Assembly: GCF_007751035.1 (NCBI RefSeq)
Contig: NZ_CP036433.1
Span: forward strand, 6,429,001-6,493,000
Length of the DNA stretch: 64,000 nt
Direction of reading: 5' to 3'
Source: Lignipirellula cremea
GTDB taxonomy: Bacteria; Planctomycetota; Planctomycetia; Pirellulales; Pirellulaceae
Part shown: one piece after another, positions 1-64,000 of the stretch
How positions within the stretch are numbered: position 1 is the stretch's first letter
Layout: each line of letters opens with the position of its first letter
Position numbers and translations under genes: made by a program
Notes under the pieces: model-generated
Database searches by the model: none
What the model was told of the DNA's origin: nothing
What the model saw: the letters and a program-made list of their open reading frames with translations, nothing else

Positions 1-2
1 CC

Positions 3-947
3 ATCAGCCTGCTGGGGAGCGCCTTTTACCTGTGGCAAAGCGGACTGCCGATCCGAGTGGCTTACGCCGGCCTGATCGGCGTCGGCTCCGTGCTGGGGGT
101 GCTGGACCTGCTTCTGTTTCTCAAAGTGGAAGAACCGCCCGTCACCCAGGCGAAAGAACTGCGACTGGGCGCCGTGCTGACCGCTCCGTTCCGCCAGCCC
201 GGTTATCGCTCGTTCATTTCGTACGCCTGTTTCTGGAACTTCGCCGCGATGATCGGGGCGCCGTTCATCAGCTGGTTTCTGCTCTCCTGGATCGGCATGA
301 GCCTGTACCAGATCATGGTGATCTGGACGTTCTCCTGGATCGGCGGGGCCCTGTTCGCCGACCGACTGGGCCGCTGGACAGAACGCTACGGCAACCGGCC
401 GATGCTGATCATGTGTACGTTTTTCAAATCGGCCAACATGATTGCGCTGCTGCTCATCCCGCGGGATCCGAACGTCGCCTTCCTGGTGCTGGTGCCGATT
501 TTCATGCTCGACGCCGTACTGAACGCGGGAATCGTGATCGCCAATAACGGCTTCATGCTGAAGAATTCGCCTTCGGAAAATCGCTCGATGTACATCGCGG
601 CCGGGGCCGCGCTGGCCGGCATGGTGGGCGGTTTGACCTCGATCGGCGCCGGCGCGTTCCTCGCCCTGGCGGCCGACTGGGAATGGCGCAGCGGCGACTG
701 GACGTTCACCAACTTCCACGTGCTGTTCGCCGCCAGTCTGGTGCTGCGCTGGGCCAGCGTGCTCGTGGCGGTCCGCATCCACGAACCGGCATCCAAAAAC
801 ACGCTGCACGTGGTGACCCAGCTGATCGGAGCCACCCCCTTGCGGCTGCTGCGCCTGCCCGTGCTGGTCATCCCAGTCGAGGCCGAAGCCAAGCCGGTTC
901 CCGCACCCCGCCGCCCCCGCCCGCTGGCCAAAGCGGACCGACGTTAA
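3..947 (+). CDS. MFS transporter, C-terminal part (5' end outside window)
   Basis: The reading frame is open from base 3, so this gene begins upstream of the window. The visible 314 residues hold several hydrophobic helices separated by short basic loops (for example RLGRWTERYGNRP between two helices, a typical cytoplasmic loop of major facilitator proteins). The tail is proline and arginine rich. It is an inner-membrane permease of unknown substrate. GTG at 57 is an internal codon, not a convincing start. It converges on purL with a 55-base gap. Confidence 0.7.
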   Translation: MSLLGSAFYLWQSGLPIRVAYAGLIGVGSVLGVLDLLLFLKVEEPPVTQAKELRLGAVLTAPFRQPGYRSFISYACFWNFAAMIGAPFISWFLLSWIGMSLYQIMVIWTFSWIGGALFADRLGRWTERYGNRPMLIMCTFFKSANMIALLLIPRDPNVAFLVLVPIFMLDAVLNAGIVIANNGFMLKNSPSENRSMYIAAGAALAGMVGGLTSIGAGAFLALAADWEWRSGDWTFTNFHVLFAASLVLRWASVLVAVRIHEPASKNTLHVVTQLIGATPLRLLRLPVLVIPVEAEAKPVPAPRRPRPLAKADRR

Positions 948-1002
948 CGATGCGTCGATCCGCCGGGACTTAAGACGACATCCTTCTGCGGACGCTCCGC
1001 CG

Positions 1003-3966
1003 CTACCACTGCAGCGGTTTTTGCCAGGCGTCTTTCAGTTCCGCCAGGGGCACGTCGAGCAGCAGCGAGCCGTCCAGACCGTGCGCCTGCACGCGATCCG
1101 TTTCGACGACCGTGCCGATGCGACCCCAGGCGACGTCGGCCAGCAGCGATTCCCAGGCCGACTGGTGCTCGGGCCGCACTTCGCACAGGAAGCGGGTGTT
1201 GGACTCCGAGAACAACAACGCTTGCGATTGCCGCAACGGCGAATCGTGCGGCGAGCCGCTCCACGGTGCGTTCTCCAACTGCGTGATCTGTGCGCCCAGT
1301 CCGCCGGCCAGCGCCATCTCCGCGGCGGCAGCGGCCAGGCCGCCTTCGCTCAGATCATGACAGGCCGCGATCAGCCCGGCTTCGATCGCCTGATGGATCG
1401 CCGCAAACACGCGCGGCGAAACCCCGTAATCGACCGACGGCGCCGTGCCGCCAGTGGCGTTCTCGACCAGCCCCAGATGCGAGCCGCCCAGTTCGTCGCG
1501 AGTCAGCCCCACCAGGTACAACAGGTTGCCCGCCTGTTTGAAATCCATGCTCACACAGCGTTTGACATCGTTCACCTGGCCCAGGGCGCTGATCAACAAG
1601 GTGGCCGGGATCGAGATCGTGCGGCGCTGGCCTGCGACCTCGTAACTGAACTCGTTGTTGAGGCTGTCCTTGCCGCTGATAAACGGCGCCTGCAGGGCGA
1701 TGGCCGCTTCCTGGCAGGCGAGGGCGGCGCGAACCAGCGAGCCGAGCGTTTCCGGCCGGTCGGTATAGCCCCAGCAGAAGTTATCGAGCAGGGCGATCCG
1801 CGCCGGATCGGCCCCGACCGCGACGCAGTTGCGGATCGCTTCGTCGATCCCGCTGGCCGCCATCGCGCCCGGATCCAAATCGCCATAGTGCGGATTCATG
1901 CCGCAGGAGACGGCCAGGCCGCGCTGCGAAGAAAGCACGGGCCGGATCACGGCCGCGTCGCCCGGTCCGTCGTTGGCCACGCCGACCAGCGGCTTGAGCA
2001 CGCTGCCGCCCTGCACCTCGTGATCGTACTGGCGAATGATCCACTCTTTGCTGCAGACATTGAGCGAGCCCAGAATCTTCAGCAAGGCCGCTCCCGCATC
2101 CAGTTCCGCAGGCCAGGCAAACGGAACCGGCGCTGGCGCTTGCCAGGTTGCTTGCCGCACGACCGGAGGACGTCCGTCGTGCAGGAACTCCATGCTGACC
2201 TCGCCGACCTTTTGATCCTGGTAGAGCAGCGTCAGCTGGCCGGTCGGGGTGAAGCGGCCGATGGCGGTCGCCTCGACGCCTTCTGCTTCGCACAGGCTGC
2301 GCAGTTCTTCCCAGTGTTCGTCGGGTACGGAGCAGACCATCCGCTCTTGCGCTTCGGAGATCCAGATTTCCGTATACGACAGACCGGCGTATTTGAGCGG
2401 AGCCTTGTCGAGCCAGACTTCGGCGCCGATCTTCTCTCCCATTTCTCCGACGGCGCTGGAGAAGCCGCCGGCCCCGCAATCGGTGACGGCCGTATACAGA
2501 CCGCGGTCCCGGGCTTCCAGCAGTACGTCGAGCACCATCTTTTCGGTGATAGCGTTGCCGATCTGCACCGCCCCGCCCGAGGTCGTTTCGCTTTCGCTGG
2601 TTAGCTCGATCGAACTGAACGTGGCGCCGTGGATGCCGTCGCGGCCGGTGCGGCCGCCGAGCGTCACGATCAGGTCGTTCGGCTGCACTTCCTTGAACGA
2701 CTTGTCCCGCGGCAGCACGCCGACATCGCCGCAGAACACCAGCGGGTTCCCCAGGTAACGGCGATCAAAATAGACGGCCCCGTTCACCGTCGGGATGCCC
2801 ATCCGGTTGCCGTAATCGCGCACGCCGCCGACCACTCCCTGCATTACCCGACGGGGATGCAGCACGCCGGGCGGCAATTCGCCATGCGGCGTGGCGGGCG
2901 GAGCAAAGCAGAACACATCGGTGTTGCAGACCGGCTTTGCGCCCAGCCCCGTGCCGAGCGTGTCGCGGATCACGCCGCCGATGCCCGTGTTGGCGCCGCC
3001 GTACGGTTCCAGCGCCGACGGACGATTGTGCGTTTCCACCTTAAAGGCGACGTTATGTTCTTCATCAAACCGGACGATCCCGGCGTTGTCCTGGAACACG
3101 CTGACGCACCAGTCGTCGTCGCCCAGCTGCTTGCGCACCGTCTGGGTGGCGGCGAAAATCGTCTCTTTCAGCATGTTCTCAAACTGGCGTTCCCCCTGGG
3201 CGTCGACATAAGTAATGCGCCCGGCCAGCGTTTTATGGCTGCAGTGTTCGCTCCAGGTCTGCGCGATCGTTTCCAGTTCAATATCGGTCGGATCGCGGCC
3301 CAGCTGTTCGAAGTGCTGCTGCACTGTTTGCATCTCAATCAGTGTCAGGCTCAGCAGTCCCTGGCGGCTGATCGACTGCAGTTCGTCGTCGGACGCTTCA
3401 CGCAGCGGAACCTGCACCGGCTGGAAGTCATAAGGCGAACCGACATGCAGCTCCGTCAGGGCCAGCGGCCCCTCGATGACGACTTCGATCGAATCATTCG
3501 CCAGCAGTTTCGTCGTGAGCAGACGCACCTGCTCGTGCGGCAGGCCGGCGAACCAGTACTTGCGGAACGTCCGCACGGAATCGGTCTGCAGCGATGGGTC
3601 GTCCGCCGCCATATCGGCGATCGCTCGGACGACGCTTTCGGCCACGGCGTCGGTCACGCCCGGCTTGGGCAGGACGTGCACTACCACAGCTCCGTTGGTC
3701 GAACCAAACCGGGCGGGCGGCTGCGAGAAGACCTCGTCCCCCACGGCTCCGGCCAGCGGCTGTTCTACCACGACATCGCCCAGCAGCTCGCGCGACAGGC
3801 GTTCGACGCCGGCCCGATCCAGCGTTCCCTGGACCAGATAGCCATGGCCGGCCGTCACTTGAAAGTCGGCCGTAACCCCCAGGTCGCGTGCTTCGGCGCG
3901 TAAAGCGTCGGCGGCCCGGTCGGGTCGTCCTTCGCCAGGATAAATATCAACTTCCCACAGCGTCAC
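1003..3966 (-). CDS. purL: Phosphoribosylformylglycinamidine synthase PurL with PurS-like N-terminus
   Basis: This is the synthetase of de novo purine synthesis, converting FGAR to FGAM with ATP and ammonia from glutamine. It is 987 residues. The first ~80 residues resemble the small PurS subunit ([13 protein letters not shown] start). A second spacer-like region leads to the linker motif SEHCSHK and the two AIRS-type ATP-binding halves ([18 protein letters not shown]). No glutaminase domain is visible at the C-terminus, so a separate PurQ is expected. It is longer than small-type PurL (about 740) and shorter than the large type (about 1300), which suggests an N-terminal fusion. Its start overlaps the end of tyrA by 20 bases, so the two are probably co-transcribed. 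Confidence 0.93.
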
Positions 3967-4819
3967 GATATTCTTTCCGTCGATTCAGGTTGTCGATTCC
4001 GGCCTGCAGCAGTCGCCGCAGCAGGTCGTCGTCGGCTTGAGTTAAAGCGGTGCGAAACTCGCCCAGGCGAGCCAGGTAGCGATCCAGATCGGCCAGCACG
4101 CACGCGCGATTCTGTGCGAAAATGGCCGGCCAGACTTGCAAGTTAATCTCGGCGATGCGGGTGGTGTCGTCGAACCCGCCCGCTGCAAACGGCAACGCCT
4201 CGGCGGCCGGCAACGCAGCCGCCGCCGAAGCAGCCAGGTGCGGCAAATGACTGATCGAAGAGACGATCGCATCGTGATCGCCCGGCGAAAGATCAGCCGT
4301 GCGGCAGCCGAGCGATTCCCAGAACTGCCGCGTTTGTTCCAGCGCCGCGGCATCGGTCAGGGCGTTGGGCGTGAGGATGACGGTCCGTCCCTCAAACAGC
4401 TTATCGTCGGCCGATTCGACGCCGCCTTGTTCTTTCCCCGCCATCGGATGGCTGCCGATAAAGGCGCCCTGGCTGGGCTGCGACGCCAGCTGCAGGTCGA
4501 TCGCGGCGAGTATCTCCGCCTTGGTGCTGCCGGCGTCGGTCACGATCGCTCCGCGACCGCAATGCCGTAGCGCCTCACAGGCAATCGACGCGATCGTATC
4601 GACCGGCGTGCAAATGATCACCATCTCGGCCGCGGCCGCCGCTTCCGGCAGGGGCAGGGCTTCGTCGATCGCCCCCAGTTTCTGGGCCAAAGCAAGCGTT
4701 GCCGGATTCCGGCCCACGCCGATCACTTTTTGTACGAGACCCCGGCGGCGCAAGGTCAAACCGATCGAGCCGCCGATCAGCCCCACCCCCACGATCGCCA
4801 CCGTGTTCCACTTCGTCAT
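3947..4819 (-). CDS. tyrA: Prephenate/arogenate dehydrogenase
   Basis: This NAD(P)-dependent oxidative decarboxylase acts in tyrosine synthesis. I chose ATG at 4819, giving 290 residues, because the protein then begins directly with the dinucleotide-binding motif GVGLIGGS (residues 11-18). The longer frame to 5077 adds arginine- and proline-rich sequence without family features. Other family signs are [12 protein letters not shown] and SSISHLPHL in the middle of the protein. No ACT domain is seen. It overlaps purL downstream, so aromatic amino-acid and purine genes share a transcript. Confidence 0.92.
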
Positions 4820-5119
4820 GCCGCACACTCTCTCGCAGCCGGCGAGGCGAGGTCCCTTCAGTCTGCCGGAGTAACAAAATGAACAATAACCAGGCAGGCC
4901 GCCAGGCAAGTTTTTTCGAGGGAAAACAGGCACGAACCCCGCCAGACGCACGCGCCCCGCATTTCCCGGCCTGGCTCTCCAGGGCGAACGTTTTCGCACT
5001 TGTCGGCCATTTTTCCGGATTGTAACAGAATTCATTCCCTTCGATATGGGCGGCCCGCCTGGCGGACTGTTTGCCACGCCGCACTCCGCCTGCCGTGAGC
5101 CCGTCGTCGAATCTACATA

Positions 5120-5148
5120 TTGAACTTTAGTTCAGTTATCTGTACAAA
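5120..5148 (+). promoter_or_regulatory. Candidate dnaE2 promoter with LexA-like box GAACTTTAGTTC
   Basis: TTGAAC (5120-5125) and TACAAA (5143-5148) are separated by 17 bases, a sigma70-type layout with four of six matches in each box. The 12-mer GAACTTTAGTTC at 5122-5133 fits GAAC-N4-GTTC, the core of the Gram-positive LexA/DinR box, and it overlaps the -35 box as a repressor site would. It is 374 bases before the dnaE2 start. dnaE2 is an SOS gene in many bacteria. Binding is inferred, not shown. Confidence 0.45.
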
Positions 5149-5233
5149 TCGTTTAACGTCGTTCCCACAACGCACACGCAAAGCGAAAGCCGACGAATGG
5201 CCAGGCCGGGCGACAAGAGCGACTTTTCCTAAA

Positions 5234-5410
5234 ATCAGCCGCCGGGCCCTAGCCCCCTGCACCCTCTAACGAGGGGACCCTTCAAAGGTTCCAGGTGATA
5301 AAGCATGCCCAGGGATCGTCGAGATTCATTGCTATTTCGTGCGTAGAGAACGTCAGGGATGAGTGGCGGTGAATGCTGGCGAACCGTGGGCTAGCGCTCT
5401 GCGGCTGATT
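5234..5410. repeat. Inverted pair of GC-rich repeat cores in the dnaE2 leader
   Basis: ATCAGCCGCCGGGCCCTAG at 5234-5252 is followed by CCCCC, and its inverted relative (CTAGCGCTCTGCGGCTGATT at 5391-5410, preceded by GAACCGTGGG) lies ~130 bases away. The same core is part of the MITE-like modules at 11557-11585 and 54956-54982. The two arms could pair in the RNA leader of dnaE2, although with mismatches. Confidence 0.5.
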
Positions 5411-5506
5411 GCGAGTGGATTCGCCGCTGTTGGCCTCAAATCTGACGCTCACAGGCGGACGAGGAAGTCCGGGGTTACCAGAGCGAAGAAACGGGATGTT
5501 CTTTTG

Positions 5507-8500
5507 ATGCACTACGCAGAGCTCCACTGCAAAACGAACTTCTCCTTCCTGGAAGGCGCCTCGCATGCGGCCGAACTGGCCGAGAAGGCCCATGCCCTGG
5601 GCTACCAGGCGCTGGCGGTGACCGACGTCAACAGCCTGGCCGGCGTGGTGCGGGCCCACATGGCCGCCAAGGACCTGGGGCTGAAGCTGCTGATCGGGGC
5701 CGAGATCGTCCCGCAAGAGGGGCCGCGACTGCTGCTCTGGGCCACCAACCGGGCCGCATACGCCCGGCTGGCCCGGCTGATTACGGTCGGCCGCCGGCGA
5801 GCGCCCAAAGGGCAGTGCCTGCTGACGATCGACGACGTCGCCCAGCATGCGCAGGGGCTGATCGCCGGGCTGGTTCCGCCGCCCCAGCTGCTGGACGGAC
5901 CGGAAGCGTTGCAGCAGGCCGTCGACCATGCGGCCCAGGTCCGCGAGATTTTTCCTGGGCGAACGTATCAACTGGGCGAAATCTCCTGCGGCCCCAACGA
6001 CCGCCGACGACTGGCCGAGGCGGCCGCCATTGCCCGGCAGGCCGGCGTGCCGCTGGTCGCCGCGGGCGACGTCCATTACCACAGCCCGTCCCGCTTGCCT
6101 TTGCACGATGTGCTGACCGCGATCCGTCACGGCGTGCCGATCACCGAGGCGGGCGAGCAGTTATTCCCCAACGCCCAGCGTCATCTCAAACCACTGCCCG
6201 AGATCGAAAGGGCGTTCGCCGATTATCCCGAGGCCGTCGCCCGCACCCTGGAGATCGCCGACCGCTGCAACTTCTCGCTCGATGAACTGCGGTACGAATA
6301 TCCAGAAGAGCTCGCCCCGCCGGGCCTCACGCCGTATCAGCATTTGAGCGACCTCGCCTGGCGCGGCGCCAAAAAACGCTACCCCCAGGGCGTGCCCCGC
6401 AAAGTGCACGCGATGATTGAGCATGAGCTGCAGTTGATCCAGGAGTTGCGGTATGAGGCGTACTTTCTGACGGTGTGGGATCTGGTGCGGTTCGCCCGCA
6501 GCCGGGGCATTTTATGCCAGGGCCGGGGCTCGGCGGCCAACTCAGCGGTCTGCTTTTGCCTGGGCGTGACCAGCGTCGACCCGGTGCGGTGCGACCTGCT
6601 GTTTGAGCGTTTCGTCAGTCGCGAGCGGGATGAGGCGCCCGACATTGATATCGACTTTGAGCATGAACGCCGGGAAGAGGTCCTGCAGTACCTGTATGAA
6701 AAGTACGGCCGGGAACGGGCCGGCATGACGGCGGTCGTCATCACTTATCGCATCCGTTCCGCCGTGCGCGATGTGGGCAAGGCGCTCGGCCTGTCGCTGG
6801 ACCGGATCGACTCCCTGGCCAAAAGCGTCGAGGGCCGGGGGGAAGAAAACCTGGCCCAGCGGTTTGCCGCGGCCGGCTTTGATCCGACGACCGACCTGGG
6901 CCAGCGGCTGATCTATCTGGCGACCGAACTGCTGGGCTTCCCCCGGCACTTGTCGCAGCATGTGGGCGGGATGGTGATTACCCAGGGGCCGCTGTGCGAA
7001 CTGGCGCCGATCGAGAACGCCGCCATGGACGGGCGGACCGTCATTGAATGGGATAAAGACGACCTCGACGAGCTGGGCATTCTCAAAGTCGATTGCCTGT
7101 CGCTGGGGATGCTGGCCGCCATTCGCAAGAGTTTCACCAAGATCCAGCAGCACTACGGCCGTAGCTTAAGCCTGGCTTCAATCCCCGAAGGCGACCCCAA
7201 GGTGTACGACATGATCTGCAAGGCCGACACGATTGGCGTCTTTCAGATTGAGAGCAGGGCGCAAATGAATATGCTGCCCCGTCTGCGGCCGCGATGCTTT
7301 TACGATCTGGTGATCGAGGTCGCTATTGTGCGGCCGGGCCCGATCCAGGGCGACATGGTGCACCCTTACCTGCGACGCCGGGCGGGTGAAGAGACTCCCA
7401 TCTATCCCAACGAAGCGATCCGCGAGGTGCTGCATAAAACGCTGGGCGTGCCGCTGTTCCAGGAACAGGCGATGCGGCTGGCAGTCGTCGCCGCCGGGTT
7501 CACGCCGGGAGAAGCGGACCAGCTGCGTCGGGCCATGGGAGCCTGGCGCCGGCCGGGCGTGATCGACCAGTTCCGCCACAAACTGCTGGCCGGCATGCAG
7601 GAACGGGGGCTAACCGAGAAGTTCGCGATGCTGGTGTTTGACCAGATTCGCGGGTTCGGCGAGTACGGTTTCCCGGAGTCGCACGCGGCCAGCTTCGCCC
7701 TGCTGACGTATGTTTCGGCCTGGCTGAAACGGTACTACCCGGCCGTGCTGACCGCGTCGATTCTGAACAGCCTGCCGATGGGCTTTTATGGACCGGCGCA
7801 ACTGGTGCGGGACGTCCGCAAGGCGGGCGTCGAAGTGCGGCCGGTCGACGTCAACTTCAGCGACTGGGATTGCACGCTTGAGGAGCGCAGCTCGCCCGGC
7901 GGTCGACGTCAGGGGGAAGCCGATCGGTATGCGTTACGGCTGGGGCTGCGGATGATTTCCGGCCTGCGCAAGGCGGCCGGCGCCGCGATCGAAACGGCTC
8001 GCCAGGCGGGACCATTTGCTTCTGTCTGCGACCTGAAAAGACGCACCCGCTTGAGCCGCACGGCCGTCTCCACGCTGGCGGCCGCCGATGCGCTGGCTTC
8101 GTTATGCGGAAACCGCCGGACGGCTCTCTGGGAAGCGCTCGCCCTGGACGACGAAGAGCGTCCGCTGTTTGCCCTGCTGGCCGACAACGAACCGCCAGCC
8201 GCGCTCCCCCGGGCCGGCCTGCAGGAGGAAACGCTGACCGACTATGTCACCACGGGGCTGTCGCTCAAGGCGCATCCCATTTCTTTCTGCCGCCGCGAAC
8301 TGGATCGGCTGTCGGTCGCCCCCGCGGAGCAGTTGGCGTTTGTCGCCAACGGTCGGTTCATCCGCACCGCCGGGCTGGTGCTGTTGCGGCAACGTCCGAG
8401 CACCGCCAAAGGAATAACCTTTGTGACGCTTGAAGACGAAACGGGCGTGTCGAACCTGATCATTAAACAGGCCGTCTGGGAGCAGTTCTATACGATTGCC

Positions 8501-8635
8501 CGCCGCTCCCAGGCCTGGATCGTCGAGGGGAAACTGGAGTGCAAGCACGACGTGGTGAATATCGTCGTGAGCAAGATCCAGGACCTGACACATCGCCTGC
8601 GCGACGTCCGCTTCCGCTCGCGGGATTTCCAGTAA
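5507..8635 (+). CDS. dnaE2: Error-prone DNA polymerase III alpha-type DnaE2
   Basis: This C-family DNA polymerase serves translesion synthesis during the SOS response. It is 1042 residues from ATG 5507, where the sequence begins with the family-typical MHYAELHCKTNFSFLEGAS. The N-terminal PHP domain is followed by the polymerase core with the acidic motif PDIDIDFEHERREE, then the helix-hairpin-helix region, and a C-terminal OB-fold (ending SRDFQ). The length fits DnaE2 rather than replicative DnaE1 (~1160). The usual partners imuA and imuB are not adjacent. The upstream leader holds a LexA-like box, consistent with damage induction. Confidence 0.93.
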   Translation: MHYAELHCKTNFSFLEGASHAAELAEKAHALGYQALAVTDVNSLAGVVRAHMAAKDLGLKLLIGAEIVPQEGPRLLLWATNRAAYARLARLITVGRRRAPKGQCLLTIDDVAQHAQGLIAGLVPPPQLLDGPEALQQAVDHAAQVREIFPGRTYQLGEISCGPNDRRRLAEAAAIARQAGVPLVAAGDVHYHSPSRLPLHDVLTAIRHGVPITEAGEQLFPNAQRHLKPLPEIERAFADYPEAVARTLEIADRCNFSLDELRYEYPEELAPPGLTPYQHLSDLAWRGAKKRYPQGVPRKVHAMIEHELQLIQELRYEAYFLTVWDLVRFARSRGILCQGRGSAANSAVCFCLGVTSVDPVRCDLLFERFVSRERDEAPDIDIDFEHERREEVLQYLYEKYGRERAGMTAVVITYRIRSAVRDVGKALGLSLDRIDSLAKSVEGRGEENLAQRFAAAGFDPTTDLGQRLIYLATELLGFPRHLSQHVGGMVITQGPLCELAPIENAAMDGRTVIEWDKDDLDELGILKVDCLSLGMLAAIRKSFTKIQQHYGRSLSLASIPEGDPKVYDMICKADTIGVFQIESRAQMNMLPRLRPRCFYDLVIEVAIVRPGPIQGDMVHPYLRRRAGEETPIYPNEAIREVLHKTLGVPLFQEQAMRLAVVAAGFTPGEADQLRRAMGAWRRPGVIDQFRHKLLAGMQERGLTEKFAMLVFDQIRGFGEYGFPESHAASFALLTYVSAWLKRYYPAVLTASILNSLPMGFYGPAQLVRDVRKAGVEVRPVDVNFSDWDCTLEERSSPGGRRQGEADRYALRLGLRMISGLRKAAGAAIETARQAGPFASVCDLKRRTRLSRTAVSTLAAADALASLCGNRRTALWEALALDDEERPLFALLADNEPPAALPRAGLQEETLTDYVTTGLSLKAHPISFCRRELDRLSVAPAEQLAFVANGRFIRTAGLVLLRQRPSTAKGITFVTLEDETGVSNLIIKQAVWEQFYTIARRSQAWIVEGKLECKHDVVNIVVSKIQDLTHRLRDVRFRSRDFQ

Positions 8636-8673
8636 GGAACGCAAGGGAATTCCTCTTGCGATTTCGACCTGGT

Positions 8674-8705
8674 CGTTTGGCGAATTCGCCGGCGCAAAAA
8701 GTCGG
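8674..8705 (+). repeat. 32-bp dispersed repeat, copy 1
   Basis: These 32 bases match 41835-41866 at 27 positions without gaps (shared parts TCGTTT, GCGAA, GCCGGCGCA and AAAGTCG). This copy contains the perfect palindrome GGCGAATTCGCC at 8679-8690. It lies 38 bases after the dnaE2 stop, inside a 296-base gap with no other visible gene. Confidence 0.55.
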
Positions 8706-8931
8706 CGGACGTCGCACCAGCCAGACAGGAACAGCCGGCGCCAAGGGAATAATCGAGACTGCCGGACCCCGTCATATCGAGGGGGTGCTTTTTGGGGAGC
8801 GGGTTGCTATTCTTACAAGTAATTGCTGATCTGTTGGCGACGGCCTTTTCCGGCTGTTTCTGCGGCGGCGATTGCCTGCCTGCTGTCCTCGATGCGTCTC
8901 CTGCCTGCCTTGCGTGTGGAAAGATTGATCT

Positions 8932-10221
8932 ATGAAACGCAGTTCGCTTTGCAAACCCTGGGAGCATCAACTCACCCGGCGTCGCTGGCTGGCCGGGGCG
9001 GCCGGTTCCGCGATGGGAGCGCTGGCGCTCGGCGGCCAGATTCCGCCGGCGATCGCCGCCGAGGTGAAGAAGCAGAACAAGCAGGTGCTGTTTGTCTGGC
9101 TCGACGGCGGCATGAGCCAGCTGGAAAGCTGGGACCCCAAACCGAACACGGAATTTGGCGGGCCGTTCCGCACCATTCCCACCAGCGTGCCGGGCGTGCA
9201 TTTGTCGGAACTGCTGCCAAATACAGCAAAGCAGATGCACCACCTGGCCGTCGTCCGGAGCCTGTGCACCCAGGACAACGCGCATTCGTCCGGCGTGGAG
9301 AGAATCCAGCGGGGCGACCCCAAGAACCGGGGCGTGGTCTATCCGTACTTCGGCTCGGCCGTGGCCAACCTGCTGCCGCGCAACCCCAGCGGGATGCCGC
9401 CGTATGTGTGGATCAAGCCGATGAGCGGCGGTTTCAAATACCAGGACGCCGGTTTCCTTGGCGCCAAATACGGGGCGCTGGCCTTTGGCGACGGTCAGCC
9501 GCCGGAGAACCTGTTGCGGCATGAATCCGTCAGCGAAGCCAGTATGGCCTCGCGGAATGCCTTCCGTCTGGCGGCCGAACGCCGGTACGCGGCCCAGCAT
9601 GGCGAGAGCGCGGCCGAAGCGAACTGCTTTGTGTACGACATGGGCCTGGAACTAATGAACCGCCAGGAGCTGTTCGATTCCTCCAAGGTCGCCCCGCGCG
9701 ATGTGGAGCGATACGGCACACACGACCTGGGCCGCCACATGCTGCTGGCCAGAAGAATGCTGGAAGCAGGCGTGACCTTTGTGAAGGTCAACTCGTACGG
9801 CTGGGATACGCACGGCGACAACTTCAACGGCAGCCTCAGTCTGGTCCGCAAGTTCGACCAGCCGTTCGCCGCCATTGTCGAAGACCTGGCCGCATCGGGG
9901 ATGCTTGATAACGTGCTGGTGATCGCCATGAGCGAGTTTGGCCGCACGCCGCGGATCAACGGCCACCTGGGCCGGGACCACTGGCCCGAAGCCTGGTCGG
10001 TCGCCATGGCCGGCTGCGGCATCAATCGCGGTCTGGTCGTCGGCCACACCGATCCCACGGGCACCTTTGTCGACAGTGAACCGTACGACATTGGCCACAT
10101 GTTCCACACCTGGTTCAACGCCCTGGGCATCGATTCGCAAAAACACGAGTACGACAACGAGGGGCAGCCGCTGCCGATCGCCAACGAAGAGTGCTATCCG
10201 GTGAAGGAACTGCTGGCGTAG
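8932..10221 (+). CDS. DUF1501 domain protein, Tat-exported
   Basis: This is a 429-residue protein of the DUF1501 family, which has an alkaline phosphatase/sulfatase-like fold and is greatly expanded in planctomycetes. A twin-arginine signal is visible at residues 16-24 (RRRWLAGAA) followed by a hydrophobic stretch and IAAE cleavage region. Family signs are VLFVWLDGGMSQLESWDPKP near the mature N-terminus, NSYGWDTH in the middle, and MSEFGRTPRINGHLGRDHW near the end. It is normally paired with a DUF1549/DUF1553 cytochrome gene. Here the partner is the WD40 gene 72 bases downstream. The enzymatic role is not established. Confidence 0.9.
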   Translation: MKRSSLCKPWEHQLTRRRWLAGAAGSAMGALALGGQIPPAIAAEVKKQNKQVLFVWLDGGMSQLESWDPKPNTEFGGPFRTIPTSVPGVHLSELLPNTAKQMHHLAVVRSLCTQDNAHSSGVERIQRGDPKNRGVVYPYFGSAVANLLPRNPSGMPPYVWIKPMSGGFKYQDAGFLGAKYGALAFGDGQPPENLLRHESVSEASMASRNAFRLAAERRYAAQHGESAAEANCFVYDMGLELMNRQELFDSSKVAPRDVERYGTHDLGRHMLLARRMLEAGVTFVKVNSYGWDTHGDNFNGSLSLVRKFDQPFAAIVEDLAASGMLDNVLVIAMSEFGRTPRINGHLGRDHWPEAWSVAMAGCGINRGLVVGHTDPTGTFVDSEPYDIGHMFHTWFNALGIDSQKHEYDNEGQPLPIANEECYPVKELLA

Positions 10222-10293
10222 CCCGCCGCTTCCCGCCGCAACCCTGGTCGACGAACTCCCTTTCAAATTCTCTAAACGACGAGTCTTCTCCCT

Positions 10294-11409
10294 ATGGCTC
10301 AAGACGCTCAACCCACGCCGCAGCCGGTTTCGGTCGTTACCACCGATCGCCAGATGGCGCTCGTCCGCTTCAGCCCTTGCGGCCAGTTCCTGGCGGCCGC
10401 CGGACGCGACGGTTCCATCCGCCGCTGGCGTTATTCGGAAGAACCGCTTCCCCAGGAACCGGAAACCGATCCGGTCAAAGCGAAGAAAGCAGCCAAAGAG
10501 CTGCCCCAGTATTACGCCGACATGCCGGCCATCCAGGGACATAACGGCTGGGTCAGCCGGGTGGAGTACCATCCGACCCAGAAGACGCTGATTGCCGCCG
10601 ACTCCTGGGGGAAACTGGCCGCCTGGACCTACGAAGACGACCAGGCGAAAGCGGTCTGGGAAGTGGAAGCGGCCCACGATGGCTGGCTGCGGCAGTTCGC
10701 TTTCAGCCCCGACGGCAAGCAGATCGCCACCTGCGGCATGGACCACTGGATTCGCCTGTGGTCGGCGACCGACGGCAAGCTGCAGGCGGAATGGAAAGCG
10801 GGCGAAGAGGTCCACTCGCTCGTATACCATCCGACTGAACCGGTGCTCGTCTCGGGCGATCTGTTCGGTGTCGTCAAACAGTGGGATCTGGCGACGAAAG
10901 AAGTCAAACGCGAGCTCGACGCGTCCGTCTTTTATCTGCTCTCCCGCATCCAGGATGTCGGCGGCGTGCGGACGTTGACCTTTGATAAAGACGGCAAAGT
11001 CCTGGCCGCGACCGGCACCAAACCGACCGGCGGCGGTTTTGTCCAGGGCTCGCCCGTTGTGCGGTTCTTTGACTGGTCGACAGGGAAAGAAACGGAAACG
11101 CTGGAACTGGGGCCGAACACGGACGGCTACATTCACGACTTCCACTTTCATCCTGACGGCTACTGGATTGGCGCCGCCAGCGGCCAGCCAGGCAAAGGGA
11201 AGTTCTTCCTGTTAAAGCCGGGCGAGAAAGAGCCTTTCTACACCCAGGTGCTGCCGAACTGCCATTCGATCGCACTCCATCCCGACGCCAATCGGATCGC
11301 CGTGGTCGCCAACGCCGGGATCTACGGCCAGGCAAAGTCGATGGCCCGAGAAGGAATCTACCCCGGCAACTCTTCGCCCATTCATATTTATGATCTGACG
11401 ACCGTATAG
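10294..11409 (+). CDS. WD40 repeat protein
   Basis: This 371-residue beta-propeller has several blades ending in WD-like pairs (SIRRWRYSEE, LAAWTYEDD, WIRLWSATDGK, VVKQWDLATKE, VRFFDWSTGKE). No signal peptide is obvious; the N-terminus MAQDAQPTPQ leads straight into the first blade. Gene order after a DUF1501 gene suggests a joint role, and planctomycete DUF1501 loci often include WD40 partners. It probably acts as a protein-interaction scaffold. Confidence 0.85.
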   Translation: MAQDAQPTPQPVSVVTTDRQMALVRFSPCGQFLAAAGRDGSIRRWRYSEEPLPQEPETDPVKAKKAAKELPQYYADMPAIQGHNGWVSRVEYHPTQKTLIAADSWGKLAAWTYEDDQAKAVWEVEAAHDGWLRQFAFSPDGKQIATCGMDHWIRLWSATDGKLQAEWKAGEEVHSLVYHPTEPVLVSGDLFGVVKQWDLATKEVKRELDASVFYLLSRIQDVGGVRTLTFDKDGKVLAATGTKPTGGGFVQGSPVVRFFDWSTGKETETLELGPNTDGYIHDFHFHPDGYWIGAASGQPGKGKFFLLKPGEKEPFYTQVLPNCHSIALHPDANRIAVVANAGIYGQAKSMAREGIYPGNSSPIHIYDLTTV

Positions 11410-11448
11410 GCGATGTCGCCCTTTGGCTGGCTCGTAGTCAGAGCGTTG

Positions 11449-11480
11449 TGGCCAAATCTGAAGGTAGTGGATTTGGCCAC
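11449..11480. repeat. Perfect 11-bp inverted repeat
   Basis: GTGGCCAAATC (11449-11459) and GATTTGGCCAC (11470-11480) pair perfectly across an 11-base loop. It overlaps a GTAGTGG...CCACTAC palindrome at 11464-11483. It follows the WD40 stop by 40 bases and could end transcription, but no T-run follows. Its GTAGTGGA start recalls the repeats at 28194 and 52532. Confidence 0.5.
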
Positions 11481-11490
11481 TACCATCCAA

Positions 11491-11622
11491 CTAGTGGTGC
11501 TTCAAACTTCAATCTTCGAGTGAGCGATTTCGGCCGTGCTGCTGTGCTGCCAAAAAAACCGGGGGCTATCGCCCGGCGGCTGATTGAGAGAAACCTGATT
11601 TTATGGTTTGACGCCCCCCTAG
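11491..11622 (+). mobile_element. MITE-like module type 1, copy A
   Basis: This 132-bp non-coding element has imperfect terminal inverted repeats: CTAGTGGTGCTTCAAA on the left and the complement CTAGGGGGGCGTCAAA on the right, 13 of 16 matching. It contains the core GGGGGCTATCGCCCGGCGGC. A near copy lies at 54918-55055 in the opposite orientation. There is no transposase gene, so any movement would need one supplied in trans. Confidence 0.6.
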
Positions 11623-11727
11623 TGCTGCTTCCAATTAGCCGTTTTGGCGATAGCCACGGTTAACGAAAAGGAACAGCGGCTCGCGCGAAAATGGCCAAAC
11701 CTGAAATGGAAACTTGACGCACCACTA
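11619..11727 (+). mobile_element. MITE-like module type 2, copy A
   Basis: This 109-bp element abuts module 1, sharing CTAG. Its ends are CTAGTGCTGC and (complement) CTAGTGGTGCGTCAAG. From TTCCAATTAGCCG to the right end it matches 55086-55184 almost base for base in the same orientation; it lacks ~23 bases near the left end that copy B keeps. Its right end supplies the TAG stop of ald. Confidence 0.6.
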
Positions 11728-12834
11728 GTCGTTAAAGAGCCTGGCCAACGGCAGGTCGAACGATTCGGCGACGGCCTGATTGACGACCTGGCCGTTGTGG
11801 ATGTTGACGGCGGCGGCGAGCGGCCGCAAGCGCTGGGCCGCATCGATGATTCCGTTCCGGGCGATCTGCAGCACCCAGGGCAGCGTCACGTTGCACAGGG
11901 CGAACGTGCTGGTCCGGCCCACCGCGCCGGGCATGTTGGTCACGCAGTAGTGGACGACTTCCTCCTCCACAAACACCGGATCGCTATGGGTGGTCGGACG
12001 GGCCGTTTCCACGCAGCCGCCCTGGTCGATCGCCACATCGACGATCACGCTGCCGGGCTTCATGATTTTGAGATCCTCCCGCGTGATCAGCCGGGGGGCT
12101 TTGGCTCCCGGGATCAGCACGGCGCCAATCACCAGATCGGCCAGCCGCAGTTCTTCGCGAATGGTATGGCGATCGCTGAACAGCACATTGACGTTGGCCG
12201 GCATGATGTCGTCCAGCCGGCGGAGACGATCCATGTTGATATCCAGGATGGTGACGTCCGCCTGGAAACCGGCGGCGATCTTGGCCGCATTTGCTCCCAC
12301 CACGCCGCCGCCCAGGATCGTAATGTGGGCGGGCGCCACGCCGGGCACGCCGCCCAGCAGGATGCCGCGTCCCAACTGCGGCCGCTCCAGAAAGCGGGCG
12401 CCTTCCTGGATGCTCATGCGTCCGGCCACTTCGCTCATGGGAGTCAGCAGCGGCAGTTGTCCCTGGTCGTCGCGGAGCGTTTCATAGGCGACGCAGCTGG
12501 CCCCGGACAGAATCATCGCTTCGGTCAGGGCGCGATCAGCGGCAAAGTGGAAATAGGTAAACAGCGTCTGGCCGGGACGCAGCAGGGCCCATTCGGGTTC
12601 CAGCGGCTCTTTGACTTTGACGACCAGATCCGCCCTGGCAAAGATCTCCTCGGGGCCAGGGACCATTTCAGCCCCGGCGGCCAGGTAATCATGATCGTAG
12701 ATGCCGGAGCCCAGACCGGCGCCCACTTCGATCAGCACGGTATGGCCGGCTCGGGCCAGCTCCTCCACGCCTACCGGCAGCAACGCCACGCGATACTCGT
12801 CCCGTTTGATTTCCCTCGGCGCCCCAACAATCAT
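11725..12834 (-). CDS. ald: Alanine dehydrogenase
   Basis: This NAD-dependent enzyme interconverts L-alanine and pyruvate plus ammonia. I chose ATG at 12834 (369 residues), which gives the family start [10 protein letters not shown]. Catalytic residues are visible as K75 (VKVKEP) and H96 (TYFHFAAD), and the Rossmann motif [12 protein letters not shown] is in the second half. The last codons (LFND, stop) read directly into the terminal repeat of the module at 11619-11727, so the TAG is part of the repeat. The length is close to the usual ~370, so no more than a few residues can have been lost. Confidence 0.95.
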
Positions 12835-13035
12835 ATGTCCGCTCCCTGAAATGGGCGTTTCGCTGTTGACCACGCCGTCAGAATAACAGAGTGGCCAAGG
12901 CCGCAATCACCCCCCATCCCACAAATTCTTCCCTCCCTGGCGGCCCGCAGCGGGTGCTCCGCCAGGACGACTGCCCGGCGGTGCTGGCTGCCGGGGGGAA
13001 GGGTCGAGAAAAGACCTAAAAGGGCTCGCCCCCGA

Positions 13036-13064
13036 TTGACGCCTTGGGGCGGCGGTTCAACAAT
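13036..13064 (+). promoter_or_regulatory. Candidate glyA promoter
   Basis: TTGACG (13036-13041) and AACAAT (13059-13064) are 17 bases apart and lie 37 bases before the glyA ATG. The -35 is good and the -10 is weak. This is the best-looking pair in the 266-base ald/glyA divergent gap. Confidence 0.3.
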
Positions 13065-13100
13065 CGGGGTTGTTATCCGTGTACCCTGAGCGAGGAAATA

Positions 13101-14354
13101 ATGCGTCTCCTTGAATCACAGGACCCCGAATTGTGGGCCGCCATTGCTGGTGAAACCGAGCGTCAACAGGACGGTCTGGAAATGATCGCCAGTGAGAATT
13201 ACACCAGTCCTGCGGTAATGGAGGCGGTGGGCAGCATCCTCACCAATAAATACGCCGAAGGTTACCCAGGCCGCCGCTATTATGGCGGGTGCGAGTATGT
13301 CGACGTCATCGAGGATCTGGCCCGTGATCGGGCCAAAAAGCTCTTTGGCGCCGAGTTCGCCAACGTGCAACCCCACTCGGGATCGCAGGCCAACCAGGCG
13401 GTCTATCTGACGCTGCTGGAAGCGGGCGATACGGTCCTGGGCCTGGATCTGGCCCATGGCGGCCATCTGACCCACGGCATGCGGCTGAACATTTCCGGCA
13501 AGTTGTACAACTTTGTGCATTACGGCGTGACCCGCGACACCCATCGGATCGACTTTGACCAGGTGGCGAAGCTGGCCCGGGAACACAAACCCAAACTGAT
13601 CGTCGCCGGGGCGAGCGCCTACCCGCGGGAGATCAAGCACGGCGAGTTCAAAACGATTGCCGATGAAGTCGGCGCCAAACTGTTCGTCGATATCGCCCAT
13701 TACGCCGGGCTGGTCGCCGCCGGTTTGCACGACAACCCCACGCCGATCGCCGATTTTGTCACCACGACCACGCACAAAACGCTCCGCGGACCGCGGGCCG
13801 GGCTGGTCATGTGCAAGGAAGAATACGGCAAGGACCTGAATCGCAGCGTCTTCCCTGGACTGCAGGGCGGACCGTTAATGCACGTCATCGCCGGCAAGGC
13901 CGTCTGCTTCCAGGAAGCAATGCAGCCCGCGTTCAAAGTCTACGCACAGTCCGTGATCGACAACGCCAAAGCCCTGGCCGAAGAAGTCCGCGCCGGCGGC
14001 CTGCGGCTGATCAGCGACGGCACCGATAACCACCTGCTGCTGGTCGACGTCACCCCGCTGGGCATCGCCGGCAAGGCGGCCGAGAACGCGCTGGGCGCCT
14101 GCGGCATTACCGTCAACATGAACATGATCCCTTACGACGAGAGAAAACCGCTCGACCCATCGGGGATTCGCATCGGCACGCCGGCGCTCACCACCCGCGG
14201 TATGGGCGTCGCGCAGATGAAGCAGATCGGCCAGTGGATGCTGCAGGCCCTGCAGAAGCCCGACGATAAAACTGCCCACGCCGGCATCCGTCGCCAGGTC
14301 GAAGAAATGTGCCAGGACTTTCCCACGCCTGCGGCCCGCGTCGCGCAGGACTAG
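13101..14354 (+). CDS. glyA: Serine hydroxymethyltransferase
   Basis: This PLP enzyme interconverts serine and glycine and loads one-carbon units on tetrahydrofolate. It is 417 residues from ATG 13101, which is preceded by GAGGAA. The PLP lysine is K226 in [12 protein letters not shown]. Other family motifs are ASENYTS near the start and [15 protein letters not shown]. The length is normal. It supplies glycine and one-carbon units for the purine pathway, of which purL and purD are also in the window. Confidence 0.97.
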
Positions 14355-14427
14355 TCCGCTCGCACACGAGCCAGGCCGGCCGTTTGGTATAACCCGGTCG
14401 GCCGTTCTGCTGTCCCACAACCAGGCA

Positions 14428-14452
14428 GCCGCGCCGACCACGTCGGCGCGGC
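14428..14452 (+). terminator. Strong hairpin after glyA
   Basis: GCCGCGCCGAC and GTCGGCGCGGC form a perfect 11-bp stem with a three-base loop, 74 bases after the glyA stop. Only a weak AATTT follows, so it may be a Rho-type or RNA-stabilising 3' structure rather than a classic intrinsic terminator. Confidence 0.45.
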
Positions 14453-14503
14453 AAGCAATTTGACCCACTGACCGTTTCTGGTCGTTCCCAAGGCGAAGAA
14501 AAC

Positions 14504-14956
14504 ATGGCTAGTCGAATTCTGATCGCCGACGACAACAGTGCAAACTGTGAGCTTCTGGAAGCCTACCTGAGCGAAATCTCCTGCGAGACGGAAATCGCCG
14601 TCGATGGGCAGGATACGCTCGACAAGGTCGCCTCGTTCAAGCCGGACCTGATCCTGCTCGATGTCATGATGCCCAAGCTCAGCGGCTTTGAAGTCTGCCG
14701 CAAACTCAAGGACGACCCCAAAACCCGCCAGGTGCTCGTGCTGATGGTCACCGCCCTCAACGAACCCGGCGACATCGAACGCGGCGTCCACGCCGGCACC
14801 GACGACTTTCTGTCCAAGCCGGTCAACAAGCACGGCCTGCTCAAACGTGTCGAGCTGATGCTGCGTCTCAAAGATATCGCCGACGAGAACGAGCGTCTGC
14901 GACGATACATCCAGGGAATGGAAGACTCGGCTGGCCCCGAAGGGGAAGAAAGCTAA
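14504..14956 (+). CDS. Single-domain response regulator
   Basis: This 150-residue protein is made of one receiver domain with no output domain. The acidic pair is D9/D10 (ILIADDN), the phospho-acceptor is D53 (LILLDVMMP), the switch threonine is T83 (MVTALN) and the lysine is K105 (LSKPVN). The last ~30 residues form a charged helix (RLKDIADENERLRRYI). It resembles PleD- or CheY-like receivers that act by protein contact. No histidine kinase is in the window. It begins at ATG 14504 after AAGGCGAAG. Confidence 0.9.
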   Translation: MASRILIADDNSANCELLEAYLSEISCETEIAVDGQDTLDKVASFKPDLILLDVMMPKLSGFEVCRKLKDDPKTRQVLVLMVTALNEPGDIERGVHAGTDDFLSKPVNKHGLLKRVELMLRLKDIADENERLRRYIQGMEDSAGPEGEES

Positions 14957-15021
14957 GTCCGCGCAGAGCTCACGCTTGCCGGGAAGAGCGTCGCCGTTCA
15001 AGCGCCAAACTGCGCCTAAGC

Positions 15022-15660
15022 CTAAAAGATCGGCGGCGCCGGCGGCGCCTGCCAGGGCGGATAGCCCGTCTGCATCCAGTACAGCTGCACATATCCCAGC
15101 AACAGCGCTACGATCAACAGCACCAGGCACAGCCCAATCCCCAGCAGCGCCATCCGCTGCCGGTGCGACTGCAGGCCGCAAAGTCCCAGACCGGCGCCCA
15201 CCGCCGCTGCCGCCACCGCAACCAACGGACCGGGCGAATTCCACCAGAAAAGCGGCAGCAGACAGCCTGCAACGGCCGCAATGCCCGCCATCACCAGCGA
15301 ACCGAGCGCACAACTGGCGGCAGCCGTTCCGGTCGGGTAGACAGGCGCCGGAGCCGCGGCCCCATACGGCCGCCCATAAAACGGAGAGCCATGGCGCAGC
15401 CCCTTCACTTCCCAAACCGTGCCGTCCACCGAGTTGTCGTTCATGTGCTTCTCGAGCGCAGCCCGGTCGGCCGCACTGAGAGCCCCTTTTGTCGGCGGTT
15501 CGGCAGCACCGCCTGATGCAGGAGCCGCCGTCGCGGGAAAGCTGGGAGCCGCCGCGAGGCTGGGAGCCGGCGTGCTGACTTTTCTTCCGCAACGCCAGCA
15601 GGCGTTCACCGCGCCCATCAATTCCTCGCCGCATTGGGCGCAGTGGATGGAGTTCGCCAT
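15022..15660 (-). CDS. Zinc-ribbon membrane protein, unknown function
   Basis: This 212-residue protein starts with a zinc-ribbon (CAQCGEEL, then CWRCGRK, residues 7-25), followed by an alanine/proline-rich linker. At 61-90 a short motif reads SAADRAALEKHMNDNS, then DGTVWEVKG. The C-terminal half has three hydrophobic segments suggesting an inner-membrane domain. This layout recurs in planctomycete hypothetical proteins. I do not recognise a function. Confidence 0.7.
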   Translation of the reverse strand: MANSIHCAQCGEELMGAVNACWRCGRKVSTPAPSLAAAPSFPATAAPASGGAAEPPTKGALSAADRAALEKHMNDNSVDGTVWEVKGLRHGSPFYGRPYGAAAPAPVYPTGTAAASCALGSLVMAGIAAVAGCLLPLFWWNSPGPLVAVAAAAVGAGLGLCGLQSHRQRMALLGIGLCLVLLIVALLLGYVQLYWMQTGYPPWQAPPAPPIF

Positions 15661-15782
15661 AGGAATGGGGGTTCACGCCAGATCGGAAAAGGTTTGCCGC
15701 CGAAATCTATTATGGGAATCTCCGTCGCGGCGTACAACCCGCACGGAACAGCGTCGACAGAAGACCGGCGTCGTGACGCCAT

Positions 15783-15824
15783 TAAAAAAACCGCCGACTG
15801 CAGCCCACGCAGTCCGGCGGTTTC
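15783..15824 (-). terminator. Intrinsic terminator for the 15875-16615 gene
   Basis: Read on the minus strand, the arms ACCGCCGGACTGC and GCAGTCGGCGGT pair (one bulge) and are followed by a seven-T tract (the A-run at 15784-15790). It sits 50 bases past the stop of the secreted protein gene. Confidence 0.75.
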
Positions 15825-15874
15825 GATCGCACAATACGGTTACCTGGTCACCAGGCAAGGAAGCCCCGGCCGCC

Positions 15875-16615
15875 TTAGCGGGCGTTGGCCAGCGTCTGGC
15901 TGTTATGAATGGCGGAAACATGGGCCGATCGGGTCAGCAGCTGACCGCCGGACAGGACTTCGACCCGATTGACGACGGCCATCCGGGCCTGGTTCGAAGG
16001 TACCGCCACGGCATAACAGCGAATGGCGATGCTGCTCCGCGGGGCCAGCGGCGAAACCGGAAAAACCAGACGCGCCCCGTCGTTTTCCTGCCGATGCGGA
16101 TGATCCGTAAATTTAGCGCGCAGACGCTCCGAAATTTCAAACGCCACCTCGATCGGCTCACGCATCGCTACGTCGCTTTTGTTCTCAACGTGGATCTCAA
16201 ACAGGTGAGGTTTCCCAGGGGCCACCGTGCGGTCCGCTTCGATCCGCACGACCACGTCGGTACGGGCGTCCACAACCGCCTGGCGAACGGGCGCGGGGAT
16301 CACCTGCACCGGAGCCTGCGTCCTGGGCGCCGGAGCCGCGATCTTGTGCGGCGAAGCAGTCACGGGACGCGGCCGCAACCCATAGGCCAGGGCAAAGCCG
16401 GCCAGATACTCGCTGGCGGCCAGCGGCCTGGCCGATTGCCTTGCCGGGACGGTGCGGTCGTGCGAAGGGGACACCACAATCGGCGAAGATTCCGACTGGA
16501 AAGGTTGCCCGTAATGGAATGTGTCGGCTGCGGTTGCAGGGCTTGCGAACACGGTCGCAGAGAGAATCGCCGCTAGCCAGCTGCATGTCCTTGCCAGGTA
16601 ACTTCCGTGTTTCAT
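15875..16615 (-). CDS. Secreted protein with a DUF11/CARDB-like beta domain
   Basis: The protein has 246 residues. A signal peptide spans about residues 1-29 (hydrophobic SWLAAILSATVFA, cleavage near ATAAD). A proline-rich linker follows. From ~115 the sequence (VVRIEADRTVAPGKPHLFEIHVENKSDVAMREPIEVAFEI split over two strands) is typical of immunoglobulin-like DUF11 or CARDB domains of cell-surface proteins. It is single in its own transcription unit with a terminator downstream. The function is probably cell-envelope structure or adhesion; this is inferred. Confidence 0.65.
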   Translation of the reverse strand: MKHGSYLARTCSWLAAILSATVFASPATAADTFHYGQPFQSESSPIVVSPSHDRTVPARQSARPLAASEYLAGFALAYGLRPRPVTASPHKIAAPAPRTQAPVQVIPAPVRQAVVDARTDVVVRIEADRTVAPGKPHLFEIHVENKSDVAMREPIEVAFEISERLRAKFTDHPHRQENDGARLVFPVSPLAPRSSIAIRCYAVAVPSNQARMAVVNRVEVLSGGQLLTRSAHVSAIHNSQTLANAR

Positions 16616-16815
16616 TTTCTTGACCGATCATGGGTGAGAATGCTTCAAAGTCCGTGCTGGTTAGTTCGGCGTCAACCTGGCAGTGGAAAGAGCATTTCCC
16701 CCTGGCGCCACATGGTCGATAAACCCTCTCGAATCCGCATGGCGCGGTCAATTCTTACAGGACCCAAACCGGGAACATCGAATGCATCCGCGATATCCGC
16801 CACGACCGGACCGAT

Positions 16816-18024
16816 TCAGCCGCGCACCGACGTACGCGGGTCAAACAGCAACGCAAACGGGTCTTGCGCATCGTCGTTGGGCAGGTCGAGGATCGTAAAA
16901 TCCGCCGCATCTCCGACGTTTAACCGATATCCGAAAAGACCGCATGCCGCGGCGCCATTGACCGTCGCCATCTGCAGAATCATCGCGGCGGGAACTTCCG
17001 GGTAAAGCCTTCGCACCTGCTGCACTTCGCTCCATAACTGCAGGTCGGGATTCGACGCCCGTGAGTCGGTCCCCAGTGCAACCGGAATCCCGGCCGCCAG
17101 CATCTCGGGCAGCGGATACCGTCGATGCTGAAAAAACGTGTGCGTCCGCGGACAAAACACAACCGTCATCCGGGACCGATGACGCCCGATCCAGGCGATC
17201 TCTTCTGCGTCAAGAAAGTTGCCATGTATCACCAGCGCCCGTTCCGCCCGGGACAACCAGCGCAGATAGTCCAGGGGACGCAGAGCGGAGGAGAATACGT
17301 CAGGCCGCCAGGCGCCCAGTTCGACCAGCATGTCGCGAAACGGCCCATCGCCATGGCTCAGCAAACGCAGTTCTTCCGGCGACTCCGCCAGATGCATGGC
17401 CACCGGGCAGCCGCTTTCCGCCGACAACTGGCAAACGGCCGCCGTCAGCTCCGGCGTGACCGTATAGGGCGCATGGGGACTCAATCCCGCGCGTCGCGAC
17501 GGCCCCCAGGCAAGGCCCGCCTGTAGATGTTCGCGGGCCGCCTGGAGCAATACTTCCTGCCGCTGGGGAGCCATGCCCAGCAGCTCGTAAAAGATTACGC
17601 CGGCCGCATCCGCTGCCTGCCAGGGCGAGTACGACCAGGGCGCCGTAGCGATCTCTCCCAGCAGGCGCACGCCTGCGGCGGAGGATTCCGCCAGCCCGCG
17701 AGCCAGGGCCTGTTCGCGCAAGACAGGCAGATCCTGCCGATCCGCCGCCGCCCGCCGCTGCGCCACGACTTTTCGAATCCAGGCAGGCAAGGGTTCTCCG
17801 GGCGTTCCGATCGGGACGTCCAGATCGCTGAATTCCAGATGCGTGTGGGCGTTCACCAGGGGGGCGACGATCGCGGCGTTTCCCAGGTCGATGACGTCCC
17901 CTCCCGGGGCGGACGCGTCCCAGCCGCAAACTTTGCCGTCGACCGCGTGCAGCACGCCGTCTTTTACTGGCGGCCCGTCCGGCGGAAACAGGTAGCGGGC
18001 CTTCCAGCTTTGCAAACCGATCAC
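16816..18024 (-). CDS. Amidohydrolase family protein (possible aminofutalosine-deaminase type)
   Basis: This 402-residue metal-dependent hydrolase has a TIM-barrel layout with metal ligands in NAHTHLEFS, then SPHAPYT, MHLAESPEE, VIHGNF and LGTDSRASN. The pattern NAHTHxEFS with HAPY and ESxEE recalls aminodeoxyfutalosine deaminase (MqnX) of the futalosine menaquinone pathway as well as other SsnA/TrzA-like deaminases. No other futalosine gene is in the window, so the substrate is open. Its ATG overlaps the TGA of the TPR gene by four bases, so translation is coupled. Confidence 0.75.
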   Translation of the reverse strand: MIGLQSWKARYLFPPDGPPVKDGVLHAVDGKVCGWDASAPGGDVIDLGNAAIVAPLVNAHTHLEFSDLDVPIGTPGEPLPAWIRKVVAQRRAAADRQDLPVLREQALARGLAESSAAGVRLLGEIATAPWSYSPWQAADAAGVIFYELLGMAPQRQEVLLQAAREHLQAGLAWGPSRRAGLSPHAPYTVTPELTAAVCQLSAESGCPVAMHLAESPEELRLLSHGDGPFRDMLVELGAWRPDVFSSALRPLDYLRWLSRAERALVIHGNFLDAEEIAWIGRHRSRMTVVFCPRTHTFFQHRRYPLPEMLAAGIPVALGTDSRASNPDLQLWSEVQQVRRLYPEVPAAMILQMATVNGAAACGLFGYRLNVGDAADFTILDLPNDDAQDPFALLFDPRTSVRG

Positions 18025-21000
18025 GGCGCCGACTCCGCCGGCGGCGAAACGGGTTCCGCCCGGCCTGCGCCAGTCGACGAGCGAAGCTCCGTCCTAGCCG
18101 CGCCGTCATCCTCCTTGGCGGCATCGCTTCGCGCGCTTCCTTTGCCTGTCTGGCTGCCGCTATCGGCCTCCTGGACGCTGGGGCTTTCGGCGTCGCCTTC
18201 GGCAAACGGGTCGCTCTCTTCGGTCAGCGGTTGCCCCACATGTTCGGCCCGCTGCAGCCATTGGGCGGCGTCGGCCGCCTTGTTTTCCATCTGGGCAATC
18301 CAGTGTTCCTGCAGGTACACGGCGACCGCAAAGGCACGGATGCGCAAATCCAGCCGCCGACTGTATTGTTGGCGTTGGTTGGCAAGCACAGCCTGGCGCA
18401 GTTGATCGGCAAAAGGCTGGTCGACATGCCGCAGCAAGGACCATTCAATCGGTCCCAGAGAACCGGGCGTACGTTCTTCGTGGATCTTCAATTGTGCACA
18501 CGCCTTGAGGAAGTCCGCGTTTTCCAGCATCCGTTTCCGGGCGGGCGCATCTCCTTCCAGTAACAGGCCAATCAGGCCGAAGTCATCAAAACGGCGGCGT
18601 TTCTCTTGAACTCTTTCATTCCAGTCGGCATCCTGCTGGGCGACGCTCTGGTTCGCGCGAAAGAGCAGCGCCGCGATCAGCGTCAAACGCGTTCCGAACG
18701 AAGGCGCCGCCGCGTGCGACTGTTCCGCCAGTTCGACCACTTCGTCGGGCGAGTTGCCAGGCAGCACATCGGACGACGACATCAGCGCATAGGCCAGCCG
18801 GTTGGCGGCAATCGCAAACAACACGCCGGGCGGATCCTGATCCGTTTCAGCCAGATTACGACGCAGGATCTTCAGTTGGTCCCGCGAGAGTTTTGCGTAC
18901 TGCTCGTCGTTCGTGCCCGGCAGGTACTCCGACACGGCCTGGCGCTGCGCCGCCAGATCAAACACGTTGCTTTCAGCCCGTTCCACCAGTGCTTCCATCA
19001 TCCCGGTATCGCGTTCCATCGCAGCGTACTCCCGCAGGACTTCGTACGTGAGTTCCTGGCTGGGAGCCAACACCAGAACCCGCTGATAAACCTGCAGGGC
19101 GGCCTGAATATCCTGATGGCCCGCCAGACGCTCAGCCCATGCCTGGCGGCCAGCGTCGTCTTCAAACCAGTACGAAAGCAGCGAAAGTTCAATCGGGCCG
19201 CGGGGCGGGACGGTGGACTGGGCCAGGAGCATCTCCCGCAGGGCGGCCCGCCAGAGCGCCATGGCGGCGTTCGTTAAAATAATAGCGTCGTCAGGAGCGT
19301 GCGACATGGCCTTCTGCAGACGATCGATGCCGCCCTGCAGATCTTCCGGATCGCCCGTCAACCGGTACAGCGACAAGTACGCCAGTCCGCAATCGTTCAG
19401 CGTGGAGGCGTTCTCGGGCAGCTCCTCGAATTTCTCTAACGCCTGGCGATACCGTTCCGACGCCAGTTGCCTATTGCCGCGAGTTTCGGCCAGGCCGCCC
19501 TGAGCGCGAAACAGCGAGGCCTGCACCTGCGGCATGGCTAGATCGCTCTGCTCCAGCCAGTAGATCTGGTCTTCCAGATCCAAAGGAGTCATCGCCCGCA
19601 GATTCGCGATGGCCTGCTTGCGAACGAGGTCGGTTTCCTGATGGAAGGCTTCTTCCATCAGCCGCCGGGCTTCGACCAGTTGGCCCAGCTGGCGTTGCAA
19701 TTGCGAGACGGTAATCAACCAGTTCCCATCGCGCTGGTGGGCGGTCAGCAGTCTTTCGAACTGCCTGGCCCCTTTTTCGGGATTCCCGAGCCAGTAGTAA
19801 ACCTTGCCCAGGGACAGGCGATACTCGTCGGTTTCTTCGGCGAAACCGGCGATCGAAAGAAACGTTCTTTCGGCATTGCGAAGCGCGGTCCGCCTGCCGG
19901 CGCGGCTGCGAGATTGCTGACTCATATGCAATTGCCAGATCCCCAGGTCCAGCACCAATGGCACCACCTTCATCGCCTCGACGATATCCTCGCGCACCTG
20001 CTCCAGGTTCGGCTCGCTTTCCAGCTGGCGATCGACGTATTCATTGACCAGCCGATCGCGTTCTTCGGGAGAGGCCAGTTGATACTCCTGATAAAAAGCT
20101 TCCGGCGCATCGTTCTGGCCAAGGGCGCTCAGTTCCGAATCCTCCGCCGTCATGTACGACTCGTGGTATTCCTGCTTCAGCTGCTCCAGCAGCACCAGCC
20201 GCGACCTGCAGTAAGGAGCCATCATGCGACTCGCACGAGCAAAGTCTCCTTCGCTGGCGAATATCTGCGCCAGCACCCGGGCGCCTTCGCGATCCCCCAG
20301 AAAATCCTGCAGAGGGCTCAGCACCTGTTTGGCTTCGGCCAGTCGCCCTTGACGCTCGTAGAGCTGCCCCAGACGGGAAGCCAGATCGGGGTCCTGGGGG
20401 TTATTCTCGACGGCGATTTTCAGGAAATTCTCCCGCATCGCCCGCAAACGGACCTGGTCCTCTGCCGGCACCACCGGATCCAGCTGATCCAGCAGGGTCA
20501 GCGCTCCATACGGCTGCTGCTGACTCTCCGACTCGATCAGCGCCATGGCCGCCGCATAGACAGACTCGGGCGACTCCACCCAGATCCCGCGGTTCGAGTA
20601 CTGGGCCGCCATGCCGTAAACGCCAGCCAGCTGCTCGCGCGGGATCGAAAGATGCATCGAACGCATCAACTGGATCAGCTCGGCCCGTGCCTTGGTTTTC
20701 AAGCGAGTCGGACGAAACGACAGGTCGCGGTACATTTCGGCCGCTTCGATCAGGTTCCCTCGTTCCACCTGATGCTGCGCCTGCTCCAGATGTCGCTGGG
20801 CGGTTGCTTCGGCCGAATTGCTCAACACAACCCAGCCCAGCAGGACGAGAAAAGCCGGCACAACCACCGCCATCACGGCATTCCAGGCTTTGGCAGCCAG
20901 CGACAGACGGGCGCGCGACAAGAACCGCCATTCCCGCGATGACCGTGTGACCCGCCAGGCGCCCAGGGCGAACAGCGGCAGAAACAGCAAACAGAGCACC

Positions 21001-21131
21001 TGTGTTTTCACCACCGAAGAACTCACCGCGTTTTCTTCGCGATGGCCGTACAGCAGCGTGCCGGTTCCCAGCAGGGACCAGATCAAGGGCGGGTTTTTCA
21101 GTCGTGTATCGGGAGTAGAGCTGTCTGCCAT
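18021..21131 (-). CDS. Large TPR-like membrane protein
   Basis: The protein has ~1036 residues. ATG at 21131 was preferred over GTG 21140 because GGAGGT lies 11 bases upstream of the ATG and only two from the GTG. Two membrane helices are seen near residues 43-61 and 82-103, and the remainder is a long helical solenoid with tetratricopeptide-like units (for example AEMYRDLSF, LAEAKQVLSPLQDFLG, AMALIESESQ). The tail after ~980 is acidic, serine-rich and disordered. It is likely a membrane-anchored scaffold facing the periplasm or cytoplasm. It is translationally coupled to the amidohydrolase. Confidence 0.75.
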   Translation of the reverse strand: MADSSTPDTRLKNPPLIWSLLGTGTLLYGHREENAVSSSVVKTQVLCLLFLPLFALGAWRVTRSSREWRFLSRARLSLAAKAWNAVMAVVVPAFLVLLGWVVLSNSAEATAQRHLEQAQHQVERGNLIEAAEMYRDLSFRPTRLKTKARAELIQLMRSMHLSIPREQLAGVYGMAAQYSNRGIWVESPESVYAAAMALIESESQQQPYGALTLLDQLDPVVPAEDQVRLRAMRENFLKIAVENNPQDPDLASRLGQLYERQGRLAEAKQVLSPLQDFLGDREGARVLAQIFASEGDFARASRMMAPYCRSRLVLLEQLKQEYHESYMTAEDSELSALGQNDAPEAFYQEYQLASPEERDRLVNEYVDRQLESEPNLEQVREDIVEAMKVVPLVLDLGIWQLHMSQQSRSRAGRRTALRNAERTFLSIAGFAEETDEYRLSLGKVYYWLGNPEKGARQFERLLTAHQRDGNWLITVSQLQRQLGQLVEARRLMEEAFHQETDLVRKQAIANLRAMTPLDLEDQIYWLEQSDLAMPQVQASLFRAQGGLAETRGNRQLASERYRQALEKFEELPENASTLNDCGLAYLSLYRLTGDPEDLQGGIDRLQKAMSHAPDDAIILTNAAMALWRAALREMLLAQSTVPPRGPIELSLLSYWFEDDAGRQAWAERLAGHQDIQAALQVYQRVLVLAPSQELTYEVLREYAAMERDTGMMEALVERAESNVFDLAAQRQAVSEYLPGTNDEQYAKLSRDQLKILRRNLAETDQDPPGVLFAIAANRLAYALMSSSDVLPGNSPDEVVELAEQSHAAAPSFGTRLTLIAALLFRANQSVAQQDADWNERVQEKRRRFDDFGLIGLLLEGDAPARKRMLENADFLKACAQLKIHEERTPGSLGPIEWSLLRHVDQPFADQLRQAVLANQRQQYSRRLDLRIRAFAVAVYLQEHWIAQMENKAADAAQWLQRAEHVGQPLTEESDPFAEGDAESPSVQEADSGSQTGKGSARSDAAKEDDGAARTELRSSTGAGRAEPVSPPAESAP

Positions 21132-21328
21132 GCTGGACACGGACCTCCGTATATTCCGGTTGCTCCTGCCGGCCTCCGCAGGTAAGGCGGACGGATTTCG
21201 CTGCTCGGACGACGTCTCCTTTTATCTTATCACGCGAATCGCTCTCGACGCAGCAGCGGCGGGTTGGCGAGGCCAATTTTCCGCAGCCTGGCCCGTTCTG
21301 CAGCCTGGTTTTCCGTTCGCTGACAAAT

Positions 21329-21880
21329 TCATGGCGAGGTATTCAGAACGGGCGGATCATTAAAGTAGGCATAGTCCCCACCGCCCGCTTTGCGATGGCA
21401 GTCGATGCAGCTGGAAACCTTGCCGGCGGCCGGTTCCGTATTCCGTCCCACCACGTCGGCTGCGATCCGACCTTGCGGAAGATACTGGGCGTAGTACCAG
21501 TCGCCTTGCGGGGGATCAAAACCCGGCGCGCGCTGCATCACGGTGACAGACAGCAGGCGTTTTTCCGCCGAATAATTCTCCGTGACCAGAACCGATCCAC
21601 GAGAGAGATTTTTGGCGTCGCCGGCCGCATGGTCGTTCACGTATGTTTTCACCAAAGCGGCATGCGGCCCTTCGCCTGGCTGAAACTCAGCCGGCTGGCC
21701 GTTCGGCCCCTTCCAGTTCCGATACTGCGACTGGGCCAGCCAGCCCCACAGCAGCTCATAATGGGGTCGTCTGATCACCCGCGTTCCGCTTTGGGCAGTC
21801 GCAGGCGATCCCGCCAGAAACAGATGCGATCCGGCCAGGATCGCCAGGAAAAACAACGTAATTCGGCATGCAGAATTCAT
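21329..21880 (-). CDS. Cytochrome P460-family protein
   Basis: This 183-residue secreted c-type haem protein has a signal peptide of about 29 residues (cleavage near ATAQ), a beta-rich domain with ENYSAEKRLLSVTVMQR and GDWYYAQY typical of cytochrome P460/c'-beta, and the haem-attachment motif C158-I-D-C161-H162 near the C-terminus. P460 proteins oxidise hydroxylamine or bind NO. Whether the crosslinking lysine is present cannot be settled by eye. It is the only gene with this redox theme in its neighbourhood and is transcribed toward the TPR gene. Confidence 0.85.
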   Translation of the reverse strand: MNSACRITLFFLAILAGSHLFLAGSPATAQSGTRVIRRPHYELLWGWLAQSQYRNWKGPNGQPAEFQPGEGPHAALVKTYVNDHAAGDAKNLSRGSVLVTENYSAEKRLLSVTVMQRAPGFDPPQGDWYYAQYLPQGRIAADVVGRNTEPAAGKVSSCIDCHRKAGGGDYAYFNDPPVLNTSP

Positions 21881-22130
21881 GATTCATTCCCTGGAAGAAA
21901 TAAAAATCGCCGTCGTTCGCTTGCAGCCTGCGGTCAAAGCAGGCGGAGGCAACCGCTTGCCTTGCCGCCCGTCGGCGAGGGTCCCGTGGACGGCAAAGTT
22001 TGACTGGTCGCCACGATCGACGAGAAACCGGCTTGCTTTTCCGCGGAACGTGCCGCGGTGCGGTATCTCCCCGTGCAGAAATTGGGCAATCTGGTAAAAT
22101 GTCGCCAACTCGTTTTCATGGAGTGAGTTT

Positions 22131-23390
22131 ATGATAGATACCTTGGCTGTGGTTCTCGCCGGTGGAAAAGGCTCACGTCTGGAGCCGCTCACACGCGACC
22201 GGGCCAAACCGGCGGTGCCTTTTGGCGGCGGCTATCGCATTATTGATTTTTCGCTTTCGAACTGCTTGAACAGCGGCATCCGCAAAATGCTGGTGCTGAC
22301 GCAGTACAAGGCAATGAGTCTGGACCGGCACATTAATCTGGGCTGGCGCCGATTCTTTTGTCGCGAACTCGATGAATTCATCGATGTCGTACCCCCGCAA
22401 CAGCGGATCGACGAGCACTGGTATCAGGGAACGGCTGACGCCGTTTATCAGAACATCTACACGCTCGAAAAAGAACGCCCCCAGTACGTGGTGATTCTGG
22501 CCGGCGACCACATTTACAAAATGAACTATCGCAAGATGGTTCAATTCCATCGCGAACAAGGCGCCGACCTGACCATTGGCGCCTTGCGCGTCGATCGCGA
22601 ACTGGCCAAAGAGTTTGGCGTGATGCAGGTCGACGAGGCCGATCGGGTCTGCGGCTTTGACGAAAAACCGCCCGAACCCAAGTCGATCCCCGGCGATCCC
22701 AAACATTGCCTGGCGTCGATGGGCATCTATGTGTTCACCGCACGCTTCCTGTTCGAACAGCTCTGCAAAGACGCCACCGACCCGAACAGCGCGCACGACT
22801 TCGGTAAAAACATCATCCCTTCGATTATCGATAGCCACCAGGTCTTCGCCTATCGTTTCCGGGATGAGAACCGCAAGCAGGACGCCTACTGGCGAGATGT
22901 CGGCACCCTCGACGCGTACTTTGAAGCGAACATGGATCTGATCACGATCGATCCCCTGCTCAACATGTACGACGAAGTCTGGCCCATACGCACCTATCTG
23001 CCCAACTACCCGCCGCCGAAGTTTGTCTTTGGCAGCGACGGCGAAGGCGATCGCGCCGGCCGGGCTATGGACAGCATCGCCTGCCAGGGCAGTATCGTCT
23101 CGGGCGGCCTGGTCGAACGTAGCATCCTCGGTCCCAGCGTTCGGGTGAACAGCTATGCCCACGTCAAAGATTCCATCCTGTTCGAAGGGGTCGATATCGG
23201 CCGCCACGCCAAGGTGCGCCGCGCCATTATCGACAAGGGCGTGCACATTCCTCCTGGGGCCCAGATCGGTTACGACCTGGAACTGGATCGCCGGCGCGGG
23301 TTCACGATCAGCCCCGGCGGCGTGGTCGTGATCGCCAAAGCCGACGGCGTGGAACACCTGTTCGAATCGCCCAACGAACCCAAACTGTAA
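22131..23390 (+). CDS. glgC: Glucose-1-phosphate adenylyltransferase
   Basis: This 419-residue enzyme makes ADP-glucose for glycogen. The N-terminal nucleotidyltransferase motif is AGGKGSRLEPLTRDRAKPAV, then FGGGYRIIDFSLSN and HWYQGTADAVYQN. DKNMYDEVWP-like sequence and a left-handed beta-helix (SIVSGGLVERSILGPSVRV) follow. It starts at ATG 22131 after GGAG. It is alone here: no glgA or glgB is adjacent. A 250-base divergent gap separates it from the P460 gene. Confidence 0.96.
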   Translation: MIDTLAVVLAGGKGSRLEPLTRDRAKPAVPFGGGYRIIDFSLSNCLNSGIRKMLVLTQYKAMSLDRHINLGWRRFFCRELDEFIDVVPPQQRIDEHWYQGTADAVYQNIYTLEKERPQYVVILAGDHIYKMNYRKMVQFHREQGADLTIGALRVDRELAKEFGVMQVDEADRVCGFDEKPPEPKSIPGDPKHCLASMGIYVFTARFLFEQLCKDATDPNSAHDFGKNIIPSIIDSHQVFAYRFRDENRKQDAYWRDVGTLDAYFEANMDLITIDPLLNMYDEVWPIRTYLPNYPPPKFVFGSDGEGDRAGRAMDSIACQGSIVSGGLVERSILGPSVRVNSYAHVKDSILFEGVDIGRHAKVRRAIIDKGVHIPPGAQIGYDLELDRRRGFTISPGGVVVIAKADGVEHLFESPNEPKL

Positions 23391-23420
23391 CGTAGCGACG
23401 CAATCTGCAGTTCTCTCGCA

Positions 23421-23448
23421 CGGCCGTTCCCCTGCCCGGAAACGGCCG
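23421..23448. terminator. Hairpin between converging glgC and lipoprotein genes
   Basis: CGGCCGTT and AACGGCCG form a perfect eight-base stem with a 12-base loop, in the 83-base gap between two converging stops. It could stop transcription from either side. No long T-run is present. Confidence 0.4.
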
Positions 23449-23473
23449 GCTCGCAGGTAAAATCATCCGCCGT

Positions 23474-25957
23474 TTATGGCGTTTCCGGTAGATCCAGACG
23501 CCAGGCCTCAATGCCGGTCGGCGTCGCCACGATTAACAAGGAATGCTCGTCGGCAGAGCGAGCCGGCAAGACCGTCACGCCGGAGACTTCTTCTCCGTAC
23601 GTAAAAAAGTCGAACAGCTGCGCATCGCGCGAGAGGATGCTGACGCCCCCGTCGGCGGTGGCGATGATCCACTGGTAACTGCCGCCGCGCAGCAGTTTGC
23701 CCGCCGTGATCGACGGCAATCGGATGGAGATCGGCAGTGGGATGGCCCAGCCTGGTTCAAAGGCGTCCGTAAGCGATACGACCGTCAGTTTGTCGCCGCC
23801 GGGAAATGATACGGCCAGATAATCCTCGCCCGCCGAATCGTTCTGGTGGGCCGCATACACATGCTGGATGGGACGGTCAGGAACGGTGATCGCCGGGTCT
23901 TCGTTCAAAAATTGATTGAAACGAATGATCTGTCCCGACAGGCCGGAGACCAGCAGCTTCCGCCAACCGACTTCGTTGGGGGCGGTCGTTTCCAGCGACA
24001 ACACCGAAGAGACTTTCCGGCTTACGGCCAATTGCTGGCCCGTCAGACTCACCTGGTGCAGTCCGGCCAGCCCCCAGAAACCAATGTACAATTCCGGCGC
24101 GCCGTCGTCGTTCAGGTCAGCCAGCAGAGCGTCCGTGATGCCTTCGTGGGGCTGCTCTTCGTTGGGATAGGCGAACAGCAGCTGCTCTTCGTCGAACAGG
24201 TACGCCTGGTTTCCCAGGGCCTGGAAGACGACGAGGTACCGTTTTCCCTGCGGCGTGCTGAACACCCGCAGGGAATCGACTGCAGCGTTTTCCGGGAGCG
24301 GTAGTTCCCGCCGTTCAATGATCACGCCGGAAGCGTCGATTTCAACCACGCTGCGCACGCCGTCCAGCACCAGCAACGAGGCGGCGCCCTGGGCGGGAGT
24401 CGTCGCGCAGACGGCTCGCGGAGCTTCGAGGGTGCGATTCTCCCAGACGGCCGTCAGCTGCACCTCGCTCGGCTGCGTCCGCACGCCGACCTGCAGCTCA
24501 GGCGCGGCCACCAGCTGGGTCAGGGGCTCCTCGGGGCCATTCTCCAGATGCTCCTGGTAAGCCTCCGCCCGCTTGTCGGAGGCGTTCCGTTCCAGCGTCG
24601 CCAGATCAAAGCCGGCAGTCAGCTTGTCGATCACCGCCGGCAACGTTTCTTCCAGCGTGGGAGCGTCGCCCTGATGCAAAAGCTGGATCTTGTGGCGGCG
24701 GTCCAGCACGACCAGCGCCGGCAGCTGTTCGATGGCAAAGTCTTTGGCGCCGGCCGGCTCCCGCTGCGGCCCTCCCAGGTCGCGGACGATCGGCAGGTCA
24801 ATCCCGGCCTTCTCGGCCCACAAGGCGATCTGCTCGTGCCCCGACGTCGACGGCTCTGCACACACCGCGAAAAATTTGACTTCGCTTCCAGCCGGCAGCT
24901 TGTCCCGGGCCGCCATCAACCGCAGCAGATTCTCACGGCTGACCGGGTGCTGGTTAAACCACATCAGCACGGTCAGGCCGCCCTGCAGATCGGCTGCGCG
25001 GAGCTCGCCGTCGTCGAGCGTGGTGAATGCAAAGTCGTCGACTCTTTTTCCCAACTGGCGAGAAACGGTCGCCGGCGGCAGCATCAGGGACTTCACTTCG
25101 TGGACGATCTGCTCCTGCGGCATCACAAATTCTCGGGCGACCTGGAACCGGGCCGCATGGAAGTCGATCACCATTTCGACCTGCTTCACCCCTTCGGTCG
25201 CGACCAGATCCGGCAGCATGCGGGCGGCCGGAAATTGCATCCGCCGCAGCACCAGGGTGTCCTGGTCAATCCAGAAACGGAACTCGCCGGCCGGGTCGGC
25301 CTCTGTTTTCTGCACTTCGACAGCAATCTGGTAACACTTGTGCTGCTCGATCGTTTCGTCGTCGAGCCGCTGTTTTCGGGCCGCCGGATTAAAAACTTCA
25401 GGCAAGGGCTTATCGGCCAGAAGTAACTCCAGTTGGACCGGGTAACGGGCCGCGCCGGCGACGATCGTCTCGTGCACCAGCGGGTCCAGATCCAGCCGCG
25501 GCCAATGGAATTCTTGCGGGGCGTTAGTGGTGGCGACTTGCCCATCGAGGTTCTTCGTCGCCGGATCGAGCAGCCGAGCCCGCAGCTTGTCGCCATCGGA
25601 TACGACTTCCGCCGTATATGCTTCCATCCAGATCTTGTGCGGACGCTCAAACTGCACACTCAACGGACCCAGGCTGGCCTGCGGTCCCGACGGAGTCTGG
25701 TACTTCACCTGGACTTGCGCGTCGTCGCTGTACTCCCTGGCCTGCTGATAGGCGGCCGTCATTCGCGTCAAAATTTGCTCCGCGGTCTCCCCGCCCGGGG
25801 TTCCGGAGGACCAGTTGCACCCCCCCGGAAGCAGCAGCAACGCCAACGCGACCGGCGCCAGGAGTGAGCGTCGTCCGACAAGGTTCGCCCAACTCGACAT
25901 GTTCTGGCGGGAAATCGCGCGAGCCATTCGCGGTCTGTTTTCGTAAGAAGTAACCAT
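23474..25957 (-). CDS. Lipoprotein with LolA-like, cysteine-less redoxin and beta-propeller parts
   Basis: I chose ATG 25957 (827 residues) because AAGGA sits five bases upstream. A basic N-terminus leads to a lipobox-like LLLLPGGC, so the protein is probably an outer- or inner-membrane lipoprotein. Residues ~50-270 look like a LolA/DUF2092-type sensor fold. Residues ~300-460 form a thioredoxin-like (redoxin) domain (TVLMWFNQHPVSRENLLRL) in which the usual WCxxC is replaced by FNQHP, so it cannot do disulfide exchange. The C-terminal third has FG-GAP/VCBS-like units (ADLNDDGAPELYIGFWG). The function is unknown. Confidence 0.75.
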   Translation of the reverse strand: MVTSYENRPRMARAISRQNMSSWANLVGRRSLLAPVALALLLLPGGCNWSSGTPGGETAEQILTRMTAAYQQAREYSDDAQVQVKYQTPSGPQASLGPLSVQFERPHKIWMEAYTAEVVSDGDKLRARLLDPATKNLDGQVATTNAPQEFHWPRLDLDPLVHETIVAGAARYPVQLELLLADKPLPEVFNPAARKQRLDDETIEQHKCYQIAVEVQKTEADPAGEFRFWIDQDTLVLRRMQFPAARMLPDLVATEGVKQVEMVIDFHAARFQVAREFVMPQEQIVHEVKSLMLPPATVSRQLGKRVDDFAFTTLDDGELRAADLQGGLTVLMWFNQHPVSRENLLRLMAARDKLPAGSEVKFFAVCAEPSTSGHEQIALWAEKAGIDLPIVRDLGGPQREPAGAKDFAIEQLPALVVLDRRHKIQLLHQGDAPTLEETLPAVIDKLTAGFDLATLERNASDKRAEAYQEHLENGPEEPLTQLVAAPELQVGVRTQPSEVQLTAVWENRTLEAPRAVCATTPAQGAASLLVLDGVRSVVEIDASGVIIERRELPLPENAAVDSLRVFSTPQGKRYLVVFQALGNQAYLFDEEQLLFAYPNEEQPHEGITDALLADLNDDGAPELYIGFWGLAGLHQVSLTGQQLAVSRKVSSVLSLETTAPNEVGWRKLLVSGLSGQIIRFNQFLNEDPAITVPDRPIQHVYAAHQNDSAGEDYLAVSFPGGDKLTVVSLTDAFEPGWAIPLPISIRLPSITAGKLLRGGSYQWIIATADGGVSILSRDAQLFDFFTYGEEVSGVTVLPARSADEHSLLIVATPTGIEAWRLDLPETP

Positions 25958-26164
25958 GAGCATCCTTGACTGAGGTTGAGCCGCACCGCCTAGAAGGCGC
26001 AACTAGCATATTCGTACCTATTATTCGGTTTCTGCGTCGCCGCGTAAAGCTCGGCTGCTTGACCCCTGTCGACGCAACGCACTATCATGCGAAGTGAGGA
26101 CGCCCTCGGCGGACTCCTTCATTTCGACCTTTTTTTCTCGGCGCCTTTGGCCCGACCCCACGGC

Positions 26165-27385
26165 ATGTCGCAAACCATTCGATACGGACTCCAAGGCGTC
26201 GTAACGCTGACCTCGCCGCTGGATTTGATTTTTGGGGACATCGATCTCCCGTTGCCGATCGACGACCCGGCCGCTGCGGTCGCGGCCGCCCTGGATCATC
26301 CGCTGGAATTCCCGCCGCTTTCCCAGGCGACCGCCCCTGGCGATCGCGTGGCGATTGCGATCGACGGCCGCACCCCGTGCGCGGCGGCGATTGTCGCAGG
26401 CGTGGTGCTGTCGCTCCGCCAAAGCGGAGCCGAACCGGACGAGATCCGCGTGGTCGTCGCCAACTGCGATGCGGCCGGACTCGAACTCTTGAAATCGCAA
26501 TTGCCCGCCGATCTGGCCAGCAGCCTGGAATTTGAAGTCCACGAACCGTCCGTAAAAGAAGCCCATTCCTACCTGTGCGTTTCCAAAGACGGCAAACCGA
26601 TCCAGGTGAACCGGTCCCTGTTCGACGCCGACGTGGTCCTGCCCATCGGCATGCTGCGCCTGGACGACTCGCTGGGCTATCTGGGCGTGCATGGCGACCT
26701 GTTCCCCAATTTTTCCGACGAGGCGACGCAGGCCCGGTTTCGGGCGCCTTCTTCCAGTGAAATCGCTGTCCACCAGCGCCGGCGACGCGCCGAAGCCGAC
26801 GAAGCGGCCTGGCTGATGGGCGTGCAGTTCACCATCCAGGTCGTACCTGGCCCTGGCGATTCCCTGTTCCATGTGCTGGCCGGCGAAGCAAATCGCGTGC
26901 TCCAGGAAGGCGCCCGGCTGTGCGAGGCCGCATGGCTGCGCGAAGTGCCGCAACGGGCCGACCTGGTGATTGCCGCGATCGAAGGCGGTTCCGACCAGCA
27001 AACCTGGGAAAACTTTGGCCGCGCCCTGTTCGCCGCATCGCAGGCGGTGCAGGACGACGGGGCGATCGTGATCTGCACCGATCTGGAAACCCCGCCCGGC
27101 CCCGCCCTGCAGCGCCTGATGGGTCCTGGTGAAAGCGATCACTCGCACGCCGATATCCGCCGGGATCGTTCTACCGACGCCCTGTCGGCGTCGCTCCTGG
27201 CCGACGTCTTGCAGCGCCAGCATGTGTATCTGCTGAGCAAGCTCGACGACGACCTGGTCGAAGAAATGGGTCTGGCGCCAATCGCTTCCCCGGAAGATAT
27301 TGATCGCCTTAGCCGACGCTTTGATACGTGCCTGGTTCTGGCGAACGCCCAGCACGCCCTGGCCCGAACGGCCGATGGACGGTAA
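26165..27385 (+). CDS. LarA-like (DUF2088) protein
   Basis: This 406-residue protein starts at ATG 26165; the in-frame extension to 26087 is unlike the family. The N-terminal half fits DUF2088 of the nickel-dependent lactate racemase family, with AIDGRTPCAAAI in the place of the DxTRPxP motif and LGVHGDLFPNFSDE around the expected histidine region. The NiPiN cofactor genes larB/C/E are not nearby, so it may act on another 2-hydroxy acid or be a family member without racemase activity. It is first of a three-gene operon with a glutaredoxin and a cupin. Confidence 0.75.
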   Translation: MSQTIRYGLQGVVTLTSPLDLIFGDIDLPLPIDDPAAAVAAALDHPLEFPPLSQATAPGDRVAIAIDGRTPCAAAIVAGVVLSLRQSGAEPDEIRVVVANCDAAGLELLKSQLPADLASSLEFEVHEPSVKEAHSYLCVSKDGKPIQVNRSLFDADVVLPIGMLRLDDSLGYLGVHGDLFPNFSDEATQARFRAPSSSEIAVHQRRRRAEADEAAWLMGVQFTIQVVPGPGDSLFHVLAGEANRVLQEGARLCEAAWLREVPQRADLVIAAIEGGSDQQTWENFGRALFAASQAVQDDGAIVICTDLETPPGPALQRLMGPGESDHSHADIRRDRSTDALSASLLADVLQRQHVYLLSKLDDDLVEEMGLAPIASPEDIDRLSRRFDTCLVLANAQHALARTADGR

Positions 27386-27430
27386 ACGCTCGGCTGTCGC
27401 TTGTCACCCGCGATTCTGGCGGAGGCTTCC

Positions 27431-27655
27431 TTGGCCGCTTCCCACGTAATTATTTACACCCGGCAGGGCTGCTGCCTGTGCGACGACGCCCGGCGTCTGT
27501 TGGAGCAGTACGGCCTGGCGCCGGAAATGGTCGACATTGACTCCTCGCCCGAGCTCCAGGAACGCTACACGACCTGCGTACCCGTTGTAGTGATCGACGG
27601 AAAAGAGCGATTTCGAGGGCGCGTCAACGAGGTGCTTCTGCGGCGACTGCTGTAG
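27431..27655 (+). CDS. Glutaredoxin-like protein (DUF836 type)
   Basis: This protein of 74 residues has a short thioredoxin fold with active site YTRQGCCLCDDARRLL and the cis-proline loop TTCVPVVVIDGK. A TTG start at 27431 is chosen because GGAGG lies five bases upstream; the frame could also begin at TTG 27401, which has no ribosome site. It lies 45 bases after the LarA-like stop and 46 bases before the cupin, so all three are probably one operon. It probably acts in cytoplasmic disulfide or FeS chemistry. Confidence 0.82.
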   Translation: MAASHVIIYTRQGCCLCDDARRLLEQYGLAPEMVDIDSSPELQERYTTCVPVVVIDGKERFRGRVNEVLLRRLL

Positions 27656-27701
27656 CGCGGCCGCCGTCACTTTCTTCCTGCTGCAGATCGCAAACTCCGC
27701 C

Positions 27702-28181
27702 ATGGATGTTCCTGCCCGCGCCGTCGCCGATCTGGTGACGGTCGCCATCCCCGAAGATGAACGCCTGTGGGTGCCGCAAGCGCCGCAGGTCTGGTTCCGT
27801 CCTTTGCTGCTGGACCGCACCACCGGCAACTGGGTCAACCTGCTGCGGGTCCGCACCGCCGGAGTGCTCAGCCGTCATCGCCACCCGGCACCCGTACATG
27901 GCTATGTGATCAGCGGTTCCTGGCGCTACCTGGAACACGACTGGATCGCCCAGGCCGGCATGTATGTCTTTGAACCGCCGGGCGAAGTCCACACGCTGGT
28001 CGTCGACGAAGGGGTCGAAGAGATGATCACGCTGTTCCACGTGTTCGGCGCGCTGCTCTATTATAACGAGCAGGATCAGCTGGTCGCCCACGACGATGTC
28101 CACACCAAGATTGAACTCTGTGAACGTCACTTCGAAAAAGTCGGCCTGGGCGCCGGCTTTGTCGAGCAGTTCATCCGCTGA
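27702..28181 (+). CDS. Cupin (2,4'-dihydroxyacetophenone dioxygenase / ChrR-like) protein
   Basis: This 159-residue single-domain cupin has metal ligands in RHRHPAPVHGYVISG and EPPGEVHTL, as in the ChrR cupin-like dioxygenase family. It has no signal peptide. It is the last gene of the LarA-like / glutaredoxin operon, which suggests a small-molecule oxidation pathway, but the substrate cannot be read from sequence. Confidence 0.85.
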   Translation: MDVPARAVADLVTVAIPEDERLWVPQAPQVWFRPLLLDRTTGNWVNLLRVRTAGVLSRHRHPAPVHGYVISGSWRYLEHDWIAQAGMYVFEPPGEVHTLVVDEGVEEMITLFHVFGALLYYNEQDQLVAHDDVHTKIELCERHFEKVGLGAGFVEQFIR

Positions 28182-28193
28182 ACCCCCGTCCCC

Positions 28194-28208
28194 GTAGTGG
28201 ACCTGGCC
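28194..28208 (+). repeat. GTAGTGGAC-type intergenic repeat, copy 1
   Basis: GTAGTGGACCTGGCC here is identical to 52532-52546, including the preceding C. Each copy sits ~10 bases after a plus-strand stop codon. The following bases GCGAGTGCTTCC also match the complement of the other end of the 52532-52597 element (22 of 30). Confidence 0.5.
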
Positions 28209-28283
28209 GCGAGTGCTTCCCCCGTTCCCGCGGGGAAACCGGGCGATGACGAAAGCAATCGCCCCAAACAGATAGCCGCGCAG

Positions 28284-28308
28284 GGGACAAGACAGTTTGT
28301 CTTGTCCC
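28284..28308. terminator. Hairpin downstream of the cupin gene
   Basis: GGGACAAGACA and TGTCTTGTCCC form a perfect 11-bp stem with a GTT loop, 103 bases after the cupin stop. There is no T-run. Confidence 0.4.
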
Positions 28309-28383
28309 GGGCATGCGGAGAGTCAGCGCGAAAGCGCCGCCGGTGGCGGATCTCGTACCAGCAGGCGGCGGTAAAGGGCTATT

Positions 28384-28473
28384 CTAACGACCCGTTAATA
28401 CCAGCTGGCTAATGATCGCCCAAACGGCGAGGGATCCGAACCCAATCGCCGCGTGCATGAAATCGACGGGCAT
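28384..28473 (-). CDS. Putative 29-residue membrane peptide
   Basis: An ATG at 28473 is preceded by AAGGA five bases upstream and opens a 29-codon frame (start MPVDFMHAAIG, end SQLVLTGR, stop TAG). Residues 8-26 are one clean hydrophobic helix (AAIGFGSLAVWAIISQLVL), flanked by D/H before and R after. It is too short for normal gene finders. It lies alone in the 500-base gap between the cupin and the methylase, and could be a small subunit or regulator of a membrane complex. The function is unknown. Confidence 0.55.
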   Translation of the reverse strand: MPVDFMHAAIGFGSLAVWAIISQLVLTGR

Positions 28474-28680
28474 GGGAGTCCTTAATAAAAGGGGATTCTC
28501 CCTCCATAGATGGCCTGCCGTCCTTGATAGGTAAAGTTATCGTCCGCCCAACTCGCTGCAAGCGATCCTTTCTTTCCCGGCCCCTACGACACGCCACGCC
28601 GGCGCCCCTTCGCTGGCCGGCACATCTTGCCTGACACGCAGACCCCAACGAACGCCCCAAAAACGATTTGCCTGGCCTGG

Positions 28681-30759
28681 TTACACCCCGTTCGCCAGTA
28701 GCGTGTTGATCGTTTTCTGCAGGCGCACCGTTTCCTCCAGCATGGCGATGATCGCCCGGCATTGCTGCAGATCCGCCTGGCGCAGGCCGATCTTTTTTCG
28801 CTGTTTGAGCCAGCGTTCCAGAACCGGCAAGCCGCCAATCCGGTATTGCTGCACGGCCCCGCTGGCAGGCACGCATGTCTCCTGGTTCAGCCAGATGCAT
28901 CCGCCCGCCGCATCCGTGCGCACCTTGACCGCCAGCCGTTCGTCCGACTCAGGCAAGACGTCGTTAGAAGTCGAGGGCGCACCCTGCAGATGCAACCGTC
29001 GTAACTTCCGGCCGGCGGCGGAGGTCCTGGTAAAAAGCTGCGAGTCGCTTGTTAAAGGGACGCGGGGAAAACCGCCTGGCAGCTGTTCGGCAAAGGTCGT
29101 CCGGTACCACCGGGAGTAAAACACGGCGTACAGATAATCCAGCAGCGCTTCTGGCGCCAGTGGACGACGGCGACCCTGCCGGTCGGACGCCTCCTGCAGG
29201 AAGTCAGGCGACAGGTTGCTGGTCGGCGTTTCCCCCGGCTCATGCAACATGGCCGGCGCCAGAAACGGGGCGCCCCGTGCGCTGTGGAACAGGCGATCAG
29301 AGATCAGCTCGCCCACCGCCAGAAAGTGGTCATACTCCCCTTCGCCCGTCGCCTGGCGCATAAAGGCCAGTCCCCAGGACCCGGCCAGCACGTGCCGCAT
29401 CACCGACAGCCGAGCCCGGCCCAGCAGGTGCGGCGCATAGTAGATCCAGCGACGATCGAACGGCGCCGTATAGAAGGGACGGATCCGCTCCAGGTCCACC
29501 TGTTCGCCTGCCTGCTCGACCCGTTCCCGCACCTGGTCGGCCAGGGAGTCGCGATGAAAGCTGGTCCAGAGCGCGTCGTTTTTCGTCTGCACGCCCGACA
29601 CATACTGCAGGAAAACGTGATCGAGCGCCGGCCAGTCCTCATACGCCTGACTCGCTGCAGATCGCGGCCGCGAAAAGGCAAACGCCGGCGCCCTGGGCTC
29701 GATTCGCTCCCAGGCGATCTGGTCAAACGGAGTCCGGGCAAGCGTCGTTAGCTTCTCCTGCCGCGAGCCCCACAGATCGCTCCGCCAAACGACCGGCTCG
29801 CCGCATTCCTCCGGCGGATCGTCCGCATTCGTTCCCCGTTTGACGAACACCCCCAGCGCCACGCCCTGACGGATCGGGAAGATGTTCTCATCGACGACCC
29901 CCGCCGGCGCCCTTTCCCGGGCAGGTCCGCCGCCATGCAGATCCAGCAGAAAGATCTCGTCGAACGACTCGCCCAGCGACGCCCGCATCCGGCGATGAGT
30001 CAGCCCGTCGAGATAGGTGTTGCTGGTGACAAAGGCCAGCACGCCCTGGCCGGCCCGGTCGATGACGCACTGTCCCCAGCAGATAAACTTGATGAAGTCG
30101 TCGTCCAGGTTGTGCTTTTTCTCGACCAGACCTCGCTTGTAGTCGGCCAGACGCTCTCGAATCCAGGGCGTCCGATTGCGGCGACCAAAGTTGGCGTAAG
30201 GTGGATTACCGATCACCGCCAGCGGAGCCAACTGGAGCAGTGTCGCCAGGTCTTCGGTCGGGCCTTCCAGCGGATTCAGCGTCAGGATCTGCGGCGCCTC
30301 CAATGATGCTCGCCTTGCCAGACCGGATGAACGCTCCACCAGCAGGTACTCGGCGACGCAGGCCGCCACCGGATCGACCTCCAGGCCCAGCAGCACAGGC
30401 GCCGGACGATCTTCATACGAGAAAGCAGCGGACCAGGAAAGACGATCCAGCACGCCGAACAGGAACGCCCCGGCGCCACATGCCGGATCAACGATCGTCA
30501 GCGGATTGCGGTGCGAACTGCCATCGCCGTGGAAATGACAGCGGTCAATCTGCTGGACCGCATCGACCAGGAAACGGACGACCGCAGCAGGCGTATAGAA
30601 CACACCGCGGCTGCGACGCTGGTCGCTGTCCAGGGCGGCCTGGAACAGCTCGAACAGCCTGACCCGGGGATCGATAAAATCATCGGCCAGCTCGGCCTCA
30701 ATCGCGGCCATCTGAGCCGCCGCGAGGAACCGCTCCGGCTGCTTAAGAAAGGCCAGCAT
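28681..30759 (-). CDS. Adenine-specific DNA methylase, Eco57I / type ISP-like, orphan
   Basis: This N6-adenine methyltransferase of 692 residues has SAM motif I DPACGAGAFLFG (91-102) and catalytic NPPY (185-188). The sequence GVFYTP before motif I and the C-terminal part (IRPFYTAPFDRRWIYY, then LAPEALLDYLYAVFYSRWY) match the target-recognition part of type ISP and related fused enzymes. No nuclease or helicase domain is present and no restriction gene is adjacent. The frame stays open another 129 bases upstream to the DUF1501 stop without an ATG, GTG or TTG, and that stretch also looks coding (TPEQLAAALAEDARRR). The true start may be non-canonical or the gene may be 5'-truncated. Confidence 0.8.
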   Translation of the reverse strand: MLAFLKQPERFLAAAQMAAIEAELADDFIDPRVRLFELFQAALDSDQRRSRGVFYTPAAVVRFLVDAVQQIDRCHFHGDGSSHRNPLTIVDPACGAGAFLFGVLDRLSWSAAFSYEDRPAPVLLGLEVDPVAACVAEYLLVERSSGLARRASLEAPQILTLNPLEGPTEDLATLLQLAPLAVIGNPPYANFGRRNRTPWIRERLADYKRGLVEKKHNLDDDFIKFICWGQCVIDRAGQGVLAFVTSNTYLDGLTHRRMRASLGESFDEIFLLDLHGGGPARERAPAGVVDENIFPIRQGVALGVFVKRGTNADDPPEECGEPVVWRSDLWGSRQEKLTTLARTPFDQIAWERIEPRAPAFAFSRPRSAASQAYEDWPALDHVFLQYVSGVQTKNDALWTSFHRDSLADQVRERVEQAGEQVDLERIRPFYTAPFDRRWIYYAPHLLGRARLSVMRHVLAGSWGLAFMRQATGEGEYDHFLAVGELISDRLFHSARGAPFLAPAMLHEPGETPTSNLSPDFLQEASDRQGRRRPLAPEALLDYLYAVFYSRWYRTTFAEQLPGGFPRVPLTSDSQLFTRTSAAGRKLRRLHLQGAPSTSNDVLPESDERLAVKVRTDAAGGCIWLNQETCVPASGAVQQYRIGGLPVLERWLKQRKKIGLRQADLQQCRAIIAMLEETVRLQKTINTLLANGV

Positions 30760-30888
30760 CGTCTGGGCCGCTGGCTGGAGACCGCCTGGCCGGATATCGC
30801 CGGCGGCCGCTCTGCGCCGGGCATCCTCGGCGAGCGCTGCCGCCAGCTGTTCTGGAGTGACGATGTTCGCTTCCCGCCGCTGATCCGC

Positions 30889-32361
30889 TTACCCAAAGAG
30901 CGAAGTCACCGCTTTGGCTTTGACCAGCTCCCGCGGCTGGTTGAGGTGATTGTAAACGATCGTCTGCGGATCGATACCGACCGAATGATACAAGGTGGCC
31001 AGAAGTTCGGTCGGATGCATCGGGTCGGAAACGGGCGCGGAGGCGGTCTGGTCCGATTCGCCATGCACATAGCCGCGCCGAATCCCGGCGCCGGCGACCA
31101 TCGCCGTGTAGCAATAAGGCCAGTGATCGCGGCCGTCGTCGTTGTTGTTATTGCCCGAGGTGCTCACGCCACGTTGCGGACTGCGGCCGAACTCGCCTAC
31201 GCAAACGACCAGCGTTTCGTCGAGCATGCCGCGGTCGTCCAGATCGGTCAGCAGCGCCGACAAGCCCGCATCAAGCATCGGTCCGGATTCGTTCTTCATC
31301 CGATTGGTCAGGCCCGTGTGCACATCCCAGGAGTGGGCGTTGCTGTTGGCCACTTTGGGCCAGACCACCTCGACCACGCGGGTGCCGGCTTCCACCAGGC
31401 GACGGGCCAGCAGGCAGCTCTGGCCAAATGTGTTGCGGCCGTACTGCTCGCGCAGGGCGTCGGTTTCCCGCGACAGGTCAAACGCTTCCCGAGCGCGGCC
31501 GGAGCTGATCAGATTCAGGGCCGACGCGTAGTATTCGTCCAGGTCGTAACTTTTGACGGCCTTGTCGATGACCGGCATCCCCTGGTTGATCAGGTCCCGC
31601 AGGCGGGCCCGGCGCTGCAGACGGGAGGAGGAAACCTCGGGCCGCAACTGCAGGTCGTCGACCTTGATGGAGTCCATCTTGGCCATGTTCATGTCGTCGC
31701 CGGCAGGGAACAGATAGTACGGGTCGTACGCTCTGCCCAGGAAACCGGCCGTGCCCGACTTGTTGACCACGTTGCTCTCCTGCAGAGGACGCGGCATCAT
31801 CACAAAGGGGAGCATCGGTTCGGTCGGCGGCTTGAGCCGGATGATCTGCGAACCAAAGTTCGGAAAATCCTTCGGCGACGGCGGCTCCAGTTGCCCGGAG
31901 GGACTCACCTTGTCGGCCGTGTAGCCAGTGTGCATCTGATAGATGGCGGCCGTATGATTGAACAGCCCGACCGGCGTGTAGCTCATGGATCGCAGCAGGG
32001 TCACCTTGTCGGTCACCTGGGCGAACTTGGGCATCAGTTCGGTCAGGTCCATGCCGGGCACTTTGCTGGGGATGCGTTTGAATACGCTCCGCACATTATC
32101 CGGCACGTCGTCCTTGGGATCCCACAAATCCAGCTGGCTGGGACCGCCCTGCATGTACAGCAGGATCACGCTCTTGGCTTTGTTCCAACCGGGCGCTCCG
32201 GCGCCGGCCTGTTCGGCCGCCTGACCGCTACGGAGCGTCATCATTTGTCCCAGAGTCAAACCCATCATGGCCGATCCGCCCACGCGCAACAGGTCGCGGC
32301 GAGTCAGTCCCAGATGTTGGTCGCAAAGGTCTTTACCGCGCTGGCCAGGAATCACGAGCAT
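30889..32361 (-). CDS. DUF1501 domain protein (second copy)
   Basis: This is a 490-residue member of the DUF1501 family. The start at 32361 gives [13 protein letters not shown], then the twin-arginine segment [16 protein letters not shown]. Later motifs are [23 protein letters not shown] and EFGRSPQRG. It ends in the usual [16 protein letters not shown]. It precedes the methylase gene on the same strand by 129 bases and shares its reading frame. It is not close relative of the first DUF1501 protein in length or start, so this is not a recent duplication. Confidence 0.9.
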
Positions 32362-32731
32362 GGAAAACTCCCCGGGAAAAGTCGGTGGTTCCAGCAATCC
32401 CTTCCCTGCACGCCTTGCACAAGGAAGCAACCAGCAATGGCTGGTGAAGATGGCTGGCAAAGTATCGAACCGCCGGAGAGACCGTACTCACGTCGGCGGA
32501 TATTGATCGGTTCAGAAAACGCCAGTATGGGGAAATAAAGGGCGAAAGTCAAGTTTTCCTAAGCACTTAAGCACGCTCGCCCGGAATCGGCCTGTTCTGG
32601 CGAGGGACCCATTATGAAGTTTTCTGATTTCCGGCCGTGGTCGGTTTTTTAAACATCGTCAAACCGGAGGCGCCCCTCTACAATACCACCCATTGTAATG
32701 GCTTCCGTTTTCTCTTCCGAGGGCAACGATC

Positions 32732-33766
32732 ATGGCGGCTTCCAAACGACTGTCCTTCGCCACCTGCAATCTGTTCAACACGAACGAACCCGGTCTGGCG
32801 ATGTACCGGGATACAACCGGCTGGACCCCCGAGCAGTACGAGAAAAAGATCGACTGGCTGGGCCGCGCCCTGGCGATGGTCGATGCCGACGTGTGGGGGT
32901 TCCAGGAATTGTGGCACCACAAGTCGCTGGCCAATCTGTTTAAAAAGGCGAAGCTGACGTCGAAATACAAGCTGCTGGCTCCGCCCTCGCACCAAGGCGG
33001 CAAGATCATTTGCGCCGGGGCCGTGCGGAAAGAGATGCTGGTTGGTGAACCGGAATGGATCGTCAATTTCCCTGACCAGTTCGTCCTGTTCGGCAGCGGC
33101 GACGACCCGCAGACGCCGGAGATCTCGGTCTCCCTCAAAAGCTTTTCCCGGCCCGTGCTGCACTTCAAAATCCGACCGCTCGACGACAGCCCGGAAATCT
33201 CGGTCTTTGTCGCTCACCTGAAGTCGAAGATGCCCGCCCGCGTGGATACCGAACAATGGTTCAAAAGCGACAAGCCTTTCTATGGCCGGCATCGTGAAGG
33301 GCTGGGCGCGGCCCTGTCGACCATTCGCCGGACGGCCGAAGCTGCCGCGCTGCGCATGCTGCTGACAGAAGCGATGAAAGGGAACGATAACCCTGTGGTC
33401 GTGCTGGGCGACCTCAACGACGACAAACGCAGCAATACGCTCAACATCATTTCGGGGCAGCCCAACTATTTGATGGGCTTTTCCACCGGCGGCAGCGACG
33501 TGGATCTGTACTCGGCCGGCACGCTGCAGGAGTACCGCAGCGAGCGGGATGTCTATTACACCCACGTCCATCAGAACAGCCGCGAATCGCTCGACCACAT
33601 CCTGGTTTCGCAAGAGTTCTACGACAACTCCCGGAAACGGTTATGGGCCTTTGAAGGGACCGAAATCATGAACGACCACCTCAATCGCGACGACCACAAA
33701 GAAACTGGCTCCACCGATCACGGCATTGTCAAGGCGACCTTCAAGTTCAGCCCCGCCAAAGGTTAA
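32732..33766 (+). CDS. Endonuclease/exonuclease/phosphatase family protein
   Basis: This 344-residue EEP-fold hydrolase has metal and catalytic motifs ATCNLFN (residue ~13), GFQELWH (E59), VVLGDLNDDKRS, SLDHILVS and STDHGIV. There is no signal peptide, so it acts in the cytoplasm or by an unknown route. The family covers nucleases, phosphodiesterases and phosphatases, and the substrate cannot be told. It stands alone between the DUF1501 gene (divergent) and the helical-repeat gene (converging). Confidence 0.88.
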   Translation: MAASKRLSFATCNLFNTNEPGLAMYRDTTGWTPEQYEKKIDWLGRALAMVDADVWGFQELWHHKSLANLFKKAKLTSKYKLLAPPSHQGGKIICAGAVRKEMLVGEPEWIVNFPDQFVLFGSGDDPQTPEISVSLKSFSRPVLHFKIRPLDDSPEISVFVAHLKSKMPARVDTEQWFKSDKPFYGRHREGLGAALSTIRRTAEAAALRMLLTEAMKGNDNPVVVLGDLNDDKRSNTLNIISGQPNYLMGFSTGGSDVDLYSAGTLQEYRSERDVYYTHVHQNSRESLDHILVSQEFYDNSRKRLWAFEGTEIMNDHLNRDDHKETGSTDHGIVKATFKFSPAKG

Positions 33767-33826
33767 CCTCCCTTGGGACAAACCTGCAGTCGGCCACACG
33801 GCCGCTTCGCTTCCAACGGCTGCGTC

Positions 33827-35365
33827 TTAACTTCCTTCCTGGCGTAACGGGTCCGCCAGGAGGGAAAGCACTTCGTGCGCCGCCGTGCGAACGGCCTTGC
33901 TGTCATCGATTTGCGAGCAGCGAAAAAGGATCGGGCGAAGGACGTCCCCTTGCGACGGATTCTTGACCAGAACGTTCCTGGCGACTCCCACCCCGTCCAA
34001 CCGGTGGTGGTGGTCCGCATTTCGGAATAAACGCTGAAAGTCGGCCCACGCTTCGCCGGCGTCCGCCGCCGGGACGCGCGACAGAACGAACCGCGCTTTC
34101 TCGTTCACCAGAGACCAGACCGTAAATGCTTCGCCAAACCGACTCTTCCGGCTGCACGCTACGCCCAGAGCCTGTTCCACGGAAGCGGGGACGGGCAGGT
34201 TGAACCGTTGCGCCACGCGACTGGCGGCAAAAAGCACAATCCCATGTTTCGAACGCATGCCGTCGTTTAGCAAACGACGGGCGCTGGCGTTCAGCTTTCG
34301 TCCCGTTTCCGGCCCCCACTTAGACGTCAACTCGACCAGGTGTTTCGCTGCCGCGCATCGACACACGTCCGCCCGATCGTTCGCAGCGACCCGCAAAAGA
34401 TCTTCCAGGCCGACCAGGAACTTCGCCTCGTCGTATTCCAACGCCATTTGGGCCAGCCTTTCGGCGATCAGGGTAATCGCCGTCAGCCGCACCAACCGAT
34501 GGGAGTTGTCCAGATCCGACACATATCGCTCCCGCTCCAAACGCCGGCCAAAAACTCGCGTCCGAAAACGACTCGCTGCACGACGAAAACGGTCGGTCGA
34601 ATCCAGCTCCTTGAGAAGGTCTTCGAAATCCAACGCATCAAGATCGCACCAGACCGTATGCAGAGTGGCGCCTTCCTCTTCAGTCAGCCCGCAGTCGTGA
34701 ATCAGGTTGTACCACGACTGTTGGTCTTTGCCTTGGGTGTCGGGCGGTGCGTGGTGGTGGGGGTTGTCCAGGTCAAACTGGGTGACCATCGCAAAACCGT
34801 CTTTGGCTGGCTGCCAACCCAAGGCGGCAAGCGCTTGCCGGAACGGACAGCCGGGGACCACCGGTTCCAGCATCGCACAGGGCAACAAGCCATCAATCAG
34901 GGTATCCTCCTGGGTCTCGGCATTCATGATCGCCCTGGCGATTCTTCCCGCCAGAAGCATCGGCGGAGTGGAATACCACGCCTGCTCCCAGAAAAAAGAT
35001 TTCCGCTTGACCCAGTGCTGATGCCTGGCCAGGCAGGCGTCCAGCAAACGGCGATACGCGGGAAACACCCACGGATGTTCCGGCAGCACAAACTGGCCAG
35101 CCTGGTTTTCCAGGGGAGCTGGATCGATCGCCAGCGAGTCGCCAAAACTCTCCAGGCTGCGCCGGAAGAGGTCCGCCGAGAAATGCTCCTCCGCCAGCGT
35201 CGCGCGTAATTTCCCCTGCAGCCACAGATAATCCGCGTTGGGAGCGGACGTACGCATCAGCTTCTCCAGACGATCAAGGCTGTCGCCTGGATGGTTCTGC
35301 CTGGCGGCAGCCATAGCGCTGGCAATCTCCGCAGTCGGCGTGATCGCACGGTGCAGGAATGTCAT
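33827..35365 (-). CDS. Helical-repeat protein, unknown function
   Basis: This 512-residue, mostly helical protein has HEAT-like pairs in the second half (RLVRLTAITLIAERLAQMALEY, then DRADVCRCAAAKHLVEL). There is no signal peptide. A histidine cluster (DNPHHHAPP) sits in the middle. It follows the small zinc-ribbon gene by 9 bases, so the two are co-translated. I do not recognise the family. Confidence 0.65.
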   Translation of the reverse strand: MTFLHRAITPTAEIASAMAAARQNHPGDSLDRLEKLMRTSAPNADYLWLQGKLRATLAEEHFSADLFRRSLESFGDSLAIDPAPLENQAGQFVLPEHPWVFPAYRRLLDACLARHQHWVKRKSFFWEQAWYSTPPMLLAGRIARAIMNAETQEDTLIDGLLPCAMLEPVVPGCPFRQALAALGWQPAKDGFAMVTQFDLDNPHHHAPPDTQGKDQQSWYNLIHDCGLTEEEGATLHTVWCDLDALDFEDLLKELDSTDRFRRAASRFRTRVFGRRLERERYVSDLDNSHRLVRLTAITLIAERLAQMALEYDEAKFLVGLEDLLRVAANDRADVCRCAAAKHLVELTSKWGPETGRKLNASARRLLNDGMRSKHGIVLFAASRVAQRFNLPVPASVEQALGVACSRKSRFGEAFTVWSLVNEKARFVLSRVPAADAGEAWADFQRLFRNADHHHRLDGVGVARNVLVKNPSQGDVLRPILFRCSQIDDSKAVRTAAHEVLSLLADPLRQEGS

Positions 35366-35374
35366 GGCGTCGCC

Positions 35375-35593
35375 CTAAAAGGGGATTTCTTCCTGATCCG
35401 ACGGCGGTTCTTTTGGCAGGCGGAGGTCGAGCAGATAGCCCAGGCAGTTGCAATGCTCGCAGCGATCGGCCCAGTGGGTTTCGTCGTCGCAGTCCCAGAG
35501 CAGACCTTCCCCCTCACAAACCGGGCAAACGCCCAGCACCCGGCGACCAAGGATCTCCGCTGGATGCTCCGGCCCTGAAGGTGCGTCGTTCAT
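35375..35593 (-). CDS. Small zinc-ribbon protein
   Basis: This 72-residue protein has CPVCEGEGLLWDCDD and CEHCNCLGYLL, giving two CxxC knuckles similar to those of DnaJ-type zinc ribbons. It ends nine bases before the helical-repeat gene, with which it must share a message. It is a likely partner or regulator of that protein. Confidence 0.65.
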   Translation of the reverse strand: MNDAPSGPEHPAEILGRRVLGVCPVCEGEGLLWDCDDETHWADRCEHCNCLGYLLDLRLPKEPPSDQEEIPF

Positions 35594-35788
35594 TCCCGCT
35601 TCCTGTTGGTTCTTTCACCGCCTGCTCAACGACCCGGCGCAGGCAAACCTAAAGGCAAATCGTCCCATTCGCTGATAAAACGGGCGTGAAGAAACCGTGA
35701 AATTCCGAGCCGTTTTTCTGGCCGTTCCGGTTCCTAGTTTTCCTGTCGCGCCCGCGGCATGGGATTTCAATCCGGGAACCTCGTCAGG

Positions 35789-35808
35789 TATACTTTAGTC
35801 CAGTAAAG
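35789..35808 (+). promoter_or_regulatory. Candidate promoter/operator before the radical SAM gene
   Basis: TATACT (35789-35794) is a good -10 box. CTTTA (35793-35797) and TAAAG (35804-35808) form an inverted repeat over GTCCAG. The segment ACTTTAGTCCAGTAA matches the dnaE2 operator region ACTTTAGTTCAGTTA (5124-5138) at 13 of 15 bases. Confidence 0.3.
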
Positions 35809-35889
35809 AATAACGGGACCAGCCGGCGACGCTCGGCGCGGTTCTTGCCTCCGCGGATGGCTCTCTCTTTTTCTTCAAGGCGTGCGGAA

Positions 35890-36948
35890 ATGCGACATGG
35901 CTCCCGGCTGGATCCGCCGAACCGGTTTGAGACGACGGCCCGTGAAGTCGACCTGGAACAGATGGAATGGGATACCGAGTATCTCCAGGAGCGGCTGAAC
36001 CGGAAGATCGACTATCTGGACGACCAGGCCCAGTCCGTCGTGTCCGAAAATACGTCGCCCGACATCCCCTTCCGCTACAGTCTCAACCCGTACCGCGGCT
36101 GCGTACATGCCTGCTCGTACTGCTATGCGCGGAACACGCACGAGTACCTGGGCTATAACGCGGGGCTCGACTTTGAGACGAAAATCCTCGTCAAGCAGGA
36201 GGCGGCCAGCCTGCTCCGCAAGTTTCTGGGCCGCAAAGCCTGGCAGCCGGAAATGATCATGTTCTCCGGCGTGACGGACTGTTATCAACCGGCCGAGCGC
36301 CAGTTCCGCATCACGCGGCAATGCCTGGAAGTCGCCTGGGAGTGCCGCCAGCCGATCGGCATTATCACCAAGAACGCGTTGGTCCTGCGGGATCTGGATC
36401 TGCTGCAGCAGCTGGCCGGCGAGAATCTGGTGAACGTGTTTCTATCGATCAACAGCCTTGACCCCGAACTGGCCCGGCGGATGGAGCCGCGCACCAGCAT
36501 CCCGGCGGCCCGCCTGCGAGCCGTGCAAACGCTCGCCGCAGCCGGCGTGCCGGTCGGTGTGATGACGGCCCCCATCATTCCCGGCCTGAACGATTCCGAA
36601 ATCCCTGCCCTGCTGCAGGCCGCCCGCCAGGCAGGAGCACAGGCGGCCGGCTACAACTTCCTGCGTTTGCCAATCACGGTGGAGCCCGTCTTTTTAGAAT
36701 GGCTCCAGCGGAACTACCCGGAGAAGCGCGAGCTGATCGAAGGCCGCATCCGATCCTCCCGCGACGGCGAACTGAGCAGTTCGACCTGGTCCGAGCGAAT
36801 GCGCGGCACAGGCCAGATCGCGGAACAGATTCAAAAGATGTTCCGCATCTTCGCCCAGAAGAACAACCTGGCCCGCCGCCTGCCCCCGCTGGACTGCACC
36901 CGCTTCCGCCCGCCGGAAACCGACCCGCAACAGTTGAAGCTGTTTTAA
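35890..36948 (+). CDS. PA0069-family radical SAM protein
   Basis: This 352-residue radical SAM enzyme starts at ATG 35890, because family members begin with a short basic segment before NRFE (here MRHGSRLDPPNRFE); a start as early as 35845 is possible. The FeS cysteines are C71, C75 and C78 (CVHACSYCYA). It continues with GVTDCYQPAER and a SplB-like barrel. The family resembles spore photoproduct lyase and its substrate is unknown. It stands alone, with a promoter-like segment upstream. Confidence 0.88.
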   Translation: MRHGSRLDPPNRFETTAREVDLEQMEWDTEYLQERLNRKIDYLDDQAQSVVSENTSPDIPFRYSLNPYRGCVHACSYCYARNTHEYLGYNAGLDFETKILVKQEAASLLRKFLGRKAWQPEMIMFSGVTDCYQPAERQFRITRQCLEVAWECRQPIGIITKNALVLRDLDLLQQLAGENLVNVFLSINSLDPELARRMEPRTSIPAARLRAVQTLAAAGVPVGVMTAPIIPGLNDSEIPALLQAARQAGAQAAGYNFLRLPITVEPVFLEWLQRNYPEKRELIEGRIRSSRDGELSSSTWSERMRGTGQIAEQIQKMFRIFAQKNNLARRLPPLDCTRFRPPETDPQQLKLF

Positions 36949-37123
36949 GATCGATGGGAAACCTGAAAGCCAACGCATGGCGTCTGCGTGCGTCTAACCT
37001 GCCGGCAGCAGGCGGCTATACTGGATCGCACTCAAGGCGGGGCCGTCGATTCTAGCGCAGACCTTGCCTGGCGTCTTGAGCGGAGGAAGTCGTTGACCGA
37101 AGAGCCTGCAGAAAGGGAACCCC

Positions 37124-39787
37124 ATGCAACCGATGCCCGGCGAAATCCGAATTCTGTCAGCCTCCAGGCCGCACCCCAGGCGGCTGATCGGCCTGCTCCT
37201 GCTGGCCGGTTCGCTTTCGCTGCTGTTCGCTTCGCCGCTGCTGGGCCAGGGGACTCGCGCCGACTATGAGCGGGCGGCCGGTCTGCGGAAACGCTATGAG
37301 CACACGCTGTTTCGCGACAAGGTGGAACCGCACTGGCTGGACGCGAACTCCTTCTGGTACAAGGTCCAAACGGGCCCGCAGCAGCATGAGTTTATCCTGT
37401 GCGAACTGGGTTCCTGCAAACGGGAGCCGCTCTTCGATCACGGCAAACTGGCGGAGCAGTTGTCGGCGCTGCTGGGCCGCCCGATCGACGCCAAAGCGTT
37501 GCCGCTGGAAAGCCTGACGGTGGAAGAGGGGGATCCGCGACACCTTTCCCCCCAGGTCGAATTTGTCGTCGCTCGCCGCCGCTTTCATTACGACGTTAAC
37601 CGGAAGAAACTCGAGGATCTCTCCGCGACGGTCGTCCCACCCAGAAAATTGCCGCCGCTGCGGGTGATCCCTGCGGCCACGCGGCAGGACGGCTTTCCGA
37701 CGGAGATCCTGTTCCGCAATCTGTCGCCGCAGCCGGTGCAGTTGTTCTGGCGGAATCGCGAAGGAGAACGCCAAAAGTACGGGACCATCCCCGCCGGCGG
37801 CGAACGCCTGCAGCCAACCTTCGCCGGCCATGTCTGGGAGGCGACCGATCAGCAGGACCGTTCCCTGGTCGGCTTTATGGCCCGGGAAGCGCCCGGCCGG
37901 GCCGTGATCGCCAAGGATGTACGGCCGTTGGAAGACGAACGTCCCGCATCCGGCGGCCGCGACGGGTCCGTCTCTCCCGACGGACGCTGGCGAGTGCGGT
38001 TCCAGGATCACAACGTCTTCCTGCAGTCCCTGCCGCCGGAAGAGAAAGAGTCCGCTGGCGAGGAACCGGACAGCGAGCAGCCGGAGGAGTTTCGGCTCAC
38101 CCGCGACGGCGAAGCCGACGACGCCTATGGGGGCAAAGTGTACTGGTCGCCCGATTCGCGGCAGTTTGTCGTGCTGCAGACAAAGGCGCCGCAGCAGCAT
38201 CCGGTGCATCTGATCGAATCGACGCCGGCGGACCAGCTGCAGCCGAAGCTGCATACGCGGGACTATCTCAAACCGGGTGACAGGATTCGACACCCACGGC
38301 CGCGGCTGTTTGATGCGCAGTCCCGGCAGGCCGTGCCGGTGGCCGACGACCTGTTCGCCCAGCCCTGGAGCATCCAGGATCTGCGCTGGGACCAGGACTC
38401 GCAGCGGTTCACCTTTTTATACAACCAGCGCGGCCACCAGGTGCTGCGGCTGGTGGCGGTCGACAACCAGGGACAGGCGACGGCGTTGATCGAAGAGACG
38501 TCGCCGACCTTTATCGACTACCACTCCAAGCTGTACTGCCGGCGGCTGGAAGCGACCAACGAAATCCTCTGGATGTCGGAGCGGGACGGCTGGAACCACC
38601 TGTGGCTGTACGATGCGACCACCGGCAAGGTCAAGCAGCAGCTCACCCAGGGCGACTGGGCCGTCAGCAGCGTGGAGTCCATCGACGAAGAGCGGAGAGA
38701 GATCTGGTTCATGGCCGGCGGCGTACGGCCGGAACAGGATCCGTATTACCAGCACCTGTGCCGCGTCGGCCTGGACGGCGGCGACTTCACCATTTTGACG
38801 GAAGGGAACGGCACGCACGAGATTACCTTTTCGCCTGACCGGACCTGGTTCCTCGACAAGTGGTCCCGCGTCGACCTGCCGCCCACTTTCGAGATGCGGC
38901 AGTCTGAAGATGGCCGGCGGGTCGCCCTGCTGGAACAGGCCGACGACCAGGCGTTACTGGCGGCCGGCTGGACTCCGCCGGAGCGGTTCGTCGCTCCGGG
39001 TCGCGACGGGCAGACGCCCATTTATGGAATCCTCATCCGGCCGTCGAATTTTGACCCGAAGAAACGCTACCCCGTCGTGGAGCAGGTTTACGCCGGGCCG
39101 CATGGCTTCCATACCCCCAAAGCCTACGGCCTGCTGATCGGCCAGCACGCGATGGCCGAACTGGGTTTCATCGTGGTGCAGATCGACGGCATGGGGACGA
39201 ATGGCCGCAGCAAGAAGTTTCACGATGTCTGCTGGCAGAACCTGGCCGACGCTGGCTTTCCCGATCGGATCGCCTGGATCAAGGCGGCCGCCGCCACCCG
39301 ACCCTGGATGGACCTGGAGCATGTCGGCATTTACGGCGGCAGCGCCGGTGGTCAGAACGCCATGCGGGCGCTGCTTGACCATCATGACTTTTACCACGCG
39401 GCCGTCGCCGACTGCGGCTGCCACGATAACCGGATGGACAAAATCTGGTGGAATGAACTCTGGATGGGCCACCCGGTCGGACCGCAGTATGCGGCCAGTT
39501 CCAATGCGGTCCACGCCGATCGCCTGGCGGGAAAACTGATGCTGATCGTCGGCGAGCTGGACAAGAACGTCGACCCGTCCTCCACCATGCAGGTCGTAAA
39601 GGCGTTACAGCAAGCCGACAAGGACTTTGACCTGGTCATCGTCGCCGGAGCCGGACACGGGGCGGCCGAAACGCGCTACGGCTCCCGTCGCCGTAGCGAC
39701 TTCCTGGTGCGCCATCTGCACGGACGCGAGCCGCGATCCGATAGCGACGAACCGCAAGGCGATAGCAAGGAACGGGCGCCCGAATAG
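37124..39787 (+). CDS. Secreted S9 family peptidase (dipeptidyl peptidase IV-like)
   Basis: This 887-residue serine peptidase has a signal peptide of about 40 residues (LLLLAGSLSLLFASPLLGQ). The eight-blade propeller (residues ~150-600) includes AWSPDSRQF- and WMSERDGW-like blades. The C-terminal alpha/beta hydrolase has S740 in IYGGSAGGQNA, D813/D817 in VGELDKNVDPS and H845 in AGAGHGAAE. It should cleave dipeptides from exported or external peptides. It is monocistronic. Confidence 0.9.
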   Translation: MQPMPGEIRILSASRPHPRRLIGLLLLAGSLSLLFASPLLGQGTRADYERAAGLRKRYEHTLFRDKVEPHWLDANSFWYKVQTGPQQHEFILCELGSCKREPLFDHGKLAEQLSALLGRPIDAKALPLESLTVEEGDPRHLSPQVEFVVARRRFHYDVNRKKLEDLSATVVPPRKLPPLRVIPAATRQDGFPTEILFRNLSPQPVQLFWRNREGERQKYGTIPAGGERLQPTFAGHVWEATDQQDRSLVGFMAREAPGRAVIAKDVRPLEDERPASGGRDGSVSPDGRWRVRFQDHNVFLQSLPPEEKESAGEEPDSEQPEEFRLTRDGEADDAYGGKVYWSPDSRQFVVLQTKAPQQHPVHLIESTPADQLQPKLHTRDYLKPGDRIRHPRPRLFDAQSRQAVPVADDLFAQPWSIQDLRWDQDSQRFTFLYNQRGHQVLRLVAVDNQGQATALIEETSPTFIDYHSKLYCRRLEATNEILWMSERDGWNHLWLYDATTGKVKQQLTQGDWAVSSVESIDEERREIWFMAGGVRPEQDPYYQHLCRVGLDGGDFTILTEGNGTHEITFSPDRTWFLDKWSRVDLPPTFEMRQSEDGRRVALLEQADDQALLAAGWTPPERFVAPGRDGQTPIYGILIRPSNFDPKKRYPVVEQVYAGPHGFHTPKAYGLLIGQHAMAELGFIVVQIDGMGTNGRSKKFHDVCWQNLADAGFPDRIAWIKAAAATRPWMDLEHVGIYGGSAGGQNAMRALLDHHDFYHAAVADCGCHDNRMDKIWWNELWMGHPVGPQYAASSNAVHADRLAGKLMLIVGELDKNVDPSSTMQVVKALQQADKDFDLVIVAGAGHGAAETRYGSRRRSDFLVRHLHGREPRSDSDEPQGDSKERAPE

Positions 39788-39884
39788 TCGGGCGTCCGCA
39801 GCGGACCAAAAGACGACGCTCCGTGCGCCGCCTTGTTCCTGCCCGGCCAGCCTTCCCTCAGGATTACCGGGCTTGACGACTGCC

Positions 39885-41729
39885 TTACTTTGACTGCCGG
39901 CGGTCCAGGCCGGGGCCGGTCGGGGCGGGAGCGGAATTTTCGTCGTCGACTTCGACCAGGACCGGCGGGCCGGCGGCTTCGTACAGGATGCTGCTATCAC
40001 GCACCTTGCAGCCCTGGAACCGGACCAGTCGGGTGTCGTCGCCGGCGACAAACTGCACGTTGTTCATCGTGGAATTCACAAACTGCAGGTACGTCCCGCT
40101 CACCTTTTTTACATCGGACAGCGTTTCGTTCTCCAGCGTCAAGGCGGGCGTGGCGACTGCCTGGCCGGCTTCGCGGTTCAGACCGTCGGCGACGGCCTTG
40201 TTGTCAAACACAATCGCCAGCGAGCAGTTCTCGTAGGTGTTGTTGTGAATTTTCGCCACACCGGTGCGGGTCATGTAGCGGACCGTTCCGCCCGTGTACT
40301 TGTTGTTGCGAAAGGTATAGTTGTGCGGCCGGCCATGCACGGCGACCGTTTTCTCAAAGACGTTCCCTTCGATCAGCAACTCGCTGCCGGCGCAAATCAC
40401 CAGATCGCCGGCCACGTTGTCGCGGAAGCGGTTGTTGCGGACGACCACGTCCTGCATGAACTCCCAGCCGTCTTCAAAGTCGATCCCAAAGGCAGGAGCC
40501 GTGCCGCCGTTGCCGGCGAACAGGCAGTCTTCGATCAGCCACTGCCGGCCGCCGCAGAACGCCAGCCCCAGCCGACGATTTTTGTTCAGCTGGTTATGGT
40601 GGAAGTGCACATCTACCGATCCCTGGAAGTTGGTGATCCGGCCGATGAAGCTGCCTTTCCCGGCGCCGGCGTGCAGAGGGACGTCCGTCACTTCCGGCTG
40701 GTTGAATTCCAGGTGCAGGTATTTGCCGCCGGCTGGAATCTTCACTTTGCGGAACTGCAGGCACTTTTTCCTTTCCAGGAAGTTCTTCTGGTCGTCGTAA
40801 AAGTAAGTCTGGTAGACGCGGCCTTTGACGAACGGATAGCCCAGGTATCCGGTGGAGTAGCCGAATTCAAACTCGCCGTTGCAGGATGTCAGGTCGAACG
40901 GCTCGATGCTGCGGGTCTTCTCTTTGCTGTCGACTTTGACGCCTTCCGCCGTGAAGGCTCCCTGCTCCAGATGCTTGATATAGACCGAGTGCTTGATCGC
41001 CGCCAGCAGTTCGGGCCGATCCCGGGCGCCGGTGAAACGGGTGTTGGCGCCGTCGCCGGTGCAGTTGCTGATTTCCAGATGGTCGATCTCCAGGTTCTTC
41101 CCGCCGTGGACGATCAGGCCATGGCCCCACTCGTGCGATCCGCCCTGGGAAAAATCATGCTTGTCCTTGTCGCCGCGCAGCTTGCCGTTGGTCAAACGCA
41201 GATTCTCGGCGCCGACAATGATGTCGATGATGCTGTAGTTCTTCTGGTCGTTAGGGCTGAGCTGCAGCACGGCTCCGTTCAGATTGATGACCGTGTCCTG
41301 GTGGTCGATCACGATCGGATCGGCCGCACTCAGCAGGTACTCGCCGGGCGGGAACAGGATGCGATTCGCCTTGAGCGTTTTGGCGTGCTGCAGGGCCGCG
41401 TTGATCCCTTTGGAGGTTTCGACCGGGTTCCGCCCCTGGTTGCTGATCCCGAACTTGCCCAGTTCCAGGGTGTACTCCCGGGTGAACTTCGCCAGGTCGG
41501 CGGTCGCCTTGGGGGTGGCCGTTTCGGTCAGGGTCGGCAGGATCTGCTCGCCGGTGTCGGCGGTCCGCGAGCCGTCGGCAAGCGCTTCGCTGGGGATCCA
41601 GTCAAAGCTGTCGGCGGCCGCCAGATGATCAACGGGCGCTACGCCCAAGGCGGCGAATGTCGCGAGACAGACGAAGCGGACGAGGGCGCCGGCTTGCTGC
41701 GGCTGCGGGGGATGATTCCAGGTCGTCAT
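39885..41729 (-). CDS. Secreted right-handed beta-helix protein
   Basis: This 614-residue protein has a signal peptide (cleavage near HLAAADS). The bulk is a parallel beta-helix with repeated N-ladder coils (NNRFRDNVAGDLVI, IEGNVFEKT, FRNNKYTGGT, IHNNTYENCS), as in pectate lyases and polysaccharide lyases. It is the last gene of the minus-strand run beginning at LysR, so it is probably a glycan-binding or glycan-cleaving member. The specific family is not clear. Confidence 0.75.
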   Translation of the reverse strand: MTTWNHPPQPQQAGALVRFVCLATFAALGVAPVDHLAAADSFDWIPSEALADGSRTADTGEQILPTLTETATPKATADLAKFTREYTLELGKFGISNQGRNPVETSKGINAALQHAKTLKANRILFPPGEYLLSAADPIVIDHQDTVINLNGAVLQLSPNDQKNYSIIDIIVGAENLRLTNGKLRGDKDKHDFSQGGSHEWGHGLIVHGGKNLEIDHLEISNCTGDGANTRFTGARDRPELLAAIKHSVYIKHLEQGAFTAEGVKVDSKEKTRSIEPFDLTSCNGEFEFGYSTGYLGYPFVKGRVYQTYFYDDQKNFLERKKCLQFRKVKIPAGGKYLHLEFNQPEVTDVPLHAGAGKGSFIGRITNFQGSVDVHFHHNQLNKNRRLGLAFCGGRQWLIEDCLFAGNGGTAPAFGIDFEDGWEFMQDVVVRNNRFRDNVAGDLVICAGSELLIEGNVFEKTVAVHGRPHNYTFRNNKYTGGTVRYMTRTGVAKIHNNTYENCSLAIVFDNKAVADGLNREAGQAVATPALTLENETLSDVKKVSGTYLQFVNSTMNNVQFVAGDDTRLVRFQGCKVRDSSILYEAAGPPVLVEVDDENSAPAPTGPGLDRRQSK

Positions 41730-41834
41730 GGCGGTGCTCGCACAGGGGAAGAAGAAGAGACGGAAAAGGACGGGCGGAACCTGCCCTGCGGTCGGTTTGG
41801 AACGCGAGAGTCATTACGGTTAATTCTGGTTTGT

Positions 41835-41866
41835 TCGTTTTGCGAACCAGCCGGCGCAGAAAGTCG
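41835..41866 (+). repeat. 32-bp dispersed repeat, copy 2
   Basis: It matches 8674-8705 at 27 of 32 positions and runs directly into the double-hairpin repeat at 41862. It lies in the 223-base gap between the beta-helix and M14 genes. Confidence 0.55.
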
Positions 41867-41915
41867 ACTTTCGCTCCGCGAAAGTACGCGTCCTTTCACG
41901 GAGTGAAAGGCGACT
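41862..41915. repeat. 54-bp double-hairpin repeat with complementary loops
   Basis: Two small hairpins follow each other: CTTTCG-CTCCG-CGAAAG (41868-41884) and CTTTCA-CGGAG-TGAAAG (41893-41909), spaced by TACGCGTC. Their five-base loops, CTCCG and CGGAG, are perfect complements. The outer ends AGTCG and CGACT also pair, so the whole unit can form one long stem or two kissing hairpins. Confidence 0.65.
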
Positions 41916-41952
41916 GTCCGGTGGTTTCCCTCAGTAATGCGTCGCAAGTTCC

Positions 41953-43182
41953 TTACTCAGACGTGTCGCTTTTCTGGAAATGCGTTTCGACCCAGGCGCG
42001 GAGGACGACCCTGCCGTACTCGCGGCAGCTGTCGGGATCGGTGACCTTGCCCGGTGGGGCGAAAGGAAATTCCAGGGTGGCCGCCATCACCACGCCCGGC
42101 TTGAAGCCAAAGTAATGCGAGTTCATCGGCGTCGGCGTTTCGGCGTCCCGCAGCCAGACATGCGGGCCGGACGGAGCGCCCGGCGGCAAGCCCTTTTTGA
42201 TCCAGCCGGCAAACTCGGCCACGTTCTGGTAGTTGTTCTCCGGATGATTCCTGGCGCCGACAAAGTACATCACCTGGTGGTCGGGCATGACGAGCGTCGG
42301 GCAATGGAAGTCCAGCGAAAAGGCAAAGTGGACTTCTTTATCGAGCTGTTTGATCGCCCTGATTTCCGGGTAGATGCTGTCGTCGCCATAGTCGCGATTG
42401 TGATCATGGGGGACGCGGTTCTTTCCCTGATCCCCTTCTTCGACGCCATCTTTATCCACTAAAGGGACGGCGTACAGCAGATACTTTTTGCGGAACGCGG
42501 CGCCGGCCGGGCTATCGGACATGGCCTCCTGCAGGAAGCCTTCCAGCACAAAGCTGGCCATCGACTCGGCCGCATGGTGGCGCCCTGTGACCAGCATCGG
42601 CTGCACGCCCGGCCCGGGTTTGCCGATCCGCAGCTGCTCGACCGGGCGATCGCCCTGGCTACGGGTGAGGGTGGTCGTCTGCAGGTGAGGGTTCGCCGCA
42701 TTCCGTTTCACGAAAGCGGCAAGGTCGGTCTGCAGGTACGGGATCGTCACGGCAAAGCGTACCGTTTCGTCCGCCTTGGAAAAATCATAGTAGAAGGCGG
42801 GACCCTCGACTGTTTCGGTTCCCATCCATTTCCAGCTCTGGCCGCCGTCGGTGCTGATGGCGGGCCCCTGCAGGCCGATGGCGCCGTTCTTGAAGCCGAC
42901 GACCTTGTCGGGAAAGGTAAAGTTCACCCTGCCAGGCTTGATCGCGGTCGCTTCCAAGTACCAGTAGAACCACGGCTTGTCGCCGCGCAGGTCGGGAGCC
43001 GCCTGGACCTGGTCGCCTTCGTTCTTCAGGATCTCGATATTGCCGCCGGGGAAGTCCGAGCGGATCGTTACGGCGCCAGGCGGGACCTCATCGGCCGCCA
43101 AGGCAGCATTCGCCAGGCAGACGCCCAGCAGGCAGGCCAGGGCGACATTCGCCAGACGATGCGAGTTGCGCAGGGTCATCAT
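41953..43182 (-). CDS. Secreted M14-type zinc carboxypeptidase/deacylase
   Basis: This ~409-residue protein starts at ATG 43182 (MMTLRNSHRL). A signal peptide (LACLLGVCLANAALAAD) is followed by a ~150-residue beta domain and then the M14 catalytic domain. Zinc ligands are in GRHHAAESMAS (H-x-x-E) and LDFHCPT. A later TLEFPF may hold the catalytic glutamate. The N-terminal beta domain resembles that of cytosolic carboxypeptidases. It sits within the glycan-use run, where it may remove amide- or peptide-linked groups from a complex substrate. Confidence 0.8.
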   Translation of the reverse strand: MMTLRNSHRLANVALACLLGVCLANAALAADEVPPGAVTIRSDFPGGNIEILKNEGDQVQAAPDLRGDKPWFYWYLEATAIKPGRVNFTFPDKVVGFKNGAIGLQGPAISTDGGQSWKWMGTETVEGPAFYYDFSKADETVRFAVTIPYLQTDLAAFVKRNAANPHLQTTTLTRSQGDRPVEQLRIGKPGPGVQPMLVTGRHHAAESMASFVLEGFLQEAMSDSPAGAAFRKKYLLYAVPLVDKDGVEEGDQGKNRVPHDHNRDYGDDSIYPEIRAIKQLDKEVHFAFSLDFHCPTLVMPDHQVMYFVGARNHPENNYQNVAEFAGWIKKGLPPGAPSGPHVWLRDAETPTPMNSHYFGFKPGVVMAATLEFPFAPPGKVTDPDSCREYGRVVLRAWVETHFQKSDTSE

Positions 43183-43245
43183 GGTTATCGACTTTTCAAA
43201 GGAGGAAGATTCTCGCAGGACGGTCGGCCGCGCCACAACAGCGGC

Positions 43246-44196
43246 TTACTTTTTCCGCAAGGCTTCGATCGCACTCACATCGCCGACCCGCTGCAGCCGG
43301 ACCTCTTCCAGCAGGCAGCTGTACACCAGGAAGGAAGCGTAAACAGCGTCCGCCGGCGGCACAAAGTAAGTCGGCGGGCCGTACTGCCGGGTGGAGGCGC
43401 GCATCAGCTCTTTGCCGTCGGCGTCGTACACGCGAATGATCACGATCGAGTTGTAACCGTTGCCGGTCGCCTTGGCGGAAATGGCGTAAGTGCCCGACTG
43501 CGTCAGCGGGATCGGCTGTCCCGACGAGCCGTATTTGGTGTCGAAGATCGTCTTGCCGTCCTGCTGGATCAACTGTCCGCCAGCCGAAATGTTCGTCCAG
43601 CCGGCGTAGTTGACGGGTCCCAGGGCAAAGGTTGGATTGATGTTCAGCGTCTCTGTTTCCCGCGATTCCGCCAGCACGGCCTTCGCCAGCAACAGGCGAT
43701 TCGCCTTGCCGGTAGAGATCGCAATCCGGGCGGTCACGGCGCCGGCCGGCGCGTAGAACTCGTCGACGTAATCGTGCATGCTCTTGAACGGCAGGCCGTA
43801 GCGGAGCGTCTGGCCGGCCGACTTGCCGGACGCATCCAGGAAACGAATCTCCCGCGACGGCAGGTTCGCCCCGGTTTGTCCCAGGCGATTGAAAACCTCG
43901 AAGTGCGGGTTCTCTTCGATCGACTCGCCATTCCCCTGGAAGCCGGCCGTCAGCGACAGCACGTACCGGCCGTTCGGCTTGACGGCGATGTCCTGGAAAC
44001 GGACGGTCGTATCGTCGGCGACCAGCACCGCAGCGCCGTCGACCGATTCGATCTGCAAGCGGCCGGCCGGGTCTTTGAGCAGGCCGTCGATCGCATGCGG
44101 TTTGGCAAAATCCAGATCCAGCGGGGGAGCCGCCAGGGCGGGACGGGCCGCACAGGCAAGCACTCCCGCCAGCATTAAACGATAAATCAGTTTCAT
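43246..44196 (-). CDS. Secreted hypothetical protein of the glycan locus
   Basis: This 316-residue protein starts at MKLIYRLML (44196). A signal peptide ends near ALAAPP. The rest is beta-rich with two jelly-roll-like parts (GRYVLSLTAGFQG and GTYAISAKATGNGYNS), which suggests carbohydrate-binding modules, but no named family is recognised. It follows the DUF4838 stop by 16 bases. Confidence 0.65.
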   Translation of the reverse strand: MKLIYRLMLAGVLACAARPALAAPPLDLDFAKPHAIDGLLKDPAGRLQIESVDGAAVLVADDTTVRFQDIAVKPNGRYVLSLTAGFQGNGESIEENPHFEVFNRLGQTGANLPSREIRFLDASGKSAGQTLRYGLPFKSMHDYVDEFYAPAGAVTARIAISTGKANRLLLAKAVLAESRETETLNINPTFALGPVNYAGWTNISAGGQLIQQDGKTIFDTKYGSSGQPIPLTQSGTYAISAKATGNGYNSIVIIRVYDADGKELMRASTRQYGPPTYFVPPADAVYASFLVYSCLLEEVRLQRVGDVSAIEALRKK

Positions 44197-44212
44197 CAAT
44201 AGGCTCCGGGAG

Positions 44213-46525
44213 TTACTCAACGATGATCGGGAACTTGCGATAGTGGAGCGGCAGCCCCTGATAGGAAACCTGCACAGCCTCTCCGCCAGCGTGGCGGATC
44301 TCGCGCGCGGCGAACCACTCGACGCTGGTTTTGGCGCCAGGCTCCAGCCGGAACGTCGACAGCGGCAGCGTGGCGATTGCTTCCCAGCCAGCGGCGGTCG
44401 GGCGGACTTTCAGTTTCCAGCCGGAGTCCCAGGAGCGGTCCAGCTCTTTGGCGTCGTACTGGGCGCCGTTCGCATTGAAGGCAAACAGATACTCCTGCCC
44501 GCCGCTGTAGACCCAGAACTCGACATGGTCCCCTTGCGGCCAGATTTCCTTGCCGGCGACCGGCGCCAGGGCCTCCCGTTCTGCCGGATGGGGGTCGTCC
44601 AGACGGAACCGCAGCACCAGCGTCTCGCCGTCCCGGGCGGCCTGGATCGAAGTCGCCGGTCCGGCTTCTTCGGACTTTCCGGCGCGCGACGTCAGGCGGA
44701 AGTCACCCGACACGGACGGCTTTTCCCACTGTAGCGAATCAAAGTCGCTCGACTCGCCGCGCAGTTCGGGAACATCCGCCACGATCAGCCGGGCCAGGTC
44801 CTGGCCAAACTCTTCGTACTGCGCCCGCATCCGGCGAATCATCACCTTGGAGTGCGGATGTTTCGCGGCCGCTTCGGCCTCGGTCAGGATCGACAGGCAT
44901 TTTTTCTCGAGCCCCTGGTCAATGATCAGCCCTTTATAAACACCCGAGATGCTGGCATGGCAGGCGCTGAACGTTTTGTTCTCCGGGTCCTGCCAGCTGT
45001 CCCTGATCATGGCGTAGTACTGCAGCATTTGCGGGGCCGCTTCCCGATAGGTCCGCCGGATATAGTAGTGGTATAGCGCATCGACATCCTGCGTGGGATC
45101 CCAGAAAAGGCGGGCCTCCACCCAGTGATTCATGAGACCAATGTCCCAGCCGTACTCGCCTTCGCCGATGCCGTCGCGGTCGCGGTCGTTGCTCATTTCG
45201 GCGTAGATCATCGCGTTGCGATGGTCGGGCAGGGCCATCACTTCCCGCAGGTTGGCCGCCAGATAGAATCCGTCGGGCGACGGCTTGGATTCAAAGTATT
45301 CGTAAAAACCCAGCCGGTCGTTCATTTTCAGCCACTGGGCGAAACGCCGGCGCCAGGGTTCCGGCTGCCGTGGATCCAGCAGCGGGAAGTGGAGGTTGCT
45401 GGTCGGATACGGCGCAAACCAGACGCCCAGATCCGGATGGACGGGGACCAGCGGCGGCTCCGCAAAGTGGATGTAAGCCAGCACATGCAGCGGCGTATCG
45501 GGCCGCAGTTTCTGCCAGGTCGGCATCGCCTCGTTGATGAACTGGAACACCTGCGTGGATCGGAACTGCGGATCTTTGATCGAGTCCGGATCCTGGCACT
45601 CCCGCCGCGTGCCGTCGGGCAGGGTGATGGGCGCCAGGCACTTCTCGCACTGGCAACAGAACCAGTTATCGCCAGGTCCCAGGCGAACCTGGTCGACCTT
45701 TCGTCCCCAGCGGGCCTCATGCTTTGCGACATCGTCGGCCAGTCCCTTGGCCCAGATGGCGGGCAGGCCGGGCACGCTCAGGCACATGGTGCCTTCGCCG
45801 TGTTTGACAAAACGACGGGACCGGGTGATCGGGTTGTAGCCAAAGTACTCCGGGTGATCTTCCTCGTGCCCGGCGATCGGATGGGCGAAGTTCGTACCGT
45901 ACGGTTCGATCAGGTCAAGCTCAAGGAAGCCTTCGTAATTGGCCCGCACGTCGCGGGTGTTGTCGCGATTTCGCAGAAGCCATTCGCCAGTGGGACGATG
46001 GCGGGGCCAGTTGGGACCGAAGCGGCGGTTCAAGAACACCGGGATGTCGATGAAGTCGGTCTCGGTCAGTTCCAGGTTCGGCGTTTTGCCGAACACCGTG
46101 CCGAACTCTTCATGCGGCCGGGCGAAGATCAGGTCGGTGTTCTTCTCCAGCAGTGAATACAGTCCATACAGCGTGCCGCGGGGACGACTGCCAAACACAT
46201 ACACGTTCTCGCCGCGACGGCGGACGGCAAAACCGTCGTTCCCGGCCAGCTTCTTCAGATCGTCAACAAATTCACCCGCGAAAGAAGCACCGACAAACAC
46301 CTTCACATTCTTCTGTTCGCTGGCGGTCGTCAGCACGGGAACCTGGGCGCCGGTGATCTGTTCAATCCAGTGACACACATCGTCGACGGCGTACTGTTCC
46401 GCCGGGGCCGGCGGATCGGCCAGGACGAACTCGCCCTGCGGCTTTCCGTCGCGGACCAGCGTGGCCGCCGCCACAGGCGACGCGCCCAGGCAACAGAGCG
46501 CCAAAACAAGCAGCGGACTCTTCAT
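44213..46525 (-). CDS. DUF4838 glycosidase-like protein with C-terminal binding domain
   Basis: The 770-residue secreted protein starts at ATG 46525 (MKSPLLVLAL), with signal cleavage near VAAATL. The N-terminal part resembles the domain in front of family 20 and 67 glycosidases (GSRPRGTLYGLYSLLEKNTDLIFARP split here). DUF4838 follows, with a cysteine knuckle FCCQCEKC. The last ~170 residues look like a CBM9-type DOMON fold (DGETLVLRFRLDD, GDHVEFWVYSGG). It is a likely alpha-glucuronidase-like or related hydrolase in the polysaccharide locus. Confidence 0.82.
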   Translation of the reverse strand: MKSPLLVLALCCLGASPVAAATLVRDGKPQGEFVLADPPAPAEQYAVDDVCHWIEQITGAQVPVLTTASEQKNVKVFVGASFAGEFVDDLKKLAGNDGFAVRRRGENVYVFGSRPRGTLYGLYSLLEKNTDLIFARPHEEFGTVFGKTPNLELTETDFIDIPVFLNRRFGPNWPRHRPTGEWLLRNRDNTRDVRANYEGFLELDLIEPYGTNFAHPIAGHEEDHPEYFGYNPITRSRRFVKHGEGTMCLSVPGLPAIWAKGLADDVAKHEARWGRKVDQVRLGPGDNWFCCQCEKCLAPITLPDGTRRECQDPDSIKDPQFRSTQVFQFINEAMPTWQKLRPDTPLHVLAYIHFAEPPLVPVHPDLGVWFAPYPTSNLHFPLLDPRQPEPWRRRFAQWLKMNDRLGFYEYFESKPSPDGFYLAANLREVMALPDHRNAMIYAEMSNDRDRDGIGEGEYGWDIGLMNHWVEARLFWDPTQDVDALYHYYIRRTYREAAPQMLQYYAMIRDSWQDPENKTFSACHASISGVYKGLIIDQGLEKKCLSILTEAEAAAKHPHSKVMIRRMRAQYEEFGQDLARLIVADVPELRGESSDFDSLQWEKPSVSGDFRLTSRAGKSEEAGPATSIQAARDGETLVLRFRLDDPHPAEREALAPVAGKEIWPQGDHVEFWVYSGGQEYLFAFNANGAQYDAKELDRSWDSGWKLKVRPTAAGWEAIATLPLSTFRLEPGAKTSVEWFAAREIRHAGGEAVQVSYQGLPLHYRKFPIIVE

Positions 46526-46637
46526 GTCGGTAGCTTTCAAAAGCGGGAAATTTCAGGTCAACGGCCAGTCGGCCGCAGTCGGGCGGCAATCACGGCGACG
46601 ATCCGGCATCGTAAACGCCGCTGGACTGACATCAGGG

Positions 46638-47654
46638 TTACGGGTTATCGGCGAAGCGTTTCTGCAGGAGAAACTCGGTCCGCAGTTCGCCGACCTTGTA
46701 CTTGAACTCCATCCAGTCGGCGATGGCGGGGGCTCCCCGTTTCAGGTCGAAGGCGTCCCATTCGTTCGGGTCGCCCAGCGCTTCGCCGAGCGCCGTCTGA
46801 CGATCGATTTCCGGCTTGAGCGTCTCGTGGTAAAAGTCCAGATCGCCCAGTTCTTCATCGGACCAGAAAGTGGTCGCCGCTTTGGCGGCGGCCTGGTACT
46901 TGAACCAGGCCGAACGCAAAATGCGGCGGTCGAACTTCTCGCGCTGGTCGGCCGGCGGCTTCTCAAAGTGGATCAGGCCAAAGTTGCCCGTATCGTGCAC
47001 CTTGCCGCCCCAGGTCATCGACGGTCCCCAGCGCATCAGGCCAAAACGCCAGTACTCGCCGTCGGTCGGAATGCGATCGTAGAGGATCTCCCAGGGGATA
47101 AAGATGAAGGTCGCGTATCCCGTTTTCAGCGGCAGCGATTCGACCTTGGCCGCATCTTTGATCGAGCGGTAATGGCGATGCGGCATGCCCCAGTCATAGT
47201 GGGACACCGTGCCGGCGAACTGTCGGACGATCATTTGATAGTACGGCGTTCGCTTGAGTCCCGGCGCGAAGAACAGCTCCAGCGAGACGTCCCTGCTTTG
47301 ATCCAGGTAAGCCTGGATATCGGGCTCCTGGCAATGGATGTAGATGTACCAGCCCTGGGAATTGTACGCCATGTAGAACGACGTTTCCCGTCCCTGCAGG
47401 GCCGGGTCGGTTTCGACATCGCGGTCGGTCGTGGCGTCCAGAATCAGGCCTTTGGCGGCCTCGCTGTTGTAGGGCAGAAAGCGGCTCTCTTTGCCGGTTC
47501 CCGTTTTAACCGCTGCCGAGGCGGACCAGCTGGCCACGCCGTAGGGAATCTCTTCCTGGTAGCGGACTTCGTAAACTTTTCTGCCTTCGATTTCGTCGGC
47601 GCCCAGGCCGCTCCAGGCAGTCGCCGTCAGGGCGATAGCAAGCAGGATTCTCAT
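46638..47654 (-). CDS. Secreted protein with a CBM9/DOMON-like fold
   Basis: This 338-residue protein has a short signal peptide (MRILLAIALTATAWSGLGAD). Tryptophan-rich beta sequence (MAYNSQGWYIYIHCQEPD, FIFIPWEILYDRIP, WRFGLMRWGPSMTWGG) is like the carbohydrate-binding family 9 domains of planctomycete exo-enzymes. It begins four bases after the DUF4091 stop, so the two are co-translated. The binding target is unknown. Confidence 0.68.
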   Translation of the reverse strand: MRILLAIALTATAWSGLGADEIEGRKVYEVRYQEEIPYGVASWSASAAVKTGTGKESRFLPYNSEAAKGLILDATTDRDVETDPALQGRETSFYMAYNSQGWYIYIHCQEPDIQAYLDQSRDVSLELFFAPGLKRTPYYQMIVRQFAGTVSHYDWGMPHRHYRSIKDAAKVESLPLKTGYATFIFIPWEILYDRIPTDGEYWRFGLMRWGPSMTWGGKVHDTGNFGLIHFEKPPADQREKFDRRILRSAWFKYQAAAKAATTFWSDEELGDLDFYHETLKPEIDRQTALGEALGDPNEWDAFDLKRGAPAIADWMEFKYKVGELRTEFLLQKRFADNP

Positions 47655-47658
47655 CTTC

Positions 47659-49455
47659 TTAGTGCTCCATCGCGGCTTGAATTTTCAGGATGTATTCGAT
47701 CATTTCCATGCGAGCCGCATTGAGATCGACCGTTTTGTCGTCGAGCAGTTCCAGCCAGATCAACGCCTTCTTGCCGGTGTAAATGGCGTCGACATTGCCG
47801 CTGGCGATCGCCCTGGCGGCTTCCTGTTTGAGTTTGGTGGCGTAGCGGACGTCGTCGATCCCTTCGCGGAAACCTTCAAAGGCCAGCGTATCAATCACGC
47901 CGGTTTTCGTCGGATAGACCAGGTTCATCGGACGAAAGGCGCCGCCCATAAAGTCGTTCCACAGGTTGGCCTTCTGCCGCTGATACAGCGTCGGATGCAG
48001 GCCCATGAAATACTTGTAGTTGAACGAACCGTCGTAGTACGCCTTGTACCGGGCGAGTCCTTCCATGCGGCGGAAAATATCGGGGTTCTCGGGTCCCGTG
48101 TGCGGGCCCGCATAGCTGCCGACCTTGGCGCCCAGGGCGTGCCAGGTGGCGACATTTTCCCGGGCGGGCCAGCCGCCGTGGTTGGCGTAGCTGATGGCGT
48201 ACCCGGCCAGATCAAAGTGGCGGCCGGCATGGGTCGAGACCCACAGCTTGATCCCTTTGCTGGTCGTATACCTGGCCCGTTCCCGCATGATTTTGATACG
48301 GTCGACACCCGCTTCGTCCCAGCTGGTGATATAGATATCCTTGTGGCCCACTTCGCCGACCAGCGTATCCACCAGGTCGTCGATGCGGTCTTTGTACTCG
48401 TCCAGATCCTTCTCGCCGGCCGGATACGCCCAGCCGCGGGAGAGCAGCGGCTTCATCACAAAGCCAGCCTGTTTCATCAGCTGCAGCTCGTGTTTCAGTT
48501 TCTCGATCGCCTTGGCCCGATCTTTCTGATAGCTCAGCGTCAGGTCGGACCGGCAGTTGAAGACATTGTGCTTGAGCAGGTTCGCATAGATGGCGTTCTG
48601 CAGCTGGTCGGCTTCTGCTTGCGGAATGTTCAGCCGCTCGCACATATCCAGCACGCCGGTGCCGTACAGCGTGACGAGGTAATCCAGGTCCAGGTCGTAG
48701 TAGGTTTTGGGCATCGGCAGGGCGAACGGCAGGACCCGCACCGCCAGTTCCATGGCGCCAATGTTCTTCCCGTCAGCGAGCAGCTCAATCTTCCCCTGAT
48801 AGACGCCCCCGGCGGCCGATTCGGGCACGTGGACGGTGATCCAGATCTGTTTGTTATGACCTTTTTCCAGACGGATCGGCTGCAGCGTCGGGCTGTCAGC
48901 GACCGGCTCGGTGTAAAAGTTGAACGCCTCGTTCTCGTCCGATCGCGGATAGCTGACCGACTGGTACTTACCGCCGACGCGAAGTTCGTTCTGCTCCGTT
49001 TTCTGGTCGACGCGGAGCAGATTCTCGTCGTTGAGCAGCAGTTCCGGCGTCAACTCCCGACGGTTGGAATCGCCGAAGTAGCTGTACCAGGCGGTGCCGC
49101 CCTGGTACCAGACTTTGACCACTTTCAAATCGACGTTCGCCGCCGGGATGGTTCCGCCCGGTCCCTGCAAAGCAGACGCCTTGAGCACGAGCGACGTCAC
49201 ATCGGCCCGCGGCGCGATAACAAACGAAGCCGGTTCATACTCCCCCTGGGCCGCCACCACACGCAGCCGCGTGCTGGGCCGGCCGTCTTCCGGCAGTTCA
49301 TCGGGCAAGCGCGGAATGGAACTGATCGCGGGCACGTCGTAACAGACGACCGGCCCCTGGCTCCAAGGCGTATCGGCCGCAGTCGCCAGCCCGGCGGCCA
49401 GCAGCAAGGACATCAGCCCCGCCGGCAGCGGCAGCAGGCTCAATCTATGGGACAT
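47659..49455 (-). CDS. DUF4091 glycoside-hydrolase-like protein
   Basis: This 598-residue protein has a signal peptide of about 27 residues (LLLAAGLATAADT). The beta-rich N-terminal region leads to a TIM-barrel-like middle (YLVTLYGTGVLDMCERLN) and the DUF4091 signature AFEGFREGIDDVRYAT near the end, followed by a helix tail. This family is common in planctomycete and Bacteroidetes glycan loci; its activity is unsettled. It is the first of the secreted run after the LysR regulator and a small remnant. Confidence 0.82.
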   Translation of the reverse strand: MSHRLSLLPLPAGLMSLLLAAGLATAADTPWSQGPVVCYDVPAISSIPRLPDELPEDGRPSTRLRVVAAQGEYEPASFVIAPRADVTSLVLKASALQGPGGTIPAANVDLKVVKVWYQGGTAWYSYFGDSNRRELTPELLLNDENLLRVDQKTEQNELRVGGKYQSVSYPRSDENEAFNFYTEPVADSPTLQPIRLEKGHNKQIWITVHVPESAAGGVYQGKIELLADGKNIGAMELAVRVLPFALPMPKTYYDLDLDYLVTLYGTGVLDMCERLNIPQAEADQLQNAIYANLLKHNVFNCRSDLTLSYQKDRAKAIEKLKHELQLMKQAGFVMKPLLSRGWAYPAGEKDLDEYKDRIDDLVDTLVGEVGHKDIYITSWDEAGVDRIKIMRERARYTTSKGIKLWVSTHAGRHFDLAGYAISYANHGGWPARENVATWHALGAKVGSYAGPHTGPENPDIFRRMEGLARYKAYYDGSFNYKYFMGLHPTLYQRQKANLWNDFMGGAFRPMNLVYPTKTGVIDTLAFEGFREGIDDVRYATKLKQEAARAIASGNVDAIYTGKKALIWLELLDDKTVDLNAARMEMIEYILKIQAAMEH

Positions 49456-49609
49456 AGGTTGCTTTCGTTGAAGTAGATCGCCGTATTCCCGCGAGGAATT
49501 GCAAGTAACAAACAGGTGTCGGACAGAAGGTCGGCGGCAAGCGTTTCGCCATCCCTGGGCTCCGATCGCCCGGCATGACGACAGGCGGATCCGCCATCCG
49601 CAGGCGGTC

Positions 49610-49840
49610 TTAACCCACAGACGCCTTGCCGGACGATTCGTCGGCCGGAATGACGCCGGTCAGATCCCGGTCGACGCGCCGCACGTACTCTTCCTTTGCG
49701 CCGACTTTCGCCGCGGACTGCGAAAACCACTCCGTGGACTCCAGGAGTTCGTCGATCCACATTTGCAAGGCGTCGGCCTGGGCGTCAACAGCAAGCGGCG
49801 TTTGCATGCCCGGCGTGCATAAAACCTGGCAAAGCAGCAT
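49610..49840 (-). pseudogene. Short frame with a DUF1549 N-terminal motif (remnant)
   Basis: This 76-codon frame has WIDELLEST then EYVRRVDRDLTGVIPAD. The latter is close to the start of DUF1549 proteins (xFLRRVYLDLTGRIPT), the cytochrome partners of DUF1501 in planctomycetes. The frame stops ten residues later and no other part of DUF1549 is seen downstream. It may be a decayed copy or a small standalone protein. Confidence 0.4.
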
Positions 49841-50094
49841 GGCGGCGCCTCAGGGGGCGAAGCGGCAAAGGGAGGGAACGACAACCTGCCTGGTAGTCGC
49901 CTGTCGGACTTATTCTACTGGCCTGCGGAACGAACTCCAAATGTACACTCTGGTTGTTTCTTTGTTATGACGGTGTTCAGTCAAGCTACAGCACGCGGCG
50001 GCGGCGGAGGAGGGGTGCGGCGCGGGGGACGTGAACCGATTGGGCGCCGAATTTCCGATCGACGTGCTCACATCTGGCAGGCGCAGCCAGGCCG

Positions 50095-51048
50095 CTACCC
50101 GCCCGGCCCGCGACGGCGCTGGGACGCACCCAGCATCTGCTGCACGGTCTCCATGAACTCCCGCGCGGCAGGGGCCAAAACGATGCCTCGCCGCCACAGA
50201 AAGCGGATCGGAGAGCCGCGGAAATAGCGGGACATATCCCGTTCATGAAAGCCGGGCTCCGGGATCGCGTTCGGCAGCCGGCCCAGCAGACCAAAGCCGA
50301 ACCCCAGCCCCACATAACGCCTGATGGCGGCCGCATAATGGGCCTCGACCCGGCGCGGCTGCGTGCGGAACAATCCCAGATCCGCCAGCTGCAGGTTGAC
50401 GGCCGGGTTGGGAAACGAATCGGGCGTATTTACAATCGGATAGTCCACCAGATCCTCAGGACGCACACTCCGTTTTTTGGCCAAAGGATGGTCGTCCCGC
50501 GTGATCAGGTAAATGTTCAGCTGATAGCCAGGGCCGTATTCAATGCGGGGATTGTCCTGGTCGCCGGGACTGGCGGTCAGGCCCAGGTCGGCGCGGCCTG
50601 TTTCAATCGCAGAAGTGATCTCCTGGTTCGTCTCTTCCGCCAGCGAGAACTGCACGCGGGGATTCCGCTTCTCGTACTGGAGCACACACTCCGGCAGGTC
50701 CTCGACAATGATTCGTGGGGTGCTCACGACCTTCAGCCGAGTGACGGAAATGCTGAGCCGCTCATGGAAACGCCGGGTGAGCGTACCGATCGAAGTCACC
50801 GCAGGCTGGGCCATCTCCAGCAGCACCTGGCCGGCCGCCGTCAAACGGCTGCCGCGGCCATGCGGCTCCAGCAATTGCGTCCCCAGTTCCCGTTCCAGGG
50901 CGTGCACCTGTTTCCAGACGGTCGGGTGGGAAACATCGAGGAATTCGGCCGCGGCGGTAAAGCTGCCCAGTCGAGCCGTTTCGCAAAAACTGCGCAGTTG
51001 CTGGAACGTAATCTCTTTATAGGCTCGTCCTGTTTTTGCCATCGTCAT
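50095..51048 (-). CDS. LysR-type transcriptional regulator
   Basis: This 317-residue regulator starts at ATG 51048 (MTMAKTGRAYKE); the longer frame to 51537 is upstream read-through. The N-terminal HTH has ITFQQLRSFCETARLGSFTAAAEFLDVSHPTVWKQVHALE, and a substrate-binding domain follows from ~90. It is on the same strand as and upstream of the secreted glycan genes, and diverges from the STAS gene. It is the likely local regulator; the ligand is unknown. Confidence 0.9.
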   Translation of the reverse strand: MTMAKTGRAYKEITFQQLRSFCETARLGSFTAAAEFLDVSHPTVWKQVHALERELGTQLLEPHGRGSRLTAAGQVLLEMAQPAVTSIGTLTRRFHERLSISVTRLKVVSTPRIIVEDLPECVLQYEKRNPRVQFSLAEETNQEITSAIETGRADLGLTASPGDQDNPRIEYGPGYQLNIYLITRDDHPLAKKRSVRPEDLVDYPIVNTPDSFPNPAVNLQLADLGLFRTQPRRVEAHYAAAIRRYVGLGFGFGLLGRLPNAIPEPGFHERDMSRYFRGSPIRFLWRRGIVLAPAAREFMETVQQMLGASQRRRGPGG

Positions 51049-51276
51049 TACCAAAGGGTGCGTCAGGAACCCAAGAAGTCTTGCAGTAAGGTTACATCTG
51101 AAATCCGCGGGCAGCCACGCACCCCGGCGGGAATTTCCCGGGACAATCGGTTCCCCCGCTTGGCTCCGTGGCGAAGAGTGGTACGCTGAATCAAGAGCCG
51201 GCTGAGGGGCCGGCAAACTCTGGCGCAGATCGCCTGACCTGGGCGACGCCGCCGTCCCGTTTCTGGAGATGCAACC

Positions 51277-51639
51277 GTGGTTGAAATTCTTTCCGACATG
51301 CCCGCCCACACCATCGGAATCAGGTTGAGCGGAAAACTCCACGACAAGGACTACCAGACCTTTGTGCCGCTCATCGATGCCGAGATTGCCGAGGAAGGGA
51401 AAGTCAACTTGCTGGCCCAGTTCCAGGATTTTGAAGGCTGGGACATGAAAGCGCTGTGGAGCGACATTCAATTCTCCACGACCCACTGCACGACCATCCA
51501 TCGCATCGCCCTGGTCGGCGAGAAAGACTGGGAGCAATGGATGGCGTCGGTCTGCAAGCCATTCACCATGGCCAAGGTGCAGTATTTCGACGTCACCGAC
51601 TACGACAAAGCGGTCGCCTGGCTGGCCGAAGCGAACTAA
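51277..51639 (+). CDS. SpoIIAA/STAS-like protein
   Basis: This 120-residue single-domain protein (IRLSGKLHDKDYQTFVPLID, LLAQFQDFEGWDMKALW, HRIALVGEKDWEQWM) fits the SpoIIAA-like family of lipid-binding or signalling STAS folds. It has no conserved phosphorylation serine that I can place. It is divergent from the LysR gene across a 228-base gap. Confidence 0.8.
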   Translation: MVEILSDMPAHTIGIRLSGKLHDKDYQTFVPLIDAEIAEEGKVNLLAQFQDFEGWDMKALWSDIQFSTTHCTTIHRIALVGEKDWEQWMASVCKPFTMAKVQYFDVTDYDKAVAWLAEAN

Positions 51640-51877
51640 CGCGACGGATCGTTCTGATCGGCCGCCCGACGTGAAAAAAGTTTGTTCAGATCGTGCTAAA
51701 TAGTGTGTTTTGAATTTTCTTCGAAATACAATTAGGAACGAGACCGGCCGGGCCTCCGGTCCGAGAACTGGCGCCGGATGCGGGGCCGCGTCCGCCAGTC
51801 GCCGCCTGATAGCGGGCGGCTGCTTTTGTCATTGCGGCTGGGTCCCGCTTTCTCGAATTTCCTCGGAGACAAAGTCC

Positions 51878-52522
51878 ATGAAGATCACATTGAAGCGTCT
51901 GGCGGCGGCTTGCCTGGCAATGGCCGGCTGTTTCCTGCTGGCCGCCCCCAGCACCGCGCAGTCGCCTTATGGTCCCTACGGCCAGGGACAAGCACCTTAC
52001 GGCCAGGGTCAAAATCCCTACGGCCAGGGACAGACTCCCGCCGCAGCGCCGGGAGCTGCTCCGGCTGCGGCGCCGACGGTGATTCATATTCACCATCACT
52101 ACGGTCCGGCGGCCCCTTCGGCAAATCTGATCTCCGGCAACCAGGCCTCGACCGCCTGGAACTACGGCTGGCAGCCTGGAACCGGCACCATCGTGACGCC
52201 CTGGAAACAGAACTGGGGCCATCTGGGCTTCACCGGTTATCTGGGACAGCACGGCGGCGGCGTGGATCTGGATGTCGCCTCGCTCGATGTCTTTACCGGC
52301 CTGGTCGTCGACACGGTGACGCCTGATAGCCCGGCGACGCAGCTGGGTCTGGTGCCGGGCGACTTCATCCGCTCCATCAACGGCACGGCCGTCGATAATT
52401 ACAAGCAGGTAACCAACCTGTTCGAACAGACCGAACAGCAACCGGGCGGCGAACTGACGATGGAAGTCTGGAACCCCCACACCCGTCGCACCTCGACGTT
52501 AACCGCCAAAATCGCCGACTAG
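51878..52522 (+). CDS. Exported PDZ-domain protein with a G/Q/Y-rich repeat
   Basis: This 214-residue protein starts at ATG 51878 (GGAGA upstream). It has a signal peptide (LAAACLAMAGCFLLAAPSTA), then three tandem repeats of the type PYGQGQ (residues ~29-55), an alanine/proline linker, and a C-terminal PDZ domain (GLVVDTVTPDSPATQLGLVPGDFIRSING split over the ligand loop). It has no protease domain, so it is likely a periplasmic scaffold. A strong terminator lies downstream. Confidence 0.8.
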   Translation: MKITLKRLAAACLAMAGCFLLAAPSTAQSPYGPYGQGQAPYGQGQNPYGQGQTPAAAPGAAPAAAPTVIHIHHHYGPAAPSANLISGNQASTAWNYGWQPGTGTIVTPWKQNWGHLGFTGYLGQHGGGVDLDVASLDVFTGLVVDTVTPDSPATQLGLVPGDFIRSINGTAVDNYKQVTNLFEQTEQQPGGELTMEVWNPHTRRTSTLTAKIAD

Positions 52523-52531
52523 CGCCGCACC

Positions 52532-52597
52532 GTAGTGGACCTGGCCCAGGTCCCTTTCCTCGACGAGGCCGGAAGTACTGGCCGCCGAGTCCATTAC
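52532..52597 (+). repeat. GTAGTGGAC-type intergenic repeat, copy 2
   Basis: This 66-bp unit begins GTAGTGGAC and ends GTCCATTAC, an inverted repeat with 8 of 9 matches. The first 15 bases are identical to 28194-28208. It lies ten bases after the PDZ stop. Confidence 0.5.
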
Positions 52598-52628
52598 CCG
52601 ATCTGCAGATTGAACCGCACACCCGGCA

Positions 52629-52662
52629 GCCAGCGTCGTTCCCGAACGACGCTGGCTTTTTT
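52629..52662 (+). terminator. Intrinsic terminator after the PDZ gene
   Basis: GCCAGCGTCGTTC and GAACGACGCTGGC form a perfect 13-bp stem with a two-base loop, followed by TTTTTT (52657-52662). Confidence 0.88.
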
Positions 52663-52676
52663 CTGACCTTCGGCCG

Positions 52677-54641
52677 TTACTCTTCCCGGTCTTCCCGCTC
52701 GTCCCGCCACTCCAGGCGACCGAAGATCGTGCCGTTCTCCGGCTCCGTGAAATCCAGGCTGGCCTTATCCACCGGGTTATAGATCGAAAGCGTGAAGACG
52801 CTGACATCCTCCCAGTCGGTCATCGGCTCTCCTTCGGCGTTGATAAAATCCGAAACGCCGAGCAGGACTTGCTGCGGGCCGGCGGCCGCCAGTCTTTTGG
52901 AGGCCGAGAACTCTTCTTTCGGCCCTTTCGCTCCGGTGAGCCACTGGTTTTTGGTGATCCGCAGCCGCACGCTCAGCCCGGGCGTCGGGGCATTCAGCCC
53001 GATGGACAGCTTGCGGCTGGCTGGCGGCAACGCCAGGTCGGGATCCTGGAACTTGTAGGTGGCGATTCCGCCCTGCGGCCGGGTCCCCCAGTCGCGCAGC
53101 CCGTTCGTTAGAAAGTCCTCAAACACCGGCGCCACTTCTCCCGTATGGGCCGCCAGCAGTTCGGGTCGAATTTCTTCCGGCAGCCAGGCCCGCTCGACCG
53201 ACGTGATGGTGATCGCCCTGGCCATCCCCTGGAACGACTGCTGCTGGCCCGGCAAAGCGTAGGTGCAATTGGCGAACACATACAGCGGCAAGTAGGGCCG
53301 CGCGGTGAGCGGGGCCGTCCACACGCCGTTCGCTTCCACGATCGGCGCATGTTTCCAGAAACGGGCCCGCGGGTTGGGGTCGTGGCTGTAGTACACATCG
53401 ATCGCCGTAACTTTGTCTCGCTGGTCGGGCGTCACGCTGAAAATGGCCGTGCCGTGCTCGGCGTCGACCTCCAGGACCGAGGTCGGCGTGAGCGGGATGT
53501 CGACCGTTTCCCCTTTCAGATAGCGATCAAACCAGCGGTTGAGCAGGATCCACTGCTCGGCGCCCAGCGAGTGGCTGGTGTGCATTTTCTGACTGACGCG
53601 CCATTCGTTATGGGGCAGCAGCACCGCCGAACGGTAGACATTCTCAAACACCGCATGGAAATCGTTCGACGCGCTGAGGAACAGCACGGGACATTTCACC
53701 AGCGGCCAGTAGGCGTGCGAATCGATCGTCCGAGAGTACAACTCGCCGCTGGGAAACGACCGGGCCTTGCCGCTGCCAGGCAGACCGGCGAAGTCCGACA
53801 GGATAAACCCAGAGCCGCCGACCATCGGCGCCACCGCTTTCAGCCGTTCGTCAATCGCCGCCATCGAGGTGATCACGCCGCCCATCGAATAGCCGGTGAA
53901 GCCGATCTTCTCCGGATCCACCTCGGGCTGCCGTTCCAGAAATGTAATGCCGCGTCGCCCCGCCAGGGCCAGCAGGAACCAGTTCCCGTTCCGCGGGCTT
54001 ACCACCGGATCCAGCGTATGGTCGTCGGGCGACAGATCGAGCTTCGTCCCTTTCCGCAGCGCCTTGGGATAAAACCGCGGGCCCTGGCTGGGATCAACCT
54101 TCCCCCAGTCGGTATTCGACTGGATGCCGGCGACGATCTCCCGTCCGCCCCAGTTCAGATCCAGGGTCGCGTAACCCTGCTTTGCAAAATAAAGGCCCCG
54201 TTCCCGTTCAGCCCGCTGGCCGCCGCCATGGCTCCAGACAAACGCGGGCCCCTGCTTCATGCCAGCGGGAAACGTATACAAACCGGCGATGCGGGACTCG
54301 ACGCCACGAAACACGCCGACCTTGAACACCACATACCGACAGACGACGCCCTCTTCCTGCCACTCCTGGACGACCTCGGTCTCTAGCGCGTCTTTCCGTG
54401 GATCGAACGACTTCCACAAATCGGCCACATTGTCGGGCACTTCGTCCGAGGTCAACGGGACCAGCGTATCATCCGCCTGCAGCACCGACGTCTGCAGGAA
54501 CGTCGCCGGTCCCAGCATAGCCCCCAGCAGGACCAGGGCGACGACCGCCGGCAGGCGACGACCTCCTGGCGCCAGGGAGGCTGGATATTGTCCGCTTGAA
54601 CCCGCCGGGTTACCCGGCATCGAGATGAGAGAAGCTGTCAT
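52677..54641 (-). CDS. Secreted alpha/beta hydrolase (acetyl xylan esterase / dienelactone hydrolase type)
   Basis: The protein has ~654 residues from ATG 54641 (AAGGA nine bases upstream); the frame extends further but without family sequence. A signal peptide precedes DDTLVPLTSDEVPDN. The catalytic serine is in GFTGYSMGGVITS, with AFVWSHGGGQRAER as the oxyanion region. A C-terminal beta domain of ~200 residues follows. Planctomycetes use many such esterases on acetylated or sulfated glycans. It stands alone, near the glycan locus. Confidence 0.82.
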   Translation of the reverse strand: MTASLISMPGNPAGSSGQYPASLAPGGRRLPAVVALVLLGAMLGPATFLQTSVLQADDTLVPLTSDEVPDNVADLWKSFDPRKDALETEVVQEWQEEGVVCRYVVFKVGVFRGVESRIAGLYTFPAGMKQGPAFVWSHGGGQRAERERGLYFAKQGYATLDLNWGGREIVAGIQSNTDWGKVDPSQGPRFYPKALRKGTKLDLSPDDHTLDPVVSPRNGNWFLLALAGRRGITFLERQPEVDPEKIGFTGYSMGGVITSMAAIDERLKAVAPMVGGSGFILSDFAGLPGSGKARSFPSGELYSRTIDSHAYWPLVKCPVLFLSASNDFHAVFENVYRSAVLLPHNEWRVSQKMHTSHSLGAEQWILLNRWFDRYLKGETVDIPLTPTSVLEVDAEHGTAIFSVTPDQRDKVTAIDVYYSHDPNPRARFWKHAPIVEANGVWTAPLTARPYLPLYVFANCTYALPGQQQSFQGMARAITITSVERAWLPEEIRPELLAAHTGEVAPVFEDFLTNGLRDWGTRPQGGIATYKFQDPDLALPPASRKLSIGLNAPTPGLSVRLRITKNQWLTGAKGPKEEFSASKRLAAAGPQQVLLGVSDFINAEGEPMTDWEDVSVFTLSIYNPVDKASLDFTEPENGTIFGRLEWRDEREDREE

Positions 54642-54917
54642 GGCGATCATTCCTTCTGATAGGACAAGATGAACACCCAGCGCCGCCGCAAAATCAATCG
54701 CTCCGACCAACCCTGGGGACGGGTTCCCTCTCCATATGGTAAAGGGGTCCCGCGCAGAAAGAAACCGACGCCCCCCCGACATCCCGCCAGCCGCCGGCCA
54801 AAAGCATCGACTCCCAGCCCACAACGCCTTGGCAGACCCGCCCGCGCGTCTCCGCCCGACAACATCGCAAACCCAAAAATGCCAGACCGGAACTCCTGTT
54901 TCCCGCCCCTGAACAAC

Positions 54918-55055
54918 GTAGTGGTGCGTCAAACCATAAAATCAGGTTTCTCTCAATCAGCCGCCGGGCGCTAGCCCCGGTTTTCTTGGCAGCACAGCAG
55001 CAAGGCCGAAATCGCTCACTCGAAGATTGAAGATTGAAGATTGACGCAGCACTAG
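54918..55055 (-). mobile_element. MITE-like module type 1, copy B
   Basis: This 138-bp element matches 11491-11622 in reverse orientation; its ends are TAGTGGTGCGTCAAACC and GACGCAGCACTAG. It carries three tandem GAAGATT units near its right end where copy A has fewer. The core ATCAGCCGCCGGGCGCTAG lies at 54956-54974. Confidence 0.6.
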
Positions 55056-55184
55056 TGCTGCGTCAAGGCAAAGAGCTCGGGTTCTTCCAATTAGCCGTTT
55101 TGGCGATAGCCACGGTTAACGAAAAGGAACAGCGGCTCGCGCGAAAATGGCCAAACCTGAAATGGAAACTTGACGAACCACTAC
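55052..55184 (+). mobile_element. MITE-like module type 2, copy B
   Basis: This 133-bp element is in the same orientation as copy A. It retains the 23 bases after CTAGTGCTGC that copy A lacks, and ends TTGACGAACCACTAC 20 bases before the purD stop. Both copies of the module pair thus lie directly 3' of a minus-strand metabolic gene. Confidence 0.6.
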
Positions 55185-55203
55185 CCTGGAATTGGGCGAT
55201 GGC

Positions 55204-56499
55204 TTACCGGCGTTCTAGCGCCTTGTCGGAAATATCCTTGCGGCACCAGGCTCCGTCCCAGCGGATGCAGCGGATGGCGGCGTAGGCCTGGCTTTTGGCC
55301 TTGGAGATGGTGTCGCCAATCGCCGTAACGCCCAGCACGCGGCCGCCGTTGGTGACCACATGGCCGTCCTCCAGCAGCGTGCCCGCATGAAAGACTTCGA
55401 CGTCCGGCAGTTTCGCTGCGTCTTCCAGTCCGCGAATCCGACGCCCCGTTTTGTACGGACCTGGATACCCTTCGCTGGCCATCACCACGCAGACGCTCGG
55501 TCGCGGATCCCATTCGACACTATCGATCTCATGCAGGCAGCCGTCGGCAGTCGCCTCGAGCAGATCGATCAGGTCGGTCTTCAGCCGCATTAACAACGGC
55601 TGGCATTCGGGATCGCCGAACCGCACGTTGTATTCCAGCACCTTCGGTCCCTGGTTGGTCATCATCAGGCCGGCGTACAGCACGCCGCTGAAAGGGCACC
55701 GCGCCCGTTTCATGGCGTGTACGGTCGGCACCAGCACATGCTCTTCGATCCAGCTGAACATGTGATCGTTGACCACCGGCGCCGGGCAATACGCGCCCAT
55801 GCCGCCTGTGTTGGGGCCTTTGTCGCCGTCGAAGGCCGGCTTGTGATCCTGGGCGGCCGGCAAGGCAAGGATCGTGCGGCCGTCGGTAATCGCCAGCACG
55901 CTCGCTTCCTGGCCGTCGAGCCGTTCCTCGATCACGATCTGATCGCCCGCAGAACCAAACGCCCGTTGGCGTCCGATCAGGTCAATCGCGGCCAGCGCAT
56001 CGCGGCGGCGGCGACAAACGATGGCTCCTTTGCCAGACGCCAGTCCGTCGGCTTTGACCACGACCGGCACATCTTCATCGTCGCCCTGGTAGCGGTCAAA
56101 AATATACCGTTCCGCGCTGGCTGGATCGCGAAACACGCGATACTCGGCGGTGGGGACGTCGGCCTGGCGAAGCATGTTCTTGCAAAAGACCTTGCTGCCT
56201 TCCAGCTGGGCGGCCGCCTTGCTGGGCCCAAAGACCTTAAAGCCTTCGGCGCGAAACACGTCGGACAACCCCGCGGCCAGCGGAGCCTCGGGGCCGATGA
56301 CGACCAGACCAATCTTGTTGGTTTTGGCAAAATTCAGCAGGCCGGCGAAGTCATCGCTGGCGATCGGGATATTCTCCGCCACGTTCGCCGTTCCGGCATT
56401 GCCGGGCGCCGCGAAGATCCGGTCGGCGCGGCTACTTTGGGCCAGCTTCCAGACCAGAGCATGCTCGCGACCCCCACTGCCAACGACTAAAACATTCAT
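55204..56499 (-). CDS. purD: Phosphoribosylamine-glycine ligase
   Basis: This 431-residue ATP-grasp enzyme makes GAR from phosphoribosylamine, glycine and ATP. The start is MNVLVVGSGGREHALVWKL. The ATP-grasp part has VVKADGLASGKGA and VLEYNVRFGDPECQPLL. Its end lies 20 bases from a MITE-like module. It is monocistronic; purL and glyA are elsewhere in the window. Confidence 0.96.
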   Translation of the reverse strand: MNVLVVGSGGREHALVWKLAQSSRADRIFAAPGNAGTANVAENIPIASDDFAGLLNFAKTNKIGLVVIGPEAPLAAGLSDVFRAEGFKVFGPSKAAAQLEGSKVFCKNMLRQADVPTAEYRVFRDPASAERYIFDRYQGDDEDVPVVVKADGLASGKGAIVCRRRRDALAAIDLIGRQRAFGSAGDQIVIEERLDGQEASVLAITDGRTILALPAAQDHKPAFDGDKGPNTGGMGAYCPAPVVNDHMFSWIEEHVLVPTVHAMKRARCPFSGVLYAGLMMTNQGPKVLEYNVRFGDPECQPLLMRLKTDLIDLLEATADGCLHEIDSVEWDPRPSVCVVMASEGYPGPYKTGRRIRGLEDAAKLPDVEVFHAGTLLEDGHVVTNGGRVLGVTAIGDTISKAKSQAYAAIRCIRWDGAWCRKDISDKALERR

Positions 56500-57246
56500 T
56501 CAAATCTACCTTTACATCGACCAATCAAAGGGGGGGGGAGCGGGCAACGCGAAACGAACAGGCCGCCAGTGGAAGGCGGTTGAAGGGAACCTGAGCCAGC
56601 CATTTCCAGGCCGATTCGTTCCCGATCCTGTCGGCGGCTCTCGCGTGCGAAATACAAGGCGGAATTTAAGGCGGAGAGATCTCGTGCGTGAGCCACCGGA
56701 GGCGCGGATGAGACGGGAAAAACCTCGTCCTGGCGCCGTCCTGGCAGTTCCTTCGTTGGGTTCTCATTCGCTTCGGGAGGATTCCTCTGCAGGAACAACG
56801 CGGTGGGCCGCTATCGAACCTGATAATTCCTGGAGCAACCTGACACAACCGCGATACTCGCGAACGTGGGATGCAGTATACTGCGATTCTCAAGTCCTGC
56901 GCGTCAGACTCCTGCCGTGCAGCGGACGCATTGATTTTAAGGTTTCCTGCCCCAGGCGGGAAGTCGTCCCGTTGCCAGGGAAGGCGCTGCTGCGACAATT
57001 TGCCGCAGGAACCGAAAACCGTCGATTCTCTCCCGTGTACCGTCTGTTGGGTCGATTCTTCAAAGCTGGGTGGTTGACACCGCAACTGTCGGGGATACAA
57101 ATGGACGGCGCTTCGTGAAATCCATCACAAGCTCCGTGAACTCACGGGTTTATCGAATATCACCCAGCCTGGTGAGTCCGTACTGCTCCTTCATTCGCTG
57201 ACAGCGGCAGATCCCATGGACAACGCTTCCTTTTTGCGACATTCGC
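56500..57246. other. 747-base gap between purD and the bc cluster
   Basis: No gene is supported; short minus-strand frames here have unbiased composition. A nine-G run lies at 56530-56538. CCGTGA (57134-57139) and TCACGG (57142-57147) form a small palindrome 100 bases before the Rieske start and could be an operator. Confidence 0.5.
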
Positions 57247-58434
57247 ATGGCTGATCCAAAAAAACTATCGGTAGAAGAAATTCTCGCTGCCTGTCGCAAG
57301 GTCGACGGCGATGCGGCTTCACAGGCAGAACCGCCCGCGTCGGAAGCGACGCCCCCGGCGGAATCTGCCGCGACCCCGCCAGCCGCCAAGACCCCGTCCC
57401 CCGCAGCGGACAAGCCGGCCGCCAAGGCCTTGCCCTCCGGAGAGGCCCGCAAGCTCAGCGTCGAAGAGATGCTGGCCGCGGCCCGCGCCGAAAAGGCAAA
57501 GAAAGCGGCTGCCGAGACCGCCGCTCCGGCGGCCCCAGCTGCGTCCGCTCCTGCCGACGGCGGTAAGATCGATTCGGCTGCCGCCCGCAAAATGAGCGTG
57601 GCCGAAATGATGGCCGCCGCACGTGGCGAAAAAGACAAAAAAGCGGCTGCTCCCGCGGCCAAGAAAGCTCCCGCCGCCAAACCGGCCGCAGCCGTCGCCA
57701 AAAAAGAAGCCGCGCCTGTTAAAGGTGGACCGCTCGACACCGCCAGCATTCTGGCCGCCGCCCGGACCGATAGCAAACGCGGCCCGATGAGCAAGGCCGA
57801 AGCCGCCGCCAAAGGCGTGCCCGTTCCGGCTGGCAAGCCCGCCGTCGTCGCCCCGCCGATGCCGCAAAAACCAGCTTACGCCCAGCCTCGGGCTCCGCAG
57901 CCCGTTGCCGATGGTTCAACCCGTCGCGGTTTCATGGCCGCCATTACGGGCACCCTGTTTGGTTCCTCGCTGGCCATCGGCTTTACCGCCTTGTCGCTCA
58001 CGAATGTGCTGTGGGTGCTGGGGCTGGCCCGGTTCATGTTTCCGAATATCCTCACCGAACCGCCGACGAAGTTCAAAGTCGGTTTCCCGGGCGATCTGGC
58101 TCCGGGTCAGGTGGAGACAAAATACAAAGCTCAGTTCGGCGTCTGGATTGTGCGCGGCGACTATGAAGGCCGCGACATGATCTACGCCCTGAAGTCTGTT
58201 TGCACGCACCTTGGCTGCACTCCCAACTGGCTGGAAGGCGAACAAAAGTTCAAATGCCCCTGCCATGGTAGTGGTTTTTATAAAGACGGCATCAACTTCG
58301 AAGGCCCTGCCCCGCGTCCGCTGGAGCGGTACGCCATTCGGGTCTCCGACGACGGCCAGTTAGAGGTCGACAAGAGTCAGACCTTTAATGAAGAAAAAGG
58401 CGACTGGAAAGACCCTGCTTCCTTCGTCGCTTAG
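57247..58434 (+). CDS. Rieske iron-sulfur protein with long repetitive N-terminus
   Basis: This 395-residue subunit belongs to a bc-type complex. FeS ligands are C319/H321 (CTHLGC) and C337/H340 (CPCHGSGF), with the disulfide pair C324/C339. A twin-arginine motif STRRGFM at 224-230 precedes the membrane helix, so export is by Tat. The ~220 residues before it would stay in the cytoplasm; they are A/P/K-rich and carry four copies of a helical motif (LSVEEILAACRK at 7, LSVEEMLAAARA at 70, MSVAEMMAAARG at 116, LDTASILAAART at 163). Ordinary Rieske proteins lack this. It is the first gene of the cluster. Confidence 0.93.
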   Translation: MADPKKLSVEEILAACRKVDGDAASQAEPPASEATPPAESAATPPAAKTPSPAADKPAAKALPSGEARKLSVEEMLAAARAEKAKKAAAETAAPAAPAASAPADGGKIDSAAARKMSVAEMMAAARGEKDKKAAAPAAKKAPAAKPAAAVAKKEAAPVKGGPLDTASILAAARTDSKRGPMSKAEAAAKGVPVPAGKPAVVAPPMPQKPAYAQPRAPQPVADGSTRRGFMAAITGTLFGSSLAIGFTALSLTNVLWVLGLARFMFPNILTEPPTKFKVGFPGDLAPGQVETKYKAQFGVWIVRGDYEGRDMIYALKSVCTHLGCTPNWLEGEQKFKCPCHGSGFYKDGINFEGPAPRPLERYAIRVSDDGQLEVDKSQTFNEEKGDWKDPASFVA

Positions 58435-58459
58435 TTTCGTTGCAAATTTTCGTTGCAAA
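58435..58459 (+). repeat. Tandem 12-mer TTTCGTTGCAAA
   Basis: Two perfect copies lie at 58435-58446 and 58448-58459, a 13-base period, directly after the Rieske stop and 96 bases before the cytochrome b start. It may bind a regulator or be a chance duplication. Confidence 0.4.
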
Positions 58460-58555
58460 GGCTGTCTGGTTTGCGGTCTGCTCCTTGAGGGGCGGCCAGC
58501 CGTTATAGTTTTTGAATTCGCCCGCAGGCAAACGTTTATCCCTTTGAGTTGACAC

Positions 58556-59350
58556 ATGGCGCAGAGCCCACCTCTGAGCGATATTATTCGCAACTCCCAG
58601 ATTTGGAAAAGTATCTTTCGGCATCCCATGCCGGTCGACCGCCGTAATCGCGTGGTCGTCATGCTTACCAACTTCTTCTTGCACTTGCATCCGGTTTCGA
58701 TCAAAAAGCAGGGCATCGCACTCAGCTATACCTGGTGTATGGGCGGGGTGACCTTCTTCCTGTTTCTGGTCGAAACGGTTACCGGCGTGCTGTTAATGTT
58801 CTACTACCGGCCGACGCTGGAGTGGGCTTTTAACGACATTACCGCGCTCCGCGACGTCACTTCGATGGGTATCCTGCGCGAGCTCCATCGCTGGGGCGCC
58901 CATGCGATGGTGATCACGGTCTGGCTGCACATGTACCGGGTGTTTTTGACCGGTAGTTATAAACCTCCACGAGAATTTAACTGGGTGGTGGGGGTCATCC
59001 TGCTGCTGCTAACACTGCTCTTGTCATTTACAGGCTACCTGTTGCCCTGGGATCAATTGGCAATCTGGGCGATCACGGTGGGATCGAATATGGCCCGCGC
59101 GACACCCTTTTTAGGGAACGAAGGTCCCGGCGCCCAGCTATTAACGGTCGACGGCATCGATATGATTACGGCCGCTTCCGACGCCCGCTTTGGGTTGCTG
59201 GGAGCCCGATTTGTGGGTGAGGAAACGCTGAACCGCTTTTACGTGCTGCACTGTATCGCCATTCCGCTAGGGGTTGCCCTGCTGCTGGCGATTCACTTCT
59301 GGCGAGTGCGTAAAGACGGCGGCATCAGCGCTCCGGTCCGCCCCCTGTAG
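58556..59350 (+). CDS. Cytochrome b, b6-type N-terminal subunit
   Basis: This 264-residue membrane protein has four transmembrane helices. The haem ligands are H111 and H125 (14 apart) and H232 and H247 (15 apart), the b6-type spacing. C61 ([10 protein letters not shown]) lies where Bacillus QcrB and cytochrome b6 attach the extra haem ci by a thioether. The Qo-site helices and GYLLPWDQ motif are conserved. It is the quinol-oxidising core together with the next gene. Confidence 0.95.
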
Positions 59351-59494
59351 TTGCGATCACTGCGGTTTTGGCCGCCGTCGCTTTGCAGCGGCGGTTGAGA
59401 CTGCAGTGCCAGGTCCGACCACGGACGAGTCGTTGAGTTGTTGGATTGTCGGCTGTTTTAGATTGCCGGAAAAAATAGAAACGGCGTTAGCGTT

Positions 59495-60868
59495 ATGCAT
59501 CATGTCAATACAGAACAGTTCCTGGCGGGTATTGCCGGCTTCCTGGGCGCATACTATGTGTTCATCGCCCTGATGAATGCGTCGGCCGCCTTGTACCTGT
59601 GGTCGACCAAACGCGATCGTGCGCTGATTCGTCTGCCGGGCGGGCTGTCCTTTACCGTGGCTGCTTTGTGGCTGGCTGTCTCCTTGTTCTGTTGCCTGGT
59701 GGCCGCCATCGCGATGAGCGGGCATCCCAGCACCATGGGCTGGGTTTCGATTCCGCAATTCCTGCGTGATGCGGCCGACGCGGCGATGGGGCCGGTGGTC
59801 TACAGTGTGGGCTCGGTGGTCGTTTTCGCCATCCTGTTTATTGGCCGCAAATTCTTCGTCAAGCCGGTAGTCGCCTGGGCGATGCTCAACCTGAGCCTGC
59901 TCTGGATGGGCTTCTCAATGACGGATCCTGACTTTGCGGCGATTGTCACCAAGCCTGACAATGTGCCGATTGTCGGTATGGTGCTTTTGCTGGGTTTCTT
60001 TACCTGGCTTAGCGCCTATAAAGCAGTAGAGAACGACGAGCGGATGAAGAACGGCGAAGAGCCGACGGAAATGCTCGAGCAGGAAAAAGTCCTCGTCTGG
60101 CCCGATCTGGTCTACACCGAACTGATCTGCATGGTCGTGCTGACCTCGGTCCTGCTGCTCTGGGCGATCCTGCTGCAGGCTCCGCTGGAAGAACCAGCCA
60201 GTAGCGTGAAAACGCCGAACCCTTCCAAGGCGCCCTGGTACTTCCTGGGTCTGCAGGAAATGCTGGTCTACTACGATCCGTGGATGGCGGGCGTGGTGCT
60301 GCCCAGCATGGTGGTCGCCGGACTGATGGCCATTCCGTACATCGACTTCAACAAACGCGGCAACGGTTACTACACCATCGATCAGCGCATGTTCGCCTAC
60401 CTGGTGTTCCAGTTCGGCTTCCTGGTGATGTGGGTGACGTTGATTGTCATGGGGACATTCTTGCGCGGTCCAAACTGGAACTTCTTTGGGTTCTACGAAA
60501 CGTGGGACGCCCATAAAGTCGAAGCGCTGAACAACGTGAATCTGTCCGAATACTTCTGGAACGACTTGCTGTCGGGAGCCCCCAAGGTTCCCGAAGGAGC
60601 CGGGCTGGGAACGCAGATCGGGTATATTCTTTTGCGAGAGTTCCCCGGCATTTTGTTGCTGGTGGGTTATCTGGCCGTGGTGCCGCCCCTGCTGGCGATG
60701 TTTGTCCCATTCTTCCAGCGAATGTTTGTTCGGATGGGCTTTCTGCGGTTTATGGTGTTGACGAATCTACTGCTGATGATGGCGTTGCTGCCGATCAAAA
60801 TGGCGTTTCGCTGGTCAGCTAACTTGAAATACTTTATTGCCATTCCGGAGTTCTTCCTGAACTTCTAG
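59495..60868 (+). CDS. Subunit IV-like cytochrome b C-terminal half with N-terminal membrane extension
   Basis: This 457-residue protein has a C-terminal part from residue ~200 that matches subunit IV of b6f-type complexes (VWPDLVYTELICMV, then NPSKAPWYFLGLQEM at 242-256 in the place of the PEWY motif). The first ~200 residues add about four or five membrane helices not found in normal subunit IV. The split cytochrome b (264 + 457) is b6f-like. It starts at ATG 59495, 144 bases after the first subunit. Confidence 0.85.
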   Translation: MHHVNTEQFLAGIAGFLGAYYVFIALMNASAALYLWSTKRDRALIRLPGGLSFTVAALWLAVSLFCCLVAAIAMSGHPSTMGWVSIPQFLRDAADAAMGPVVYSVGSVVVFAILFIGRKFFVKPVVAWAMLNLSLLWMGFSMTDPDFAAIVTKPDNVPIVGMVLLLGFFTWLSAYKAVENDERMKNGEEPTEMLEQEKVLVWPDLVYTELICMVVLTSVLLLWAILLQAPLEEPASSVKTPNPSKAPWYFLGLQEMLVYYDPWMAGVVLPSMVVAGLMAIPYIDFNKRGNGYYTIDQRMFAYLVFQFGFLVMWVTLIVMGTFLRGPNWNFFGFYETWDAHKVEALNNVNLSEYFWNDLLSGAPKVPEGAGLGTQIGYILLREFPGILLLVGYLAVVPPLLAMFVPFFQRMFVRMGFLRFMVLTNLLLMMALLPIKMAFRWSANLKYFIAIPEFFLNF

Positions 60869-60985
60869 GAGTGACTAAGCACTCGTTCTTCGTTATCGCA
60901 GGACGAGCTGTGAGATACCAGGCGATCGTTTCGAGTCCCGAGATCTTCCACCTTGCGCCAGCGGATTTTGGCGGAGGTTAATCTT

Positions 60986-63900
60986 ATGCCGGCAACAGAA
61001 CAAACTTGGCGCAATCAATCGCGTCTTCATCAGATTTTCGCAGTCTCGGGCGTCCTGCTGCTGCTCGTGACCCTTTGGATGTTCTGGGCCGACCATGCGC
61101 GGCCCTGGAAAGCGTACCAAAGTAAAGCGCGAAACATCGAGCTCCAGATGAACCAGTGGCGACAGCTGCAGTTCAAAACGGACAGCCTGATGAAGGAGCA
61201 CGCCGACCTGCAGGAGGAAGTGGTCCGCGCTCGCAGCAAGCCGATTGATCCAGAAATTTACAAGAGCATCAAGGAGTCGGTGATCGCCGATGCTGCGGCC
61301 CGCAAGGCCAGCACGCCGAATCTCGCCAACCTGGACCGCTCCGTCGAATCGGTGAAAACGCTCGGCGAAGAAGCACAGGCCAAACGCGCCGCTTATAACG
61401 CGATCGAAAACGAAATCAACAGCTCGGAAACCCGCACCCAAGAACTGCGGAACGAAATCGCCGAACACGAGAAGACAGCCGCCGCCTCGCAAGTCGAAGT
61501 CGATGGCGCCAAAGCGGAGGTCGTCAACGAACAGGCCAAGAAGGAAGCAGCGGAGAAAAAGCTGGAAGAAGCCAAGAAGAACAGCGACGCCGACGCGATC
61601 GAAGCTGCCGAAACGGAGATCGCCGACTCCGAAGTCAACATCGAAATTTATGGCGAAATCATCGCCGAAGAAGAGAAAAAAGTCGCCGACGCGAAAGCAG
61701 CCGCCGCCCCGGCCGAAGCGAAAATCAAAGCGATTGCCGAAGGTCTGCCCAAGCTAAAAGAACAGCTGGTAGCCGCGGACCAGGAAGCTCTCGCCGCCGA
61801 GAAAAAGGCCGCCGCCCGCCGACTGGAAGTGCTGGAGGAATTCGACCAGCTGATCGCCGCTGCCCGCTATCGCGAAGACCTGCTGCTCACCGAGCGCAAG
61901 TTCAAATCAGCCCAGCTCGACGCCAAAAAAGCCGAACTCGGTCTAGCTGTCCGCGATGAAAAAGACCAGGAAGAACTCGACCGCCTGCAGGGCGTGATCG
62001 ACGGCATGATCAACGAAGAGGAAACCGGCTTCGCCGCCCTCACCGAGAAATACCAAAGGGCGTCGGTCCACCGGAACCAGCTGGCCGACTATGTGGCGAC
62101 GCTGCGAAAAGACGCCGTCGAAGTGGAAATGCGTCTGGCCAAAAGCCAGTCCGACCTGGATCAGCTGCAGAAGGCGTACGCACAGCAGCAGTCGACCTAC
62201 TTCTCCAGCGGCTACCCGCTGCTGGGCAAGAAGATTCTGGAACTGCCGATTCTCGATGCGTTCAACTCGCCGCTCAAAATCGAGAATCTGTGGAACGAAG
62301 AGCTGACGATCGACTACAACTTCAGTCGCGTCCGCCGCTTTGATCGCTGCACGACTTGCCATCAAATGATGGACAAAACCATGCCGGGCTCGGCCGTTGA
62401 CGCCGCCTACCCTGAGCAGAAACTCATTACGTTCATTGTCCCGACGCCGCAAACGCCGGAAGAAATGGGCGAGGTGCCCGACGCCGCCAGCGAGCAGATG
62501 GAACAGCGCGTGCTGGAAGTTTACGGTCTGAAACTGGCCGCTCCCGGCGAGGGTCTCATTGAATCCGATGCGGTGACGCTCAGCTTTGTGTCGTCCAATT
62601 CCCGCGCGGCCCGCGCCTTCAAGGCGCCCACCGGCAAGGAACTGGAAGGTCTGCCCGGTACGGAAGTCGTCGCCCTGGCCGCCACGGACTGGATGAGCCA
62701 GCCGAACGACGGCGTCGCCAATGGCCTGCTGCCGGGCGATGTCATCTATGAAATTAACGGTGACTACGTCCAGTCCCGCGAAGAAGCAATGCGGTTCATG
62801 ATGAACCCGGTCGACATGGCCGATGAACGCGGCAAACAGTTGCGCGTCACCGTTCGCCGCGGCCTGCCGGAACCGTTCGCTTCGCACCCGCGACTTGACC
62901 TGTTCCTGGGTTCGCTCAGCCCGCACCCCATGTCGGTCTACGGATGTACCTCGTGCCATGAAGGGCAGGGCAGTGCGACCTCTTTCGAATGGGCCTCGCA
63001 CACGCCGAACAGCCCCAAGCAGGCGGCCGAATGGTCCCGCGAACTGGGCTGGTTTGACAATCATCACTGGATCTATCCGATGTATCCGGAGCGGTTCCAG
63101 CAGTCCTCCTGCCTGAAGTGCCATCACGATGTGACCGAGCTCCAGGCCAGCGAACGCTTCCCCGATCCCCCGGCGCCGAAAGTCGTGCACGGTCACGACG
63201 TGATCCAGAAATTCGGCTGCTTTGGCTGCCATGAAATCAATGGTTACGACGGCAACAAACGGATCGGTCCCGACATGCGGCTGGAGCCGAATGTGTTCGC
63301 CGCCGCCCAGGAATTTGTCGCGGCGCCAAACTTCAATCTGCTCAGCGAAGAAGAGCAGCTGAATGTGGAAACGCTGATTCACCACCCCGAAGACGACAGC
63401 GCCCGCCGCCAGGTCTTCAAGTTGTTGACCCAGGAAGGGAAGGCGGCCGTCGACGACGACCCGGCCACCGAACCGCGTTTGACTCCCAATACGATCGACC
63501 TGGCTTCGATCTTCAAGGATTCGGATACGCCCGGCACGCTTCGCCGCGTGGGACCCAGCTTGCGCTTCGTCCGCGAGAAACTGGGCGCCTCCTTCCTGTT
63601 TGACTGGATTCGCCAGCCTTCGAACTTCCGGCCCACTACCCGCATGCCGCAGTTCTTTGGACTGACAAAGCACCTGCACGGCGAGGAAGAGATCGAGACC
63701 ACCGAGAATTACGAACAGGTCGAGATCCTCGGCGCCGTGGCGTACCTGCTGCACTCGAGCCAGAAGTTCGAACCACTGCAGCCGCCGGCGATCGAAGGCG
63801 ATAACCGGGACGAAACCGTTCGGCTGGAGAACGGCAAATGGCTGTTCCAGTCCCGCGGCTGCCTCGCCTGCCATTCGCACGAAGAATTTCCGGATGCGAA

Positions 63901-64000
63901 CATTTTCCGTCCGGCCGATCAAATCCAGCAAGGTCCCGACCTGTCGCACCTGGCGGAAAAATTCGCCGCACGCGGCAAGGACGATGTCACCGCCAAAGGC
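60986..64000 (+). CDS. Coiled-coil, PDZ and multihaem cytochrome c subunit (3' end outside window)
   Basis: The frame is open from ATG 60986 (GCGGAGGT upstream) to the last base, 1005 codons so far. A short N-terminus leads to one membrane helix (residues ~16-34), then a long Ala/Glu/Lys coiled coil to about 420. Haem sites are C455-TTCH, C654-TSCH, C709-LKCH, C745-FGCH and C959-LACH. A PDZ-like domain lies at ~553-625 (GLLPGDVIYEINGDY). Gene order makes it the cytochrome c partner of the bc complex, anchored in the membrane and reaching into the periplasm. The total size and haem number are unknown. Confidence 0.88.
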   Translation, partial: MPATEQTWRNQSRLHQIFAVSGVLLLLVTLWMFWADHARPWKAYQSKARNIELQMNQWRQLQFKTDSLMKEHADLQEEVVRARSKPIDPEIYKSIKESVIADAAARKASTPNLANLDRSVESVKTLGEEAQAKRAAYNAIENEINSSETRTQELRNEIAEHEKTAAASQVEVDGAKAEVVNEQAKKEAAEKKLEEAKKNSDADAIEAAETEIADSEVNIEIYGEIIAEEEKKVADAKAAAAPAEAKIKAIAEGLPKLKEQLVAADQEALAAEKKAAARRLEVLEEFDQLIAAARYREDLLLTERKFKSAQLDAKKAELGLAVRDEKDQEELDRLQGVIDGMINEEETGFAALTEKYQRASVHRNQLADYVATLRKDAVEVEMRLAKSQSDLDQLQKAYAQQQSTYFSSGYPLLGKKILELPILDAFNSPLKIENLWNEELTIDYNFSRVRRFDRCTTCHQMMDKTMPGSAVDAAYPEQKLITFIVPTPQTPEEMGEVPDAASEQMEQRVLEVYGLKLAAPGEGLIESDAVTLSFVSSNSRAARAFKAPTGKELEGLPGTEVVALAATDWMSQPNDGVANGLLPGDVIYEINGDYVQSREEAMRFMMNPVDMADERGKQLRVTVRRGLPEPFASHPRLDLFLGSLSPHPMSVYGCTSCHEGQGSATSFEWASHTPNSPKQAAEWSRELGWFDNHHWIYPMYPERFQQSSCLKCHHDVTELQASERFPDPPAPKVVHGHDVIQKFGCFGCHEINGYDGNKRIGPDMRLEPNVFAAAQEFVAAPNFNLLSEEEQLNVETLIHHPEDDSARRQVFKLLTQEGKAAVDDDPATEPRLTPNTIDLASIFKDSDTPGTLRRVGPSLRFVREKLGASFLFDWIRQPSNFRPTTRMPQFFGLTKHLHGEEEIETTENYEQVEILGAVAYLLHSSQKFEPLQPPAIEGDNRDETVRLENGKWLFQSRGCLACHSHEEFPDANIFRPADQIQQGPDLSHLAEKFAARGKDDVTAKG

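Follow-up and report, generated by a model that had tools for sequence, protein, structure and literature searches.

Which c-type cytochrome serves the Rieske/cytochrome b gene cluster of Lignipirellula cremea, and where might its electrons go? The window (the whole stretch of 64,000 nucleotides that was analysed) ends inside the gene in question. In the ORF listing, a plus-strand reading frame starts at 60953 (TTG) or 60986 (ATG) and is still open at 64000, the last position of the window. The window and the rest of the gene lie on one 9.57-Mb contig, and the stop codon is found at window-equivalent position 66511, 2,511 bases further on. Counted from the ATG, the protein has 1,841 amino acids. 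Its first methionine is invariant across the 54 rows of an alignment, A2, consisting of the window protein and 53 of 73 homologue N-termini, whose gene starts were set mechanically as the first start codon after a stop; this invariance supports 60986 as the start.

The full protein carries eight CXXCH motifs, five encoded in the window and three beyond it, and each of its 16 cysteines belongs to one of them. At the DNA level, such motifs are scarcely more frequent in the window than chance would give (7 versus 3.2 expected; at least 7 in 4 of 100 shuffles). We take the sites as real because the five in the window share one frame and are conserved in homologues. Chance occurrence was rejected, given that all eight are kept in 62 of the 62 complete homologues among the best 80 of 535 relatives. 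The C-terminal stretch of approximately 130 residues is rich in Pro, Ala, Lys and Asp. An earlier note on this DNA had described the c subunit as something other than a small c1, with one membrane helix, at least five CXXCH sites and a frame that passes the end of the window. This description holds throughout, and the haem count rises to eight, since the frame does not stop just past the window and haems 6 to 8 are found there. Table 1 lists the features of the locus.

Table 1 Features of the locus. Positions refer to the window unless marked L002, which denotes the locus coordinates of the region around the window gene
Feature	Position	Strand	Basis or remark
Rieske iron-sulphur protein	57247..58434	+	Pfam Rieske, E 9e-10; cluster-binding CTHLGC...CPCHGSGF
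b6-type cytochrome b, N-terminal half, 264 aa	58556..59350	+	Pfam Cytochrome_B, E 4.5e-41
Subunit-IV-like (SUIV) protein, 457 aa, ten hydrophobic segments	59495..60868	+	Pfam Cytochrom_B_C, E 1.6e-4
Octahaem cytochrome c subunit gene	60986..64000 in window; L002:4986-10511 in full	+	Frame extended on contig
Single membrane helix	61034..61090	+	Residues 17-35; hydropathy, and model helix 11-37
Coiled-coil/helical-hairpin region (predicted)	61103..62188	+	Residues 40-401; heptad test, predicted model, fold matches
Haem 1 CXXCH	62348..62362	+	Residue 455; motif scan
PDZ domain (predicted), inserted between haems 1 and 2	62411..62869	+	Residues 476-628; Pfam PDZ_6 in relatives, predicted fold, B. 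marina homologue
Haem 2 CXXCH	62945..62959	+	Residue 654; motif scan
Haem 3 CXXCH	63110..63124	+	Residue 709; motif scan
Haem 4 CXXCH	63218..63232	+	Residue 745; this site and the four after it each have an invariant Met
Haem 5 CXXCH	63860..63874	+	Residue 959; motif scan
Haems 6-8 CXXCH	Outside window	+	Residues 1158, 1344, 1612; extended frame
Two cupredoxin-like proteins	L002 10706 and 11619; downstream, beyond window		C-x-H-x-M-like motif
Dihaem cytochrome c	L002 12628; downstream, beyond window		Pfam/NCBIfam
CoxB	L002 14006; downstream, beyond window		Pfam/NCBIfam
CoxA	L002 about 14844; downstream, beyond window		Pfam/NCBIfam
CtaA	L002 16794; downstream, beyond window		Pfam/NCBIfam

The haem part of the protein is matched at E ≤ 0.001 in 172 of 292 Planctomycetota genomes, the weakest of which may hold other cytochromes. 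We hand-picked 20 of the 172; together with the window, these form a set of 21 stretches, each of which holds a protein with exactly eight CXXCH motifs. Three histidines (H634, H647 and H672) are invariant in the 21 and are candidate distal ligands of haems 1 to 3. Likewise invariant are five methionines (M887, M1025, M1292, M1538 and M1659), one for each of haems 4 to 8, where they would complete a His/Met pair. Haems 1 to 3 look like a c3/c7-type group, and the Pfam family Cytochrome_C7 is matched in 54 of 54 A2 members at E ≤ 0.1. In the Blastopirellula marina homologue, the haem part was predicted over 1,188 residues (pLDDT 84.5, pTM 0.83), and this model contains a domain resembling the SoxX-like class I cytochrome c (Z 11.2). 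The haem 2-4 region of the window protein's own model has low confidence. The Pfam and NCBIfam matches of the octahaem protein include no cytochrome f family, and neither HAO nor NrfA is among the matches listed (25 of 90 families for A2). The family has a weak, below-cut-off match to an MtrC/MtrF domain. It is the sole pointer to an outer-membrane electron conduit, a role that was set aside.

The three genes upstream encode the other parts expected of a b6f-like complex. The Rieske protein has a long N-terminal extension before its membrane helix, with three copies of a motif resembling SVEE[IM]LAA[AC]R. The cytochrome b contains TWCMGG, whose cysteine we take to be the one that binds haem ci in b6f; WC.GG occurs in 63 of 64 homologues from the best 80 of 535 loci. 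KAPWYF is found in all 69 SUIV homologues from the same loci, and its APWY presumably sits where bc1 and b6f carry PEWY. Downstream, Pfam and NCBIfam offer no family for either cupredoxin-like protein at E ≤ 0.01, and the reading of the two as blue-copper proteins would follow from a motif like C-x-H-x-M. A motif resembling a copper site (C, 1-3 residues, H, 2-5 residues, M) is present in 66/72 and 40/40 of their respective homologues, and the tighter C.[IV]HPWM in 50/72 and 37/40. No NAD(P) oxidoreductase gene is present among the ORFs from Rieske to CtaA. Elsewhere, the L. cremea genome has two further COX1 matches, an NrfD (ACIII-like) gene approximately 5 kb before one of them, and another cytochrome b. 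The octahaem complex would therefore be one of several routes to oxygen.

This gene order is widely conserved. In the hand-picked set, Rieske, cytochrome b and SUIV are all upstream in 19 of 21 stretches; the exceptions are L046, with no Rieske match, and L051, whose cytochrome b is about 10 kb away. In a scan of species genomes, we used the best 80 of 535 confirmed relatives as named loci. All are in records titled Planctomycetota or its groups, except for one bin titled Nealsonbacteria, and the gene is complete in 62. Among these 80, the upstream trio is found in 56 of the 57 loci with more than 3.5 kb of upstream sequence (the exception is L116), and cupredoxin, dihaem c, CoxB, CoxA and CtaA lie downstream in 36 of the 47 with more than 7.5 kb. 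The remaining 11, which do not have the full oxidase set downstream, comprise five from a Gemmatales branch, four from an Isosphaeraceae branch and two Thermoguttaceae. The draw included 37 genomes of the window's class. In 19 of them, cytochrome b is strongly matched (E below 1e-90) and so is the giant cytochrome (E below 1e-27); 18 have neither (weak or no matches), and none has one alone. The two genes are 2.0-2.8 kb apart in all 19; these counts and distances were compiled by hand from match positions. The c subunit gene thus belongs to the Rieske/cytochrome b cluster, as the earlier note had proposed, and the gene-order search that it suggested found homologues linked to cytochrome b rather than scattered.

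We consider it likely that the octahaem protein is the c-type output arm of a menaquinol oxidase of b6f-like build, from which electrons reach the aa3 oxidase. It would take the place of cytochrome f in a Rieske/cytochrome b complex, assuming that the gene products assemble physically. Quinol, probably menaquinol, would be oxidized at the Qo site. The first electron would pass to the Rieske cluster and on to the octahaem protein, probably via the membrane-proximal, putatively bis-His haems 1 to 3, and then along the five His/Met haems. It could leave to the blue-copper-like proteins or the dihaem cytochrome c, or directly to CuA of CoxB, and so reach the aa3 oxidase. The second electron would return to quinone through the b haems and haem ci, and a proton gradient would be built. 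The coil hairpins and the PDZ domain would be enlargements specific to the lineage; rather than spanning the periplasm, they probably clamp or dock a partner, either the Rieske protein or the oxidase.

Several observations argue for an output arm: the upstream trio, the class co-occurrence, the downstream oxidase set and the eight CXXCH motifs of the best-80 loci, the invariant His and Met residues, and the haem-part model of the B. marina homologue. A further one is the potential of +335 mV measured for the anammox Rieske protein Kustd1480 (PMC12954380); a similar potential in L. cremea would suit an aa3 oxidase. We had first expected a low-potential Rieske protein from the replacement of Tyr by Phe, and dropped this idea because Kustd1480 has the same Ser/Phe pair. 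On the other side are the loci lacking the full oxidase set, the NAD(P) oxidoreductase of the anammox cluster, the further oxygen routes in the genome and the lack of a family match for the cupredoxin-like genes.

A different assignment gives the octahaem arm some other periplasmic partner, as acceptor or as donor (nitrogen oxide, a metal or another reductase), and treats the oxidase genes as a separate, co-regulated unit. A role with another partner has already been proposed for an anammox Rieske/cytochrome b complex. The cluster of the anammox relative has an NAD(P) oxidoreductase in place of oxidase genes (PMC12954380). The 11 of 47 loci without the oxidase set would also fit, as would the weak MtrC/MtrF-domain match and the three c3/c7-like haems, whose candidate bis-His ligation hints at a wide potential range. 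However, the oxidase set is kept downstream in most of the best-80 loci that could be assessed, Met is invariant at five of the eight haems, and HAO and NrfA are missing from the listed matches. We therefore regard this alternative as unlikely.

The N-terminal part raises a separate question. The earlier note had described a coiled coil of approximately 370 residues that could act as a stalk across a wide periplasm. In the predicted model, the membrane helix is indeed followed at once by some 360 residues, for the most part helical, with helices at 40-64, 66-83, 89-105, 114-199, 202-323, 328-343 and 349-401 (pLDDT mostly at least 87). Heptad periodicity of L/I/V/M/F exceeds that of shuffled sequences (z 3.7; 2/500). 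It does not when A/Y/W are added (z 0.9; 88/500). Despite this failure, we rejected a low-complexity artefact on the strength of the narrower heptad signal and the predicted helices. The helical extent claimed earlier thus stands approximately, while the single coil becomes several helices that probably fold back.

A stalk that raises the haems to distant partners would agree with the helical stretch and its heptads, but seems distinctly improbable. The predicted helices are broken at about 105-114, 200, 324-328 and 344-349, and antiparallel hairpins, including chemoreceptors, SMC arms and SH3BP5, make up most of the best fold matches, although such matches are weak evidence and common for long helices. 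In addition, the long helices of the anammox relative wrap round its complex in a published AlphaFold3 model (PMC12954380). Across the 62 complete homologues of the best-80 set, haem 1 is preceded by anything from 75 to 437 residues (782 in L130, whose start is unchecked), with just 75-171 in five of them, so the length of the coil is not essential. Given a region that is variable and apparently hairpin-like, a clamp or scaffold is more likely than a mast, and we rejected the periplasm-spanning stalk.

The PDZ-like domain that had been noted between the first two haems is borne out by family profiles and by its predicted fold. The window protein has sub-threshold Pfam matches (PDZ_2, E 0.0017; PDZ_6, E 0.013), and PDZ_6 is matched in 35 of 54 A2 members at E ≤ 0.1 (best 5e-10). 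The model of this domain superposes on solved PDZ domains, with best rows at Z 11.3 and rmsd 2.0-2.3 over 89-90 residues, and the B. marina homologue model also matches the fold (Z about 11 for both). A Foldseek search of the two models against the PDB gave no match at E ≤ 0.001. The 62 complete genes of the best-80 set fall into two groups by the spacing of haems 1 and 2: 26 have 41-105 residues there, and 36 have 151-279. Long gaps fill one clade of the tree (31 of 35 rows) and occur in one distant row; the four clade rows without them may be losses. The window protein is inside this clade, and its nearest row by path is titled Blastopirellula. This tree was built quickly; 26 of its 70 inner branches are unresolved, the anammox branch is long, and ten loci were omitted by eye as near-duplicates. 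Alignment A3 comprises 50 of 60, L099 and L130 having been excluded beforehand.

We looked for a possible ligand of the PDZ domain. The Rieske protein ends in [FY][VI]xV in 29 of 46 loci with a PDZ-sized gap versus 3 of 35 without, and a looser pattern is found in 37 of 46 versus 9 of 35. These counts fit the Rieske tail as a ligand but are confounded by ancestry. They amount to a hint only because the loci with a PDZ-sized gap almost form a single clade, non-PDZ loci have close variants (the anammox tail is AFLKV), and the tail in the window is SFVA.

It is very improbable that the protein is an ordinary enlarged analogue of cytochrome c1 or f in which function depends solely on the haem closest to the Rieske protein and the others have no relay function: the highly variable spacing of the haem domains (100 to 448 residues after haem 4) would allow it, but eight CXXCH motifs and eight candidate distal ligands are kept without exception in the 62 and 21 sequences considered above, even in the 948-residue anammox relative.

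Beyond the output arm itself, a bolder proposal is conceivable, if doubtful. Aerobic planctomycetes could have a new type of hard-wired respirasome, a b6f-like menaquinol oxidase in which the eight-haem arm delivers electrons to aa3 without a diffusing carrier. The arm would be clamped by the coil hairpins and by the PDZ domain, the latter docking the C-terminal end of a partner, which may be the Rieske protein. In that case, the NAD(P)-linked complex of anammox bacteria would be a sister form, with the same module and another partner.

Work by ten Brink et al. in 2013 on multiple Rieske/cytb complexes, and by Kartal et al. in the same year, reportedly may bear on this subject. In the open-access library that was searched, at the level of titles and the starts of abstracts, we recognized no paper that describes this complex from aerobic planctomycetes (PMC11266412 and PMC4013037 included), and “PDZ domain” and “multiheme cytochrome” occur together in no paper of that library. 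The puzzling anammox octahaem complex is now tied to a complex of many Planctomycetota. Since strain-titled records carry homologues (Blastopirellula marina DSM 3645, Lacipirellula limnantheis I41 and Paludisphaera soli JC670, the last at a locus without the oxidase set), the role of the multihaem arm could become testable in pure cultures.

Among known systems, cytochrome b6f shares the split between cytochrome b and subunit IV and the haem-ci cysteine. It differs in having cytochrome f where the octahaem protein occurs and PEWY instead of APWY; the SUIV protein of L. cremea also stands apart with its ten hydrophobic segments. Cytochrome bc1 has a full-length b and a small c1, whereas here a 264-aa cytochrome b is accompanied by a separate SUIV gene and an octahaem c. 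The cytochromes of the Ext selenite/tellurite operons, which we take to be from Geobacter, provide the best NCBIfam models for cytochrome b (ExtP, E 7e-78) and SUIV (ExtQ, E 5e-16), and ExtS weakly matches the octahaem family. All of these matches are below the model cut-offs, and the ExtS model has 262 positions versus 1,841 residues. In the actinobacterial bcc-aa3 supercomplex, a dihaem cytochrome c1 links complex III to aa3 (PMC5040959). If our reading is right, both systems join complex III and aa3 through a membrane-anchored multihaem c arm, with two haems there versus eight here, and with the link to aa3 in L. cremea drawn from gene neighbourhood.

The closest relatives are anammox proteins. 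PMC12954380 describes two anammox Rieske/cytochrome b complexes with a b6-like cytochrome b, a SUIV-like protein and a hexa- or octahaem c. One of our loci (L052) fits residue numbers given there in three proteins (S114/F116, H62/R266/K267 and R550), and we equated it with Kuenenia stuttgartiensis Kustd1480-1485 on this basis. The octahaem protein and Kustd1485, the larger c subunit, are homologous in several stretches, the best of which scores 117 bits (E 3e-30). Both have eight CXXCH motifs, an N-terminal membrane helix and long helices. The clusters also share a Rieske protein with Ser/Phe by the cluster, a b6-like cytochrome b, a SUIV-like protein and the histidine of the interface haem b predicted in the same source (LHLHP in 63 of 64 cytochromes b from the best 80 of 535 loci, LHVHP in the other). 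By contrast, Kustd1485 has 948 aa versus 1,841, and its haems 1 and 2 are 39 residues apart, such that a PDZ domain cannot fit. The anammox SUIV has 277 aa versus 457 in L. cremea, an NAD(P) oxidoreductase gene separates cytochrome b from SUIV, and the 20 kb read contain no oxidase genes. The earlier note's view that no named complex has such a build thus holds only in part, since the anammox complex contains a homologous octahaem subunit. Because the NAD(P) oxidoreductase gene is missing from its cluster, the L. cremea subunit is, judging by sequence, a member of the described Kustd1485 family and not of the anammox complex type. The planctomycete form differs in its size, its PDZ domain, its longer SUIV and an oxidase cluster that replaces the NAD(P) oxidoreductase.

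The N-terminal extension of the Rieske protein encoded in the cluster contains three copies of a motif resembling SVEE[IM]LAA[AC]R, set in linkers rich in proline and alanine. At least two such copies occur in 19 of the 40 Rieske homologues from PDZ-type loci, i.e. loci with a PDZ-sized gap between haems 1 and 2 of the octahaem cytochrome c, and in none of the 21 from other loci. None of 3,949 other ORFs had at least two copies.

At the opposite end, the sequence [FY][VI]xV closes the Rieske protein in 29 of the 46 loci that have the PDZ-sized gap versus 3 of the 35 that lack it; this association is confounded by ancestry. Such a tail is a possible PDZ ligand. The window's own Rieske protein ends in SFVA, which does not fit the pattern.

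Features of the cluster and its surroundings (window positions; L002 is the stretch that extends the cluster past the window end)
Feature	Position	Remarks
Separate PDZ protein	51854-52522	PDZ_6, E 1e-9; signal-like N-terminus; upstream of cluster, inside window
Rieske protein	57247-58434	C-terminal tail SFVA, outside the [FY][VI]xV pattern
Rieske N-terminal extension with motif copies	57247-57960	before Rieske membrane helix
Cytochrome b	58556-59350	His aligned with predicted haem ligand of Kustd1481
Subunit-IV-like protein	59495-60868	457 aa; ten hydrophobic segments; APWY motif
Two cupredoxin-like proteins	L002:10706-12554	signal-like N-termini

The separate PDZ protein has, as far as we could see, no relation to the cluster. 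The two cupredoxin-like proteins matched no family in Pfam or NCBIfam, and perhaps represent an unnamed blue-copper family linked to the cluster.

Seven loci (L060, L062, L065, L069, L093, L095 and L108) come from species-genome records titled “Candidatus Kuenenia stuttgartiensis”. Unlike the anammox locus, six have oxidase-type clusters, while L095 is cut off. L093 and L108, the only two of these records in the tree, group among other planctomycetes. The titles look wrong. In the Paludisphaera soli locus, the homologue's frame places 782 residues ahead of haem 1, counted from a mechanically chosen start.

In bc1 and b6f complexes the Qo-site motif is PEWY. Its place is taken here by APWY in the subunit-IV-like protein, and all 69 homologues have KAPWYF, as does the anammox protein. 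The window's subunit-IV-like protein is longer than that of the anammox relative (277 aa), and the ~200 residues at its N-terminus appear to be an additional membrane domain. In the published account of the anammox complex, a histidine of Kustd1481 is predicted to coordinate a novel haem b at an interface (PMC12954380). The aligned histidine is retained throughout our cytochromes b (LHLHP in 63 of 64, LHVHP in the remaining one), including in clusters that, unlike the anammox cluster, have no NAD(P) oxidoreductase.
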